From: Pseudomonas putida
GTDB taxonomy: Bacteria; Pseudomonadota; Gammaproteobacteria; Pseudomonadales; Pseudomonadaceae
NCBI GenBank assembly: GCA_041071465.1
Contig: CP163498.1
Coordinates: 3,800,001-3,864,000, forward strand
Direction of reading: 5' to 3'
DNA length: 64,000 nt
Shown: in pieces, positions 1 to 64,000 of the stretch
How positions within the stretch are numbered: the first letter of the stretch is position 1
Layout of the letters: every line of letters begins with the position of its first letter
Program-made: the position numbers and the translations under genes
The notes under the pieces: model-generated
Seen by the model: only the letters and a program-made list of their open reading frames with translations
Told to the model about the DNA's origin: nothing
The model's database searches: none

Positions 1-744
1 GTTGTTCGAAACCATCGCCGTGCGTGGCGGTCGGCCCAGCTTGCTGGACGGTCATCTCGCACGCCTGGCGCTGGGGTGTCAGCGCCTGGCGATCGGCGCC
101 GACCTGGCGCTGGTGCGCGACGAACTGCTGCGTTACGCCAGCCAGCTCGGTGAAGGCGTCGCCAAACTCATTCTTACGCGTGGCGACAGCCAGCGTGGCT
201 ATGCGCCGGTTGCGGGTGCCGCGCCGCGGCGCATCCTGCAAGGCAGCCCATTACCCAGCTATCCTGTCGAGCATGCCGAACACGGCGTGCGTTTGTTCCC
301 TTGCCAGACACGCCTTGGGGAACAACCCTTGCTGGCCGGCCTCAAACACCTCAATCGCCTTGAGCAGGTACTGGCCCGTGCCGAGTGGCAGGACAGTGAA
401 CATGCCGAAGGGTTGATGCGTGACGGGCAGGGCAGGGTGATCGAAGGGGTGTACAGCAATCTGTTCCTTGTACGTGATGGCGTGCTGCTCACCGCCGACC
501 TTGGCCGTTGTGGTGTGGCTGGGGTGATGCGTGGCGCGTTGCTGCTGAGCAGGCCCAACTGCTGGGTATTGTGGTGCAGGTCTGCGACCTGCCCTACGAT
601 GCGCTGGAGCAGGCTGATGAAGTATTTGTTTGCAACAGCGTCTACGGTGTCTGGCCCGTACGTGGCGTAGCCGCGCTAAACTGGTCGCCGGGCCCGCTCA
701 CCCGAACACTGCAGGCCGTTGCCCGTACGTTACTGGAAACCTGA
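1..744 (+). CDS. pabC: Aminodeoxychorismate lyase, 5' end outside window, one-base frameshift
   Basis: PLP enzyme that cleaves 4-amino-4-deoxychorismate to p-aminobenzoate and pyruvate for folate synthesis. The window opens inside the gene (LFETIAVRGGRP), so the N-terminus is missing. The fold-type IV aminotransferase pattern is visible, with the catalytic lysine region GLKHLNRLEQ and the motif EGVYSNLFLV. The reading frame changes near 541-548: the first frame runs into LLSRPNCW, while the family-like end (EQAQLLGIVVQVCD to the stop at 742-744) lies in another frame. Adding one G in the run CTG(G)CTGAG would restore it. The stop lies five bases before mltG, so the genes are probably cotranscribed. 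The break is most likely a sequence error, because other conserved genes here show the same kind of indel. Confidence 0.85.
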
Positions 745-748
745 ATTC

Positions 749-1951
749 GTGAGACGTAAATTCCTGCTGTTGCTGGAAATGGGTCTGATCCTCGCCGGCC
801 TGGCGCTAGGCTGGTCGGCCTGGAAGGTCAACTCGGTCCTGGAGCAGCCCTTGCACGTGACGCAGGAGCGCCTGCTCGACGTGCCCAATGGTACTACCCC
901 CAACCGCATGTTCTATCGCATGCAAACGGAAGGGTTGCTCGACGACGCCGTCTGGTTGCGCTTGTACTGGCGCTTCAACATGGCGGGTACCCCGCTGCAT
1001 ACCGGAGAGTATCGCCTTACCCCCGGCATGACCGTCGAGCAGCTGTTCGATGCCTGGCGCCGGGGCGACGTGGTGCAGTACAACCTGACCTTGGTCGAAG
1101 GCTGGACCTTCCGCCAGGTGCGCTCGGCCGTGGCCAAGCATGAAAAGATCAAACATACCCTGGAGGGCTTGTCGGACGCCGAGGTCATGGACAAGCTCGG
1201 CCATACCGGTGTGTTCCCCGAAGGCCGCTTCTTCCCGGACACCTACCGCTTCGTACGGGGCATGAGTGACGTCGAGTTGCTGCAGCAGGCCTACATGCGC
1301 CTGGATGAAGTGTTGGCCAAGGAGTGGGCCGAACGCACGACCGACCTGCCGTATCGCGACCCGTACCAGGCGTTGATCATGGCCTCCCTTGTGGAAAAGG
1401 AAACCGGAATTCCGCAGGAGCGCGGGCAGATTGCCGGCGTGTTCGTGAGGCGCATGCGCCTGGGCATGATGCTGCAGACCGACCCGACAGTGATCTACGG
1501 CATGGGTGAACGCTACAACGGCAAGATCACCCGCGCCGACCTGCGCGAGCCTACGCCCTACAACACCTACACCATGACAGGCCTGCCGCCGACCCCGATC
1601 GCCATGGTTGGCCGCGAGGCTATTCACGCGGCACTGAACCCGTCCGATGGCACCAGCCTGTACTTCGTCGCTCGTGGCGATGGCAGCCATGTGTTCTCCG
1701 ATGACCTCGATGATCATAACTCGGCGGTGCGCGAGTTCCAGCTCAAGCGCCGGGCGGACTACCGTTCCAGCCCCGCGCCGCAGCAAGACACCAAGCCAGG
1801 CGTGGATGACGCCGACGACGCGCAGCAGCCTGAGCCGCCAGCGGCGGACGAGCCGGCCGCGCAGCCAGCGCCCGATGAACCGCCCGTGCAGGATGCCCCT
1901 GCCGGCGGTGCGCAAGCGGCCGAACGGCCAACGCCTGACGAACAACATTGA
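749..1951 (+). CDS. mltG: Endolytic murein transglycosylase MltG (YceG-like)
   Basis: Inner-membrane lytic transglycosylase that cuts nascent peptidoglycan glycan strands and is thought to set strand length. About 400 residues with a GTG start at 749, chosen because it follows the pabC stop directly and puts the single membrane helix (about residues 7-24, LLLEMGLILAGLALGW) at the N-terminus. The YceG domain fills residues 60-335 and includes the catalytic region ASLVEKETGIPQERGQIAGV and the motif MLQTDPTVIYG. The last 60 or so residues form a low-complexity tail rich in Pro, Ala, Glu and Asp, probably unstructured. It was formerly often annotated as an aminodeoxychorismate lyase because it neighbours pabC; the sequence supports MltG. 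Confidence 0.93.
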   Translation: MRRKFLLLLEMGLILAGLALGWSAWKVNSVLEQPLHVTQERLLDVPNGTTPNRMFYRMQTEGLLDDAVWLRLYWRFNMAGTPLHTGEYRLTPGMTVEQLFDAWRRGDVVQYNLTLVEGWTFRQVRSAVAKHEKIKHTLEGLSDAEVMDKLGHTGVFPEGRFFPDTYRFVRGMSDVELLQQAYMRLDEVLAKEWAERTTDLPYRDPYQALIMASLVEKETGIPQERGQIAGVFVRRMRLGMMLQTDPTVIYGMGERYNGKITRADLREPTPYNTYTMTGLPPTPIAMVGREAIHAALNPSDGTSLYFVARGDGSHVFSDDLDDHNSAVREFQLKRRADYRSSPAPQQDTKPGVDDADDAQQPEPPAADEPAAQPAPDEPPVQDAPAGGAQAAERPTPDEQH

Positions 1952-3572
<1,621 letters not shown>

Positions 3573-3602
3573 TATCCCATTTTTCATGTGTGCTGTTATC
3601 CC

Positions 3603-4385
3603 ATGCTTGTAGATTCCCATTGCCACCTCGACCGTCTTGACCTCAGCGCCCACCAGGGCTCGCTCGATGCTGCCCTGCAGGCGGCGCGTGAGCGCGGGGT
3701 CGGGCATTTCCTGTGCATTGGCGTGAGTGCCGAGAATGCTGGCGCGGTGAAGGCGCTTAGCGAGCAGTACGCTGACGTCGACTGCTCGGTGGGTGTGCAC
3801 CCGCTGGACTTGGCTCCAGGCGAAACCCCGGCGCTGGAATGGCTGTTGCGCGAACTGGCCCACCCGCATGCAGTGGCGATTGGCGAAACCGGGCTGGATT
3901 ACCACTACGAGCCGGAGGCTGCCGAGCTGCAGCAGGCCTCGTTCCGCTTGCACCTGGAGGCCTCGCGGCAGACCGGCAAACCGGTGATCGTGCATACGCG
4001 GGCGGCCCGTGCCGATACCTTGGCGCTGTTGCGCGAGGCCAGCTTGCCGCAGGCTGGCGTGCTGCACTGCTTTACCGAGGACTGGGACATGGCCAAGGCC
4101 GCACTGGACCTGGGGTATTACATTTCGCTGTCTGGCATTGTGACCTTCCGCAATGCTGATGCCCTGCGTGAGGTGGCGCGGCAGGTGCCGGTTGATCGGT
4201 TGCTGGTGGAGACCGATTCGCCTTATCTGGCTCCGATTCCGTATCGCGGCAAGCCGAACTTGCCGCAGTATGTGCGGGAAGTGGCGGAGTATGTGGCTTC
4301 GTTGCGCGGGGCCAGTTATGAGCAACTGGCCGAGCAGACCACCGCCAACTTCAAGCGGTTGTTCCCGTTGGCGCGGGTGGCCTGA
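3603..4385 (+). CDS. tatD: TatD-family metal-dependent hydrolase
   Basis: TIM-barrel metallohydrolase of the TatD/YcfH DNase family. Relatives have 3'-5' exonuclease activity, but the cellular role is not settled. 260 residues. The metal ligands expected in the family are visible: DSHCHLD at residues 4-10, GETGLDYHYE near residue 95, VIVHTRAA near 130, HCFTED near 155, and ETDSPYLAP near 205. The ATG at 3603 is preferred over an upstream in-frame ATG because the protein then begins MLVDSHCHLD as relatives do. A region of repeats follows. Confidence 0.93.
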   Translation: MLVDSHCHLDRLDLSAHQGSLDAALQAARERGVGHFLCIGVSAENAGAVKALSEQYADVDCSVGVHPLDLAPGETPALEWLLRELAHPHAVAIGETGLDYHYEPEAAELQQASFRLHLEASRQTGKPVIVHTRAARADTLALLREASLPQAGVLHCFTEDWDMAKAALDLGYYISLSGIVTFRNADALREVARQVPVDRLLVETDSPYLAPIPYRGKPNLPQYVREVAEYVASLRGASYEQLAEQTTANFKRLFPLARVA

Positions 4386-4401
4386 TAGAGCACGAGCCTG
4401 A

Positions 4402-4431
4402 TTGCTCTTGCTCTTGCTCTTGCTCTTGCTC
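4402..4431. repeat. Tandem repeat TTGCTC, five copies
   Basis: Five perfect copies of the six-base unit TTGCTC and a partial sixth lie just after tatD. They sit outside the left arm of the large inverted repeat that follows. Simple repeats of this kind can change copy number by slippage. Confidence 0.9.
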
Positions 4432-4481
4432 TTGCTTCGGCTTTTGCTTCTAAGCGCGCGGTAGTTCAGGCGACGCAGATT

Positions 4482-5100
4482 GCGACTTCAGGAGGCCGAG
4501 CGCAGGGCTTGCGGAGGGAGGTGACGGGCATGGATGCCCGTCAAGCGCTGGGCCCCAGGATGGGGCCTGCAGCGCGGTCCTCCCGGGAGCAAGCCCGGAG
4601 CGAGGGGACCCCGAAGCGTAGCGTAGGGGCCGGATGATGGGAGCGGACGGTTTTTGGTTCCTTTTTGCCACGACAAAAAGGGACCCACCGTAAGGGCGGA
4701 AAGGTGACTGTGCGCCACCCGCGCGAATGAATGTTTACTCGGTGTGAAGGCCCATATCCAAAAAGCAAAAAGCAAAAAGCAAAAAGCAAAAAGCAAAAAG
4801 CAAAAAGCAAAAAGCAGAATTTGTCTGTTTTGACTCAGCGAACAGTCCGTTTGCGATGGCGACGCTGACTCACCTTTTCGCCCTTACGGCGAGTCACTTT
4901 TTGTCAAACGCGACAAAAAGTAACCAAAAAACGCTGCGCTCCCATCATCCGGCCCCTGCGCTGCGCTCCGGGGTTCCCTCACTCCGGCCTTGCTCCCGGG
5001 AGGACCGCGCTGCAGGCCCCATCCTGGGGCCCAGCGCTTGACGGGCATCCATGCCCGTCACCTCCCTCCGCAAGGCCTGCGCTCGGCCTCCTGAAGTCGC
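4482..5100. repeat. Large inverted repeat, two arms of about 240 bp around a central spacer
   Basis: The left arm (about 4482-4721) and the right arm (about 4857-5100) are imperfect reverse complements. Matching landmarks are GCGACTTCAGGAGGC with GCCTCCTGAAGTCGC at the outer ends, GGGCATGGATGCCCGTCA with its complement, and TCCTCCCGGGAGCAAG with its complement. The spacer holds a seven-base tandem repeat. I see no credible gene: the open frames here are mirror copies of each other. It resembles long palindromic intergenic repeats of Pseudomonas genomes. Whether it is a non-autonomous mobile element cannot be told from one copy. Confidence 0.85.
4760..4815. repeat. Tandem repeat AAAAAGC, eight copies
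   Basis: Eight perfect copies of the seven-base unit AAAAAGC at the centre of the large inverted repeat. It is a likely variable-number locus. Confidence 0.95.
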
Positions 5101-5102
5101 GA

Positions 5103-5126
5103 AGATCAAGATCAAGATCAAGATCA
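5103..5126. repeat. Tandem repeat AGATCA, four copies
   Basis: Four perfect copies of AGATCA directly outside the right arm of the large inverted repeat, mirroring in position the TTGCTC repeat on the left but with a different unit. Confidence 0.9.
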
Positions 5127-5185
5127 AAAGCACAGTACAAATGTCGAGCGGGAGTGCGGGCCGCTTTGCGGCCCGTCGCGTAAGC

Positions 5186-5222
5186 AAAAAAAAACCCGGG
5201 TTCTGGGGGAGGAATCCGGGTT
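5186..5222 (-). terminator. Rho-independent terminator of the small RNA
   Basis: On the minus strand a seven-base stem AACCCGG/CCGGGTT with a loop of about 16 bases is followed by nine T residues. Confidence 0.85.
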
Positions 5223-5305
5223 AAGACCATTAGGAGTAAAACAAAGGTACGCGGTCCCTGAGCACCTTTATCGGCGCGCCACTTGGGGGGATGCGCCGCG
5301 CCAAC
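5186..5305 (-). ncRNA. rgsA: Probable RgsA (P16) small RNA
   Basis: A minus-strand transcript unit with a promoter-like element, no open frame and a strong terminator. The -10-like element CAATACT (5312-5318 on the minus strand) resembles the RpoS-type CTATACT. Starting about seven bases downstream gives an RNA of about 120 nt that ends at the T run 5194-5186. In P. aeruginosa the RpoS- and GacA-dependent small RNA RgsA lies between tatD (PA2959) and PA2958, near the TetR gene PA2957; the context here matches that. Identity is inferred from location, size and structure; I could not align it. Confidence 0.7.
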
Positions 5306-5505
5306 ACTTCAAGTATTGGTCAGGTTTGGCGCAGTGCCAGTGCATATTGGTCGTTTTTTAAACAGATTTGGAATACGCCGCCGTTCCGTTCCTCCCGCAT
5401 CGCATGGCCGTATGCATCGTGAAACACTGCCATGCTTGGATGATCCGTGCAATTTCCCGCAAGTTAGGCATAATAAACCGCTTCGATTGTCATCCAGTCC
5501 TTCCC

Positions 5506-6141
5506 ATGCAGAAAGAACCTCGTAAGGTCCGTGAGTTTCGCCGTCGCGAACAGGAAATCCTCGACACCGCGCTCAAGCTGTTTCTCGAACAGGGCGAAGA
5601 CAGCGTCACCGTCGAGATGATCGCCGACGCCGTGGGCATCGGCAAAGGCACGATCTACAAGCACTTCAAGTCCAAGGCGGAAATCTACCTGCGCCTGATG
5701 CTCGACTACGAGCGCGACCTGAACGCGCTGTTGCACTCGGCCGACGTCGACCGTGACAAGGAAGCCCTGTCGCGCGCCTACTTCGAGTTCCGCATGCGCG
5801 ATCCGCAACGATACCGGCTGTTCGATCGCCTTGAAGAAAAGGTGGTCAAGGGCAACCAGGTGCCAGAAATGGTCGAGCAGTTGCACAGCATCCGCGCTTC
5901 CAACTTCGATCGCCTGACCCAACTGATCAAGGGTCGTATCAGCGAAGGTAAACTCGAAGACGTGCCGCCGTACTTCCATTACTGCGCCGCCTGGGCGCTG
6001 GTGCATGGCGCCGTGGCGCTGTACCACTCGCCGTTCTGGAGCAATGTATTGGAAGACCAGGAAGGCTTCTTCCAGTTTCTGATGGACATTGGCGTGCGTA
6101 TGGGCAACAAGCGTAAGCGCGACCCGGAACCAACCAACTGA
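5506..6141 (+). CDS. TetR-family transcriptional regulator
   Basis: 211 residues from the ATG at 5506 (MQKEPRKVREFRRREQ). The N-terminal helix-turn-helix runs about residues 14-60 and shows the classic TetR core VEMIADAVGIGKGTIYKHFKSKAEIY. The remaining helical domain should bind a ligand, which is unknown. It lies beside the small RNA and tatD as a TetR gene does in P. aeruginosa (PA2957), so it is a conserved core regulator. The frame extends upstream to 5368 without family-like sequence and was not used. Confidence 0.88.
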   Translation: MQKEPRKVREFRRREQEILDTALKLFLEQGEDSVTVEMIADAVGIGKGTIYKHFKSKAEIYLRLMLDYERDLNALLHSADVDRDKEALSRAYFEFRMRDPQRYRLFDRLEEKVVKGNQVPEMVEQLHSIRASNFDRLTQLIKGRISEGKLEDVPPYFHYCAAWALVHGAVALYHSPFWSNVLEDQEGFFQFLMDIGVRMGNKRKRDPEPTN

Positions 6142-6251
6142 AGCGCTTCGTCACTTCCCGCTGAAGTCGGTAGGGTGCGGTGGGGGCTTGCAAAAACCTG
6201 ATTTATGAGTTAGGTTTCGCCTGCCCCTCATCATCCATGCCGGAGTCATTC

Positions 6252-7220
6252 ATGATTGTCGATCGTCAAGGCAGGCGCTTTCGCAACCTGCGTGTCAGCC
6301 TGACGGCTGCCTGCAATTACGCCTGCACTTACTGCGTACCCGACGGTAAGCGCCTGGTGGCGGCGCAGGACGAACTCTCAGCAGACTCCCTGGCCCGTGG
6401 CGTGGCCTACCTGATCGAAGCTGCCGGCGTCGAGCGCCTGCGCATCACCGGCGGTGAACCGCTGATCAGCCCGCGCCTGGACGCCTTTCTGGCTGGCGTG
6501 GCCAAACTTGATCTCGACGATATCTCGCTGACTACCAATGGCCAGCTGCTGGAGCGCAAATTGCCGCAGTTGCAGGCGGCCGGTATTCGTCGCCTGAATG
6601 TTTCCCTCGACACCCTCGACCCGCAAGCCTTCCGCCGTATCGCCCGAGGCGGCGACTTGGCCTGCGTGCTGGCGGGTATGCAGCAAGCCAGTACCCTGGG
6701 CATGCAGGTGAAAGTGAACATGGTGCCGATGCGTGGGCAGAACCTCGACCAGGTGCTGCCGCTGCTGGAATACTGTCTTGAGCGCGGCTTCGAGTTGCGC
6801 TTCATCGAACTGATGCGCATGGGCCATCTGGCCCGTGATCACAATGCTTTCCTGCAGCAGTTCGTCGGCCTCGACCAGCTGCTCACGCTGATTGGCGGCA
6901 AGCATACCTATGCCCAGGTCGACGCGCCCTTGGATGCCACTGCCTTGCGTTATCAAATCCCCGGCAAGGGCTACTTCGGTGTTATCGCCAACGAGACTGT
7001 GCCGTTTTGCCGTACCTGCTCACGGTTGCGCCTGTCTTCAACGGGCTGGTTGCATGGCTGTCTGTCGTCAGGCAACCGCCACTTCGTCGGTGACCTGCTG
7101 GAAAAGCCACGCCATCAGGCGCTGCCAGCCCTGCAACGGTTGTTGGTCAAGGCGTTGGCAGACAAGCAGGAGCTGGCGTTTTCCGGGGGCGTTACGGTGA
7201 TGAAGGTGATCGGTGGCTGA
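6252..7220 (+). CDS. moaA: GTP 3',8-cyclase, MoaA-type radical SAM enzyme
   Basis: First step of molybdenum cofactor synthesis, converting GTP to the 3',8-cyclo nucleotide. 322 residues. The radical-SAM cluster motif CNYACTYC sits at residues 20-27 and the SAM motif GGEP follows. The C-terminal second cluster is complete, C-x2-C-x13-C (CRTCSRLRLSS..GC), and the protein ends in the Gly-Gly pair that MoaA needs. The ATG at 6252 has an upstream GGAG and gives the usual N-terminus MIVDRQGRRF. No other moa gene is adjacent, so this may be a second, solitary copy. I see no molybdenum-cofactor riboswitch upstream. Confidence 0.88.
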   Translation: MIVDRQGRRFRNLRVSLTAACNYACTYCVPDGKRLVAAQDELSADSLARGVAYLIEAAGVERLRITGGEPLISPRLDAFLAGVAKLDLDDISLTTNGQLLERKLPQLQAAGIRRLNVSLDTLDPQAFRRIARGGDLACVLAGMQQASTLGMQVKVNMVPMRGQNLDQVLPLLEYCLERGFELRFIELMRMGHLARDHNAFLQQFVGLDQLLTLIGGKHTYAQVDAPLDATALRYQIPGKGYFGVIANETVPFCRTCSRLRLSSTGWLHGCLSSGNRHFVGDLLEKPRHQALPALQRLLVKALADKQELAFSGGVTVMKVIGG

Positions 7221-7286
7221 AGCTGGCGCAAAAGCTGCATCCGCCGGCTATTCGCCGGTTTTTCGTCGCCGGCCACTGGAGGAAAG

Positions 7287-7892
7287 ATGCGTAGCCTGGT
7301 CTTGCTGCTGGCGCTGATGGCGCTGGGCGGCTGCATGAATGTCAGTGATATGGGCGAGGGCGTTCGCTATCACATGAGCGATGCCGGTCTGCTGGATCAC
7401 AGTGAAACCCGCCGCACCTTGTCGATCCGCCTGCAACCGGACTCGTTCATTTTCATCGGCCAGGGTGCATTCGTGCCGCCGGGCAAGGGGCCAGTGCCAC
7501 GGCAGAACGCAGTGGCAGAGCAAGCCTTCAAGAGCTTCGTCGAGTATTTCCCGCTGGTACGCCGCGCCCAGGGCCCGTTGGGCCTGGAGGAGGCCATTGC
7601 CCAGGCGCGCTCGGTAGGCGCCGATTACGTGTTGTATACGCGTTTCGCGCGCACCGACGACCGCATCGGCAATGGTGACGAGTGGTACGACGAACAGGCC
7701 GTCGACCGCGTGGGTTGGGACAGTGGCGTGGTGCAGATGATGCTGATCGAAACCAATACCCGCTACCTGATCGACACCGCCCGCATCAAGAGTCGTGGCG
7801 GTTTGTTGACGTTCCACGACAATACCCCGGAGGATTTGCTTGGTGCGCCGATGCGCGAGTACGCTCGTAGCCTTCTGGGCATGAGTGAATGA
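7287..7892 (+). CDS. DUF4823-type lipoprotein
   Basis: 201 residues with a lipoprotein signal: hydrophobic stretch [13 protein letters not shown] followed by the lipobox Cys at residue 16 (ALGGC). The mature part has no catalytic motif I recognise. Its repeated alternation of strands and the block [16 protein letters not shown] fit the DUF4823 family of Pseudomonas lipoproteins. A strong GGAGGAAAG precedes the ATG. The next gene starts ten bases after the stop, so the two are probably one operon. Function unknown. Confidence 0.8.
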
Positions 7893-7902
7893 GGCAAGCG
7901 TG

Positions 7903-8463
7903 ATGAGCGATTCCGGCAAGGCCAATGACCTTCTGGCGCAGATCCCCAAGGCCAAGGGCCTGCCGCCGGTGCATCTGTGGAACCCGGACTTCTGCGGCGA
8001 CATCGACATGCGCATTGCCCGCGATGGCACCTGGTACTACCTGGGCACGCCGATCGGGCGCAAACCGATGGTGCGGCTGTTTTCTACCATCATTCGCCGC
8101 GATGGCGATGACTATTTCCTGATTACTCCGGTCGAGAAGGTTGGCATTCGCGTTGACGATGCCCCGTTCGTGGCTGTAGCGCTGGACGTGCAGGGCGAGG
8201 GCAAGCAGCAAGTGCTGCGCTTTACCAGCAATGTCGAGGACCAGGTCGAGGCCGGGCCGGACAATCCTCTGCGGGTGGTCATCGATCCGGTGACGCAGGA
8301 GCCGTCGCCGTATGTGCTGATGCGCAGCAACCTTGAGGCGTTGATACACCGCAATGTGTTCTACCAACTGGTGGAGCTGGCGGTGCCGCGTGAGATCGAG
8401 GGTGAGGAATGGCTTGGAGTATGGAGCCAGGGCGAGTTTTATCCGATTGGGCGCAGCAGCTGA
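7903..8463 (+). CDS. DUF1285 family protein
   Basis: 186-residue cytoplasmic protein without signal peptide or membrane segment. The family pattern is visible: [40 protein letters not shown] near the N-terminus, then [17 protein letters not shown]. Structures of DUF1285 members show a mixed alpha-beta fold, but no function is established. The ATG at 7903 is chosen for the GAGG upstream and for homology; an in-frame ATG at 7885 overlaps the lipoprotein gene. Confidence 0.85.
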
Positions 8464-8470
8464 ATGCTCT

Positions 8471-8505
8471 GTTGCCAGTGCCCGCGAAAGGCCGGCACTG
8501 GCAAC
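8471..8505. repeat. Palindromic hairpin after the DUF1285 gene
   Basis: An eleven-base perfect stem GTTGCCAGTGC/GCACTGGCAAC around CCGCGAAAGGCCG. There is no T run, so it is more like a REP-type hairpin than a classic terminator. Confidence 0.7.
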
Positions 8506-8598
8506 AATCGGCCTCCTGATTTTCCCCAGGATTGGCCATTTGTCTTCAGCCTGTCAGGGCCTAACCTGCTGGCAATTGCCATCCAGGAGAAGCCCAGC

Positions 8599-9000
8599 AT
8601 GAAACCCTCAACGCTCATCCTTTTCGCTCTGCTCGCCGCCCAAACCCCCGCCTGGGCCCACGGCGACGTTGCCGACCAGGTCACAGTCCTGCAGCAGCAA
8701 CAACCCTCGAATGCCCCCGGCAAAACCGCCGTCATGCTTACCGTCAGCTACGCACCCGGCGAAGCGTCCCCTGCGCATCAGCACCCAGGTGCAGTGATGG
8801 CCTACGTGCTGGAAGGTGCGGTGGTATCGAAGCTCAACAACGAGCAGGAAAAGACCTACAAGGCCGGCCAGTACTGGTACGAGGCGCCCGGCACCGTGCA
8901 TAGCGTGTCACGTAATGCCAGCAAGACCCAGCCTGCCAAGCTGCTGGTCTGGAGCCTGGTGGATGAGGGCAAGCCGGTGACCGAAGCGCCGGGCCAATAA
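8599..9000 (+). CDS. Periplasmic cupin-domain protein
   Basis: 133 residues with a cleavable signal peptide (MKPSTLILFALLAAQTPAWA, cut before HGD). The rest is a single cupin barrel. Metal-binding motif 1 reads HQHPGAVMAYVLEGAV and motif 2 contains GTVHSVSRN. AGGAG lies eight bases before the ATG. The frame is open back to 8464, but the signal peptide and ribosome site fix the start. Substrate unknown. A hairpin terminator follows directly. Confidence 0.82.
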   Translation: MKPSTLILFALLAAQTPAWAHGDVADQVTVLQQQQPSNAPGKTAVMLTVSYAPGEASPAHQHPGAVMAYVLEGAVVSKLNNEQEKTYKAGQYWYEAPGTVHSVSRNASKTQPAKLLVWSLVDEGKPVTEAPGQ

Positions 9001-9013
9001 ACCCGATGCAACG

Positions 9014-9050
9014 AAAAAGCCCCAGTTGCTTGCGCATCTGGGGGCTTTTT
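9014..9050. terminator. Bidirectional terminator after the cupin gene
   Basis: AAAAAGCCCCAG and CTGGGGGCTTTTT form a stem with A and T runs on both sides, so it can end transcription from the cupin gene and from tRNA-Asn. Confidence 0.88.
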
Positions 9051-9057
9051 CAGTGTT

Positions 9058-9133
9058 TGGCTCCGCGACCTGGACTCGAACCAGGGACCCAATGATTAAC
9101 AGTCATTTGCTCTACCGACTGAGCTATCGCGGA
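9058..9133 (-). tRNA. tRNA-Asn (GTT)
   Basis: On the minus strand a full cloverleaf: acceptor TCCGCGA/TCGCGGA, D-arm with AGCTCAGTCGGTAGAGC, anticodon loop CTGTTAA, T-loop GGTTCGAGTCC, discriminator G, and an encoded CCA. Confidence 0.97.
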
Positions 9134-9195
9134 ATCTGCGCGTATCTTACTGATTGCCCAGGGGAAGTCAAGCCACCCCTAGGCAAAACAATGAG

Positions 9196-10392
9196 TTACA
9201 GCACTTCCACGATAGCCTTGGTGACCACATGGATGTTGCTCTGGTTCAGCGCGGCCACGGCGATACGGCCGGTGTCCAGGGCGTAGATGCCGAAATCGTT
9301 CTTCAGGCGGGCCACCTGATCAACGGTCAGGCCCGAGTAGGAGAACATGCCGACCTGGCGGCCAACGAAGCTGAAGTCGCGATTGGCGCCATATTCGGCC
9401 AGCAGCGAAACCATCTGCTTGCGCATGCCGTGGATGCGCTGGCGCATTTCGCCCAGTTCGGTTTCCCACATCTGGCGCAGTTCGGCGCTGTTCAGCACGG
9501 TGGCTACGATGGTTGCACCGTGGGTTGGTGGGTTGGAGTAAGTGGTGCGGATCACGCGCTTGACCTGCGACAGCACGCGAGTGCTCTCGTCCTTGGAGGC
9601 GGTGACGACCGACAGTGCGCCGACGCGCTCGCCGTACAGCGAGAACGATTTGGAGAACGAGCTGGAAACAAAGAACTCCAGGCCCGACTCGGCGAACAGG
9701 CGAACGGCGAAGGCGTCTTCGGCGATGCCATCACCAAAGCCCTGGTAGGCCATGTCGAGGAACGGCACGTGGCCCTTGGCCTTGACCACCTCCAGGACAT
9801 TTTTCCAGTCGTCCAGGTTCAGGTCGACGCCGGTCGGGTTGTGGCAGCAGGCGTGCAGCACGACGATCGAGCCCGATGGCAGGGCGTTGAGGTCTTCCAG
9901 CATGCCGCCGCGGTTCACATCGTTGGTCGGCGCATCGTAGTAGCGATAGGTCTGCACCGGGAAACCGGCCGACTCGAACAGCGCGCGATGGTTTTCCCAG
10001 CTTGGGTCGCTGATGGCGACCACGGCGTCAGGCGAGATGCGCTTGAGGAAGTCGGCACCGATTTTCAGTGCGCCGGTACCACCGACGGCCTGTACGGTGA
10101 CCACACGGCCAGCGGCCAGCAGTGGCGACTCGGCGCCGAAGATCAGCTTTTGCACGGCCTGGTCATAAGTGGCGATGCCGTCGATCGGCAGGTAGCCGCG
10201 CGAGGCGTGCTGTGCGGCACGCTGGGTCTCGGCTTCGATCACGGCGCGCAGCAGCGGGATGCGGCCTTCCTCATTGCAGTACACGCCCACGCCCAGGTTG
10301 ACCTTGTCGGTACGTGGGTCGGCGTTGAATGCTTCGTTGAGGCCCAGGATAGGGTCGCGGGGTGCCAGCTCGACAGCGGAAAACAGGCTCAT
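9196..10392 (-). CDS. tyrB: Aromatic amino acid aminotransferase
   Basis: Class I PLP aminotransferase that interconverts aromatic amino acids (and aspartate) with their keto acids. 398 residues, normal length, from MSLFSAVELAPRDPI. The substrate-site lead GVGVYCNEEGRIPLL, the motif HACCHNPTGVDL, the PLP-lysine block SSSFSKSFSLYGERVGAL and the C-terminal arginine region SFVGRQVGMFSYSGL are all present. The ATG is at 10390-10392; longer upstream frame sequence is unlike the family. It is transcribed away from uvrB. Confidence 0.92.
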   Translation of the reverse strand: MSLFSAVELAPRDPILGLNEAFNADPRTDKVNLGVGVYCNEEGRIPLLRAVIEAETQRAAQHASRGYLPIDGIATYDQAVQKLIFGAESPLLAAGRVVTVQAVGGTGALKIGADFLKRISPDAVVAISDPSWENHRALFESAGFPVQTYRYYDAPTNDVNRGGMLEDLNALPSGSIVVLHACCHNPTGVDLNLDDWKNVLEVVKAKGHVPFLDMAYQGFGDGIAEDAFAVRLFAESGLEFFVSSSFSKSFSLYGERVGALSVVTASKDESTRVLSQVKRVIRTTYSNPPTHGATIVATVLNSAELRQMWETELGEMRQRIHGMRKQMVSLLAEYGANRDFSFVGRQVGMFSYSGLTVDQVARLKNDFGIYALDTGRIAVAALNQSNIHVVTKAIVEVL

Positions 10393-10638
10393 TGTTACTT
10401 CGGCTCTGATTGGAGAGTGATAGGACGTACACGCTCCAGCCGAATGCACTGAAGCGGTGCACAAACGGGGAGTCAGTATAGTGATACCGACCGGTCACCG
10501 CGACACTCTGGCGCAGCTTTTCCGGTTATTTGCGCAAATATTTTTCGACCATTGGTCTAATTGCCGGGTCCACCGTTACACGCGTTCACAGCTATGCCTT
10601 GAAAGCGCCCCCGAGCGGGCGCATTTGGGTATAGACTA

Positions 10639-10654
10639 CTGGCTAAATTTACAG
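10639..10654 (+). promoter_or_regulatory. Candidate LexA box upstream of uvrB
   Basis: CTG-N10-CAG with an A/T-rich core (CTGGCTAAATTTACAG), 25 bases before the uvrB start. It keeps the outer CTG/CAG of the LexA consensus and a partly alternating core. uvrB is an SOS gene in many gammaproteobacteria, so the site is plausible but not a strong match. Confidence 0.45.
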
Positions 10655-10679
10655 TTACCGCAGCGCCGCGAGGTCCGTC

Positions 10680-12695
10680 ATGTCCGAGTTCCAGCTCGTC
10701 ACCCGTTTCCAGCCGGCAGGCGACCAGCCCGAGGCCATCCGCCAGTTGGTCGAAGGCATCGAGGCGGGGCTGTCGCACCAGACGCTGCTCGGCGTGACGG
10801 GCTCGGGCAAGACCTTCAGCATTGCCAACGTCATCCAGCACGTGCAGCGCCCGACGTTGGTGCTGGCGCCGAACAAGACCCTGGCCGCACAGCTGTACGG
10901 CGAGTTCAAGGCGTTCTTCCCCAACAATGCGGTGGAGTACTTCGTCTCCTATTACGACTACTACCAGCCGGAAGCCTACGTGCCGTCGTCGGACACCTTC
11001 ATCGAGAAGGACGCCTCCATCAACGACCACATCGAGCAGATGCGCCTGTCGGCGACCAAAGCGCTGCTGGAGCGGCGCGACGCCATCATCGTCACCACCG
11101 TCTCGTGCATCTATGGCCTGGGCAGCCCCGAGACCTACCTGAAAATGGTCCTGCACGTGGACCGTGGCGACAAGCTCGACCAGCGCGCGCTGCTGCGCCG
11201 CTTGGCGGACTTGCAGTACACCCGCAATGAAATGGACTTTGCCCGTGCCACCTTCCGCGTGCGGGGCGATGTGATCGACATTTTCCCGGCGGAATCGGAC
11301 CTGGAGGCCATCCGCATCGAGCTGCTCGATGATGAGGTGGAGAACATCGCCGCCTTCGACCCGCTGACCGGCGAGGTTTTCCGCAAGCTGCCGCGTTTCA
11401 CCTTCTATCCCAAGAGCCACTATGTCACCCCGCGTGAAACGCTGCTGGAAGCAGTGGAGGGCATCAAGGAAGAACTGAAGGAGCGCCTGGAATACCTGCA
11501 CAAGGCCAACAAGCTGGTCGAGGCGCAGCGCCTGGAGCAACGCACCCGCTTCGACCTGGAGATGATCCTCGAGCTTGGCTACTGCAATGGCATCGAAAAC
11601 TACTCGCGCTATCTGTCCGGGCGCCCGGCCGGGGCGCCGCCGCCTACCCTGTACGACTACCTGCCGCCCGATGCGCTGCTGGTGATCGACGAATCCCACG
11701 TCAGCGTTCCGCAGGTCGGCGCCATGTACAAGGGCGACCGCTCACGCAAGGAAACCCTGGTCGAGTATGGCTTTCGCATGCCTTCGGCACTGGACAACCG
11801 GCCGATGCGTTTCGACGAGTGGGAGGATGTCAGCCCGCAGACCATTTTCGTTTCAGCGACCCCTGGCCCCTACGAAGCAGAGCATGCCGGGCGCGTGGTG
11901 GAGCAGGTGGTGCGCCCGACCGGCCTGGTCGACCCGCAGGTCGAAATACGCCCGGCGCTGACTCAGGTCGATGACTTGTTGTCCGAGATCCGCAAGCGTG
12001 TCGCGGCAGGCGAGCGTGTGCTGGCGACAACCCTGACCAAGCGCATGGCCGAAGACCTTAGCGACTACCTGGCCGATCACGACGTGCGGGTGCGCTATCT
12101 GCACTCGGACATTGACACTGTAGAGCGAGTGGAGATTATCCGTGACCTGCGCCTGGGCACCTTCGATGTGCTGGTAGGTATCAACCTGCTGCGCGAAGGC
12201 TTGGACATGCCCGAGGTGTCACTGGTGGCGATCCTCGATGCGGACAAGGAAGGCTTCCTGCGTTCCGAGCGCTCACTGATTCAGACCATTGGCCGTGCTG
12301 CGCGTAACCTCAATGGCCGGGCCATCCTCTACGCCGACAATGTGACGGGCTCGATGCAGCGAGCGATCGATGAAACCGAGCGCCGCCGCGAGAAGCAGAT
12401 CGCGTTCAACGAGGCCAACGGTATCGTGCCCAAGGGCGTGGTCAAGGACATCACCGACATCCTGGAAGGTGCCACGGTACCTGGAGCGCGCAGCAAGAAG
12501 CGCAAGGGCATGGCCAAGGCGGCGGAGGAGAGCGCCCGTTACGAGGCCGAACTGCGTACGCCGGGCGAGATCACCAAGCGTATCAAGCAGTTGGAGGAGA
12601 AAATGATGCAGTTCGCTCGCGACCTAGAGTTCGAGGCTGCGGCGCAGTTGCGCGACGAGATCAGCCAGTTGCGCGAGCGGTTGATTACCAGCTGA
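10680..12695 (+). CDS. uvrB: Excinuclease ABC subunit B
   Basis: DNA damage-recognition helicase-like subunit of UvrABC nucleotide excision repair. 671 residues. Order of features: Walker A GVTGSGKT (about residues 39-46), the beta-hairpin segment [21 protein letters not shown] near 93, the motif [13 protein letters not shown] near 338, the helicase motif [15 protein letters not shown] and [35 protein letters not shown], and a C-terminal UVR domain (about 630-665) that contacts UvrC. The start is the ATG at 10680. Confidence 0.97.
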
Positions 12696-12703
12696 AGTAT
12701 GAC

Positions 12704-12741
12704 GTGGGGGCGGCCTTGTGTCGCGAAAGAGCCGCCCCCAC
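12704..12741. terminator. GC-rich hairpin between convergent uvrB and emrB
   Basis: GTGGGGGCGGC pairs with GCCGCCCCCAC around a loop containing TCGCGAAA. Its place between two convergent genes suggests a bidirectional terminator, though it lacks a long T run. Confidence 0.6.
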
Positions 12742-12766
12742 GGTGGCCGCGTAGCACCTTGAGTGT

Positions 12767-14317
12767 TTAATGTGCTTCCCCGGCTTTCAACCCTTCCGGC
12801 AACTTCCGGGTCAGCAACACCGCCACCATGCTTACCGCCAAGCCTATCCCGACAAAATGGAACGCATCGTTGTAAGCCATGATCATGGCCTGCTGGTGGG
12901 TAATCTCGCTCAGCTTGCCCAGCGCCGCGTTGTCATTGCCCAAGCGCTCCGCCAGTTGCGCCAGCCTTTCCGCTACCTGGGGGTTGCTCGGCACCACCGA
13001 TTCGCGAAGGTAGTCGAAATACACCTTGGTCCGCGCATCCAGCAGGGTGGCCAGCAGGGCAATGCCGATGGCCCCGCCCAGGTTACGCAGGATATTGAAC
13101 AAGCTCGACGCCGACCCTGCATCCTGCGGCTGGATATACGCTGTGGCGATCAGCGAAATGGTCACCATGATCATCGGTTGACCCAGGGCGCGGATGATCT
13201 GGATGTGGTTGAACTGCGGCCCGGCAAAGTCCGGGTTGAGCACCCCAGAGCCGAAACTGGCAGCCCCGAACAGGCAGAACCCCAACGCGCACAACACCTT
13301 GGGTGACACCACCTTCATCAGTTGCGGCACCAAGGGGATCAGGAACAGCTGCGGAATACCCATCCACATGATCACCTCGCCAATCTGCAAGGCGTTGTAG
13401 CCCTGCACCTGCGCCAGGTACAGCGGCAACAGGTAGATCGACCCGTACAGGCCCACACCCATGCCCAGGCTGGCGATGCTCGACAGGCCGAAGTTGCGGT
13501 TACCCAGGATGCGCAGGTTGATCAGCGGGTGCGGTTTGGAAAACTGCAAGATGACGAAGGTGATCAGGCTGACCAGGGCCACACTCCCCAGGCCGACGAT
13601 GAGGTTCGACTCCAGCCAGTCCTTGCGGTGGCCTTCTTCCAGAAACACCTGCAGGCAGCCTAACCCCAGGCCCAGGGTGACGATGCCGGCGTAATCGGTG
13701 CTTTTCAGCAGTTCCCAGTGCGCTTCTTTCTTCTCCAGGCCATACATCAGGCCGGCAATCATCACCAGGCCTGGTGGGATGTTGATGTAGAAGATGTACT
13801 CCCAGCCCCATTTCTCGGTCAGCCAGCCGCCCAGGGTGGGGCCGATGGAGGGCGCGAAAGTGGCGGTCATGGCGAACATCGCCATGCCCTTGGCGCGGTG
13901 GTGCTCGGGCAGCTTGATCAGTGTCAGGGTAAATGCCAGCGGAATCAGCGCGCCGCCGGTGAAACCCTGCAAGGCGCGAAACAGGATCATGCTCTCCAGG
14001 TTCCAGGCCATCGAGCACAGCAGCGACGACAGCAGGAAGCCGCCCGATACCCACACGGCCAGGCGCCGCGCCGACAGCAGCTGTACCAGCCAGGCCGTCA
14101 GCGGGATCATGATGATTTCCGCCACCAGGTACGAAGTGGAAATCCATGAGCCTTCTTCCAGCGTCGCTGACAATGCGCCCTGAATGTCCTTCAACGAGGA
14201 GTTGGTGATCTGGATGTCCAGCACCGCCATGAAGGCACCGAGCATCACGCTCATCACTGCGATCCAGTCGCGCCGAGTCGGCTCCGCAGTGGGGCGGAGC
14301 AACGTATCACCGGCCAT
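12767..14317 (-). CDS. emrB: MFS drug efflux permease, DHA2/EmrB type
   Basis: 516-residue inner-membrane proton antiporter of the 14-helix DHA2 branch. Motifs visible are the helix-1 lead MLGAFMAVLDIQITNSSL (motif D1), the motif C-like ATFAPSIGPTLGGWL, and many 20-residue hydrophobic segments through to the end. It overlaps the end of the adaptor gene by 11 bases, giving one operon in which the adaptor bridges to an outer membrane channel encoded elsewhere. The specific drug is unknown. Confidence 0.88.
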   Translation of the reverse strand: MAGDTLLRPTAEPTRRDWIAVMSVMLGAFMAVLDIQITNSSLKDIQGALSATLEEGSWISTSYLVAEIIMIPLTAWLVQLLSARRLAVWVSGGFLLSSLLCSMAWNLESMILFRALQGFTGGALIPLAFTLTLIKLPEHHRAKGMAMFAMTATFAPSIGPTLGGWLTEKWGWEYIFYINIPPGLVMIAGLMYGLEKKEAHWELLKSTDYAGIVTLGLGLGCLQVFLEEGHRKDWLESNLIVGLGSVALVSLITFVILQFSKPHPLINLRILGNRNFGLSSIASLGMGVGLYGSIYLLPLYLAQVQGYNALQIGEVIMWMGIPQLFLIPLVPQLMKVVSPKVLCALGFCLFGAASFGSGVLNPDFAGPQFNHIQIIRALGQPMIMVTISLIATAYIQPQDAGSASSLFNILRNLGGAIGIALLATLLDARTKVYFDYLRESVVPSNPQVAERLAQLAERLGNDNAALGKLSEITHQQAMIMAYNDAFHFVGIGLAVSMVAVLLTRKLPEGLKAGEAH

Positions 14318-15362
14318 GTTGGCCTTCGTCTTCGCGGCGCAAGTCGACGGTGGCGGTGACCGACATGCCAGGGCGGATACGCCCGTGCAACGGGTTGTCG
14401 GCGCTGAAGGTGAGTTTTACCGGGATACGCTGCACCACCTTGGTGAAGTTGCCGGTGGCGTTGTCTGGCGGCAGCAGGCTGAACTGCGCGCCCGAGGCGG
14501 CGAACAGGCTGTCCACCCGCCCTTCGATGGGGGTGTCGGGGTAGCTGTCGAACAACAGCTCGGCACGCTGGCCAGGCTGCATGTGGCCAATCTGGGTTTC
14601 CTTGAAGTTGGCCTGCACCCAGATATCTTCGTCCGGCACGATCGACAGCAGGTAAGCGCCGGCCTGTACCACCTGGCCATTGCGCGCATTGCGCTGGCCG
14701 ATGGTACCGCTGATGGGCGCGCGGATTTCGCAGCGGGTCAGGTTCAGCTCGGCCTGGGCCAGGTCGGCGCGGGCGTTGGCAATTTGCGCATCCAGGCGTT
14801 TCAGGTCGGCGTTCAGGGCGTTGACCTGCTGGCGCTGGCTCTGCAAGTCGGCCCGGGCCTTGTCGACCTGGGAGCCGGCAACATGGCTGTCCGCCGACAG
14901 GGTGGTGACCCGCTCTTCGGAGACATAACCCGGCTTGCGCAACTTCTCGGCGCGGCTCAGGTCCAGGCGTGAGCGGTCGAACGTGGCCTGGTTGGCCGCC
15001 ACCTGAGCCTGGCCAGCGGCAATCAGGCTACCTTGTTGGGTCAGGCGGCTCTGTGCCTGCGCGTACTCGGCTTCGCGGGTGGCCAAGGCGGCGTGTGCGC
15101 GCTCGACAGCCAGTTCGAAGTCGGCGGCTTCCAGGCGCACCAGCAGGTCGCCCTTGTTGACGTGCTGGTTGTCCTCGACCGGCACAGTGTCGATACGTGC
15201 GCCAAGCTGGCTGGAGATACGGGTGATCTCGCCCTGCACATAGGCATTGTCGGTGCTCTCGTAGAAGCGGCCCTTGAAGTACCAGTGGGCCAGGAAGGCG
15301 AGGGCGATGATGGCCACCAGAGTAAAGAAGATCGCCAGGCGGCGTTTGAGTTGAGCAGGCAT
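14307..15362 (-). CDS. emrA: Membrane fusion protein, EmrA/HlyD type
   Basis: Periplasmic adaptor of a tripartite efflux pump. 351 residues from MPAQLKRRLAIFF. A single N-terminal helix (about 9-30, LAIFFTLVAIIALAFLAHWYF) anchors it. A beta-barrel/lipoyl half-motif follows (RISSQLGARIDTVPVEDNQHVNKGDLLVRLEAADFELAV), then a long alpha-helical hairpin rich in Gln, Ala and Arg (about 85-190) and the second lipoyl half (NLTRCEIRAPISGTIGQRNARNGQVVQAG). The frame reads further upstream but without family-like sequence. No regulator gene is adjacent. Confidence 0.88.
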   Translation of the reverse strand: MPAQLKRRLAIFFTLVAIIALAFLAHWYFKGRFYESTDNAYVQGEITRISSQLGARIDTVPVEDNQHVNKGDLLVRLEAADFELAVERAHAALATREAEYAQAQSRLTQQGSLIAAGQAQVAANQATFDRSRLDLSRAEKLRKPGYVSEERVTTLSADSHVAGSQVDKARADLQSQRQQVNALNADLKRLDAQIANARADLAQAELNLTRCEIRAPISGTIGQRNARNGQVVQAGAYLLSIVPDEDIWVQANFKETQIGHMQPGQRAELLFDSYPDTPIEGRVDSLFAASGAQFSLLPPDNATGNFTKVVQRIPVKLTFSADNPLHGRIRPGMSVTATVDLRREDEGQHGR

Positions 15363-15505
15363 GGGGACTATCGTTCCAAAAATGTAAACAAATTTAACAG
15401 CGCCGCAGGGCCTGTCGACAAGTGACGTTCGCGCCATTGCTGGAGCCCGGTGCCTGCCTCCTGCTAACATCCCGCCTTTGTTTCATCTTTCGTTCGAGAC
15501 TCTCC

Positions 15506-16986
15506 ATGACCACCGTACGCACGCGTATCGCGCCATCGCCTACCGGCGACCCCCATGTCGGCACCGCCTACATCGCCTTGTTCAACTACTGCTTTGCCAA
15601 GCAGCACGGCGGTGAGTTCATCCTGCGCATCGAAGACACCGACCAGCTGCGCTCCACGCGCGAGTCGGAGCAGCAAATCTTCGACGCCTTGCGTTGGCTC
15701 GGCATCGAATGGAACGAAGGTCCGGACGTGGGCGGCCCGCATGGCCCATACCGGCAGAGCGAGCGTGGCGATATCTACGCCAAATACGCCAAGGAACTGG
15801 TTGACGCCGGCCACGCCTTCTACTGCTTCTGCACCGCCGAAGAGCTGGAGCAGATGCGCGCCGAGCAGCAAGCTCGCGGCGAAACCCCACGCTATGACGG
15901 CCGCGCGCTGCTGTTGAGCGCCGAAGAAGTGCAGCGCCGCCTGGATGCTGGCGAGCCGCACGTGATCCGTATGAAGGTCCCGAGCGAAGGTATCTGCGTG
16001 GTGCCGGACATGCTGCGCGGCGATGTCGAAATCCCGTGGGACCGCATGGACATGCAGGTGCTGATGAAGAACGATGGCCTGCCGACGTACTTCCTGGCCA
16101 ACGTGGTCGACGACCACCTGATGGGCATCACCCACGTGCTGCGTGGGGAAGAGTGGCTGCCGTCGGCACCCAAGCTGATCAAATTGTACGAGTACTTCGG
16201 CTGGGAGCAGCCCAAGCTGTGCTACATGCCGCTGCTGCGCAACCCGGACAAGTCCAAGCTGTCCAAGCGCAAGAACCCGACCTCGGTCACCTTCTACGAG
16301 CGCATGGGCTTCATGCCGGAAGCGATGCTCAACTACCTGGGCCGCATGGGCTGGTCGATGCCTGACGAGCGCGAGAAATTCTCGCTGGCCGAGATGGTCG
16401 AACATTTCGACCTGTCGCGTATCTCGCTGGGCGGCCCGATCTTCGACATCGAGAAGCTGTCCTGGCTCAATGGTCAGTGGCTGCGCGAGTTGCCGGTCGA
16501 AGAGTTTGCCACTCGTCTGCAGAAGTGGGCGTTCAACAGCGACTACATGATGAAGATCGCCCCGCATGTGCAGGGCCGGGTCGAGACTTTCAGCCAGGTT
16601 GCCCCGCTGGGCGGGTTCTTCTTCGAAGGTGCGCTGAAGCTGGATGCCAAGCTGTTCGAAAGCAAGAAACTGTCGGCCGACCAGGTGCGCCAGGTGATCC
16701 AGCTGATCCTGTGGAAGCTCGAAAGCCTGCGCCAGTGGGAAAAGAGCGCATCACCGGTTGCATCCAGGCCGTGGTCGAGGCGTTGGAGTTGAAGCTGCGT
16801 GATGCCATGCCGCTGATGTTCGCCGCCATCACCGGCCAGGCCAGCTCGGTTTCGGTATTGGACGCCATGGAAATCCTCGGCCCCGACCTGACCCGCTACC
16901 GCCTGCGCCAGGCCCTGGACCTGCTGGGCGGTGTGTCTAAGAAAGAAAACAAAGAGTGGGAAAAGCTGCTGGCTTCCATCGCCTGA
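15506..16986 (+). CDS. gltX: Glutamyl-tRNA synthetase, one-base frameshift near the 3' end
   Basis: Charges tRNA-Glu; essential. The HIGH-like motif is [13 protein letters not shown] (residues 10-22) and the KMSKS-like motif is KLSKRKNP near residue 250. The first frame runs to [16 protein letters not shown] and stops at 16792. The family-like end ([22 protein letters not shown] to LLASIA) continues in another frame to the stop at 16984-16986. One G missing from the AAAAG(G)AGCGC run at about 16744 explains it; repaired length would be 493 residues, exactly usual for the family. A real frameshift here should be lethal unless another copy exists, so a sequence error is likely. The gene lies just upstream of tRNA-Glu genes. 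Confidence 0.93.
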
Positions 16987-17003
16987 TTCAGCTTTACCCC
17001 TAA

Positions 17004-17079
17004 CCTGTAGGAGCGGGCTTGCCCGCGAATGCGATGGTAAATTCAACACCGCATTCGCGGGCAAGCCCGCTCCTGCAGG
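17004..17079. repeat. Paired inverted REP elements (REPIN-like)
   Basis: Two facing copies of the Pseudomonas REP-type sequence (core GAGCGGGCTTGCCCGCGAA) form near-perfect 30-base arms around a 16-base spacer, after gltX. Non-coding; such pairs spread with RAYT transposases encoded elsewhere. Confidence 0.88.
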
Positions 17080-17163
17080 TTCAACTAAACCTCCAAGAAC
17101 TGGGGCAGGGCGGTAAGTGATTGTTATCTGTGAAAATTTTTTTGAATATTTTGAAAAATTAGT

Positions 17164-17192
17164 TTGACAGCTTTGCAATCCGATCTTAATAT
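17164..17192 (+). promoter_or_regulatory. Strong sigma-70 promoter of the tRNA-Ala/Glu operon
   Basis: TTGACA (17164-17169) and TAATAT (17187-17192) are separated by exactly 17 bases. A G+C-rich discriminator (GCGCCCCG) follows, as in promoters of stable RNA genes under stringent control. An A/T-rich stretch just upstream could act as an UP element. Confidence 0.85.
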
Positions 17193-17267
17193 GCGCCCCG
17201 TCCACAGCGATGAACGAAAACGAAACGCCAGGCACCCAGCCAGCGCTTCGGTTCAACGCGACATTGT

Positions 17268-17343
17268 GGGGCTATAGCTCAGCTGGGAGAGCGCCTGCAT
17301 GGCATGCAGGAGGTCAGCGGTTCGATCCCGCTTAGCTCCACCA
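17268..17343 (+). tRNA. tRNA-Ala (GGC), copy 1
   Basis: 76 nt with acceptor GGGGCTA/TAGCTCC, anticodon loop ATGGCAT, T-loop GGTTCGATCC and encoded CCA. Confidence 0.97.
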
Positions 17344-17415
17344 AATTCCGCTTAGCAGCCAAGGCTGATAAGCAAGACCGGGTCCAGCAACCGGGTCTTG
17401 AAGGTAAGAAGGTTC

Positions 17416-17491
17416 GTCCCCTTCGTCTAGTGGCCTAGGACACCGCCCTTTCACGGCGGTAACAGGGGTTCGAGTCCCCTAGGGGACGCCA
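17416..17491 (+). tRNA. tRNA-Glu (TTC), copy 1
   Basis: 76 nt with acceptor GTCCCCT/AGGGGAC, anticodon loop CTTTCAC, T-arm GGGGTTCGAGTCCCC and encoded CCA. Confidence 0.97.
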
Positions 17492-17544
17492 GTTTTACAC
17501 AAGCGATGTTTCACGATGTCGCTGGGCCGCGAGGCTATAAATCT

Positions 17545-17620
17545 GGGGCTATAGCTCAGCTGGGAGAGCGCCTGCATGGCATGCAGGAGGTCAGCGGTTC
17601 GATCCCGCTTAGCTCCACCA
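17545..17620 (+). tRNA. tRNA-Ala (GGC), copy 2
   Basis: Identical in sequence to the first tRNA-Ala copy at 17268. Confidence 0.97.
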
Positions 17621-17662
17621 ATTTTGCCGCGGTTCGCTTTGGCGGGCCGGCACGAAGGTTAC

Positions 17663-17737
17663 GTCCCCTTCGTCTAGTGGCCTAGGACACCGCCCTTTCA
17701 CGGCGGTAACAGGGGTTCGAGTCCCTAGGGGACGCCA
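17663..17737 (+). tRNA. tRNA-Glu (TTC), copy 2, one base short
   Basis: Matches copies 1 and 3 except that the T-stem reads GTCCCTAGG instead of GTCCCCTAGG, so one C is missing at about 17723-17725 and the T-stem or acceptor stem loses a pair. It is 75 nt long. Probably a sequence error, in line with the other indels here; otherwise a defective tRNA copy. Confidence 0.9.
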
Positions 17738-17763
17738 CTTTTTCCTGCGTTTTGCAGGGCTTA

Positions 17764-17796
17764 AAAAGGCTCGTCGATTATTGATGAGCCTTTTGT
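17764..17796 (+). terminator. Terminator between tRNA units 2 and 3
   Basis: AAAAGGCTC and GAGCCTTTT form a perfect nine-base stem that ends in T residues, placed after the second tRNA-Glu. Confidence 0.8.
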
Positions 17797-17799
17797 TTC

Positions 17800-17875
17800 G
17801 GGGCTATAGCTCAGCTGGGAGAGCGCCTGCATGGCATGCAGGAGGTCAGCGGTTCGATCCCGCTTAGCTCCACCA
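17800..17875 (+). tRNA. tRNA-Ala (GGC), copy 3
   Basis: Identical to the other two tRNA-Ala copies. It begins four bases after the preceding terminator hairpin. Confidence 0.97.
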
Positions 17876-17917
17876 TTTCTGCCAGGGTTCACGCAAGTGG
17901 ACCTTCGCGAAGGTTAC

Positions 17918-17993
17918 GTCCCCTTCGTCTAGTGGCCTAGGACACCGCCCTTTCACGGCGGTAACAGGGGTTCGAGTCCCCTAGGGGACGCCA
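17918..17993 (+). tRNA. tRNA-Glu (TTC), copy 3
   Basis: Full 76-nt copy identical to the first tRNA-Glu, with CCA encoded. It is the last tRNA before the insertion sequence. Confidence 0.97.
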
Positions 17994-18058
17994 CATTTAC
18001 CCGCGTTTTGCGGGACTTTAAAGGCGGCGATTTTCAAGGTAGTTGTCGCGTGAGCGTG

Positions 18059-19108
18059 TCACGCTGCCTTTGATGTTTGCTGCAGTACCGCTTCCCGCTC
18101 CGGGTTCAGGCACACGATTGGTGCCAGCACCCAGTTCCTGATGTTGCCGCTCCAGCGCTCCGGGTGCCGTGCACGCGCCGCCTCGTACAGCTCGATACGC
18201 TTGCGCAGCAACTCTTCTGCCTGGCCAGTATGTCGCTGCGCCGGGGTCACGAACTTCAGGGCGCTGTGGCGATGTTCATGGTTGTACCAGGCCACGAAGC
18301 TGTTCACCCAGTTCCTGGCCTGCTCCAGCGTGTCGAAGGGCCGCTCCGGCCACAGCGGGCAGTACTTCGCCGTGCGGAACAAGGCCTCGGCATAGGCGTT
18401 GTCATTGCTCACCCGCGGGCGGCTGAACGAGGGCATCACACCCAGGTTCTGCATGGCCGCCAGCATGGTCGAGCCCTTCATCGCGCTGCCGTTGTCCGAG
18501 TGCAGTACCAGCGGCTGGCCTGCCCGCTGTTCACGTAGGCAGGCCTGGCGTAGCAGCTGGGCGGCCTGCTCGGCGCTTTCACTTTCATGCACCTCGTTGG
18601 CCACCAGCTTCCGGCTGTAGACGTCCTTGATCATGTACCAGTAGAAGTAACGGCCCTTGACCGTGGTCGGCAGCCAGGTGATGTCCCAGCACCACAGCTG
18701 GTTCGGGCCGTCGGCCACATGGGTCGTCAGCGCTCGTTTCACCGGTGGGCGGCTACGGCCGCGCGGATGCTGCTGTTCGGCGTCCTTCAGCAACCGGTAA
18801 AAGGTCGACTCCGAGGCCAGCCAGGTGCCCTGATCGGCCAGCCGCGCCACGATCTGCTGCGGCGGCAGGCTGGCAAACTCGGGCTGGTTGGCGACCTCCA
18901 GCACGCGGCAGCGCTCTTGCGGGGTCAGCTTGTTGGCCGGCTCAGCTCGCTGTGCCGAAGGACGCCGATCCTCCGGGCAGTGCTGCCAGCGCTGCAGGCT
19001 GCGCAGCGACAGGCCCAGTTCGGCGCAGGCCTGCGCCCGCCGCGCTCCCGCCGCCACGGCGCCCTCGATCAACTGCAGCGTTTCACGGCGATCCGGGGCG
19101 CTGATCAT
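18059..19108 (-). CDS. IS3-family transposase OrfB (DDE integrase domain)
   Basis: 349 residues. An N-terminal helix-turn-helix (residues 1-55) is followed by an HTH_21-like segment, then the rve integrase core. The catalytic triad is visible: Asp in CWDITWLP, Asp in LHSDNGSAMKG, and Glu in NAYAEALFRTAKY, with the YNHEHRHSALKFVTP end typical of IS3. Its start overlaps the orfA stop by four bases. Intact, so the element may be active. Confidence 0.92.
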   Translation of the reverse strand: MISAPDRRETLQLIEGAVAAGARRAQACAELGLSLRSLQRWQHCPEDRRPSAQRAEPANKLTPQERCRVLEVANQPEFASLPPQQIVARLADQGTWLASESTFYRLLKDAEQQHPRGRSRPPVKRALTTHVADGPNQLWCWDITWLPTTVKGRYFYWYMIKDVYSRKLVANEVHESESAEQAAQLLRQACLREQRAGQPLVLHSDNGSAMKGSTMLAAMQNLGVMPSFSRPRVSNDNAYAEALFRTAKYCPLWPERPFDTLEQARNWVNSFVAWYNHEHRHSALKFVTPAQRHTGQAEELLRKRIELYEAARARHPERWSGNIRNWVLAPIVCLNPEREAVLQQTSKAA

Positions 19109-19626
19109 TCGTCCTCGTCCTTCCCCCAGAGCGCCTCGGCTTTTTTTCGCAACACCAGCAGAGCTGCGGTTTCTGCCAGCGCCGCATCCTTGCGCCGCAG
19201 TTCACGCTCCAGCTGCTTGATGCGCTTCTTCGCGGCCTTTTCCTCTTCGCGTTCGCGCCGGGTCTTGCTCGGCTGAGCCAGGCTGTTGGCCTGCTCGCAG
19301 GCTTCGCGCCAGGCGTTGATCTGCTCGACATACAGGCCTTTGCGCCGGCAGTACTCCGCCAGCTCAGCCGCATTGAGGCTGGCGCTTTCCAGCACCACCC
19401 GAAACTTGTCCTGGCTCGACCACTGGTCGGCCTGCTGTCCATCTGCCGGCACCACTGCTCCCGCTGCTCTGGCCTGTTTGCGCCAAGCATACAGGGTGGC
19501 ATCAGTAATGCCTGTCGCTTCCACCAGCTCCGGCACCGTCCGGTTCAAGGGCGGCATCATCTGCCGCACCACCCACTCCCGATGCTCTATCGAATAACGC
19601 GCCACACGGCTCTCACTTCCGCCCAC
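19105..19626 (-). CDS. IS3-family transposase OrfA
   Basis: 173 residues. A first helix-turn-helix (VPELVEATGITDATLYAWRKQ, residues 33-53) and a second (NAAELAEYCRRKGLYVEQINAWR, residues 84-106) precede a charged coiled coil with leucine spacing (AAKKRIKQLERELRRKDAAL), the usual multimerisation segment. The four-base overlap with orfB suggests translational coupling or a frameshifted OrfAB product. Confidence 0.9.
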   Translation of the reverse strand: MGGSESRVARYSIEHREWVVRQMMPPLNRTVPELVEATGITDATLYAWRKQARAAGAVVPADGQQADQWSSQDKFRVVLESASLNAAELAEYCRRKGLYVEQINAWREACEQANSLAQPSKTRREREEEKAAKKRIKQLERELRRKDAALAETAALLVLRKKAEALWGKDEDE

Positions 19627-19678
19627 CGACCAAGACTCATCGAATCAACTCACACGACAACTATCCTGACGCGGCGGG

Positions 19679-19716
19679 AAGGCTCATTCGCTTATTGAAT
19701 GGGCCTTTTGTTTTTC
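19679..19716 (+). terminator. Terminator displaced from the tRNA array
   Basis: AAGGCTCATTC and GAATGGGCCTT form a stem followed by TTTTGTTTTT. It matches in layout the hairpin after the second tRNA unit and is probably the original end of the tRNA operon, now on the far side of the insertion sequence. Confidence 0.75.
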
Positions 19717-19769
19717 TCCCCTCTCCCAAAAACCACTACCGACCGACGGTTGAATATTTTGCTTGCAAA

Positions 19770-19807
19770 AAAATATGATGAGAATAATATTTCGATCATC
19801 ATATTTT
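19770..19807. promoter_or_regulatory. Perfect 12-base inverted repeat, candidate TetR operator
   Basis: AAAATATGATGA and TCATCATATTTT are exact reverse complements separated by 14 bases, ending just before the regulator's start codon. Position and symmetry suggest autoregulation by the TetR protein encoded immediately downstream. Confidence 0.7.
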
Positions 19808-19824
19808 GCATGGTGAGTGCCCTG

Positions 19825-20364
19825 ATGAGCGACAAGAAGAGCAGAACCCGTGAACGCATTCTGGAAGCTGCGCGCAGTGCGCTGATCCAGCATGGCCCGG
19901 CGGAGCCCAGCGTCAGTCAGGTGATGGGCGCGGCAGGCCTGACCGTCGGCGGCTTCTATGCCCACTTCGACAGCAAAGACGAGCTGATGCTCGAAGCATT
20001 CCGCCAGCTGTTGGGCGAGCGCCGCGCCTTGCTCGCCCAGATCGACCCCAATCTCGATGGTGCCGGGCGGCGTGCGCTGGCCGGGGCCTTCTACCTGTCG
20101 CGCAAGCACCGGGACGCCGAAGTGCACGCGTGCCCGTTGCCTAACTCACTGGGCGAAATGCAGCGCCTGCCGGAGGTTTTCCGTGAGGTGCTGGCCGAGC
20201 ACATCGAATTGATGACCGCCGCAATGGTTGACCGCCCTGAGGATGCCGACAAGGCGCTGGCCGACCTGGCGCTGATGGTCGGTGGCCTGGCGCTGGCGCG
20301 GGCCTTGGGTACCAGTGACCTGTCTGACCGTATTCTGCGCGCCGCCAAATCGGCGGTGCTTTAA
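19825..20364 (+). CDS. TetR/AcrR-family transcriptional regulator
   Basis: 179 residues from the ATG at 19825 (MSDKKSRTRERILEAAR); an ATG at 19810 would add five residues but overlaps less well with relatives. The helix-turn-helix is VSQVMGAAGLTVGGFYAHFDSKDELMLEAF at about residues 30-60. The rest resembles the TetR_C domain of regulators with LSRKHRDAEVHACPLPNSLGEM. Ten bases separate it from the hydrolase gene, so it probably controls itself and that gene through the palindrome upstream. Confidence 0.85.
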   Translation: MSDKKSRTRERILEAARSALIQHGPAEPSVSQVMGAAGLTVGGFYAHFDSKDELMLEAFRQLLGERRALLAQIDPNLDGAGRRALAGAFYLSRKHRDAEVHACPLPNSLGEMQRLPEVFREVLAEHIELMTAAMVDRPEDADKALADLALMVGGLALARALGTSDLSDRILRAAKSAVL

Positions 20365-20373
20365 CCCTGGAGC

Positions 20374-21212
20374 ATGGCGATGACCACCCTGAGCTGGATT
20401 CGTGGTGTCAATGGCACCCTGGGCCGCCTGGCCCCTGAGCATGTCGCGGGCAAGATGCGTCGTGCCTTCATGACCCCGCGCAACCTGCCGCCGCGGGACT
20501 GGGAGCTGCCCATGCTGGCCAGCGCCGAGCGCATTACCCTGCGCTTCGGCCTGTCGGCCTTGCGTTGGGGCCAGGGGCCGACCGTGCTGCTGATGCATGG
20601 CTGGGAAGGGCGCCCGACCCAGTTTGCCGCCTTGATCGAAACCCTGGTCCAGGCCGGGCACACGGTAGTGTCGCTGGAGGGGCCGGGGCATGGGCGTTCG
20701 CCTGGCGAGCAGGCCAATGTGGTGCTGTTTGCCCGAGCGCTGCTTGAGGCTGCCGCCGAGTTACCGCCACTGCGTGCGGTCATTGGCCATTCCATGGGGG
20801 GGCCAGTGTGTTGCTGGCCCTGCAGATGGGGTTGCGCACAGAATCGGCGGTAAGCATTGCGGCCCCGGCGCGGCTGCTAGGCGTGTTGCGAGGTTTTGCC
20901 CATCATCTGGGGTTGCCGGCGCGGGCACGGGCGGCGTTCATTCGCCAGATTGAGCGGGATGTGGGCATGCAGATCGCGCGGCTGGATGTGACCGGTTACC
21001 AGCTGGAATTGCCGGGGTTGGTGGTGCATGCCGCCGATGATGCCTTGGTGGCTCCCGATGAAGCCCATGTAATCCATAAGGCCTGGTTCGATAGCCGCCT
21101 GATGCTGCTGGAAGAGGGCGGCCACCAGCGGGTGCTGGCTGACCCGCGTCTGGGTGAAGCCGTGCTCGAATTGCTGGCCCGCGCAGCCGCACCGGCGCGG
21201 CAAAGCGCCTGA
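20374..21212 (+). CDS. Alpha/beta hydrolase, one-base frameshift
   Basis: Serine hydrolase of the alpha/beta fold, repaired length about 279 residues. The oxyanion region is VLLMHGWEGRPTQF, the nucleophile elbow GHSMGG, the acid likely in VVHAADDALV and the histidine in EEGGHQRVL. The frame breaks in the seven-G run at 20796-20802: the first frame goes to CCWPCRWG and stops at 20853, while ASVLLALQMGLRTESAV and the rest of the fold follow in the other frame to 21212. One more G restores GHSMGGASVLLAL. Probable sequence error. Substrate unknown; linked to the upstream TetR gene. Confidence 0.83.
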
Positions 21213-21320
21213 TTGGCAGGCTGCCCCTGTCGTTGCAGGAGTGGCCGTGTCAGGGCGGTAGGGCTGGACATTCTTCTGCAGGTCGCTGCTAAATTCACTT
21301 TTTGCGCCAAGGAAGCGAAC

Positions 21321-21755
21321 ATGAGCTGGGACCTGGCAACACCCTTCGTCATCGACCTGCGCGTCGGCAGCGAGGATATCGACGGCCTCGGCCACGCCAA
21401 CAATGCAGTCTATGTCACCTGGCTGGAGCGCTGCGCGTGGCGCCACTCCCAGCGCCTGGGCCTGGACCTGGCCGAGTATCGGCGCCTGGACCGGGCGATG
21501 GCCGTGGTGCGTCACGAAATTGATTATCTGGCTGCCGCCTACGAGGACGACGAGCTGCAACTGGCCACCTGGATCATCGATTGGGACCAGCGGCTGCGCA
21601 TGACCCGGCGCTTCCAGCTCAAGCGCCCACGTGACGGTGTAACCCTGCTGCGCGCGCAAACCACCTTTGCCTGCATCGAGTTGTCCAGCGGTAAACCCAA
21701 GCGTATGCCGGCGGAATTCATCGAGGGTTACGGTCCGGCGCTGATCGGCGCCTGA
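21321..21755 (+). CDS. Acyl-CoA thioesterase, 4HBT (hot-dog) family
   Basis: 144 residues from the ATG at 21321, preceded by AAGGAAG. The 4HBT signature is clear: DIDGLGHANNAVYVTWLERCAW, with the Asp/Glu and His-Asn residues used by YbgC/FadM-like thioesterases, followed by RHEIDYLAAAYEDDEL. It probably hydrolyses acyl-CoA esters; the chain preference cannot be told. It stands alone between the hydrolase and dusC. Confidence 0.85.
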   Translation: MSWDLATPFVIDLRVGSEDIDGLGHANNAVYVTWLERCAWRHSQRLGLDLAEYRRLDRAMAVVRHEIDYLAAAYEDDELQLATWIIDWDQRLRMTRRFQLKRPRDGVTLLRAQTTFACIELSSGKPKRMPAEFIEGYGPALIGA

Positions 21756-21806
21756 ATCGCCGGCAATTTTTGTTAGACTGCCGGCTTTTTACCCCGAGAC
21801 CCCAAC

Positions 21807-22778
21807 ATGCAAATTGCCCTGGCCCCCATGGAGGGGCTGGTCGACAACATCCTGCGCGACGTGCTGACGCGCGTGGGCGGTATCGACTGGTGCGTCACCG
21901 AGTTCATTCGCGTGTGCGACCGCCTGCTGCCGCCTTCTTCGTTCGACAAGCTGGCGCCCGAATTACGCCAGGGCGCGCGCACGGCTGCCGGGGTGCCCAT
22001 GCGCGTGCAGTTGCTGGGTTCGGACCCGGTGTGCCTGGCGGAGAACGCCGCGCTGGCTTGTGAATTGGGGGCGCCGGTGATCGACCTGAACTTCGGTTGC
22101 CCGGCCAAGACCGTGAACAAGTCACGCGGTGGTGCCGTGCTGCTCAAGGAGCCGGAGTTGCTGCATGCCATCGTGCGTGAAGTACGCCGTGCGGTTCCGG
22201 CAAATATCCCGGTCACGTCGAAGATGCGGCTGGGCTTCGACAGCCCTGATGGGGCGCTGGAGTGCGCCACGGCGCTGGCCGAAGGCGGTTCTGCGCACCT
22301 GGTGGTGCACGCACGGACCAAGGTCGAGGGCTACAAGCCACCCGCGCATTGGGAGTGGGTGGCGCGGGTACAGGATGTGGTCAAGGTGCCGGTGTTCGCC
22401 AATGGCGAGATCTGGACCGTCGACGACTGGCGGCGTTGCCGTGAAGTCAGTGGGGCCGAAGATATCATGCTGGGCCGTGGGCTGGTGTCGCGCCCAGACC
22501 TGGGCCTGCAGATAGCCGCCGCGCGTGAGGGGCGCGACTATCAGCCGATGAGCTGGGATGACCTGCTGCCGTTGTTGCGCGAGTTCTGGCGCCAGGCCCA
22601 GAACAAGTTGTCGCCGCGCTATGCGCCAGGGCGGATGAAGCAGTGGCTGGCGATGTTGACCCGCAGTTACCCCGAAGCGGTGGTGTTGTTTGCCGAGTTG
22701 CGTCGGGAGGATGATTGCGCGCGGATCAGCCGTTTGCTTGGGGTTGAGCCTCAAGCTCTGGAAGCATGTGTTGCCTGA
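21807..22778 (+). CDS. dusC: tRNA-dihydrouridine(16) synthase DusC
   Basis: FMN enzyme that reduces uridine 16 in the tRNA D-loop. 323 residues. The FMN-barrel start is [14 protein letters not shown], followed by [16 protein letters not shown] (the DusC-type variant), the substrate motif RVQLLGSDP, and the catalytic-cysteine block [19 protein letters not shown] at about residue 100. [19 protein letters not shown] and [12 protein letters not shown] also fit DusC rather than DusA or DusB. Confidence 0.9.
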
Positions 22779-22854
22779 GTCGGCTGCTTCGCGGGGTTGC
22801 CGACGAAGCAGCCACCAGATCCCGTGCAAGAAATCAGATTTTTTCTGCTTGCCC

Positions 22855-22880
22855 CTTGAAAGCATTTCCCTCGGCCATAT
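22855..22880 (+). promoter_or_regulatory. Candidate sigma-32 (RpoH) promoter of ibpA
   Basis: CTTGAA (22855-22860) is followed after about 14 bases by a CCATAT -10 half (22875-22880), close to the heat-shock consensus CTTGAA-N13-15-CCCCATNT. Confidence 0.65.
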
Positions 22881-22886
22881 CTCTTG

Positions 22887-22944
22887 AGTACGCGATGCCG
22901 AAGTCGGGTCGCGTAATGACTTACTTGCTGATTCTCAGGAGTTT
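22887..22944 (+). promoter_or_regulatory. ROSE-like RNA thermometer in the ibpA leader
   Basis: The short leader ends with TTGCT (22925-22929) facing the AGGAG ribosome site (22937-22941), just before the ATG. The UYGCU motif opposite the Shine-Dalgarno is the hallmark of ROSE elements, and short ROSE-like thermometers are known for ibpA of Pseudomonas. An upstream hairpin can form from CGCGATGCCGAAGTCGGGTCGCG. The transcription start is estimated from the promoter. Confidence 0.75.
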
Positions 22945-23394
22945 ATGACCATGACCACCGCTTTCTCTCTCGCTCCACTGTTCCGCCATTCCGTTGGTTT
23001 CGACCGTTTCAACGACCTGTTCGAGTCCGCGGCGCGTAATGAGGCCGGTAGCAGCTACCCGCCCTACAACGTGGAAAAGCATGGTGATGACCACTACCGC
23101 ATCGTGGTTGCCGCAGCCGGATTCCAGGAGCAGGACCTCGACCTGCAGGTTGAAAAAGGTGTCCTGACCGTAACCGGTGGCAAGCGCGAAAATGGCGCCA
23201 CTGAGGTGACCTACCTGCACCAAGGTATCGCGCAACGCGCCTTCAAGCTGTCGTTCCGCCTGGCCGACCATATCGAAGTCAAGGCCGCCGGCCTGGCCAA
23301 TGGCCTGCTCAGCATCGACCTGCTGCGCATCGTGCCTGAAGAAGCCAAGGCCAAGCGCATCCCGATCAATGGCGACAAGCCAGCGCTGAACTGA
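22945..23394 (+). CDS. ibpA: Small heat-shock protein IbpA (Hsp20)
   Basis: Holdase chaperone that binds unfolding proteins during heat stress. 149 residues with the alpha-crystallin domain at about 40-130 (YNVEKHGDDHYRIVVAAAGF, then LTVTGGKRENG and FRLADHIEVKAAGLANGLLSI) and a C-terminal I-x-I-like motif (KRIPI). Two in-frame ATGs open the gene (22945 and 22951); the first is used by convention. Expression is probably set by both the heat-shock promoter and the RNA thermometer upstream. Confidence 0.93.
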   Translation: MTMTTAFSLAPLFRHSVGFDRFNDLFESAARNEAGSSYPPYNVEKHGDDHYRIVVAAAGFQEQDLDLQVEKGVLTVTGGKRENGATEVTYLHQGIAQRAFKLSFRLADHIEVKAAGLANGLLSIDLLRIVPEEAKAKRIPINGDKPALN

Positions 23395-23406
23395 AGGCGC
23401 AGATGT

Positions 23407-23436
23407 GAAGAAGGGCACCCTCGGGTGCCCTTCTTG
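23407..23436. terminator. Terminator after ibpA
   Basis: GAAGAAGGGCACCC and GGGTGCCCTTCTT form a perfect stem with a TC loop between the convergent ibpA and sensor genes; it can act on both strands. Confidence 0.85.
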
Positions 23437-23451
23437 CGTTTACACGCCGGC

Positions 23452-26400
23452 TCAATAATCTGCGGGCGCCTCCAGTAGCATCTGCCGAAACTCCGGCAAC
23501 GGCAGCGGCCGGCTGTGCAGGTAGCCCTGGTACAGGTGGCAGCCCAGCCGTTCGAGAAACTCCAGCTGTTCGGTCAGCTCCACCCCTTCGGCAATCACCG
23601 CCAGGTCCAGGCTGCGGGCCATGGCGACGATGGCGCGGACGATTTCGGCGTCGTTGGGGTCGATCGGTGCATCGCGCACGAAGGTCTGGTCGATCTTCAA
23701 CGCATCCACCGGCAAGCGCTTGAGGTAGGTCAGCGAGGAATAGCCGGTGCCAAAGTCATCCATGGCAAAACTCACCCCGTAGCGCTTCAGTTCGCGCATC
23801 TTGCTGATGGTGTCTTCCAGATTCTGGATGACAATGCCTTCGGTGATTTCCAGTTTCAGCATATGCCGCGGCAGGCGATAGTCGTCCAGGCTGCGCAGCA
23901 CCCGGCCGACAAAGTCGTTCTGGCGGAACTGCCTGGGGCTGATGTTCACGCACAGGCTGAAGTCATCGGCGTCGATCAGCCCGTCGGTCAGCATGCGGGC
24001 GCAGGCGTCGCAGGCTTCGTCGAGAATCCAGCTGCCAACTTCAAGGATCAGGCCGCTTTCTTCCAGCACCTGAATGAACTGTGCGGGCGGTTGCTGGCCC
24101 AGTTGAGGGTGGTGCCAGCGCAGCAGCACTTCGGCGCCGACAATGCGGTTGTCGCGGGCATCCACCTGCGGCTGGAAGTGCAGCGCCAGTTCGCCACGGG
24201 CCAATGCCAGGCGCAGGTCGTTTTCCATGCGCAAGCGCTCGCTGGCGGCCTTCTGCATGGTGGTGTGGAACAGTTGGGTGGTGTTGCGTCCCGAGTCCTT
24301 GGCCCGGTACAGGGCGATATCGGCACGCTTGAGCAGGTCGGCCGGCGTGGCGCCGTGGTCGGGGATCAGTGCCACGCCGATGCTGGGTGTCACCTGCAGG
24401 CGCTGGCCATCCAGCGACATCGGCTCGGCCAGCAGTTCGCGCAGGGTGTCGGCCAGCTCGCGCACCTTCTCTTCCACCAGTTCGCGGCTGCCTTCCAGGC
24501 CGCTGAGCAGCACCACGAATTCGTCGCCACCCAGCCGCGCCACGGTGTCTTCCAGGCGCACGCTGGCCTCCAGTCGGGCGGTGATGATCTTCAGCACGGT
24601 GTCGCCCACCGGGTGGCCCAGCGAATCGTTGATGTGCTTGAAGTGGTCGAGGTCGAGGAACAGCAGGGCGCCGCGCAGGTTATGGCGCTTGAGCAGGGCG
24701 ATCTGCTGGCTCAGGCGGTCCATCAGCAGGGCACGGTTTGGCAGGTTGGTCAGCGGGTCGTGGTAGGCCAGGTGGCGTATCTGTGCCTGGGCGTTCTTCA
24801 GCTGGCTGACGTCGCGGGCGTTCAGCAGCAGGCAGTCCACTTCATTGAGGGTTATCGGTTCCACCGAAACCTCAACGGTGAGGATATCGCCTCGTTTGTT
24901 GCGCCCGAGCATCTCGCGGTGGTGCACCCGGCCACGCTCGCGCAGTTCGGCCAGCAGTGCGCTGCGCTGCTTGTCGTCGGCCCAGATGCCGATCTCGTAC
25001 ACCGTGTGGCCCACCACTTCGGCTGCGCTGTAACCGGTCAGGCGGCAGAAGCCGTCATTGATTTCCAGGTAGCGGCCGCTGTGGCGTTCGGTGATGGTGA
25101 TGGCGTCGGGGCTGGAGTGGAAGGCCTTGGCGAACTTTTCTTCGCTGGACTTGAGCGCGGCCTCGGCACGTTGCTGCTGGGTAATGTCGCGCAGGGTGGT
25201 AACGCTGCAGGGCTGGTCGTCGACGGTGATCAGGCGGCTGGAAATCACGCAGGTCAGGGGCGCGCCATTGCGGTGATTGACCACCACGGCAACGTTGCTC
25301 AGGGCCTGCTCGCGGATCACTCGCTCGATACGTTGCGCGCGCTCGATGGACTCGGCCCACAGGCCGATCTCTTCTGCAGTGCGGCCAAGTACCTGTTCGC
25401 CGTTCCAGCCGAAGGTCTGGGTGAATGCCGGGTTGATCTCGATGAACTGGCCCGTGTCCTGGCGGGTGACGCAGATCGGGTCGGGGCTGACCTGGAACAG
25501 GCTGGCAAACTTCTCCTCCGAGGCGCTAAGGCGCTGCTCGCGTTCCACCTGGTCGGTAATGTCGAGCAGGGTGCCTGCCATGCGCAGCGGGTTGCCCTGC
25601 TCGTCGCGGTACAGCCGCGCGCGGCTTTCGATGTAGCGTGAAATGCCGCTTTCCAGCTGCACCCGGTAGGTAATCTGGTAATTGCCCGCAGGCCCTTCGC
25701 GCAGGCTGCGGTAGGCCTGGCGCATCGAATTGCGTTCCTGCTCCGGTACCCCTTCGAAAAACGCATCGAACGATTCATGAAAGGGGATCGGCGGTAGGCC
25801 GTGCAGCTGCGCGGCGCGGGCCGAGCCGTAGAGCATGCCGCTGGGGATGTGCCAGTCCCAGGTGCCCAGCTGCGCCGAGTCCAGGGCCAGGTCCAGGCGC
25901 TCCTGGCTGTCTTTCAGGGCCTGCTCGGCGCGCTTGCGTTCGGTGGTGTCGACGAAGGTACTGATCAGGAAGGTCACGCCCTCCAGCTCGATACCCTGGG
26001 TGCAGAGGATGCCGTCATGCACTTTGCCGCTGGTGGCGCGGAACTGCACCTCCATGATCAGCGGGCCGCCGTTGGCGCGGGTGGATTCCATGACCTGGTG
26101 GCGCTGTTCGGGGTTGACCCACAGGCCCAACTCCAGGCTGGTCTTGCCGATCACCTGGCTGCCGGGCCAGCCGAACATGTCCTCGAAATGCTGGTTCACT
26201 TCGAAAATCATGCCGTCGTGCCGACGGGTCAGCAAAATAGCGTTGGGGCTGAGGTGGAACAGCGTGGCGAAGCGCTTTTCCGAATTGATCAGCGCCGTTT
26301 CCCGTTCGCGCTGGCGGGTGATTTCGCGGATCACCCCGATCATCTGCGGCCGGCCCTGCGGGTCGTGGGTCAGGCTGCCGTTGATCTCAAGCCAGTGCAG

Positions 26401-26748
26401 GCTACCGTCCGGCCAGCGGATACGGTGGCGCATGGCCTGCTCCACGGGCTCGCCGTTGAACACCGCCTGGAACACCTGGCGGGTGCGGGCGCGATCCTCC
26501 TCGGGCAGCAGGTCCAGGTAATCGATATCGGCGGGCAGTGGCCGCTGCGGATCGAAGCCGAACAGGGCTTGGGTGCCCCGCGACCAGCTGACCCTGCCGC
26601 TTTCGATGTCCCACAGCCAGGCGCCCAGGCGCGCGCCGTTGAGCGCGGCCAGCAGTTGTGGCGCGTTCTGCCAGGCCTGCTCGGACTCCTGGGGATCAGC
26701 CGCAGGTATTCGCGGCAGGCGCAAAAAGCGGTTTGCTGATTTGGGCAT
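23452..26748 (-). CDS. PAS-GGDEF-EAL cyclic-di-GMP signalling protein
   Basis: 1098 residues without obvious membrane segments, so a cytoplasmic sensor. About five PAS/PAC repeats fill residues 30-660, each ending in patterns like GVIREITRQRERE, STFVDTTERKRAE, GTLLDITDQVERE, TTLRDITQQQRAE and NARDVSQLKNAQ. The GGDEF domain follows, with an intact RLGGDEF at about residue 740. The C-terminal EAL domain reads EVLLRW instead of EALLRW and keeps ITEG, the DDFGTG loop and the GVE motif, so phosphodiesterase activity is likely. It may act as synthase, phosphodiesterase or both; the signals sensed are unknown. Confidence 0.9.
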   Translation of the reverse strand: MPKSANRFLRLPRIPAADPQESEQAWQNAPQLLAALNGARLGAWLWDIESGRVSWSRGTQALFGFDPQRPLPADIDYLDLLPEEDRARTRQVFQAVFNGEPVEQAMRHRIRWPDGSLHWLEINGSLTHDPQGRPQMIGVIREITRQRERETALINSEKRFATLFHLSPNAILLTRRHDGMIFEVNQHFEDMFGWPGSQVIGKTSLELGLWVNPEQRHQVMESTRANGGPLIMEVQFRATSGKVHDGILCTQGIELEGVTFLISTFVDTTERKRAEQALKDSQERLDLALDSAQLGTWDWHIPSGMLYGSARAAQLHGLPPIPFHESFDAFFEGVPEQERNSMRQAYRSLREGPAGNYQITYRVQLESGISRYIESRARLYRDEQGNPLRMAGTLLDITDQVEREQRLSASEEKFASLFQVSPDPICVTRQDTGQFIEINPAFTQTFGWNGEQVLGRTAEEIGLWAESIERAQRIERVIREQALSNVAVVVNHRNGAPLTCVISSRLITVDDQPCSVTTLRDITQQQRAEAALKSSEEKFAKAFHSSPDAITITERHSGRYLEINDGFCRLTGYSAAEVVGHTVYEIGIWADDKQRSALLAELRERGRVHHREMLGRNKRGDILTVEVSVEPITLNEVDCLLLNARDVSQLKNAQAQIRHLAYHDPLTNLPNRALLMDRLSQQIALLKRHNLRGALLFLDLDHFKHINDSLGHPVGDTVLKIITARLEASVRLEDTVARLGGDEFVVLLSGLEGSRELVEEKVRELADTLRELLAEPMSLDGQRLQVTPSIGVALIPDHGATPADLLKRADIALYRAKDSGRNTTQLFHTTMQKAASERLRMENDLRLALARGELALHFQPQVDARDNRIVGAEVLLRWHHPQLGQQPPAQFIQVLEESGLILEVGSWILDEACDACARMLTDGLIDADDFSLCVNISPRQFRQNDFVGRVLRSLDDYRLPRHMLKLEITEGIVIQNLEDTISKMRELKRYGVSFAMDDFGTGYSSLTYLKRLPVDALKIDQTFVRDAPIDPNDAEIVRAIVAMARSLDLAVIAEGVELTEQLEFLERLGCHLYQGYLHSRPLPLPEFRQMLLEAPADY

Positions 26749-26810
26749 CGGTACCAGACCTTTGGCGTATGACGCGTCCTTGGAATCGGAAATACCTGGC
26801 TGACGGCCGG

Positions 26811-27689
26811 TCAGGCGGGCCCTGCGTGGCTGTCGAGCAGGGCCATGAATGCCCTGGCCGCGTTCGATAGCGTACGCTCCGTGTGCAAGATGTAGCCTAG
26901 CTGGCGCGACAGCTGTATGCCGGGCAAAGCGATGGGTGCAACCTGTTCGTCGAGCATGGTGCGTGGCAGCACGCTCCAGGCCAGGCCGATCGACACCATC
27001 ATCTTGATGGTTTCCAGGTAATTGGTACTCATGGCGATGTTTGGCGTCAGGCCCTGGCTTTCGAACAGGCGCTGGACAATATGGTGGGTAAAGGTATTGC
27101 CGCCGGGGAATACCGCTGGGTGGCGGGCGACGTCAGCCAGGCTGACCGCCTGGTTGCTGGCCAGTGGGTGCTCGGGGGCGGCGACGAAGTCCAGGGCGTC
27201 GTCCCACACCGGCACGGCCTTGACCAGGTGATGCGGTTCGGGCGCGAGGGTGATCACGGCAATTTCGGCGCGGCCATGCAGAATCTCGTCGTAGGCCTGT
27301 TCCGAATCCATGAACTGAATATCCAGCGCCACCGCCGGGTATTGACGGGTGAACGCCCGTAGCAGCGGGGGCAGGCGGTGCAGGCCGATGTGATGGCTGG
27401 TGGCCAGGGTCAGGCGACCGCTCACGGCCCCGGTCAGATTGGTCAGCGCCCGTCGGGTATCATCAAGGACGTTGAGGATCTGGTAGGCCCGTGGCAGCAG
27501 GGCGCGCCCGGCTTCGGTCAGGGTGACTTCGCGGCCCAGGCGGTCGAACAGGCGCACGTCCAACTGCTGTTCCAGGCCGGCGATGCGTTTGCTGATGGCC
27601 GGCTGGGTCAGGAACAGGCGTTCAGCCGCGCCGGAAAAGCTGCCGGTTTCGGCTATGGCGATAAAGGCACTGAGGTTGGCCAGGTCCAT
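26811..27689 (-). CDS. LysR-family regulator, divergent from leuCD
   Basis: 292 residues from MDLANLSAFIAIAETG; AAGGAA lies ten bases before this ATG. The winged helix-turn-helix is at residues 1-60 (GSFSGAAERLFLTQPAISKRIAGLEQ), followed by a LysR substrate domain (about 90-290). It is divergent from leuC with 131 bases between the starts, the usual arrangement for a LysR regulator and its target, so control of leuCDB is a reasonable inference. The effector is not known from sequence. Confidence 0.88.
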   Translation of the reverse strand: MDLANLSAFIAIAETGSFSGAAERLFLTQPAISKRIAGLEQQLDVRLFDRLGREVTLTEAGRALLPRAYQILNVLDDTRRALTNLTGAVSGRLTLATSHHIGLHRLPPLLRAFTRQYPAVALDIQFMDSEQAYDEILHGRAEIAVITLAPEPHHLVKAVPVWDDALDFVAAPEHPLASNQAVSLADVARHPAVFPGGNTFTHHIVQRLFESQGLTPNIAMSTNYLETIKMMVSIGLAWSVLPRTMLDEQVAPIALPGIQLSRQLGYILHTERTLSNAARAFMALLDSHAGPA

Positions 27690-27820
27690 GGTTTTGTATT
27701 CCTTTGGGTTATCCAAAGCATAAAAATTATGAATTTGAGTTATTCAATCTAACCCCCTAGCATCGTCCGTACAAGCCAAGGGGTCTTTGGCATAGAAAGA
27801 CGCTGATGAGGAACAGTCTG

Positions 27821-29255
27821 ATGGCTGGCAAAACGCTCTACGACAAACTCTGGGAAGCCCATGAGGTCAAGCGCCGTGATGACGGCTCGTCCTTGATCTA
27901 CATCGACCGCCACATCATCCACGAAGTGACGTCGCCCCAGGCCTTCGAAGGCCTGCGCCTGGCCAACCGCAAACCGTGGCGCATCGACACCAACATCGCC
28001 ACGCCCGACCATAACGTGCCGACCACGCCAGAGCGCAAGGGCGGTATCGAGGCCATCGTCGACCAGGTGTCGCGCCTGCAGGTGCAGACCCTCGACGAGA
28101 ACTGTGACGAATACGGCATCGTCGAATTCAAGATGAATGACGAGCGCCAAGGTATTGTCCATGTCATCAGCCCGGAGCAGGGTGCCACCTTGCCGGGCAT
28201 GACCGTGGTCTGCGGTGACTCGCACACTTCCACCCACGGCGCCTTCGGTGCCTTCGGCCCATGGCATCGGCACCTCCGAGGTCGAGCACGTGCTCGCCAC
28301 CCAGTGCCTGGTCGCCAAGAAGATGAAGAACATGCTGGTGCGCGTGGAAGGCCAATTGCCAGCCGGCGTTACCGCCAAGGACATCGTGCTGGCCGTGATC
28401 GGCAAGATCGGCACGGCCGGTGGCAACGGCCACGCCATGGAGTTCGCTGGCAGCGCCATCCGCGAACTGTCGATGGAAGGCCGCATGACCATCTGCAACA
28501 TGTCCATCGAAGCCGGTGCCCGTGTGGGCCTGGTGGCGACCGACGCCACTACCGTTGCCTACGTCGAAGGCCGCCCGTACGCGCCGAAAGGCGAGCAATG
28601 GAAGCAAGCGGTCGAATCGTGGAAAGACCTGGTGTCGGATGAAGACGCCGTGTTCGACACCGTGGTCGAGCTGGATGCCAGCCAGATCAAGCCACAGGTC
28701 AGCTGGGGCACTTCGCCCGAGATGGTCCTGGCCGTCGACCAGCGCGTACCGGACCCGGCTGCCGAAGCCGACCTGGTCAAGCGTGGTTCGATCGAGCGTG
28801 CGTTGAAGTACATGGGCTTGATCGCCAACCAGGCGATCACCGATATCAAACTGGACCGCGTGTTCATCGGCTCGTGCACCAATTCGCGTATCGAAGACCT
28901 GCGCGCCGCGGCGGAAATCGCCAAGGGCCGCAAGGTGGCCGCCAGCGTCAAGCAAGCCATCGTCGTACCGGGCTCGGGCCTGGTCAAAGCCCAGGCCGAG
29001 CGTGAAGGCCTGGACAAGATCTTCCTCGAAGCCGGTTTCGAATGGCGTGAACCGGGCTGCTCGATGTGCCTGGCGATGAACCCGGACCGCCTGGAGAGCG
29101 GCGAGCATTGCGCGTCCACCTCCAACCGCAACTTCGAAGGCCGCCAGGGCGCCGGTGGTCGTACCCACCTGGTCAGCCCGGCCATGGCCGCCGCTGCTGC
29201 GGTAGCCGGCCATTTCATCGATGTCCGCGAGTTGATCCAAGGGAGCGCAGCATGA
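27821..29255 (+). CDS. leuC: 3-isopropylmalate dehydratase large subunit, one-base frameshift
   Basis: Fe-S aconitase-type subunit that isomerises 2- to 3-isopropylmalate in leucine synthesis. The start [16 protein letters not shown] and the cluster ligands are visible (Cys in [16 protein letters not shown] and in [13 protein letters not shown]). The frame breaks at 28256-28257: it reads [14 protein letters not shown] and then GPWHRHLRG, while [16 protein letters not shown] continues in another frame. Removing one G from TTCGGCCCATGG restores it, giving 477 residues. Probable sequence error, here an insertion. The stop overlaps leuD as ATGA. Confidence 0.93.
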
Positions 29256-29896
29256 AAGCCTTTACCCAGCACACTGGCCTCGTCGCGCCGTTGGACCGTG
29301 CCAACGTCGACACCGACCAGATCATCCCCAAGCAGTTCTTGAAGTCGATCAAGCGCACCGGCTTTGGCCCGAACCTGTTCGACGAGTGGCGTTACCTGGA
29401 CGTGGGCCAGCCCTACCAGGACAACAGCAAGCGCCCGGTCAACCAGGAGTTTGTGCTCAACCACGCGCGCTACCAGGGTGCCAGCGTGTTGCTGGCGCGG
29501 GAGAACTTCGGTTGCGGCTCCAGCCGCGAGCACGCCCCGTGGGCGCTGGACGAGTATGGCTTCCGTAGCATCATCGCGCCGAGCTTTGCCGATATCTTCT
29601 TCAACAACAGCTTCAAGAACGGCTTGCTGCCAATCATCCTCAGCGATGAGGAAGTGGACGAGCTGTTCAAGCAGGTCGAAGCCAACCCCGGCTACCAACT
29701 GACCATCGACTTGCAGGCCCAGGCAGTGACTCGCCCGGATGGCAAGGTACTGCACTTCGAGATCGACGCGTTCCGCAAGCACTGCCTGCTCAACGGCCTG
29801 GACGATATCGGCCTGACCTTGCAGGACAGCGATGCGATCAAGGCCTTCGAAGGCAAGCACCGCGCCGGGCAGCCTTGGCTGTTCCGTGATGCCTGA
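29252..29896 (+). CDS. leuD: 3-isopropylmalate dehydratase small subunit
   Basis: Swivel-domain partner of LeuC. 214 residues from the ATG at 29252, which overlaps the leuC stop. Family signatures are [21 protein letters not shown] (residues 20-40) and [15 protein letters not shown] (about 85-100). The overlap ensures matched synthesis of the two subunits. Confidence 0.96.
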
Positions 29897-29917
29897 GTGA
29901 TATAGCAGTGAGTGCTG

Positions 29918-29956
29918 GCCTTGCGGGAGCGGGGTTGTCCCGCGATGAGGCCGGCA
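29918..29956. repeat. REP-like hairpin between leuD and the methyltransferase gene
   Basis: GCCTTGCGGGAGCGGGGTTGTCCCGCGATGAGGCC has REP-like GC-rich inverted segments (GCGGGA, TCCCGC; GGCC ends). Non-coding. Confidence 0.55.
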
Positions 29957-29986
29957 CTGGTGATGACAATCGAAAGGAATGCTCCC

Positions 29987-30751
29987 ATGACCAGCACCAC
30001 CCACACCGACGTGGTCCAACGCCAGTTCGGCGAACAGGCCAACGCCTACCTCAGCAGCGCCGTGCACGCCCAGGGCAGTGAGTTTGCCCTGCTGCAAGCC
30101 GAGCTGGCAGGGCAGGCCCATGCTCGCGTGCTGGACCTGGGCTGCGGTGCCGGTCATGTCAGCTTCCACGTCGCCCCGCTGGTCGCCGAGGTGGTCGCCT
30201 ACGACCTCTCGCAATCCATGCTCGACGTGGTCGCCAGCGCCGCTGCCGAGCGCGGCCTGGCCAATATCGCCACCGAGCGCGGCGCCGCCGAACGCCTGCC
30301 GTTCGCCGATGCCTCGTTCGACTTCGTCTTCAGCCGCTACTCGGCCCATCACTGGAGCGACCTGGGCCTGGCCCTGCGCGAAGTGCGCCGGGTGCTCAAG
30401 CCGGGTGGCGTGGCGGCGTTCATCGACGTGATGTCGCCGGGCAGCCCGTTGCTCGACACCTACCTGCAAACGGTCGAAGTGTTGCGCGACACCAGCCATG
30501 TGCGCGACTACTCCGCCGCCGAATGGCAGCGCCAGGTCAGCGAAGCCGGCCTGCATGTGCGCAGCCACACCCGTCAGCCGCTGCGCCTGGAGTGGAACAC
30601 CTGGGTAGAGCGCATGCGCACCCCAGAACCGATGCGAGTGGCCATCCGCCAATTGCAGCAAGCCATGGGCGAAGAAGTACGGCAGTATTACCAAATCGAG
30701 GCCGATGGCTCGTTCAGCACCGATGTGCTGGTGCTGTGGGCCGAGCGTTAA
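29987..30751 (+). CDS. SAM-dependent methyltransferase (class I)
   Basis: 254 residues from the ATG at 29987 with AAAGGA upstream. Motif I is VLDLGCGAGHVSFHVAP (about residues 47-63), the acidic motif II is VVAYDLSQSMLDV, and motif III-like ERLPFADASFDFVFSRYSAHHW follows, as in UbiE/BioC-type Methyltransf_11 enzymes. It lies between leuD and leuB in the same direction, an arrangement also seen in P. putida, but nothing links it to leucine synthesis chemically. Substrate unknown. Confidence 0.85.
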   Translation: MTSTTHTDVVQRQFGEQANAYLSSAVHAQGSEFALLQAELAGQAHARVLDLGCGAGHVSFHVAPLVAEVVAYDLSQSMLDVVASAAAERGLANIATERGAAERLPFADASFDFVFSRYSAHHWSDLGLALREVRRVLKPGGVAAFIDVMSPGSPLLDTYLQTVEVLRDTSHVRDYSAAEWQRQVSEAGLHVRSHTRQPLRLEWNTWVERMRTPEPMRVAIRQLQQAMGEEVRQYYQIEADGSFSTDVLVLWAER

Positions 30752-30805
30752 GCACTTTTCGGTGGGGCCCGTTTGGCCGCACCGCGTGAATGGATAGAGG
30801 AAAGC

Positions 30806-31888
30806 ATGAGCAAGCAGATTCTGATTCTCCCAGGTGACGGTATCGGCCCGGAAATCATGGCCGAAGCGGTCAAGGTGCTGGAGCTGGCCAACGACAAGTT
30901 CCAGCTCGGTTTCAGCCTGGCGCACGACGTGATCGGCGGTGCCGCCATCGACAAGCACGGCGTGCCACTGGCCGACGAAACCCTGGAGCGTGCGCGCCAG
31001 GCCGATGCCGTGCTGCTGGGCGCCGTGGGTGGCCCGAAGTGGGACAAGATCGAGCGAGACATTCGCCCGGAGCGCGGCCTGCTGAAAATCCGTTCGCAAC
31101 TGGGCCTGTTCGCCAACCTGCGCCCGGCCATCCTCTACCCGCAACTGGCCGATGCCTCGTCGCTGAAGCCGGAAATCGTTTCGGGCCTGGACATCCTCAT
31201 CGTTCGTGAGCTGACCGGTGGTATCTACTTCGGTGCCCCGCGTGGCCAGCGCGAGCTGGAAGGCGGCGAGCGCCAGGCCTACGACACCCTGCCTTACAGC
31301 GAGAGCGAAGTGCGCCGCATTGCCCGTGTCGGCTTCGACATGGCCCGCGTGCGCGGCAAGAAGCTGTGCTCGGTGGACAAGGCCAACGTCCTGGCCTCCA
31401 GCCAGCTGTGGCGTGAAGTGGTCGAAGACGTGGCCAAGGACTACCCGGATGTGGAACTGAGCCACATGTACGTCGACAACGCGGCCATGCAGCTCGTTCG
31501 TGCCCCCAAACAGTTCGACGTGATGGTGACCGACAACATGTTCGGTGACATTCTGTCGGATGAAGCTTCCATGCTGACCGGTTCCATCGGCATGCTGCCT
31601 TCGGCGTCGTTGGATGCCGACAACAAGGGCATGTACGAGCCGTGCCACGGCTCGGCGCCGGACATCGCAGGCCTTGGCATCGCCAACCCGCTGGCGACCA
31701 TCCTGTCGGTGTCGATGATGCTGCGTTACAGCTTCAATCAGTCGGCTGCCGCCGAGGCGATCGAGAAGGCCGTGAGCCTGGTTCTGGACCAGGGCCTGCG
31801 CACCGGCGACATCTTCTCCGAAGGCTGCCGCAAAGTTGGTACGCAGGAAATGGGCGACGCAGTAGTCGCAGCGCTGCGGAATCTGTAA
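30806..31888 (+). CDS. leuB: 3-isopropylmalate dehydrogenase
   Basis: NAD-dependent oxidative decarboxylation of 3-isopropylmalate, the third step of leucine synthesis. 360 residues, standard length. Signatures: [18 protein letters not shown] at the N-terminus, GAVGGPKWD near residue 73, the substrate arginines around [10 protein letters not shown], and [23 protein letters not shown] near 245. The ATG at 30806 has AGAGGA upstream. Confidence 0.97.
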
Positions 31889-31951
31889 TCTCTCTGGCCC
31901 GCCACCCAAAATTCCCGGTGGCGGCCCACTTTTAGCAAAGGTGTAGTTGCG

Positions 31952-33064
31952 ATGAAACGTGTAGGTCTGATCGGTTGGCGCGGTATGGTCGGTTCCGTGC
32001 TCATGCAGCGGATGCTGGAGGAGCAGGACTTCGACCTTATCGAGCCGGTGTTCTTCACTACCTCCAATGTTGGCGGCCAGGGCCCGAACGTGGGCAAGGA
32101 TACAGCGCCACTGAAGGACGCTTATTCGATTGAAGAACTCAAGACCCTCGACGTGATCCTGACCTGCCAGGGCGGCGACTACACCAACGAGGTCTTCCCC
32201 AAGCTGCGTGAAGCCGGCTGGCAGGGGTACTGGATCGACGCCGCTTCGTCCCTGCGTATGCAGGATGACGCCGTGATCGTTCTCGACCCGGTCAACCGCA
32301 AGGTCATCGACCAGCAGCTGGACGCCGGTACCAAGAACTACATCGGCGGCAACTGCACCGTCAGCCTGATGCTGATGGGCCTGGGCGGCCTGTTCGAAGC
32401 CGGGCTGGTCGAGTGGATGAGCGCCATGACCTACCAGGCGGCCTCGGGTGCCGGCGCGCAGAACATGCGCGAGCTGATCAAGCAGATGGGCGCCACCCAT
32501 GCCGCCGTTGCCGAAGACCTGGCCAACCCGGCCAGCGCCATCCTCGACATCGACCGCAAGGTTGCCGAGGCCATGCGCAGCGAAGCGTTCCCGACCGAAA
32601 ACTTCGGCGTGCCGCTGGCTGGCAGCCTGATCCCGTGGATCGACAAGGAACTACCGAACGGCCAGAGCCGCGAAGAGTGGAAGGCACAGGCCGAGACCAA
32701 CAAAATCCTCGGCCGTTTCAAGAGCCCGATCCCGGTCGATGGCATCTGCGTGCGAATCGGCGCCATGCGTTGCCACAGCCAGGCGCTGACCATCAAATTG
32801 AACAAAGACGTGCCGATCGCCGACATCGAAGGCATGATCAGCCAGCACAACCCATGGGTGAAGCTGGTGCCTAACCAGCGTGAAATCAGCATGCAGGAAC
32901 TGACCCCAACCAAGGTCACCGGCACCCTGAACATCCCGGTTGGCCGCCTGCGCAAGCTGAACATGGGTTCGCAGTACCTGGGCGCGTTCACCGTGGGTGA
33001 CCAGCTGCTGTGGGGCGCCGCCGAACCGCTGCGCCGCATGCTGCGGATTCTGCTGGAGCGTTGA
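31952..33064 (+). CDS. asd: Aspartate-semialdehyde dehydrogenase
   Basis: NADPH-dependent reduction of aspartyl phosphate, feeding lysine/diaminopimelate, threonine and methionine. 370 residues, beginning [21 protein letters not shown] with the nucleotide-binding G-x-x-G-x-V. The catalytic cysteine sits in [17 protein letters not shown] (about residue 134), and the substrate region [20 protein letters not shown] is present. It is followed by a strong terminator. Confidence 0.97.
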
Positions 33065-33080
33065 TCGCTCTGCTTTGACT

Positions 33081-33115
33081 AAAAACCCGCGCTGGTGACA
33101 GCGCGGGTTTTTTAT
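33081..33115 (+). terminator. Terminator after asd
   Basis: AAAAACCCGCGCT and AGCGCGGGTTTTTT form a near-perfect stem and end in a T run. Confidence 0.92.
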
Positions 33116-33214
33116 TACCAGCATGCGGCGCGGCTCCTACAAAAATCGCCTTCTGCCAGGCTTTTTTTGTTTTGTAACAGCGGCGTCCTGGAGTGGCAAA
33201 ATGCCTGGCTTAAC

Positions 33215-33233
33215 GAGAAATATTCTCATTATA
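33215..33233 (+). promoter_or_regulatory. Candidate Fur box upstream of the ECF sigma gene
   Basis: GAGAAATATTCTCATTATA matches 13 of 19 positions of the Fur consensus GATAATGATAATCATTATC and lies about 40 bases before the start. Iron-starvation sigma factors of Pseudomonas are usually Fur-controlled. Confidence 0.6.
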
Positions 33234-33274
33234 ATCGGCCTCCCCAGTTTGCCTGAGCATAGGAAAGTGCTGAC

Positions 33275-33766
33275 GTGCTGGAACAACTCTTCAACGAACA
33301 TGCCACCGCCTTGCACCGCTACCTGCTGCGCAAGAACTGCACGCCCAGCCTGGCAGCGGACATCGTCCAGGAAACGTTCCTGCGCCTGGCACAGATGGAT
33401 GGAGTAGAGCGGCTGCTCGCGACCCCGGCCTACCTGTTCCGCGTTGCCCACAACCTGATGATCGACCATCATCGGCGCTATGGCAGCAAGCGCTACGAGG
33501 CCGAGCCGGCCAGTATCTTCGACGGCCTGATCGATGAAGCCAGTTCGCCAGAGGACCAGGCCCTGGGCGCATTAGAGCTTGAGCGCCTGCACGCAACCCT
33601 GGAGTTGCTGCCCGAGCGCACCCGCAACGTGTTCCTGCTGTGCCGGGTGGAGGGCATGACGCACAAAGAGGCTGCCGAGTATTTACGAATTTCCACAAGT
33701 TCCGTACAAAAACACCTGGCCAGTGCCCTGGCCAGGATCGGCCGAGGGCTTGAGCCTGATCACTAG
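33275..33766 (+). CDS. ECF RNA polymerase sigma factor, FecI-like
   Basis: 163 residues from a GTG at 33275 with AGGAAA upstream. Sigma-70 region 2 spans about residues 8-72 (DIVQETFLRLAQ, ATPAYLFRVAHNLMIDHHRR) and region 4 about 105-155 (LPERTRNVFLLCRVEGMTHKEAAEYLRISTSSVQKHLASAL). The pairing with a FecR gene and a receptor that has an N-terminal signalling domain marks an iron-starvation sigma factor switched on from the cell surface. Its target is probably the receptor operon just downstream. Confidence 0.9.
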   Translation: MLEQLFNEHATALHRYLLRKNCTPSLAADIVQETFLRLAQMDGVERLLATPAYLFRVAHNLMIDHHRRYGSKRYEAEPASIFDGLIDEASSPEDQALGALELERLHATLELLPERTRNVFLLCRVEGMTHKEAAEYLRISTSSVQKHLASALARIGRGLEPDH

Positions 33767-33826
33767 ACCAGGCGCTGACCTGGCCGGGCTACCAGAAAAA
33801 CACCAACAGGCAGCAAACATCGCACC

Positions 33827-34825
33827 GTGAACCCCTCAGAACCTGTTGACCCGATCGAGCGCAAGGCCGCCGATTGGGTCATGAAACACCGCCAAGGTCG
33901 CCTCGGTCCCGCCGAGCAAGCGGCCTATCGGCGTTGGCTGGAAGCCGACCCCCGGCATGCTGCCGTCGCCCAGCGCTTCGACCGCGCCTGGCAAGCCAGT
34001 GCGGCGCTGCGTCAGGGGTATGTGCGGCCACCGCGTCCAGCTCGCGCCGCCGGGCCGCAGGGCTGGCTACAGGCTATATGGCAACGGCCATGGGCCAGTG
34101 GTGGCGTACTCAGCGGATTCGCGATGGCCTGTTGGTTGTGGCTGGCACCGCCATTCTGGGTGCAGGGCCTGGGCGCCGACTACCAGACCGGCTATGGCGA
34201 AGTGCGCCATGTCACATTGGGCGATGGTAGCCAGCTTGTGCTGGGCAGCCGCAGTATTCTCAGCATCGCGTATGACGGCCAGCGACGTATGGTGCGCCTC
34301 AAGCACGGCGAGGCAGTCTTCAGCCCTTCACCCGTTGGCGAAGCGGAGCCACGACCCTTCACTGTCAGCACGCCAGGGGCAACCATCACCGCTCGTGGCA
34401 CTCGTTATCTGGTCGCGGTCGACAGGGATGACCGCTCTGGCTGGGTGGGCGTGCTGCAGCACAGCGTTGAAATCAACCTGGTTTCCCATGGCCTGGACGA
34501 TGTTTCGGCATCTGCCGTGCTGCAGCAAGGCGACAGTCTGTATTTCGGCCCACATGCCGGGCTCAAGCCACTGGAGCAATCCCCGGAGGAACTGGCCAGC
34601 TGGCAGGAGGGCAGGGTGGTGCTGCGCCAGCAGACCCTGGCCCAGGCAGTCGAGCAGTTAGGCCGTTATCGCGCAGGGTTGACGCTGGTGCGCGGCGATG
34701 CGCTGCGGCGCCTGCCGGTGAATGCCGTGGCACGGGTCGACCACGTCGATGACTCCCTGAGGCAGTTGGCCAGGCAGGCACATGCCCGGGTGCTGGAGCT
34801 TCCAGGTCTAATGCTGATTTACTGA
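33827..34825 (+). CDS. FecR-family anti-sigma regulator
   Basis: 332 residues from a GTG at 33827. The N-terminal cytoplasmic DUF4880 domain (about 10-52, AADWVMKHRQGRLGPAEQAAYRRWLEADPRHAAVAQRFDRAW) should hold the sigma factor. A membrane helix at about 93-112 (GFAMACWLWLAPPFWVQGL) is followed by the periplasmic FecR domain (about 118-215, YGEVRHVTLGDGSQLVLGSRS) and a C-terminal STN-like end that contacts the receptor. Starts 60 bases after the sigma gene. Confidence 0.9.
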   Translation: MNPSEPVDPIERKAADWVMKHRQGRLGPAEQAAYRRWLEADPRHAAVAQRFDRAWQASAALRQGYVRPPRPARAAGPQGWLQAIWQRPWASGGVLSGFAMACWLWLAPPFWVQGLGADYQTGYGEVRHVTLGDGSQLVLGSRSILSIAYDGQRRMVRLKHGEAVFSPSPVGEAEPRPFTVSTPGATITARGTRYLVAVDRDDRSGWVGVLQHSVEINLVSHGLDDVSASAVLQQGDSLYFGPHAGLKPLEQSPEELASWQEGRVVLRQQTLAQAVEQLGRYRAGLTLVRGDALRRLPVNAVARVDHVDDSLRQLARQAHARVLELPGLMLIY

Positions 34826-34892
34826 TCTAAAAAAACCATTTAATAGATCATATCGCTCTACTGTGTTTTCCAGCTTCGCACGTTAATGAATG

Positions 34893-34909
34893 CAAATAAC
34901 TCTTATTTG
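34893..34909. promoter_or_regulatory. Palindrome, candidate Fur box of the receptor gene
   Basis: CAAATAA-CTC-TTATTTG is a perfect 7-3-7 inverted repeat 26 bases before the receptor start. It resembles Pseudomonas Fur sites of the AATAATTCTTATTTG type, though it could bind another regulator. Confidence 0.55.
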
Positions 34910-34934
34910 TCTTTAGCTAGGGTGCTTGGAAACG

Positions 34935-37900
34935 ATGTCAAAGGGAGCTTCAGGGCGTCTTGCCCCCCAACGTGGAACGCTGAGCCTGGGGATTCAGCTG
35001 GCACTGTTGGCCTGCTGCGGCGCCACGCCGGTACTGCCTGCCATGGCCGCCACCGACCCGGCTGGCGACGCACGCAGCCAGGCCGGCCAGTACCATCAAT
35101 TCGATGTGAAGGGCGGGGCACTTGAAGATGCCATGTTGCAGCTGGCACGCCAGGCGGGCGCCGAGCTTTACCTGACCGGCGAGGCCTTCAATGGCCTGTA
35201 CGCCAACCCGGTACAGGGCCGTTTCTCTCTGGAAGGTGCGCTCAAGCAATTGCTGAGTGGTTTGCCGATCAGCTTCAGCCTGAGTGGCGGGCCCGACCGC
35301 CCGGTGATCCACCTGCAATCGGCCACCAGCGCTGGCACCGATGACCTTCACCCGACCTACGTGTACGGCCAGCGTGACGGCCGCTCGCGGGACGAGAAGG
35401 GCTACAGCGACATCTACGACCAGGACATTTCCACCGTCTACGCCGGCAAGGAGCAGATCGAGCGCTACAAGGGCGCCGCCCCCGCCGACGTGTTCAAGGG
35501 CATGCTCAACGTCTACAGCGGCGACGCCCGCAACAGCGGTGCGCTGGACCCGAACGTACGTGGCATCCAGGGCCCTGGGCGGGTGCCGCTGACCATCGAC
35601 GGCACCGAGCAGGCGCTGACCGTGTACCGCGGCTACATGGGGGCCAACAACCGCAACTACATCGACCCCAACCTGATCGGTTCGATCAAGGTAATCAAGG
35701 GGCCGAACCTGGAGCGCAATGTCTACAGCGGTGTCGGCGGCGCGGTGGTGGCCAATACCCTGAGCGTCGATGACATCCTCAAGGAGGGCGAAGCATTCGG
35801 CGGCGAGTTCAAGATCGAGGGCAGCAACAATTCGGTATCCCCGAAGCTGCCCACACTGATGACCGGGCAGATGCCCGGTGCGGATTACCAGTACATTCCG
35901 ATCAATTCGTACTACGACCCGTCGCTGTACAAGCACCCGCGCACCAGTAGCAGCAACGACCTGCTGTCGAGCGACGACAAGGCCTACCGGTTGGCACTGG
36001 GTACGCGCCAGGAGCATTTCGACCTGATGGGCGCCTACGCCTACCGGGAAAGGGCAACCACTACGCGGGCAAGAAAAAGAGCAGTTACTACGCCAGTGGC
36101 GAGTTGGTGGATGGCAAGTGGGACTACGTGCCCAATCTGGCGCGCATCTACAAGCCTGGCGATGAAGTACCGAACAGTTCCAGCAAGATGGAGTCGTGGC
36201 TGGCCAAGGCTACCTGGAAGATCGACGAGGGCCAGCGCCTGGAATTTGGCTACCGTGCCACTGACTCGTTGTATGGCGAGATCCTGCCCTCGCGTATTTC
36301 ATTTTTCACACCGGGGAGTACCTATGATGCCGCGACCTACGGCGTGCCGCAGTGGCCGCTGAGCCATGTAGACAGCAAGGCCTATAACGTGGAGTACAAG
36401 CTCAACCCAGAAGACAACCGCTGGGTCGACTTCTACTCGAACTTGTGGATGACCCGGACCGTCAGCGATACCTACAGTTCGGGTGGCGTTCCCAACGAAA
36501 CCACGGCGCAGAATCGCGAGTTTCGTAATACCGCTGTGGCCAATGCCAAGCATGACCGGGCCGGGCTCACGGTCAGCAACAAGTTGAAGTTGCTCGACAG
36601 CCTGGATTTGACGTTGGGCGGGAGCTACCAGCATGAAAAGCTAAGTTCGGGCGACAGCATCTATGACCCGACCACGTTCTCGGCAACGCGTCTGTTTCCC
36701 AGGGCCGGGCGTCGCGAAGAGCAGGAATACAACTTCAACTTCGATTGGCAGCCCGTTTCCTTTGCACGCTTCACAGCGGGTGGGCGCTACTCCTCGTACT
36801 GGTCGTTCGATGATTTTCTCAAGCGTCAGCAGCGTGACACGGGCGTGAGTACTCAGGTTGTCCCAAGCGGTAAAGAGCTCTGGTATACCACGCGTAAACA
36901 GCTGTCGCAGGAGGAGTGGCGCGCAGTTGTGGATGAAAAACTTCAATTCGCACAAATGTTCTGGGACATGTTCGGCTATAGCGAAGCCGAACGGCAGGCT
37001 GATAAGGCATCTATTGAAGCGAGTACGCCGTACGTTCTCGATGTGGACCAGAAAAAACACTGGGCGCATGACGGCAAGGGAAAGTATCAGCGTAGTAACA
37101 ACCCGTGCATCGCGGCTGCAGCCGCTGGCGAGGAAATAGTGACATGCAGCGCTGCCCTGTACAGCGGTGCTGCAGATGCTGTCGACAGTGAGGGTAATCT
37201 GGTCAATCAGGCAGTCGATACCTCTGCGCGGCACCGCAAGGATCAGGGGTGGGTGCCCAACCTGTCCGCCACATTCTACACGTCGGAGAACGGCCGATTT
37301 TACCTTCGTTACAGCGAAGCGATCCGTTACCCAAGCATGTTCGAAAGTACCGTTGGTTTCTCGGCTTCGCTGACGCCATGGGACTTGAAGCCTGAACATG
37401 CGCATAACTATGAAGTCGCCTATATCCATAACCTGAGTGGTTGGTGGGGCAGTGAGCAGGCGGATGTAAAGCTAACGTATTATCACAACACGACCAATGA
37501 CGTCATCGAGCGTAGCCCGCAGTTGGTGTTCTCCAATATAGAGAAACAAACTACCGCAGGCGTTGAGTTACAAGGCCGATACGATAATGGCGGTTTTTTC
37601 ACTGACTTGAGCGTGGCGCATGTGCTCAAGAATGAAGTGTGCGATGAAAACTCGGCGATGCAACTGGACGCCACCGGCGCTACCCCGAACTGCGTGGATG
37701 ACGGCTTTATCGGTGGTTACCTGGTGGGTATGGCAATGCCTGAATGGTCCGCCAACCTTGGGTTGGGCGCACGTTTCCTTGACCGTCGCCTGGAAGTGGG
37801 TGGGCGTGTCATTTACTACAAGGGACATGACAGCAAGTTTCACAGTAACTACAGCGGTAATCCCATGGTTAGTTACTACCTGAATACGCCATTGTCCTGG

Positions 37901-38071
37901 GATGACATTGTGACCTATGACGCGTATGTCAACTACAAGCTCACCGACGACGTGAGTGTCGAGTTGGTCGGCACCAACCTGACCAATCTCTATTATTTGG
38001 ACCCTTTGACCCGGTCGGCCATGCCCGCACCAGGCCGAACACTGAAAATCGGTTTAACAGCAAACTTCTGA
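34935..38071 (+). CDS. TonB-dependent heme/hemophore receptor with STN signalling domain, one-base frameshift
   Basis: Outer-membrane receptor; repaired length about 1045 residues. It has a signal peptide (to about residue 40, ending PAMA), an STN domain (about 55-130, FDVKGGALEDAMLQLARQAGAELYLTGEAFNGLYANPVQG) that would contact the FecR protein, a plug domain (about 170-275, IDPNLIGSIKVIKGPNLERNVYSG) and a beta-barrel ending in aromatic ANF. The frame breaks at 36052-36054: the first frame goes to RERATTTRARKR, while RGNHYAGKKKSSYYASG continues in the other frame. One more G restores it. The heme role is inferred from the hemophilin-like and Slam genes that follow. The start could also be a TTG at 34926. 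Confidence 0.85.
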
Positions 38072-38158
38072 GGTGAATTGATTATGGACGGGTGAACGGC
38101 GCCGAACGTCGGACGTGCTTGTGTGTTGGATACTATTAACTTATCAATGGATTATGAA

Positions 38159-38917
38159 ATGAAAGCGTTCAATGTTTCCGTACTTGCAGTTGCACTCCTG
38201 GGTCTGGCTGGTGTTGCGCAGGCTGACACCGCCTCGGGGCAGAGCTACACAGGCGCCATCGTAGTGGGTGGCGCCCAAGGCAACTCTACCAATCATCCCG
38301 GTGAAGCGGGCGCGCCTGCCGTGGGTGTGTCGGCTTTCTACAACGGTACGAAAGTTGCGTTCAGCGGCCTCAAGGGCATGGTCGCGGCTGATACCCATGG
38401 TGTGACCACTATCACTACAGCCATGATGCCGCCATCGCACGCTACCCTGGGTAACTTTGACTTCAAGCAGGTTTCCACCCAGCAAGTCTACTTCGGCGAA
38501 TGGTCGCAGAACGGTACCAACAATGACCCGACCCGCGTCGTCTACTACTCCGGTGATACCACGGGGCGCGTGCTGCCGACCACCAACGTTTCCTATGCCG
38601 TCCAGGGCATCAGCAACTACTCCGGTGGCAACCTGTTGTCGGGTGACCTGACTGCGAGCTTCGGCGCTGCTGCCCCGACCCTGACCGGTAACCTGGCTAA
38701 CGGTGCACTGAAAGTCCAGTTGGCGGCCAACATCGACAAATCGACCGCTGCCTTCTCTGGCGCGGCCCTGGCACTCAACCCGACCAACAACGCGCAGTTG
38801 TCCAAGGGCACCACTCAGGGCAGTTTCTTCGGCGCGGGCGCTGCCGCTTCCCTGGCCGGTATCGCCAAGTTCGAAAACCGTAACTACGACACCGCGTTCG
38901 GTGGTGTGAAGAAGTAA
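38159..38917 (+). CDS. Secreted hemophilin-like Slam substrate (TbpB-like barrel)
   Basis: 252 residues with a Sec signal peptide (MKAFNVSVLAVALLGLAGVAQA, cut before DTASG). There is no lipobox cysteine, so the product should be soluble once outside. The C-terminal half is a small beta-barrel of the TbpB type. It ends with the block GSFFGAGAAASLAG..DTAFGGVKK, which closely matches the end of Slam-dependent proteins such as Acinetobacter hemophilin HphA. The N-terminal domain would be the ligand-binding handle; heme is the likely ligand by analogy with HphA, not shown here. In-frame ATGs at 38147 and earlier are possible starts, but the signal peptide favours 38159. Confidence 0.8.
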   Translation: MKAFNVSVLAVALLGLAGVAQADTASGQSYTGAIVVGGAQGNSTNHPGEAGAPAVGVSAFYNGTKVAFSGLKGMVAADTHGVTTITTAMMPPSHATLGNFDFKQVSTQQVYFGEWSQNGTNNDPTRVVYYSGDTTGRVLPTTNVSYAVQGISNYSGGNLLSGDLTASFGAAAPTLTGNLANGALKVQLAANIDKSTAAFSGAALALNPTNNAQLSKGTTQGSFFGAGAAASLAGIAKFENRNYDTAFGGVKK

Positions 38918-38951
38918 GCCGACCCGCTTGATGCTGGTCAGTTAAGTGCAT

Positions 38952-38972
38952 CAGGGCCGCCTTGCGGCCCTG
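38952..38972 (+). terminator. Hairpin between the hemophilin-like gene and the Slam gene
   Basis: CAGGGCCGC and GCGGCCCTG form a perfect stem with a CTT loop. There is no T run, so it may be a partial terminator or an RNA stabiliser that favours the abundant secreted protein over the exporter. Confidence 0.6.
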
Positions 38973-39008
38973 ATTGCAGCTATTTCAAGGCCCCCCGAGA
39001 GCCAAGCA

Positions 39009-40480
39009 ATGCCCCAGCCTTCACGCCTGCATTACGTCTTGTTGCTGTCCCTCCCGCTTTCTTTCCCCCTCACTGCTTTGGCCGACCAGGACACCAACCT
39101 GCGCCTGAACCAGAGCATTGAATACCGCGCCAACCGTCAGGAGCGAGAGCTGCTCAAGGACGAAATCGCTGGCACGACGCTGGTCATCGATGGCCAGACG
39201 TACCGGGTAGAGAACAACCTTGATGACCTGGGCCGTGCCCTTTATGTTTCGGTGCAGCGCCAGCAATGGGCGGCTGTGACTGCATTCCGCGCCCGCTACG
39301 TCGCGCTGCCAGGCCACGACCGGATGCTGCTGGCCTACGCCGATGGCGCATTGGCTCGCTCGCGTGGCGACTTGGAGCAAGCCGAGGCGCACTACCGCCA
39401 GTTGTTGACGTTGCAGGGCGACTTTCTCCCGGCCAGCTCGAACTGGCCCGGGTGCTGTTCGAAAACCGCAAGGACCGCGAGTCAGCTGAGGCTTTCCGTC
39501 AGATCAGCCAAAGCCTGGGCCCAGCCGATGCGCGCAACCAGGGCCTGGGCAATACCGTCGACAGTTTCATCGAGGCGCTGGACCACCGCGAAAGCTGGCA
39601 AGGCTCGCTTGCCATCGGCCCGACCTGGAACGACAACCTCAACCAGTCCTCGGAGAGCACCACCCACTACCGCCTGGAAACCAGTGACGGGGTGTACCTG
39701 GTCGAGCGCAAGATGCCCAAGGCAGTGTCGGCACAAGGCATCGACTACGAAGCCACACTGAACAAGCGCGTAGCGCTGTCCGGCCACCATGGCGTATTCG
39801 GCCGGGCGCTCGCCTACGGGCAGGCTTACGACAAAGAGAGCAAGTACAACGAAGACACCTTCATCGGTAACACCGGCTACAGCTATCAGGACGGGCGCAA
39901 CCAGTACAGCCTGGGCCCACAGTTCGAATACAACCGCATTGGCAGTGACCCGATGTACTCAGCCTGGGGCCTGCGCGGTGAATGGATGCACAACCTTTCG
40001 GTCACGCGCATGCTCAAGCTGGAAGGCGAATACAAGGACATGGCCTACCGCCGCCAGGCCGCGGACACCTATGACGGCAGCGCAGCCTCCGTGTACGCCA
40101 CTTTGTGGCAAGCCCTGCCACAGCAGTGGGTGCTGTTCGGCGGCTTCGACCTCACCGACCGCAACACCCGCGATGCTACCGAAGCCTACTTCCAGAGGGG
40201 CCTGCGCCTGGGCGTTGCCAAGGACTTCGACATCGGCCTGAGCACTGTGCTGTTCGCCTCCTGGCGCACCCGCCAGTACGACGCCTACAGTGCCTTGCTC
40301 GATGACCGGCGTCATGAAGAGGAGCAGGGCTATACCTTTATCGTGCGCGCACCGGGCCTGGCCTTCCACGACCTGGTACCCAGCCTGACCTTCAAGTACA
40401 ACAAGGTGAACAGCAACGTCGACTGGCTGTACAGCTGGGAGCGCAACAGCGTCAGCCTCAAGCTGGAGAAGCAGTTCTGA
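39009..40480 (+). CDS. Slam-type surface protein exporter (DUF560), one-base frameshift
   Basis: Outer-membrane translocon that moves TbpB-like proteins to the cell surface or medium. Repaired length about 490 residues: signal peptide (MPQPSRLHYVLLLSLPLSFPLTALA), TPR-like periplasmic domain (about 60-190, GDLEQAEAHYRQLLTLQGDF) and a DUF560 beta-barrel (about 200-490) ending in KLEKQF. The frame breaks at 39428-39432: the first frame goes to PASSNWPGCCSK, the other continues GQLELARVLFENRKDRES. One G added to CCCGG restores the family sequence. It directly follows its likely substrate gene. Confidence 0.85.
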
Positions 40481-40563
40481 CTGCCAGCCTAGCGACGGCG
40501 TTGGCCTCGATCGGGCAATGCGAGTAAAGTGCCGCTCCCGTTTCGCCAGAGGCAGACCGCATC

Positions 40564-41568
40564 ATGAACCCTACATTCGATATCGCCGTCGTCGGCGCCA
40601 CCGGCAGCGTCGGTGAAACCCTGGTACAGGTGCTCGAAGAACTGGCGTTCCCGGTCGCCACCCTGCACCTGCTGGCCAGTATGGAGTCGGCAGGCAGCAG
40701 CGTGATGTTCGCCGGCAAGAAGCTGAAGGTGCGCGAGGTCGACAGCTTCGATTTCGCCCAGGTAAAACTGGCTTTCTTCGCCACTGGCGCCGCCGTCAGC
40801 CGCAGCTTTGCCGGCAAGGCGCTGCAGGCGGGCTGCACGGTCATCGACCTGTCCGGTGAGCTGGACGGTGGCCTGGCCCTGGTGCCTGAAGCCAACGCGC
40901 AACGCCTGACGGGCCTGGCCCTGCCGGCGCGTATTGTCAGCCCGTGCTCGGCGGCGGTTGCCCTGGCGGTCGCGCTGGCGCCGCTCAAGGGCCTGCTGGA
41001 CATCGAGCGGGTACAGGTGATGGCCGCGCTGGCGGTGTCTGCGCAAGGCCGTGAAGCGGTCAGCGAACTGGCCCGGCAAACCGCCGAACTGCTCAACGCC
41101 CGGCCGCTGGAGCCGCGCTTCTTCGACCGCCAGGTAGCGTTCAACCTGCTGGCCCAGGTCGGTGCTGCCGATGAACAGGGCCATACGGCACTGGAGCGCC
41201 GGCTGGTCAGCGAGCTGCGCGTGCTGCTGGGGCTGCCTGAACTGAAGATTTCCGTGAGCTGTGTTCAAGTCCCGGTGTTTTTCGGCGATAGCTTCAGTGT
41301 GGCCGTGCAGAGCCGTCGCCCGGTTGACCTGGAAGCGGTCAATCAGGCCCTGGAGAGCGCCGAAAGTGTTGAGCTGGTGGAGCGTGATGATTATCCGACC
41401 CCGGTAGGTGACGCAGTGGGCCAAGACGTGGTCTATGTTGGTCGTGTACGTCACGGTGTTGATGAAGACCAGCAGCTCAACCTCTGGCTGACCACCGACA
41501 ACGTGCGCAAAGGCGCCGCACTCAATGCCGTGCAAGTGGCGCAATTGTTGATTAAACACATGCCGTAA
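40564..41568 (+). CDS. usg: Aspartate-semialdehyde dehydrogenase-like protein Usg
   Basis: 334 residues of the Asd family (MNPTFDIAVVGATGSVGETLVQVLEEL with the N-terminal nucleotide loop; VFFGDSFSVAVQS at the dimerisation end). The region equivalent to the active-site cysteine reads IVSPCSAAVALAVAL. It is the second Asd-like gene in the window and corresponds to the usg-type paralogue found next to fimV-truA in Pseudomonas. Whether it has the same activity as Asd is not known; relatives are often called USG-1 protein. Confidence 0.85.
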   Translation: MNPTFDIAVVGATGSVGETLVQVLEELAFPVATLHLLASMESAGSSVMFAGKKLKVREVDSFDFAQVKLAFFATGAAVSRSFAGKALQAGCTVIDLSGELDGGLALVPEANAQRLTGLALPARIVSPCSAAVALAVALAPLKGLLDIERVQVMAALAVSAQGREAVSELARQTAELLNARPLEPRFFDRQVAFNLLAQVGAADEQGHTALERRLVSELRVLLGLPELKISVSCVQVPVFFGDSFSVAVQSRRPVDLEAVNQALESAESVELVERDDYPTPVGDAVGQDVVYVGRVRHGVDEDQQLNLWLTTDNVRKGAALNAVQVAQLLIKHMP

Positions 41569-41639
41569 AAGATACTGTCGAGCACTTTTGTCCTGCTCCG
41601 CATGCAGGTTTCGGGACGATTCATACAAAGGAAGAGGTC

Positions 41640-44378
41640 ATGCTTCGAATTCGCAAACTGGTTCTGGCCATGGCTGCAGCATCCGCGCTGTCGTCTGGCA
41701 TGGCGAATGCGCTGGGCCTGGGGGAGCTGACCCTGAAGTCGGCACAGAATCAGCCGTTGGACGCCGAGATCGAATTGCTCGACGTGCGCGACCTCAAAGC
41801 CGCCGAAGTGGCGCCGAGCCTGGCGCCACCGGAAGAGTTCAGCAAGGCCGGGGTGGCATTTCCGACCTACCTCGAAGACCTGACCTTCACACCGGTGATC
41901 AACCCCAACGGCAAGAGCGTGCTGCGGGTGACTTCCAGCCAGCCGCTGCCAGGGCCAGTGGTCAAGTTTCTGGTCCAGGTGATGTGGCCGCAGGGCCGCC
42001 TGCTGCGTGACTACAGCGTGTTGCTCGACCAGGCCAAGGCCCAGGGCGACAAACCGGCGGCGGGCAATGTCACGCCGGCTACAACCGGTGCCAGCAGTTA
42101 CACCACCCAGCGCCGCGACACCTTGTGGCAAATTGCCGCGCGCAACACCCAGGGTGGCTCTATCCAGCAGGCCATGATCGCGATCCAGGCGTTGAACCCG
42201 GACGCCTTCATTGGCAACAACATCAACCAGTTGAAGGTTGGCCAGGTGCTGCGCCTGCCCGACCAGCAGCAGATCCAGAACATTGCGCAGGCCGAGGCGA
42301 ACAGCGAGGTGGCCGAACAATATGCCGCCTGGCGAGAAGGCCGCCGCCTGGGGCCGCGTGCGCGCCAGTTGGATGCCACCCGCCGTGGCGCTGCCGAGGC
42401 CGCGCCGTCGCGTATCGCCCAAGGCGACAACCTGCGCCTGGTCAGCCCGGGCAACCAGGCCGGTGCCGGCCAGGCCAAGGCGTTGAATGACAAGCTGGCG
42501 GTGGCCCAGGAAAGCCTTGACACCAGCCGCCGCGACAATGAAGAACTCAAGAGCCGCATGAGCGACCTGCAGAGCCAGCTGGACAAGCTGCAGCGTCTTA
42601 TCGAGCTGAAGAACAACCAGTTGGCCCGCCTTGAAGCCCAAGGCGCAGCCACGCCGGCCCCAGCGGCTGCTGCACCGGCCTCGGCCCCTGCGGCGGCGAG
42701 CGTGCCGCCAGCGGCCAAGCCGGCACCTGCCGCCGCCACCGCGCCCAAGCCGGCGCCTGCCGCCCAGTCGCAAGGAGTTGTCGACGAAATCATGGGCAAC
42801 CCGCTGTTGCTGTGGCTGATCGCCGGTAGCGCGTTCCTGGTGCTGCTGCTTCTGCTATTGCTGCTGGCTCGCAAGCGCAAGGCCCAGCAAGAAGCTGAAA
42901 AGCACCTGCGCATGGCGCGTGCGCTGGAAGAAGAGCAGGGCACAGGCTTCGACAGCGATACCGAGAGCCTCGATGGCGTCGAAGTCTCGGAACCGAGCGT
43001 GACCCTGTCGCCGGCTGTGGTCGCAGCTTCCGCCGCCGCCGCTGTCGCTGCGGAAAAAGTGTCGGCACCCGTTGCCGAGGCAGAGCCCGAGCTTGAACCA
43101 CAAGCAGACCCGCACGCCGCACTGCTTGCAGAAGTCGATCAGTGCCTGGCCGAAGGCCGTCTGAATCGCGCCGCCGACCTGCTGGAGCCCGCTGTGGCCG
43201 CAGCGCCGGAGCGTGACGACCTGCGTCTGAAGCTGATGGATGTGTACGCTCGCCAGGGTGACCAGAGCGCGTTCGCCGAGCAGGAGCGCCAGCTGTCGGC
43301 CGGCGAGCAGAACGTTGCCGAAGTCGCCGGGCTGAAAGAGCGTTATCCTGCCATGCTCGGCCTGGCTGCTGCCGGCCTGGGTGCGGCGGCGCTGGCTGCC
43401 GAGATGGATGAACAGTACGTGCAGGAGCTGCTGCACGACGAGCCCGAGGCCCCGGTGGTTGCGGATGTGGTGCCTGACGAGGTGCCTGAGTTCGAGCCAC
43501 AAGTAGAGGCCGAACCCGAGGTTGTCGCGCAAGCAGAGCCTGAAGCAGAGCTGGAGGCCTTCGATGACGTGCCGACACTCGATGCTTCGGGCCTGGATGA
43601 GCAGGATCTGGACAGCGCATTCGACCTGAGCCTGGGTGAAGACCTGCCCGAGGAAGACCCGCTGGCAGCGCCGTTGCTGGATGAGCCGATGGCCCAGGAG
43701 CCTGTGCCCGACGAGTTGGTCATCGCCGAGCCTGTGCTGGATGAGCCAGAGCTGGAAGACGCTCAGCCAGAAGAACAGCCGTTCGCCGTGGATGCCGAGC
43801 TGCAAGACAGCGCCGACGCTGATTTCGAGGCCATGCTGGCTCAGGCTGAGCCACAATCTGCCGTGGACCTGTCTGATTTCGACCTCGATATCAGCGAGCC
43901 GGTTGCCCCAGCTGCTCCTGACGCGCTGGCGCAAGAACCGGTTGATGTCGCCGCCGAACTGGCCGCCTTCGACAGCGAGCCGGCATTTGACCCAGTGTCC
44001 GAGTTCGATATGCCGTCGGACTTCGACTTGTCCCTGTCGCTGGAAGACGACTCGCCCGCAGCCAAGCGCTTTGCCTCGGAGCTGGACGACGTCAACGCCG
44101 AGCTGGACAAGCTGTCGCAGAGCCTCGAATCGCCATCGCTGGAGCCGCACTTCACCCGCGAGGACGCGGTTGCGCAGCCCGAGCCCGAGCCTTTGGACGA
44201 CCTGGACTTCGACTTCTTCTCCGGCAGTGACGAAGTGGCTACCAAACTCGATCTGGCCCGTGCCTATATCGACATGGGCGACAGCCAGGGTGCGCGCGAC
44301 ATCCTCGACGAAGTGGTCAAGGACGGCGACGACAGCCAGCGCCAGGAAGCCGAGGACATGCTCTCTCGCCTGGTCTGA
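41640..44378 (+). CDS. fimV: FimV, LysM-containing polar hub protein
   Basis: 912-residue inner-membrane scaffold that organises the cell pole, type IV pili and cAMP signalling in P. aeruginosa. Signal peptide to about residue 24 (SSGMANALG), a LysM-type peptidoglycan-binding segment near 150-205 (YTTQRRDTLWQIAARN..NQLKVGQVLRLP), a coiled coil at about 280-335, an Ala/Pro linker, a membrane helix at about 387-410, a long acidic cytoplasmic tail full of Asp/Glu-Pro, and the conserved C-terminal FimV domain at about 860-912 (ATKLDLARAYIDMGDSQGARDILDEV). The truA-trpF neighbourhood is conserved with P. aeruginosa. Confidence 0.93.
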   Translation: MLRIRKLVLAMAAASALSSGMANALGLGELTLKSAQNQPLDAEIELLDVRDLKAAEVAPSLAPPEEFSKAGVAFPTYLEDLTFTPVINPNGKSVLRVTSSQPLPGPVVKFLVQVMWPQGRLLRDYSVLLDQAKAQGDKPAAGNVTPATTGASSYTTQRRDTLWQIAARNTQGGSIQQAMIAIQALNPDAFIGNNINQLKVGQVLRLPDQQQIQNIAQAEANSEVAEQYAAWREGRRLGPRARQLDATRRGAAEAAPSRIAQGDNLRLVSPGNQAGAGQAKALNDKLAVAQESLDTSRRDNEELKSRMSDLQSQLDKLQRLIELKNNQLARLEAQGAATPAPAAAAPASAPAAASVPPAAKPAPAAATAPKPAPAAQSQGVVDEIMGNPLLLWLIAGSAFLVLLLLLLLLARKRKAQQEAEKHLRMARALEEEQGTGFDSDTESLDGVEVSEPSVTLSPAVVAASAAAAVAAEKVSAPVAEAEPELEPQADPHAALLAEVDQCLAEGRLNRAADLLEPAVAAAPERDDLRLKLMDVYARQGDQSAFAEQERQLSAGEQNVAEVAGLKERYPAMLGLAAAGLGAAALAAEMDEQYVQELLHDEPEAPVVADVVPDEVPEFEPQVEAEPEVVAQAEPEAELEAFDDVPTLDASGLDEQDLDSAFDLSLGEDLPEEDPLAAPLLDEPMAQEPVPDELVIAEPVLDEPELEDAQPEEQPFAVDAELQDSADADFEAMLAQAEPQSAVDLSDFDLDISEPVAPAAPDALAQEPVDVAAELAAFDSEPAFDPVSEFDMPSDFDLSLSLEDDSPAAKRFASELDDVNAELDKLSQSLESPSLEPHFTREDAVAQPEPEPLDDLDFDFFSGSDEVATKLDLARAYIDMGDSQGARDILDEVVKDGDDSQRQEAEDMLSRLV

Positions 44379-44391
44379 GGTTGACTGCGCC

Positions 44392-44422
44392 GGCCTCTTC
44401 GCGGCAAGCCCGCGAAGAGGCC
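44392..44422. terminator. Hairpin between fimV and truA
   Basis: GGCCTCTTCGCGG and CCGCGAAGAGGCC are exact reverse complements around a short loop. REP-like, without a T run; possible terminator for fimV. Confidence 0.6.
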
Positions 44423-44508
44423 CTCAAACGCAGTGCATATCCAACGGCAGCCCTACACGGCTGCCGTTGTCGTTATAATCCCCGCCATTCCGTACACCCA
44501 CAGGTTTC

Positions 44509-45368
44509 ATGCGCTTGGACATCATCGACACCGCTACCGCCGAATCCGCGGCCGAAGGCTTCTCCCGTATCGCCCTGGGCGTGGAATACAAGGGCGCGCG
44601 CTACCGCGGCTGGCAGCGCCAGGCCAGCGGTGTACCGAGTGTCCAGCAGGCCCTGGAACAAGCCCTGTCCAAGGTTGCCAACGAGCCGATTTCGGTGATT
44701 TGCGCCGGGCGTACCGACGCCGGGTCCATGGCAGCGGGCAGATCGTGCACTTCGACACCCGTGCCGTGCGTGACGAGCGCGCCTGGACCATGGGCACCAA
44801 CTTCAACCTGCCGCACGACATCAGCGTTGTCTGGTCGCAGCCAATGCCGGCCGACTTCCATGCCCGCTTCAAGGCCTGCGCCCGGCGCTACCGCTATGTC
44901 ATCTACAACGACCCGATCCGCCCGGCGCACCTGGCCGAGGAAGTGACCTGGAACCACCGTCCGCTGGACGTCGAGCGCATGGCCGAGGCCGCGCAGTTTC
45001 TGCTCGGCACCCACGACTTCAGCGCCTTCCGCGCCAGCCAGTGCCAGGCCAAGTCACCGATCAAGCACATCTACCACCTGCGCGTTACCCGTCATGGCCA
45101 GATGATCGTGCTGGACGTGCGTGCCACTGCTTTTCTGCATCACATGGTGCGCAACATTGCCGGTGTGCTGATGGCCATTGGCGCCGGTGAGCGCCCAGTC
45201 ACCTGGGCGCGCGAGGTGCTCGAAGGGCGTAACCGCCGCGAAGGTGGGGTAACCGCCCACCCGTACGGGCTTTATCTGGTGCAGGTGGAGTACCCCGAGG
45301 AATTTGCGCTGCCCAAGCGTTACATCGGCCCACACTTTTTGAGCGGTTACGAGGCGTTGGCAGACTGA
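44509..45368 (+). CDS. truA: tRNA pseudouridine(38-40) synthase, one-base frameshift
   Basis: Makes pseudouridine at positions 38-40 of the tRNA anticodon arm. Begins [29 protein letters not shown]. The catalytic aspartate lies in the motif CAGRTDAG; directly after it, at 44722-44724, the frame is lost (SMAAGRSC) and continues in another frame as [15 protein letters not shown] to the stop at 45368. One G added to GCCGGGTCC restores it, with a repaired length of 286 residues. Later motifs RYRYVIYND and [13 protein letters not shown] are intact. Probable sequence error. Confidence 0.92.
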
Positions 45369-45429
45369 CGGGCGAAAAGCCATTTGCTAACATCCGGCCT
45401 TTCGCCGCAATAACCAGGGTTCGCGTTCC

Positions 45430-46050
45430 ATGAGCTATGTTCGCAGCAAGATCTGCGGGATTACCCGCATCGAAGATGCGCTGGCCGCCGCCGAAGCGGG
45501 TGCCGATGCCATCGGCTTCGTCTTCTATGCCAAAAGCCCGAGGGCGGTGGACGTGCGCCAGGCGCGGGCGATCATCGCCGAGCTGCCGCCGTTCGTGACC
45601 ACGGTCGGGTTGTTCGTCAATGCCTCGCGCTGCGAGCTGAACGAGATCCTCGAAGTGGTTCCGCTGGACCTGCTACAGTTCCACGGCGACGAAACCCCGC
45701 AGGACTGCGAAGGCTACCACCGCCCCTGGATCAAGGCCCTGCGTGTGCGCCCTGGCGACGACCTGGAGGCGGCCTGTAAGCAGTACGCAGGTGCCCGCGG
45801 TATTCTGCTGGATACCTACGTGGCGGGCGTGCCTGGGGGAACCGGTGAAGCGTTCGACTGGTCACTGGTACCGGCGCACCTGAGCAAGCCGATCATTCTG
45901 GCGGGCGGGCTGTCAGCCGATAACGTTGGCCAGGCCATTGCCCAGGTACGGCCTTATGCGGTGGATGTCAGTGGCGGCGTCGAACAGGCCAAGGGCATCA
46001 AGGACGCGGCGAAGATCGAGGCGTTCATGCGAGCGGTGAAGCAGGCGTGA
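45430..46050 (+). CDS. trpF: Phosphoribosylanthranilate isomerase
   Basis: Amadori rearrangement step of tryptophan synthesis. 206-residue TIM barrel: [32 protein letters not shown] at the start with the catalytic Cys in [12 protein letters not shown] at the middle, and [15 protein letters not shown] and [19 protein letters not shown] at the phosphate site. As in other Pseudomonas, trpF lies apart from the other trp genes, between truA and accD. Confidence 0.96.
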
Positions 46051-46272
46051 TGGCAGATGTGACGGCTGGCTGCGCGCCATCGTCCATAGCTTTCGCAGCC
46101 CTGCGGGGCCGCCGCCAGCGCTTATGGCGGCAAGAAAACACATTAGCGGTGGAGTGGCGCGCTGGAAGCCCCGGCGGCCGGTCCACCATCGTTTTGTAAA
46201 AGATTTTGAGCTCAAGGGCAGGGCAGGGCCGGCGACACCGCCCCCCGCCTGCCAATACTGGAGAAAGAAAGC

Positions 46273-47165
<893 letters not shown>

Positions 47166-47166
<1 letters not shown>

Positions 47167-48473
47167 TGAAACAACGATCCCTGGGCGAATGGCTCGCCTA
47201 CCTCGAGCAGTTGCACCCCTCGGCCATCGACATGGGCCTGGAGCGGTCGCAGAAGGTGCTTGCCCGGCTGGCGCTGGGCAAGCTGGCGCCACGCGTGGTG
47301 ACGGTAACAGGCACAAACGGCAAAGGTTCGACCTGCGCCTTCGTGGCTTCGTTGCTGCGTGCCCAGGGCCTCAAGGTCGGCGTGTACAGCTCGCCGCACC
47401 TGTTGCGTTACAACGAGCGGGTGCTGATCGAGGGCCAAGAAGCCAGCGATGAGCGCTTGTGCGAAGCCTTCGCCGCCGTTGAGGCGGCGCGGGGCGATAT
47501 TTCCCTCACCTACTTCGAGATGGGTACGCTGGCCGCGTTCTGGTTGTTCTACCAGTCGCAGCTGGATGCCGTGGTGCTGGAAGTGGGCCTTGGTGGCCGG
47601 CTGGACACCGTGAACGTGGTGGACGCCGACCTGGCCCTGGTGACCAGCATCGGCGTCGACCATGTCGATTACCTGGGCGATACCCGCGAGCTTGTGGCCT
47701 TCGAGAAGGCCGGCATCTTCCGCCCCGGCAAGCCGGCCCTGTGCGGCGACCTGGACCCGCCACGGCCGTTGCTGGACAAGGCTGGCGAACTGGCCGCGCC
47801 ACTGTTCCTGCGCGGTCGTGATTTCGACCTGGCCAGCGCCGATGGCAGCTGGAGCTGGCGTGGTACCGCGGCCAATGGTGCGCAGGTAGCGCTGAGTGAC
47901 CTGCCTTTACTCGACCTGCCCATGGAAAACGCCGCGTTGGCGTTGCAGGCTTACCTGTTGATGGGGCTGCCGTGGGATGCGGCGCAGGTTCGCCAGGCAT
48001 TGCTGGATACCCGTATCACCGGGCGTCTCGACCGCCGCCAGCTGAACTGGCAGGGCAAGCCAGTTGAGCTGTTGCTGGATGTCGGGCATAACCCGCATGC
48101 GGCGCAGTACCTGGCCCGCCGCCTGGCGGCCCGTCCGCTGAATGGGCGCCGTTTCGCGGTGTTCGGCTTGCTCGCCGACAAGGACCTGGGCGGCGTTATC
48201 GCGCCGCTGCAGGGCCTGGTCGACGAATGGGCAGTGGCGCCGCTGGACACCCCGCGCAGCCGCCCGGCTGCGGAACTGGCCACGGCCTTGACGAACCATG
48301 GCGCCGCAGTGAAGTCTTATGCCAGCGTCGACGCCGCCCTTGAAGGGCAATGCGCGCAGGCGACGGCGGATGACCAGATCCTGCTGTTCGGTTCGTTTTT
48401 CTGTGTCGCCCAGGCGCTGGAATGGCTGGAGCGGCATGCCCAGGAGGGTGGAGTAGATGGCAGTGCTGGATAA
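47166..48473 (+). CDS. folC: Bifunctional dihydrofolate/folylpolyglutamate synthase
   Basis: Adds glutamate to dihydropteroate and to folates. 435 residues from the ATG at 47166 that overlaps the accD stop (a GTG one codon upstream is also possible). P-loop VTGTNGKGST at about residues 44-53, YSSPHLLRYNERV, YFEMGTLAAFWLF, VVLEVGLGGRLDTVN and LLDVGHNPHAAQYLARRL are all present. Overlaps the next gene by 17 bases. Confidence 0.95.
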
Positions 48474-49107
48474 AGGGATGAAGCAGCGCATGGTCGGTGC
48501 GCTGGTGCTGGTGGCGCTGGCGGTGATCTTCCTGCCGATGCTGTTCAGCCGCGAGGACGAGATGCGCCAGGTGCACGTCGAAACCCCGCAGGCACCGGCC
48601 ATGCCCAGCCTGCCGGAAGTGAAGGTGGAGCCGGTTGCCGTGCCGCAACCGCAGGTGATCCCGGAGGCGCCTCAGCAGGCGCCGGTGGTGATCGATGAAG
48701 CCACTGCGCCGGCGAGCACGCCCAGCCAGCCCATTACCCCGTCACCACAGACTCAGGCACAGGTTCAACCGCCCAAGCCGCAAGCACCCGCGCCAGCGCC
48801 AAAGGTCGAGGCCAAGGCCGCTGCAGCCCCAGCGCCGGCAGCGCCTTCGAAGATCGACGTCAATGGTCTGCCAGTCAGCTGGTCGATCCAGCTGGCCAGC
48901 CTGTCAAACCGTGCCGGTGCCGAAAAACTTCAACAAACGCTGCGTAGCCAGGGTTACAACGCTTATATCCGCTCGGCGGGTGGCATGAACCGGGTGTATG
49001 TCGGGCCGTTGATCGAGCGGGCCGAAGCCGAGCGCGTGCGTGATGCGATCAATCGCCAGAACAGCCTCAAGGGCTTTGTGGTGAGGTTCCAGCCAGAACG
49101 CAGCTAA
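48457..49107 (+). CDS. dedD: SPOR-domain cell division protein DedD-like
   Basis: 216 residues: one N-terminal membrane helix (about 10-30, MVGALVLVALAVIFLPMLF), a periplasmic linker very rich in Pro, Ala and Gln, and a C-terminal SPOR domain (about 140-216, WSIQLASLSNRAGAEKLQQ..YVGPLIERAEAERVRDAI) that binds denuded septal peptidoglycan. Position between folC and cvpA is as in E. coli dedD. Confidence 0.9.
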   Translation: MAVLDKGMKQRMVGALVLVALAVIFLPMLFSREDEMRQVHVETPQAPAMPSLPEVKVEPVAVPQPQVIPEAPQQAPVVIDEATAPASTPSQPITPSPQTQAQVQPPKPQAPAPAPKVEAKAAAAPAPAAPSKIDVNGLPVSWSIQLASLSNRAGAEKLQQTLRSQGYNAYIRSAGGMNRVYVGPLIERAEAERVRDAINRQNSLKGFVVRFQPERS

Positions 49108-49298
49108 TTCAGGCCGTAGGCTTCTGCGCGGCCCCTAAGATCTCTGCAGTACAGCCAGAACTGCTGGGGCCGCTTTGCGGCCCTTTCGCGACACAAGGCC
49201 GCTCCCACACCCAGGTGGCGCTAATCCCCGACATTCCGCTTACTCCCAGCCCTCTGCTCTGGTAAAATGCGCCGCCTCAAACGTCTGCAGGCAGCACC

Positions 49299-49856
49299 GT
49301 GGCATTTACCTTGGTTGATTGGGCGATCATTGCGATCATCGCCGTCTCCACACTGATCAGTCTCAAGCGCGGCTTCGTCAAAGAGGCCTTGTCCTTGCTC
49401 ATCTGGATCATTGCCGGTGCGGTTGCCTGGATGTTCGGCGGTTCGCTCTCGGTGTATCTTGAGAGCTATATCCAGACGCCATCGATGCGCGTCATCGCTG
49501 GCTGCGCCATTCTTTTCGTCGCCACCTTGCTGGTGGGGGCCATGGTCAACTTCCTCGTCGGCGAACTGATCCGCGTGACCGGGCTGTCCGGCACCGATCG
49601 TTTCCTGGGCATGGCCTTCGGTGCCGCGCGCGGGGCCTTGCTGGTAGTGGTGGCCATAGGCCTGATCAGCCTGGGGCCGGTTCAACAGGACACCTGGTGG
49701 CAGGAATCACGCCTGATACCACAATTTCTCTTGGTCGCCGATTGGTCGAAAAACCTGATTCTGGGTTTCACCGGTCAGTGGTCGCCCAGTGGGTTGATCA
49801 GCGCTCCCGCTGATCTTCCGTTCAAGGAACAGTTGCTCGGGCCGTCCAAGCCCTGA
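49299..49856 (+). CDS. cvpA: CvpA-family membrane protein
   Basis: 185 residues with about four membrane helices (AFTLVDWAIIAIIAVSTLISL, LLIWIIAGAVAWMFG, VIAGCAILFVATLLVGAMVNFL, RGALLVVVAIGLISLGPV). Family linked to colicin V production and envelope homeostasis; mechanism not settled. GTG start at 49299. It precedes purF as in E. coli. Confidence 0.92.
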   Translation: MAFTLVDWAIIAIIAVSTLISLKRGFVKEALSLLIWIIAGAVAWMFGGSLSVYLESYIQTPSMRVIAGCAILFVATLLVGAMVNFLVGELIRVTGLSGTDRFLGMAFGAARGALLVVVAIGLISLGPVQQDTWWQESRLIPQFLLVADWSKNLILGFTGQWSPSGLISAPADLPFKEQLLGPSKP

Positions 49857-49898
49857 GCGCTATTCACTCAAGTTTCGTCAAAGTAGGGGTTGCGTCGC

Positions 49899-51404
49899 AT
49901 GTGTGGCATCGTCGGTATCGTCGGTAAGTCGAACGTCAATCAGGCGCTGTATGACGCGCTTACGGTCCTCCAGCACCGCGGCCAGGACGCTGCCGGTATC
50001 GTGACCAGCCATGACGGCCGGTTGTTCCTGCGCAAGGATAATGGCCTGGTGCGCGACGTGTTCCAGCAGCGCCACATGCAGCGCCTGGTGGGCAGCATCG
50101 GTATCGGCCACGTGCGCTACCCGACGGCGGGCAGCTCGACCTCGGCCGAGGCCCAGCCGTTCTACGTCAACTCGCCGTACGGCATCACCCTGGCCCACAA
50201 CGGCAACCTGACCAATGTCGAGCAGTTGGCCAAGGAGATCTACGAGTCCGACCTGCGCCACGTCAACACCAACTCCGACTCGGAAGTGCTGCTGAACGTG
50301 TTCGCCCATGAGTTGGCGGTGCGTGGCAAGCTGCAGCCAACCGAAGAAGACGTGTTCGCGGCGGTTTCCCATGTACACAGCCGCTGCGTCGGCGGTTACG
50401 CCGTGGTGGCGATGATCACCGGCTACGGCATCGTCGGCTTCCGCGACCCCCACGGCATCCGCCCGGTGGTGTTCGGCCAGCGTCATACCGATGAAGGCGT
50501 GGAATACATGATCGCCTCGGAAAGCGTGGCCCTGGACGTGCTCGGCTTTACCCTGATCCGCGACCTGGCGCCGGGCGAAGCGGTGTACATCACCGAAGAA
50601 GGCCAGCTGTTCACCAAGCAATGCGCCGAAGCGCCGAAGTTGCAGCCGTGCATCTTCGAGCACGTCTACCTGGCCCGCCCGGACTCGATCATTGACGGTA
50701 TCTCGGTGTACAAGGCCCGTCTGCGCATGGGTGAAAAACTGGCTGACAAGATCATGCGCGAGCGCCCTGAGCATGATATCGACGTGGTCATCCCGATCCC
50801 GGATACCAGCCGCACTGCTGCGCTGGAACTGGCCAACCGCCTGGGCGTCAAGTTCCGCGAAGGTTTCGTCAAGAACCGTTACATCGGCCGTACCTTCATC
50901 ATGCCCGGCCAGGCCGCGCGCAAAAAGTCAGTGCGCCAGAAGCTCAACGCCATCGAGCTGGAATTCCGTGGCAAGAACGTGATGCTGGTGGACGACTCGA
51001 TCGTGCGCGGCACCACCTGCAAGCAGATCATCCAGATGGCCCGCGAAGCCGGCGCCAAAAATGTCTACTTCTGCTCCGCAGCCCCTGCAGTACGCTACCC
51101 CAACGTCTACGGCATCGACATGCCGAGTGTTCACGAACTGATCGCCCACAACCGTACCACCGAACAGGTGGCCGAGTTGATCGGCGCCGATTGGCTGATC
51201 TATCAGGATCTGCCAGACCTGATCGACTCGGTCGGTGGCGGCAAGATCAAGATCGATCATTTCGATTGCGCGGTGTTCAACGGTGAGTACGTCACCGGCG
51301 ATATCGACGAAGCCTACCTCGAGCGTATCGAGCAGGCCCGTAATGACCTGGCCAAGGTCAAGAACCAGGCCGTCAGCGCGATCATCGACCTCTACAACAA
51401 CTGA
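49899..51404 (+). CDS. purF: Amidophosphoribosyltransferase
   Basis: First committed step of purine synthesis: PRPP and glutamine to phosphoribosylamine. 501 residues. The ATG at 49899 puts the nucleophile cysteine directly after Met (MCGIVGIVG), which the Ntn-type glutaminase requires; an upstream TTG was rejected for that reason. [11 protein letters not shown] and AHNGNLTN mark the glutaminase half, [13 protein letters not shown] (about residue 365) the PRPP site. Confidence 0.97.
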
Positions 51405-51420
51405 TTTTGGGAGCGACGGC

Positions 51421-52632
51421 ATGACGGATCAATGGGATGCCGGGCGACTGGACAGTGACCTCGAGGGTGTCGGTTTCGACACCCTGGCGGTGCGCGCCGG
51501 TCAAAACCGTACACCGGAAGGCGAACACAGCGAAGCGCTGTTCCTGACCTCCAGCTATGTGTTCCGCACAGCGGCTGATGCTGCTGCGCGCTTTGCCGGC
51601 GAAACGCCGGGCAACGTCTACTCGCGCTACACCAACCCCTCAGTGCGTGCCTTCGAGGAGCGCCTGGCTGCAATGGAAGGCGCGGAGCAGGCCGTGGGTA
51701 CGTCCACCGGTATGGCGGCAATCCTGGCCGTGGTCATGTCGCTGTGCAGCGCCGGTGACCATGTACTGGTGTCGCAGAGCGTGTTTGGCTCCACCATCAG
51801 CCTGTTCGAGAAGTACTTCAAGCGCTTTGGCGTACAAGTGGACTACGTGCCACTGGTCGACCTCAATGGCTGGGAGAAGGCCATCAAGGCCAACACCAAG
51901 CTGCTGATCGTCGAATCGCCGTCCAACCCGCTGGCCGAGCTGGTCGATATCACCGCGCTCAGTGAAATCGCTCATGCCCATGGCGCCATGCTGGTAGTGG
52001 ACAACTGCTTCAGCACCCCGGCGCTGCAGCAGCCGCTGAAACTGGGTGCCGATATCGTGTTCCACTCGGCCACCAAGTTCATCGACGGCCAGGGCCGCTG
52101 CATGGGCGGTGTGGTCGCCGGCCGTGCCGAGCAGATGAAAGAAGTGGTCGGTTTCCTGCGTACCGCAGGCCCGACGCTCAGCCCGTTCAACGCCTGGATC
52201 TTCACCAAGGGCCTGGAAACGTTGCGCCTGCGCATGCGTGCGCACTGCGAAAGCGCCCAGGCCCTGGCCGAATGGCTGGAGCAGCAGGAAGGCGTGGAAA
52301 AGGTGCATTACGCAGGCCTGCCGAGCCACCCGCAGCACGAACTGGCCAAGCGCCAGATGAGCGGTTTTGGTGCGGTGGTCAGCTTTGAAGTCAAAGGCGG
52401 TAAAGAGGGTGCCTGGCGCTTCATCGATGCCACCCGGGTGATTTCCATCACCACCAACCTGGGTGACAGCAAAACTACCATCGCGCACCCGGCCACCACC
52501 TCCCATGGTCGCCTGTCGCCGCAGGAGCGTGAAGCTGCGGGTATCCGCGACAGCCTGATCCGTGTTGCCGTAGGCCTGGAAGACGTGGCCGACCTGCAAG
52601 CCGACCTGGCGCGCGGGCTGGCTGCACTGTGA
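51421..52632 (+). CDS. metZ: O-succinylhomoserine sulfhydrylase
   Basis: PLP enzyme making homocysteine from O-succinylhomoserine and sulfide. 403 residues from the ATG at 51421 with GGGAG upstream. Signatures of the Cys/Met metabolism family: [26 protein letters not shown] near 60-85, [35 protein letters not shown] with the PLP lysine at about residue 219. The gene order purF-metZ supports MetZ over MetB or MetC. Its stop overlaps the next start. Confidence 0.95.
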
Positions 52633-53402
52633 TCGAAATCAGCGGCAGTACCCCAGGCCACAATGGCCGGGTAGCCTTGGTCACCGGTGCCGCGCGCGGC
52701 ATCGGCCTGGGCATTGCCGCTTGGTTGATCTGCGAAGGTTGGCAGGTGGTGCTTAGTGACCTGGACCGCAAGCGCGGCGCCAAGGTGGCCAAGGCGTTGG
52801 GTGACAACGCCTGGTTCATCACCATGGACGTTGCCGACGAGGCCCAGGTCAGTGCCGGGGTGTCCGAAGTGCTCGGGCAGTTCGGTCGGCTGGACGCGCT
52901 GGTGTGCAATGCGGCCATTGCCAACCCGCACAACCAGACCCTCGAAAGCCTGAGCCTGGCGCAATGGAACCGGGTGTTGGCGGTCAACCTCAACGGCCCG
53001 ATGCTGCTGGCCAAGCATTGTGCGCCGTACCTGCGTGCGCACAATGGGGCGATCGTCAACCTGACGTCTACTCGGGCGCGGCAGTCCGAGCCCGACACCG
53101 AAGCTTACGCGGCAAGCAAGGGCGGCCTGGTGGCTTTGACCCATGCTCTGGCCATGAGCTTGGGCCCGGAGATTCGCGTCAATGCGGTGAGCCCGGGCTG
53201 GATCGATGCCCGTGACCCGTCGCAGCGCCGTGCCGAGCCGTTGACCGAGGCCGATCATGCCCAACACCCGACGGGGAGGGTAGGGACGGTGGAAGATGTG
53301 GCGGCCATGGTTGCCTGGCTGTTGTCGCGCCAGGCGGCGTTCGTCACCGGCCAGGAGTTCGTGGTCGATGGCGGCATGACCCGCAAGATGATCTACACCT
53401 GA
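52629..53402 (+). CDS. Short-chain dehydrogenase/reductase
   Basis: 257 residues from a GTG overlapping the metZ stop. NAD(P)-binding [13 protein letters not shown] at about 19-31, the structural motif [10 protein letters not shown] near 95, catalytic Ser in [10 protein letters not shown] and the Y-x3-K pair in [17 protein letters not shown] near 160. The end [42 protein letters not shown] is classic for the family. Cotranscription with metZ is likely; the substrate is unknown. Confidence 0.9.
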
Positions 53403-53460
53403 GGCTTCCCGTCCAACCTATGCCGCTTTTGTCTTTTTTGAAAAAAATTCAATGGGGCTA

Positions 53461-53489
53461 TTGACTTAGCTCCGCCATCTGCGTAAATT
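53461..53489 (+). promoter_or_regulatory. Sigma-70 promoter of the tRNA-Val/Asp operon
   Basis: TTGACT (53461-53466) and TAAATT (53484-53489) are 17 bases apart, with an A/T-rich stretch before and a G+C-rich discriminator (CGCGGCC) after, as at the other tRNA operon in the window. Confidence 0.8.
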
Positions 53490-53530
53490 TCGCGGCCTCA
53501 GCGAAGCAAACGCAACAAGCAACATCGCGA

Positions 53531-53606
53531 GGGTGATTAGCTCAGCCGGGAGAGCATCTGCCTTACAAGCAGAGGGTCGGCGGTTCGATCCCGTCATCAC
53601 CCACCA
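53531..53606 (+). tRNA. tRNA-Val (TAC)
   Basis: 76 nt with acceptor GGGTGAT/ATCACCC, anticodon loop CTTACAA, T-loop GGTTCGATCC and encoded CCA. Confidence 0.97.
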
Positions 53607-53671
53607 CTTCCTGAGATGTTCCTAAAGCATCGGGTTCGCAAGAAGTCGATAGCCAGAGAGGAACGCACTGC

Positions 53672-53748
53672 GCAGCGGTAGTTCAGTCGGTTAGAATACC
53701 GGCCTGTCACGCCGGGGGTCGCGGGTTCGAGTCCCGTCCGCTGCGCCA
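53672..53748 (+). tRNA. tRNA-Asp (GTC), copy 1
   Basis: 77 nt with acceptor GCAGCGG/CCGCTGC, anticodon loop CTGTCAC, T-arm GCGGGTTCGAGTCCCGT and encoded CCA. Confidence 0.97.
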
Positions 53749-53847
53749 TTTTTCAGTAACAGATGGGTGCCTGGCACCGGTCTGAAGCCACAAGGCAAAT
53801 GCCTTGGGCTGATCCCAGTTTCAATCAGGCGCGAGCCTGAACGATAC

Positions 53848-53924
53848 GCAGCGGTAGTTCAGTCGGTTAGAATACCGGCCTGTCACGCCGGGGGTCGCGG
53901 GTTCGAGTCCCGTCCGCTGCGCCA
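53848..53924 (+). tRNA. tRNA-Asp (GTC), copy 2
   Basis: Identical in sequence to the first tRNA-Asp copy. The 25 or so bases before it are nearly repeated before the third copy. Confidence 0.97.
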
Positions 53925-53969
53925 TCTTCGTTTCAAGGTCCCTAGAACACCTTGAAGCAAACACAAGAG

Positions 53970-53994
53970 AAGCGATCACGTTATCGCTTTTTTT
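53970..53994 (+). terminator. Terminator between tRNA-Asp copies 2 and 3
   Basis: AAGCGAT and ATCGCTT form a stem around CACGTT-like loop bases, followed by seven or more T residues. Confidence 0.8.
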
Positions 53995-54064
53995 GTGCCT
54001 GCCCGATGCCATTGCGGCGCAAGGGTAGACCCAGGTTTCAATCGGGCGCAAGCCTGAATGATAC

Positions 54065-54141
54065 GCAGCGGTAGTTCAGTCGGTTAGAATACCGGCCTGT
54101 CACGCCGGGGGTCGCGGGTTCGAGTCCCGTCCGCTGCGCCA
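54065..54141 (+). tRNA. tRNA-Asp (GTC), copy 3
   Basis: Identical to the other two tRNA-Asp copies; lies downstream of an internal terminator. Confidence 0.97.
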
Positions 54142-54182
54142 TCTTCGCCTCAAGGCCCCATGAACGCCTTGAAGCAACGTCA

Positions 54183-54206
54183 AAGCGACCTTCGGGTCGC
54201 TTTTTT
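54183..54206 (+). terminator. Terminator of the tRNA-Asp array
   Basis: AAAGCGACC and GGTCGCTTT stem around a TTCG loop with a following T run. Confidence 0.9.
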
Positions 54207-54342
54207 CGTTCTGGCGCCTGGTAAATTGCCTGCCTTTACCCAGATTTACACCAACCTGACAGGTTCTTCACCGACCAGCGGTTCCTGTGCCTGCCTGCTG
54301 TGTTGCACAATAGGCACCTTCTCGACATACCCGGAATTCGCA

Positions 54343-55155
54343 ATGACCAGATCTTCCGTCTTTGGTGCGCTCGGGCTGGCCCTGGTGCTGGCGGGCGTGA
54401 CCGGTTGTTCCTCGAAAAAAGCGGCCGTCTATGAGCACGAAAACTTCGATGACTCAGGTACGTTCTCGCGCAGCTTTCCGGTGAGCGATGCTGGCTCTTG
54501 CGAGGCGGCCAGGCGTGCCTTGCTCAGCCAGGGGTACATCATTACCAGCAGCGGTGCCAACCAGGTGGTGGGCAACAAGAGCTTCCAGCAGAACAGCGAG
54601 AACCACCTGCAGATCAGCTTCAACGTCACCTGCGCGCCGGATGTGAGCGACGAACAGCGCTCGACCATGTTCGCCAACGCCCTGCAGGACCGTTATGCAC
54701 TGAAAAAGTCCAATACCTCCGCCAGCCTGGGTGTGGGCGTGCTGGGGTCGGTGTCGATGCCGATCGGCTCCAGTGACGACTCGATGGTCAAGGTAGCCAG
54801 CGAGACCGTGACTGCGGCGCAGTTCTATGACCGCTATTTCGCCTTGGTGGAGAGCTATTTGCCCAAACCGAAGAAGGTCGAAAAGGCCAAGGTCGACGCA
54901 CCAGTGCCGAAGGTTGAAAAGCCGGCGGTTGACCTGGGGTTGCCCGAGCAGGCTGCGGCGAACCCAGTGGCGCCTGCCCCTGCCCAGGAAGCTGCACCCG
55001 CGCCTGCGGCTGTTTCCCCGGCAAGTGAGGCAGTCGCGGCACCGGTGGTGGATGACAGTCAGGGTTCGCAGCCGGTCGCACCGCCCGTGGAGGCTGCGCC
55101 GATTCAGGTGCAGCAGGATGCACAGCCTGCCGAGGCTGTGCCGCCTTCCCTTTGA
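54343..55155 (+). CDS. DUF2242-type lipoprotein
   Basis: 270 residues from the ATG at 54343. Lipoprotein signal: hydrophobic FGALGLALVLAG and lipobox Cys at residue 22 (GVTGC). A folded part (about 30-180) with SCEAARRALLSQGYIITSSGANQVVGNKSFQQN fits the DUF2242 family; the last 90 residues are a low-complexity tail of Ala, Pro, Val and Glu. Function unknown. It is the last gene with the core character before the accessory region. Confidence 0.8.
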   Translation: MTRSSVFGALGLALVLAGVTGCSSKKAAVYEHENFDDSGTFSRSFPVSDAGSCEAARRALLSQGYIITSSGANQVVGNKSFQQNSENHLQISFNVTCAPDVSDEQRSTMFANALQDRYALKKSNTSASLGVGVLGSVSMPIGSSDDSMVKVASETVTAAQFYDRYFALVESYLPKPKKVEKAKVDAPVPKVEKPAVDLGLPEQAAANPVAPAPAQEAAPAPAAVSPASEAVAAPVVDDSQGSQPVAPPVEAAPIQVQQDAQPAEAVPPSL

Positions 55156-55449
55156 TAAAGCCGGTACAGGCTGTACACATCCCCTGTTACAGACACCCCG
55201 CGATAACTTCCTGAACACCTGCTACGTTTATCACTCCTTTCTTCCGGAGCGTCGTTAACCGTTACTTCAAGAAAATGCCATGAGGCTCAGTGCCTTATGG
55301 GACCTAACGTTTTTTGATGTTGAATTGTGAATGCGACAGGCGGTTGGCCAGATACCGAAATGCTCGGAGTGAATTGCTGTTTGGTGGGGGTAAGCGTGTC
55401 GCACTCTACACTTGTGCGCTGCAAGCCCAGCGGCATGCGGCACTCATCG
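55156..55449. other. Intergenic junction between core and accessory region
   Basis: No gene seen. An imperfect hairpin (ATGCCATGAGGCTCAGTGCCTTAT) lies near 55276-55300. No direct repeat of a nearby tRNA 3' end was found by eye, so no attachment site is claimed. Confidence 0.5.
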
Positions 55450-55746
55450 TCAGTTGGATGATTTCCAAGGCGCTTCCGACAGATTGATCTCTTCCTGCAC
55501 CCGTTTTAGCAAAAGCTCGGTCGAGACCCCCTCTCTTTCGGCATAAGTGCATACCAGCAGGGTGACTGGATGAATGTGCAGCATCGGCGCCAAGGCGTCG
55601 AGCTTTTCAATCGTCGGAGAATACATGCCACGTTCGAGTGAGCTGATATAGGTTCGGCCGGAAACCTCGGATAAATCATCCTGGCTGATCGCGCGCTCTT
55701 TCCGGAACCAGCGAAACACCTTTCCGAAAGCTTTTTTCAGTTCCAT
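55450..55746 (-). CDS. Xre-type helix-turn-helix regulator
   Basis: 98 residues from MELKKAFGKVFRWFRKERAIS; the frame is open to 55815, but that part lies over the operator palindrome. The HTH_3 domain is at about residues 8-62 (ISQDDLSEVSGRTYISSLERGMYSPTIEKLDALAPML). It is divergent from the next gene, with a perfect inverted repeat between them. It resembles small phage-type repressors and controller proteins of restriction systems, but no restriction or methylase gene is visible here. Confidence 0.85.
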   Translation of the reverse strand: MELKKAFGKVFRWFRKERAISQDDLSEVSGRTYISSLERGMYSPTIEKLDALAPMLHIHPVTLLVCTYAEREGVSTELLLKRVQEEINLSEAPWKSSN

Positions 55747-55781
55747 TTGCTCAATCCGCAAAAGGAACGATGAAGCCGTTT

Positions 55782-55814
55782 TGAACAGTATATCGCTACA
55801 CAGTATACTGTTCA
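55782..55814. promoter_or_regulatory. Perfect 11-base inverted repeat, candidate Xre operator
   Basis: TGAACAGTATA (55782-55792) and TATACTGTTCA (55804-55814) are exact reverse complements 11 bases apart. The half-site ACAGTATA also occurs as a direct repeat at 55785 and 55800. It lies between two divergent genes, so one regulator could control both. Confidence 0.75.
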
Positions 55815-55829
55815 TTTTGAGGCATTGTT

Positions 55830-56258
55830 ATGTTCGTTTCCGACAGCAGGGCGGAGGTCAAAGGTCTGGCAGCACTTCTTGAGCCAGGGCAGCGTGGGTG
55901 GCACGTCATGCTGAAGCCTCAAATGTCACCGTGGTTCCATGCCACTGTGGTGACATGTGATGAGGGCTTTGATACCCGCACTACGGTGTTTATCGATTCT
56001 CTACCATCCCTCATCACATGGATTGAATCGGGTCAGGAGGGGATGTCGTTGGAATCCCTTCAGCTCGTTTCTCCTGGCTGGTTAAGAGGAGGCAAGGGAT
56101 GGGAAATGAATGCTCTTACAGAGATTGCGCAAAACCAACTGGAAGGAGCTGTAAGGTTCACTCTCCAGGATGGAAGGGTTTATTACTATCCTGATCCCGC
56201 TGCTCGAAGCACGCACGGCTTTGAAGAGGTACTTTATCGTTTGCATTCGGAGCATTAA
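55830..56258 (+). CDS. Hypothetical protein, 142 residues
   Basis: Not recognised. It begins MFVSDSRAEVKGLAALLEPGQ after a TTGAGG ribosome site. No signal peptide or membrane helix. Contains many Trp and Gly residues (SPGWLRGGKGWEMNAL) and strand-like stretches (FHATVVTCDEGFDTRTTVFID, VRFTLQDGRVYYYPDP). The divergent Xre gene and the palindrome between them suggest joint control. Probably a small alpha-beta protein of the accessory region. Confidence 0.6.
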   Translation: MFVSDSRAEVKGLAALLEPGQRGWHVMLKPQMSPWFHATVVTCDEGFDTRTTVFIDSLPSLITWIESGQEGMSLESLQLVSPGWLRGGKGWEMNALTEIAQNQLEGAVRFTLQDGRVYYYPDPAARSTHGFEEVLYRLHSEH

Positions 56259-56703
56259 GTGCCCGAGTGAGGAATCTAGCAGTTTTCCGACGAGCCTTGA
56301 GGCTCCGCTTACGCTGACGCCCAGTTTTCAATGTCGCCCCGTTCGAACTTGCGATTTCGAAAGGTCATTGTTGCTCGCGTACGCGTCTAGCTCTCCACTC
56401 ACCATCCGTCGTTCATGATGCGACAACTCCAGCTACCCTGGTGCTCCCAGCAGCGCTAGCCTCAGGGTCGATTATCGTTTCTGATCACACCACTCTTGTA
56501 TTTCTAGTGCTCAAGCTTGAGCCGGATCACTTAGGTCCGGCCCATCTTCACCGGCCCACACCAATCTATAACGGGCATCGCGACGCAGGCTTAAGTGACC
56601 GGCGGTGGCTGCTCGCTAAGTCGTCTCGTATCGCACGCCGTGACAGAAAAAATGAGTCTTTCGCCCAAGCGTACCAGTCGCCTTGGTCGGGGCATCATGA
56701 TGC
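56259..56703. other. Stretch without a recognisable gene
   Basis: About 445 bases. The longest open frame (56441-56791, plus strand) has no family-like sequence and runs into the gene on the other strand. I see no repeat, tRNA or clear terminator. It could be decayed coding sequence. Confidence 0.5.
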
Positions 56704-57432
56704 TCAATGTCGTGGAAAAAGCGTTCTTCCTAGTTTGGCTGCGGCTCCAACACCTTTCTGGGCCTCATTGAGAATGTCACGAGAGAAGTAATCTGCGAGC
56801 CGTGCGCGGCCCTCTATCTCCTGCCGGATGTATTCTGGATCAATGTTTGGAAGATCCACACGATAGGCCGCGTGATGAACCAATGCGGCAGCCTGGAAAA
56901 GCGCGTCGGAAAGCCTATATCTATCGAGCTCCAGTGCTGCGCATGCTTCTAGGATGGCGACCGCATCGCTTTCGGTTCCGCCAGTGATACGCCGGTCTGG
57001 CAAGGTGGAGTGTCGGCGAAGATGCTCCACGCACTGACGCAGCGAAGGGATTGAGAGACTAATGGAGTAATGCTTGCTGTACCAAGGGCCGATAGTGTCG
57101 ATTTCGTCCTGAGTGAGGGCCATTTCCTGAAAGTACCCGGCCCAAGCTTCCTGTATGTCCTCATCTATGCGCTCCTGACCAAGGCTGGCCAGATGCTCGT
57201 TGAGGCGTTTGACTAAGCGGAAATAGTCGAGTCGTACAGGTGGATCGCGATGCTCATCCATACTCAGCTCGAGGATTAAGGTCGCCGATGATTTTCCGCC
57301 GGCACGATGAAGATGGTCAAGATCGCCTTCAGGCACGGCCTTCTGATAAAGGCTGGCTGAGCGGCTAAGGGGCCAACCTTTTTCGCTTTCGCACCTACAA
57401 TCATCCAATTGACTACGTTCAACCGATATCAC
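56704..57432 (-). CDS. Hypothetical protein, up to 242 residues
   Basis: Not recognised. The longest frame starts at a GTG at 57432, only 21 bases from the divergent next gene; an ATG at 57261 (MDEHRDPPVRLDYFRLVKRL) would give 185 residues. Mostly helical by eye, with charged amphipathic stretches (YFRLVKRLNEHLASLGQERIDEDIQEAW) and a tail ending GAAAKLGRTLFPRH. No membrane helix, no catalytic motif I can name. Lies within the accessory region. Confidence 0.55.
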   Translation of the reverse strand: MISVERSQLDDCRCESEKGWPLSRSASLYQKAVPEGDLDHLHRAGGKSSATLILELSMDEHRDPPVRLDYFRLVKRLNEHLASLGQERIDEDIQEAWAGYFQEMALTQDEIDTIGPWYSKHYSISLSIPSLRQCVEHLRRHSTLPDRRITGGTESDAVAILEACAALELDRYRLSDALFQAAALVHHAAYRVDLPNIDPEYIRQEIEGRARLADYFSRDILNEAQKGVGAAAKLGRTLFPRH

Positions 57433-57453
57433 TAAGCAAGGTGGTGTATTTCT

Positions 57454-57858
57454 ATGGATTTGATGGCTCTGATTCAGCAGGCGCTTGAAGCGTCAGGGAA
57501 GCTGCGAGACCTTTCGAAAAAGGTTGAAGATGCGGATTTCAAAATGATACTGGCAGATCTTCACAGTGCCTTGGCTGATGCGAAACTTGAGTCTGGGGAG
57601 TTGAAGATGAAATTGGCATTGGCGCAAGAGGAGATTGTCAGGCTGAAGCAGCTGATCGAGCAGCGAGATAAAGGCAAACCCACCTATAACTCAGAGGGGG
57701 TGTATACCTTTGAAGGCGAGGTCGGTCGCTTTTGCACGGCCTGCTGGGACAGCGATGAACGCAAGATGCGCTTGACCGACTTGGCTAGTGAATTCCGATT
57801 TGTCGGTCAGTGGGAATGCCCCAAGTGCCATGCCGGGTATGGCGCAAAGGACGCATGA
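57454..57858 (+). CDS. Small coiled-coil protein with C-terminal zinc ribbon
   Basis: 134 residues. Residues 1-72 are a charged helical region with leucine spacing (LESGELKMKLALAQEEIVRLKQLIEQ), likely a coiled coil. The C-terminal 50 residues hold two Cys pairs, C-x2-C in FCTACWDSDE and in ECPKCHAGYG, a typical zinc ribbon. Such modules bind nucleic acid or mediate protein contacts; the function is not known. AAGGTGG lies ten or so bases before the ATG. Confidence 0.75.
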   Translation: MDLMALIQQALEASGKLRDLSKKVEDADFKMILADLHSALADAKLESGELKMKLALAQEEIVRLKQLIEQRDKGKPTYNSEGVYTFEGEVGRFCTACWDSDERKMRLTDLASEFRFVGQWECPKCHAGYGAKDA

Positions 57859-58012
57859 GGGACTTGGTCCGGTCAGTCATTCATCCATTGATTTGGCAAA
57901 GCTGCGCGCAATGAGCTAACGGGCGCTGAGGTCGACAGCCTGTGCGAGGTACTCCAGTGAGCGGATTCCTAGCGAGGTTGGTCAAGCGCCTTTCTGATCC
58001 TTTCAATATTCG

Positions 58013-58918
58013 CTATTGGCTCGGCATCCACTCTGCGGGATCGACCAGGTGCCATGATTGTGCTTCGCGATCAAAGTCCGTCCAAACCTCCTGCAGCTTG
58101 GCACGGTCACCTTGGAATAAGGGGCTATCCAAATGAGCGAACTGATCGAAATTGGCGGATGGCAAAACAGTGCCAGCGCCGCTGTAGCAGAACCAGGAGC
58201 CCACTACCTGGGCGATTTCTGCAATTTCACGCAAAGCTTGCTTGGCATCTGCCAGACCCCACCGCTCCAGCATGCGCCCTTGACGACTGGCCTCAGTGGC
58301 AGCGTGGGCGATATCCACGTTCACATGTTCAATGACGGACGAAAGCCGGCCTAGGCGGGACTCCAGCATGTCGAATACCTCGATTCGTATTAGATCATCT
58401 GGTGTGGATGCACCTGCGCTTACCCCGCTTAGCCAGTCGAACTCCTCGTGCCGCTTAACCGCGAGCTCATAGTGGTATTTCGAGGGCACCCAATACGAAC
58501 GCTTTCCCTGTTGGAGTTGCTCAGTAGCAAAGGTGTCATAAGCGGCGTGTGTACTGTGGTAGTTGTAGTTCAGCTCCGCGATATCCCTGACGTATACTAG
58601 GCGCGTGAGCTTTCCACGCGAGGCGCGGATGTCAGCGATCAAGCTACCTAATGAGCACACACTTCTCGGGCCGCGGATAGGTTCGACTTCCACGAGTCTG
58701 CGGATTCCCTGCATCGTCCCTGCCCAGAATCCGCTCGCCAGCATGTCCATGATCAAAATGTTTAGCTGTTTTTCACCGCTGACCGTGGGAGCTTGCCGCA
58801 CCATCTCTACGACACATGAATACGCTGCGATGTCCCACGCCATTTGATTCAACGCCTTAGTGATGGCGTTCTCCTCGGTCTCAAAAACCCGCTTCCATTC
58901 TGCGATCCGATCTAGCAC
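58013..58918 (-). CDS. Hypothetical mostly helical protein, 301 residues
   Basis: Not recognised with confidence. A GTG start at 58918 has a perfect AAGGAG seven bases upstream, which supports it as a real gene. It is helical and soluble, begins MLDRIAEWKRVFETEENAITKALNQMAWDIAAY, and has a motif-like RLVYVRDIAELNYNYHSTHAAYDTF. The helical layout recalls AbiU2/HEPN-type abortive-infection proteins, but no clear R-x(4-6)-H motif is seen, so that is only a guess. Confidence 0.6.
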   Translation of the reverse strand: MLDRIAEWKRVFETEENAITKALNQMAWDIAAYSCVVEMVRQAPTVSGEKQLNILIMDMLASGFWAGTMQGIRRLVEVEPIRGPRSVCSLGSLIADIRASRGKLTRLVYVRDIAELNYNYHSTHAAYDTFATEQLQQGKRSYWVPSKYHYELAVKRHEEFDWLSGVSAGASTPDDLIRIEVFDMLESRLGRLSSVIEHVNVDIAHAATEASRQGRMLERWGLADAKQALREIAEIAQVVGSWFCYSGAGTVLPSANFDQFAHLDSPLFQGDRAKLQEVWTDFDREAQSWHLVDPAEWMPSQ

Positions 58919-59056
58919 TGATGACTCCTTGGGGTTCTGTGATTAAAGCCATGCATACCGTGCTGGCTCGCGGTAGCAGCGGTCACAAGCACTGTGATGG
59001 CAATGGGATATCTTTCCTGTCTATGATGTTCCTTTAAACGGAGGCAGGGTACTGCG

Positions 59057-59965
59057 GTGATTGGGAATATTTTCAATGTTTTTTCGCGCCGCAAGGATAG
59101 TCAGAGCCAGCCGAAAAAGCAGCTTACAGAGCAATTTCGGCAAAGGACGTTCATGCTCATCCGCGACGTGGGCCCCGGAATGGTCGAGACCCTTGAGTTT
59201 CTACACGATAAGCTCTCCTATCTCACCGGGCGCCAAAACCTATCTGGAAACAAGAACGTCTCCTACGCTGATGACGCCTTCAGCTTTCTGCACACTTGCA
59301 GTGACCCTCATTTCCTTGATGCCATTGAGTATCTTGTCCATCAGGACGGATGGCATTACATCGGCGGTTACCATGAGCCTGTGATTGATCGTTTAAACGA
59401 GTTTTTGAACATTGACGATCTTCCCTATTTCGTTACGAAACCGGTATGGCAAACCACTGAGAAAATGTACAGGGGAGAGCTCACTAAGTTCACCGGAATT
59501 CGTGTGCACGCGAAGGTTATCCCAAGGGAAAGCCAAGCTATCCACGAGACGGCGATTGAGCCCGCTCTGAAGCTTTTACGTCAGCCAGCTTTCCTTAATG
59601 CCAATTCCGAGTTCATGGCAGCTCTGGAGGATTTTCGGCACGGAAAATTCGGTGACTGCGTCACCAAGTGCAACAGCAGCTATGAGAGCGTCATGAAGGT
59701 GATCTGCGGCCAGAAGGGTTTCGGGTATTCCCAGGGAGACACAACAGCCAAGCTTATTCGTACCATTATGGAGAAGACGGCGATGGACTCTTTCTGGGAG
59801 CAGCCACTGATGACCGTCGGTACGCTTCGTAACAAAGTGAGCACGTCGCATGGGGCCGGGGAGGTGCAGAAGGTAGTGCCGGAGCACGTGGCGAAGTACA
59901 CGATGAATATGACTGCTTCTGCGATCATCTTTTTGCACGATCAGGCTTACCGGACCAACACCTGA
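59057..59965 (+). CDS. Abi_C-like HEPN protein, probable abortive-infection factor
   Basis: 302 residues from a GTG at 59057 with GGAGG upstream. The C-terminal third (about 185-300) fits the abortive infection C-terminal family: a paired-helix part FRHGKFGDCVTKCNSSYESVMKVICGQKG, then VGTLRNKVSTSHGAGE with R258 and H265 as an R-x6-H motif of HEPN ribonucleases. The N-terminal part is unknown; it carries a His/Trp-rich segment HQDGWHYIGGYHEPV. Its stop lies 28 bases before the next start, so the two form an operon. Nuclease activity is inferred from the motif only. Confidence 0.72.
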   Translation: MIGNIFNVFSRRKDSQSQPKKQLTEQFRQRTFMLIRDVGPGMVETLEFLHDKLSYLTGRQNLSGNKNVSYADDAFSFLHTCSDPHFLDAIEYLVHQDGWHYIGGYHEPVIDRLNEFLNIDDLPYFVTKPVWQTTEKMYRGELTKFTGIRVHAKVIPRESQAIHETAIEPALKLLRQPAFLNANSEFMAALEDFRHGKFGDCVTKCNSSYESVMKVICGQKGFGYSQGDTTAKLIRTIMEKTAMDSFWEQPLMTVGTLRNKVSTSHGAGEVQKVVPEHVAKYTMNMTASAIIFLHDQAYRTNT

Positions 59966-59993
59966 AATCATCAACCAGCTTGCGGGAGTGGAC

Positions 59994-61706
59994 ATGCGTC
60001 GTTTCGATACCAAACCTTTGATTGCTTTGGCGACGGCTCCGAAAGACCAGGATGATCCTTGGTATGTAAATGCTGAGCAGGCTGTGCAGTACATAACAGC
60101 AAACGCGGAATCAGACGAGATTGTGATTTACGTGAGTGCACCCTTCCTGCTCATCGTGGGGGCGCTCGCCCCAATTGACAATGTCACTCCGCCAGATGGG
60201 AGTGCGCTACATAATCTTACGCTAACTACCAATGCAACCTGGTGCATTCAAAGGTCCTGGAGTTCAAGTGAAGGACACCGCGTCTACATTGAACCCGCTT
60301 TCCCTGATGACAGCGGATCTGCCTTAGCTGGGGGGGAGCCACTTGTCATCCGTCGACGTCTTGAGGGAGTTCATACCGGACCAACGCCGATCGAGATTAA
60401 CCAAAAGCTCGTGCATTGCCTCGACGTCCATTATGTCGAAGAGCGGAAAGCGTACTGTCGGCTCAACGACAATGGCGACATCGAAGATGTCATCAGAATC
60501 TTGACGTTGGCAGTTCCCGACCAGATAGAGGGTCGCGAGGTTGTCACGATTCTTCGTAAAGATTTGGACAACTACATGGCCCTTGCGGACTTGGCGTTGG
60601 TCCTAAAATTTGATTTCACCAGATACGTGCCGGGTAGCTTCGACAGCTGGCATGGCGCCACTCGATATCACCGAGACGAGTCGGATCTGTTTTTCCACGG
60701 TGGATCGATAAGGCGAGCTAGCTTCGCGAATGGGGCTATGGTGGTTAGGTCAAGGACCACGGTTGAAGAGCAAGAAGAAGTGTGGCGCAAGGATTTTGAC
60801 GATGATCCAGATCGTGATTATGCGGTCTTTAAAATCTATGACCGCAAAAATGACCGCCAGGTCGAGACCTCTTGCAGCCCCGAGCACATCGTCAGTTATT
60901 TCGAGGAAAGCGATCTTCCCTGGCAGATTTCGCCGGCTTTTTTCAGGGCAGAGGTGCTTAATCGCTTCAAAGGGGATCCGGAAAAATACACGCTGGAAGA
61001 CCGGAGCATTTCTTGCAGAGGGGCTTGGTTTCTGAAGTCTTACGATATCAATGAGGCCGGGCAGGTTCATGTATGGATCTGGGATCTCTCGAAACTTCCA
61101 TACGATGAGCAGCTGTACTGGAAGGCCTTCAACGAATGGCCAAAGGCTCCAATCTCTCAGCGAGCATATAGAACGGATATTGAAGGTGATTGGTACACTG
61201 AATATCAGCCGCTGGATTCCCTCAAGCGTAAGGTGCGTGAACTAGACAAACGAAAGCCAGCATGGTGGAACCCTCGCGGAGAGGCGTTGCTCGACAGCGT
61301 GCTAGCACCTGCCACAGATTCACCCAAGGAATGGGGTGATGAAATCATGGCTCTTGATCAATGCTTGGTGGAAGGCTTTCTCGACAAGCCATTGCGCAAA
61401 GTAGCCGAAGGAAAAGGGTGCGTTCTCGAGTCTACATGGCGCTCGCTTAAGCTGTTGTACGAAATCTTAGTGGCAAGCTCGATCAGCGCCGATGATGCCA
61501 GGGAAATTCTGGCGCCTATGAGAAGGCTTCATGAGCTACGCAATGAGATTCGAGGTCATGCTACTCACGAGAAAAAAGCTGTCGCCATTCGAGAAGCCCG
61601 AACTACCCATGGCAATTTTCGAGCCCATTTCTTTCACCTTGCCGAAGGTTGTGATCAAGCCCTTGTCGCTGTGTTGAGAGCCTTGGATTTTGAACTAGAG
61701 GAGTGA
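59994..61706 (+). CDS. Large protein with C-terminal HEPN-like motif, operon partner
   Basis: 570 residues from the ATG at 59994 (GGGAG seven bases upstream; an in-frame GTG at 59988 is also possible). The body (about 1-430) is not recognised; it is rich in Trp, Tyr and acidic residues, with a block SPAFFRAEVLNRFKGDPEKYTLEDRSISCRGAWFLKSYDINEAGQVH that looks conserved in type. The C-terminal 120 residues are helical and contain LHELRNEIRGHATHEKK with R516-x5-H522, the HEPN-like motif. Two HEPN-like products in one operon suggest RNA-targeting defence. Confidence 0.65.
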   Translation: MRRFDTKPLIALATAPKDQDDPWYVNAEQAVQYITANAESDEIVIYVSAPFLLIVGALAPIDNVTPPDGSALHNLTLTTNATWCIQRSWSSSEGHRVYIEPAFPDDSGSALAGGEPLVIRRRLEGVHTGPTPIEINQKLVHCLDVHYVEERKAYCRLNDNGDIEDVIRILTLAVPDQIEGREVVTILRKDLDNYMALADLALVLKFDFTRYVPGSFDSWHGATRYHRDESDLFFHGGSIRRASFANGAMVVRSRTTVEEQEEVWRKDFDDDPDRDYAVFKIYDRKNDRQVETSCSPEHIVSYFEESDLPWQISPAFFRAEVLNRFKGDPEKYTLEDRSISCRGAWFLKSYDINEAGQVHVWIWDLSKLPYDEQLYWKAFNEWPKAPISQRAYRTDIEGDWYTEYQPLDSLKRKVRELDKRKPAWWNPRGEALLDSVLAPATDSPKEWGDEIMALDQCLVEGFLDKPLRKVAEGKGCVLESTWRSLKLLYEILVASSISADDAREILAPMRRLHELRNEIRGHATHEKKAVAIREARTTHGNFRAHFFHLAEGCDQALVAVLRALDFELEE

Positions 61707-62116
61707 AGACGCTGAAGTAGTCATAACCAGCTCGCGCCTGTGAGCTGGTAGGCGATATCTAGAATCCACTGCGCGGCCAGGCTAGCCGATTTGGACTGTC
61801 GTAAAAACTAGCTTGGGGTAATAGCTCAACGGCCGTAAGCCACCATCCACCCATACCTTGCTTGATCAAACGGTTCCATCTTGCAAGTAGCTGGCTCGAC
61901 CACCGGTCAGCCTGATGAGGCAATCCGAAACAGGTCACTGGCCATGCTGCTGATCGGCTAGGATGGCCGGATCATTTCGGAGGCTGAATGGATGGATGCT
62001 ATGTGTCGGAGCACTGGAGTTGAAGGAGCAAGTCATTGTGTGGGGCGCAGTCCTACCGTTTCCCAGATGTCGCGTTGGTATGAGCGTACCTGCGCAACTA
62101 ACCGGCAGGCCGGGCA
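61707..62116. other. Intergenic gap of about 410 bp before the KAP gene
   Basis: A hairpin ACCAGCTC/GAGCTGGT (61726-61749) follows the operon and may end it, though without a T run. A plus-strand open frame at 61963-62181 overlaps the KAP start and shows no family features. Nothing else seen. Confidence 0.5.
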
Positions 62117-64000
62117 ATGACTGGCAAGATCGCTCGGCTGAGAGCGTGGTGGTCCGCCCGCAACAATGCAGGCTCCCCTGAGCAACCTACAGTGCATCAA
62201 TCCGTTGAGGTTGGCTCTGAAGCTCCCATCCGGACGAAATCCGAGGACCTCCTTAGGCGAGCCGACTTTGCAAGCCACATAGCAGATGTGCTATCCGAAC
62301 TCAGTCCACGTGAGGGTCGTGTTTTCGCCATCCGCGGTGGGTGGGGGTTTGGTAAGTCTTCCCTGAAATACCTCGTGATTGAGAGGCTTGAATCCCAGGA
62401 CAAGGCTGCGGACTGGCTTGATTTCAATCCTTGGCAATGGGGCGATGGCAACGCTATTTCCAGAGCCCTCTTTGGCCAGATCGCCGATCGATTGGGTGGC
62501 GAGAATTCCAAAGCTGCAATTGCCCGGGCGGAAGCCCTGAGACGCTACGGAGCAATCCTGGAAGGAGCGAGTGCTCCACTTAAAAAAGCGGGTGAATCCA
62601 ATGTGCAGATCTCCGCTGTATTGACAAATGCTTCCGTAATTGTTGCCGCATCAGCTATCGGATTCGATCTCCCAACCGTTGCCGTGGTTGCTGCGGCACT
62701 GGCTGGCCTTTCGATTGTCACTTCTGGGATTGGCCGTGTGTTGCGATTTTGGGGGCGTGATAAGAGCAACGAACCCTTGGACAAGGTCCGCGAAGCGCTG
62801 GAGAAGCGTCTTGGCAAGCTCACCAAGCCGCTGATTGTTTTCGTCGATGACATCGACCGGTTAGAACCTGATCAGATCCGGCTGCTGGTAAGGCAGGTCA
62901 AGGCCAACGCTAACCTGCCGAACATCGTCTTCGTGTTGCTGTTCCAGCCCAGCATTGTTGAGCGAGCGCTTGATCCGGTGGCGGACAACAATGGTCGTGC
63001 CTTCCTTGAAAAAATCGTCCAGGCGAGCTTCGACCTGCCTGCAGTGCCAGCGCACATGGTTTATCGGATCTTTGGTGAGCAGCTTACCCAAGTAGCCGGA
63101 TGGCTCGCGACCGAGGCCAATGGGTTTGATCAAGTTCGATGGGGCAACGCTCTGGTCGGCTGCATCCAACCCAGACTGCGTAACATGCGAGATGCGCAGC
63201 GCCTGCTTTCATCTATCACCGTGCATATGCCACTGCACGCTTCGGGCAGCGTCTTCGAAGTGAATATCGTGGATTTCCTTGTCCTGGAGACACTGCGCGT
63301 CTTCGAGCCAGATCTACACGAAGCATTGTTCCGAGAACGGGATCTGGTTCTGCAAGAGCGCAATGCTGTGAACGAGCGCCGCCAAGAGGTGGTAAAGCAA
63401 GGTGTTGAGCAACTGCTGAACAAGGTGCCGGAGGAGCGCCGGTCAGTGGCCCGTGACACGCTCAAGGAACTCTTCCCACCGCTCGAATGGGCGCTAGGCG
63501 GTACCCACTACGACGGTGGGTTCCGAAGTCAATGGCTGGTGGCAAAGCGGGTTTGTTCGTCTCGCTACTTCCCAAGATACTTTGAGCTGCAGACGGCACT
63601 TGGAGAGGTATCAGAGCGTCGCTTCGTGGAGTTTTTAGAGGCGACAGCATCAGAGAAGGAGTTAGCCGCTGCCGTCGCTTATATCGAAACTGATGGGTTG
63701 CTCCCCTCGTTGGTCAGTAGGCTCGACGAGTCCGTTGACCGTCTCCCTCCAGACAATGCTGCGGTGCTTCTACCAGGAATGTTCAGTATTGCTCAGAAGC
63801 TGGTACGGTTTCGTGGCGACCCTTTCAGCTCTCCATACGTATCTGCGTGGAGAGCAACATCTTGGTATCTCAAAGCGATTCCTCCTGCGGAACGTGGCGG
63901 GCTGGTTTTGGAGGCGCTCCGCACGACCAAAGCGCTATCAGTGGCTGCAATGCTTATCCACTTAAGCGACCCCGCAGATAACAAGCCTGGTGATAGGGAT
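62117..64000 (+). CDS. KAP-family P-loop NTPase, 3' end outside window
   Basis: Open to the window edge: 628 residues seen from the ATG at 62117, the first ATG after an in-frame stop at 62099. Walker A is GGWGFGKS (74-81) and Walker B LIVFVDDIDR with D244 and D245. A hydrophobic hairpin (about 172-206, SVIVAASAIGF and TVAVVAAALAGLSIVTSG) lies between the two, the hallmark of KAP NTPases, which dock to the inner membrane. The rest is helical (LRNMRDAQRLLSSI, then a long charged helix near 420-440). KAP proteins include the phage-exclusion factor PifA, so a defence role is plausible. Confidence 0.82.
   Translation, partial: MTGKIARLRAWWSARNNAGSPEQPTVHQSVEVGSEAPIRTKSEDLLRRADFASHIADVLSELSPREGRVFAIRGGWGFGKSSLKYLVIERLESQDKAADWLDFNPWQWGDGNAISRALFGQIADRLGGENSKAAIARAEALRRYGAILEGASAPLKKAGESNVQISAVLTNASVIVAASAIGFDLPTVAVVAAALAGLSIVTSGIGRVLRFWGRDKSNEPLDKVREALEKRLGKLTKPLIVFVDDIDRLEPDQIRLLVRQVKANANLPNIVFVLLFQPSIVERALDPVADNNGRAFLEKIVQASFDLPAVPAHMVYRIFGEQLTQVAGWLATEANGFDQVRWGNALVGCIQPRLRNMRDAQRLLSSITVHMPLHASGSVFEVNIVDFLVLETLRVFEPDLHEALFRERDLVLQERNAVNERRQEVVKQGVEQLLNKVPEERRSVARDTLKELFPPLEWALGGTHYDGGFRSQWLVAKRVCSSRYFPRYFELQTALGEVSERRFVEFLEATASEKELAAAVAYIETDGLLPSLVSRLDESVDRLPPDNAAVLLPGMFSIAQKLVRFRGDPFSSPYVSAWRATSWYLKAIPPAERGGLVLEALRTTKALSVAAMLIHLSDPADNKPGDRD

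Follow-up and report, generated by a model that had tools for sequence, protein, structure and literature searches.

The 64,000-nucleotide stretch of Pseudomonas putida DNA analysed here (the window) carries two adjacent open reading frames on the forward strand. Gene A (59057-59965) begins with GTG and encodes 302 aa; gene B (59994-61706) encodes 570 aa from an ATG at 59994, or 572 aa from an alternative GTG at 59988. The gap from the stop of A to the ATG of B (59966-59993, forward strand) measures 28 bases, with a GGGAG stretch just upstream of the ATG, and a scan for promoters and terminators returned nothing above chance. Towards the C terminus of each product lies a HEPN-like motif, R258-x6-H265 in A (59828-59851) and R516-x5-H522 in B (61539-61559). 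The two-gene operon, the length of the second product, the spacing and both motifs had been read from the letters beforehand; the frames, length and spacing were reproduced, and both motifs are exact. The original prediction had also seen no MNT-type antitoxin; in agreement, Pfam names no nucleotidyltransferase in A, B or five neighbours (55830-64000).

The product of gene A comprises an N-terminal half of helices plus a few strands (residues about 25-156) and a C-terminal HEPN domain (residues about 176-298) of the AbiJ type, as in STM4504/CBY_0614-like genes. Its end had been called Abi_C-like, which Pfam bore out at 24.8 bits (cut-off 24), with DUF7014 the stronger match at 58.6 bits (cut-off 27). 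The NCBIfam model STM4504/CBY_0614 scored 119.5 bits against a cut-off of 150, the match being confined to residues 153-294. R-x4-6-H occurs twice in A versus 1.8 times in same-composition shuffles, and seven times in B versus about 3.6-3.8; because shuffles also give such matches, the motif alone proves little and its conservation is what counts. R258 and H265 are kept in all 65 aligned relatives, and A has the C-terminal HEPN domain with R-x4-6-H that marks AbiJ. Pfam matched no AbiJ N-terminal domain in A itself; PF18863, which we take to be AbiJ_NTD4, is precomputed for many of its relatives. A is an ordinary, AbiJ-type protein, and would presumably act by abortive infection upon phage attack.

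The C-terminal part of B (residues 418-568, 61245-61697) is predicted to adopt a HEPN fold. Its best fold matches include HEPN entries of the HEPN-MNT class, and the motif lies, as in HEPN domains, at the end of a helix (predicted, 499-519). R516 and H522 are kept in 71 of 71 rows of a close alignment (A3). In a divergent alignment of 18 members (A5), nine of them distant and 18-30% identical to B, every row has R-x4-6-H at the R516 column and 15 have the histidine in the same column, and the remaining six motif matches of B are kept in at most 15/71 (A3) and 5/18 (A5) rows. Profile searches had been proposed as a check on both C termini; they placed A in Abi_C, whereas known HEPN family profiles gave no significant match to the C terminus of B, and ten C-terminal pieces of B relatives gave zero HEPN matches in Pfam. 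An hhalign comparison with 23 HepT-type proteins, taken from 30 loci for carrying a motif, put R516 on the HepT arginine with a score of 12.4, not significant beside the 11.2-12.3 of other B windows; this comparison lacks power because the HEPN domain of A, although structurally clear, does no better in it (13.1). The HepT windows and the hhalign probability given below weigh against both fold calls made for B. Compared as whole-protein profiles, A and B gave E 0.13. An apparent profile likeness of the C terminus of B to A (P 0.007-0.011) was discounted, since the registers do not bring the motifs together. A search of 229 genomes with PF18739 (HEPN_Apea) found three loci, which were left out of later comparisons.

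At the other end of B, residues 5-256 (60006-60761) resemble by structure the C-terminal domain of Avs3 (residues 1837-2077). We located an Avs3a gene, collected 107 relatives of its last domain and aligned the 102 longer than 1,900 aa; the L034 protein made up the 103rd row. When compared with the C-terminal part of Avs3, the close alignment of B gave P 0.22 and a widened alignment P 0.07, its front part reaching 0.02 (local) and 0.009 (global); the probability that hhalign itself assigned was 2.3% or less. Among 12 overlapping Avs3 windows the C-terminal one scored best against B (23.4 versus 11.9-18.2), with reversed profiles at 15.7 and 16.1 and the family of A at 17.1, and the span of B found by sequence (5-260) nearly equals that found by structure. 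The sequence check backs a link between B and Avs3, as support short of proof. Further along the protein lies the most widely conserved core of the family (residues about 312-400, 60927-61193), in which P314, F317, V321, Y332, N353, L368, P369 and N380 are invariant in 18 members. Elsewhere (L039, 8158-10545, reverse strand), two adjoining short relatives of 402 and 388 aa match B only in its middle and its C terminus and keep the motif; the N-terminal domain of B therefore seems swappable.

A search of a set clustered at 90% identity gave at least 789 relatives of B. B itself had no match in Pfam or PADLOC at E up to 1 and nothing significant in NCBIfam. Profile searches of solved structures with A and B found no significant relative, Foldseek against viral models gave no usable match, and a literature search yielded no pointer to the family of B, and five names (accessions or locus tags) belonging to relatives and neighbours occurred in none of the papers searched. 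B is a new family within a known kind of system. We found it in 8/298 same-genus genomes (five copies at 85% identity or more, three distant relatives), in 4/369 genomes of the class, the window's own included and two matches being weak, and in 7/72,556 plasmid records, five of these via distant partial matches; a B-like DNA stretch occurs in 13/5,426 E. coli genomes, and a phage collection held no record with B at E 1e-5. The loci discussed here from E. coli, plasmids and genome collections were picked from hit lists and are a non-random sample. Weak partial matches came from G581, whose protein (L041) was placed in the divergent alignment, and from G609, which was unused; broken or partial copies (L009, L010, L020/L023, L029) were excluded from alignments and left unmended. 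B is also found broken in nature, split in two frames at L040 (7808-9521) and interrupted by inserted DNA at L009 (1081-5188).

We used window positions 53501-64000 as a query and found that in four loci (L044, L045, L064, L024) similarity is limited to a stretch beginning at 58993-59057 and ending at 61681-61774, which covers A, B and short flanks and sets the cassette extent at 58993-61774 (forward strand); for L043 and L006 the matching stretch runs from about 56.4-56.5 to 61.75-61.78 kb. In the ten pairings of L043, L044, L045, L064 and L024, the shared block is A plus B with a flank of at most a few hundred bases, with two exceptions: L044 and L045 share a second block of 72% identity that spans GajB-like genes, and L045 and L024 share a match of 125 bases. 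In seven loci, the window's own included, 28 or 29 bases separate A from B. The original prediction had suggested a survey of how often homologues stay adjacent and near known defence genes, and on the first point close B copies (85% identity or more) in the 298 same-genus genomes adjoin A in five of five cases. Full-length A occurs in six of these genomes, one of which (G156) lacks B; further A matches comprise eight partial ones at 31-38% identity and one 44-residue fragment. Both genes are under purifying selection (dN/dS of 0.065-0.094 for A and 0.069-0.091 for B, five comparisons each), and their divergence is broadly matched. The borders, spacing, adjacency and dN/dS together indicate that the pair is kept as a unit in this lineage, in differing settings: A plus B is a real cassette that has moved horizontally between islands. 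Each module is found on its own as well. B is unaccompanied by A in P. aeruginosa PA7 (L008), in L011 and on a P. aeruginosa plasmid (L030), at about 74% identity, and in E. coli (L028) at 53%; A is unaccompanied by B, in the stretches examined, at L061 (65% identity) and L026 (42%). The two were therefore probably brought together within a single lineage of the genus to which the window belongs.

The surroundings have the character of a genomic island. Past tRNA-Val and three tRNA-Asp genes (53531-54141 and onward), GC drops from about 62% to 50-58%, remaining low until about 109,000 in extended coordinates, a tract that holds A and B. Elsewhere in the window (17268-17993) lie three successive alternating tRNA-Ala/tRNA-Glu pairs. 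Starting 410 bases downstream of B, and running past the window end, is a gene for a KAP P-loop NTPase that PADLOC calls PifA-like (62117-64450, forward strand, E 3.8e-67). Upstream, a divergent gene for 301 aa (58013-58918, reverse strand), common to the window, L006 and L043, matches HEPN_AbiU2 below threshold (E 0.019); at the likely site of its motif, VNVDIAH, the histidine is present without an arginine at the usual spacing. A PADLOC scan of chosen neighbours at ten B loci bore on the second point of the survey, with a defence match below E 1e-10 at seven of the ten, as a raw count. Apart from the window, these neighbours are an Avs1b-like NACHT protein (L028), DitA and a CBASS SAVED-HNH effector (L008), NsnABC (L007), GajA/GajB-like proteins (L045), a GajB-like protein about 5 kb off (L044) and GajA with GajB (L037). 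L031 and L024, with one neighbour scanned each, gave no PADLOC match below E 1e-10, and L040 gave weak matches only; L031 is annotated as a Gamma-Mobile-Trio island, and L024 has phage-like genes by ORF reading. At L031 (5722-8313), 27 bases downstream of a distant B relative comes a 327-aa protein without a Pfam, PADLOC or NCBIfam match. In E. coli L028 (1212-8880), three genes stand in a row near intA and ssrA, encoding a NACHT protein (1475 aa), a protein that belongs to no family (482 aa) and the B relative. For P. fluorescens L007 we rejected the reading as a Gamma-Mobile-Trio island; its ORFs read as a satellite-like island that carries NsnABC and has genes resembling an integrase and a primase near a tRNA-Arg.

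What the analysis shows is the order of the genes, their conserved motifs and predicted folds, the cassette and the purifying selection. We think it probable that A and B are two sensor-effector proteins whose shared cassette, moved horizontally, serves abortive infection. The N-terminal domains, AbiJ-NTD4-like in A and Avs3-C-terminal-like in B, would sense or restrain; in the putative restrained resting state, a phage component might release each protein from its N-terminal restraint, and a C-terminal HEPN dimer would then cut RNA, halting translation and phage growth and thereby aborting infection, with A and B possibly helping each other. The original prediction of an undescribed two-component RNA-targeting defence stands in part. 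A is of a known type, B belongs to an unnamed family, and relatives of each gene occur without the other.

The solitary relatives favour a reading in which A and B are separate abortive-infection systems of one gene each, placed in tandem within a shared mobile cassette and not interacting, and to this we give slightly less than an even chance; the tight borders and the 28-29 base spacing in differing settings go beyond what loose tandem defence genes need, and every close B copy in the 298 same-genus genomes keeps A adjacent. At the opposite extreme, adjacency, the order and spacing kept in the cassette clade and the matched divergence would suit two proteins that work only as a complex, such as a mixed HEPN dimer with one sensing and one cutting partner, or an antitoxin-like restraint of one by the other. 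We consider this rather unlikely, because both proteins have the full catalytic motif, unlike a non-catalytic antitoxin, and again because each gene has relatives lacking the other. The C terminus of B could alternatively be a helical bundle devoid of RNase activity, with B acting by another route, which is improbable given R-x4-6-H in all divergent members at the expected helix end. That A and B are ordinary housekeeping or metabolic genes draws on metabolic-looking flanks at some copies (L043 and L044, for instance, by ORF reading) and is very hard to credit in view of their patchy presence in the genus, the low-GC island and the defence neighbours.

Beyond the cassette reading that we favour, a bolder and unlikely proposal is that B represents a new and widespread class of compact immune protein, with an Avs-type receptor C-terminal domain placed directly on a HEPN RNase for phage-protein sensing without an ATPase, here joined with an AbiJ-type HEPN protein as a two-RNase response. 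If B does sense a phage protein via its Avs3-like domain, such domains would be portable modules that can work in the absence of a STAND ATPase, and B would offer a small protein in which to study how Avs domains see phage. The family matters for its size, its want of a domain model in three libraries, and its place beside CBASS, Gabija-like, NsnABC and NACHT genes.

Set against known systems, the cassette recalls HEPN-MNT toxin-antitoxin pairs in consisting of two genes of which the second encodes a HEPN domain, and differs in that its first gene encodes a HEPN protein where those pairs have a nucleotidyltransferase. Avs3 (AVAST type 3), whose last domain B appears to resemble, is a protein of about 2,000 aa with a STAND ATPase and an N-terminal nuclease, neither of which Pfam or PADLOC found at E up to 1 in the 570-aa B with its HEPN-like end. 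AbiJ with AbiJ-NTD4 (CBY_0614) shares with A a length of about 300 aa, an N-terminal domain and a C-terminal HEPN domain with R-x4-6-H, although A falls below the NCBIfam cut-off and is followed by B. Tha is reported as a tail-activated anti-phage protein of S. aureus prophages, encoded by a single gene, with 301 aa, a C-terminal HEPN domain and a proposed abortive-infection mode of action, and gives a tested precedent for a sensor-HEPN layout (PMC11087260). On size (301 versus 302 aa) and layout, the only features compared, Tha and A are alike, and one copy of the cassette (L024) likewise sits on a viral contig, from IMG/VR; Tha is a single gene, whereas A is paired with B.
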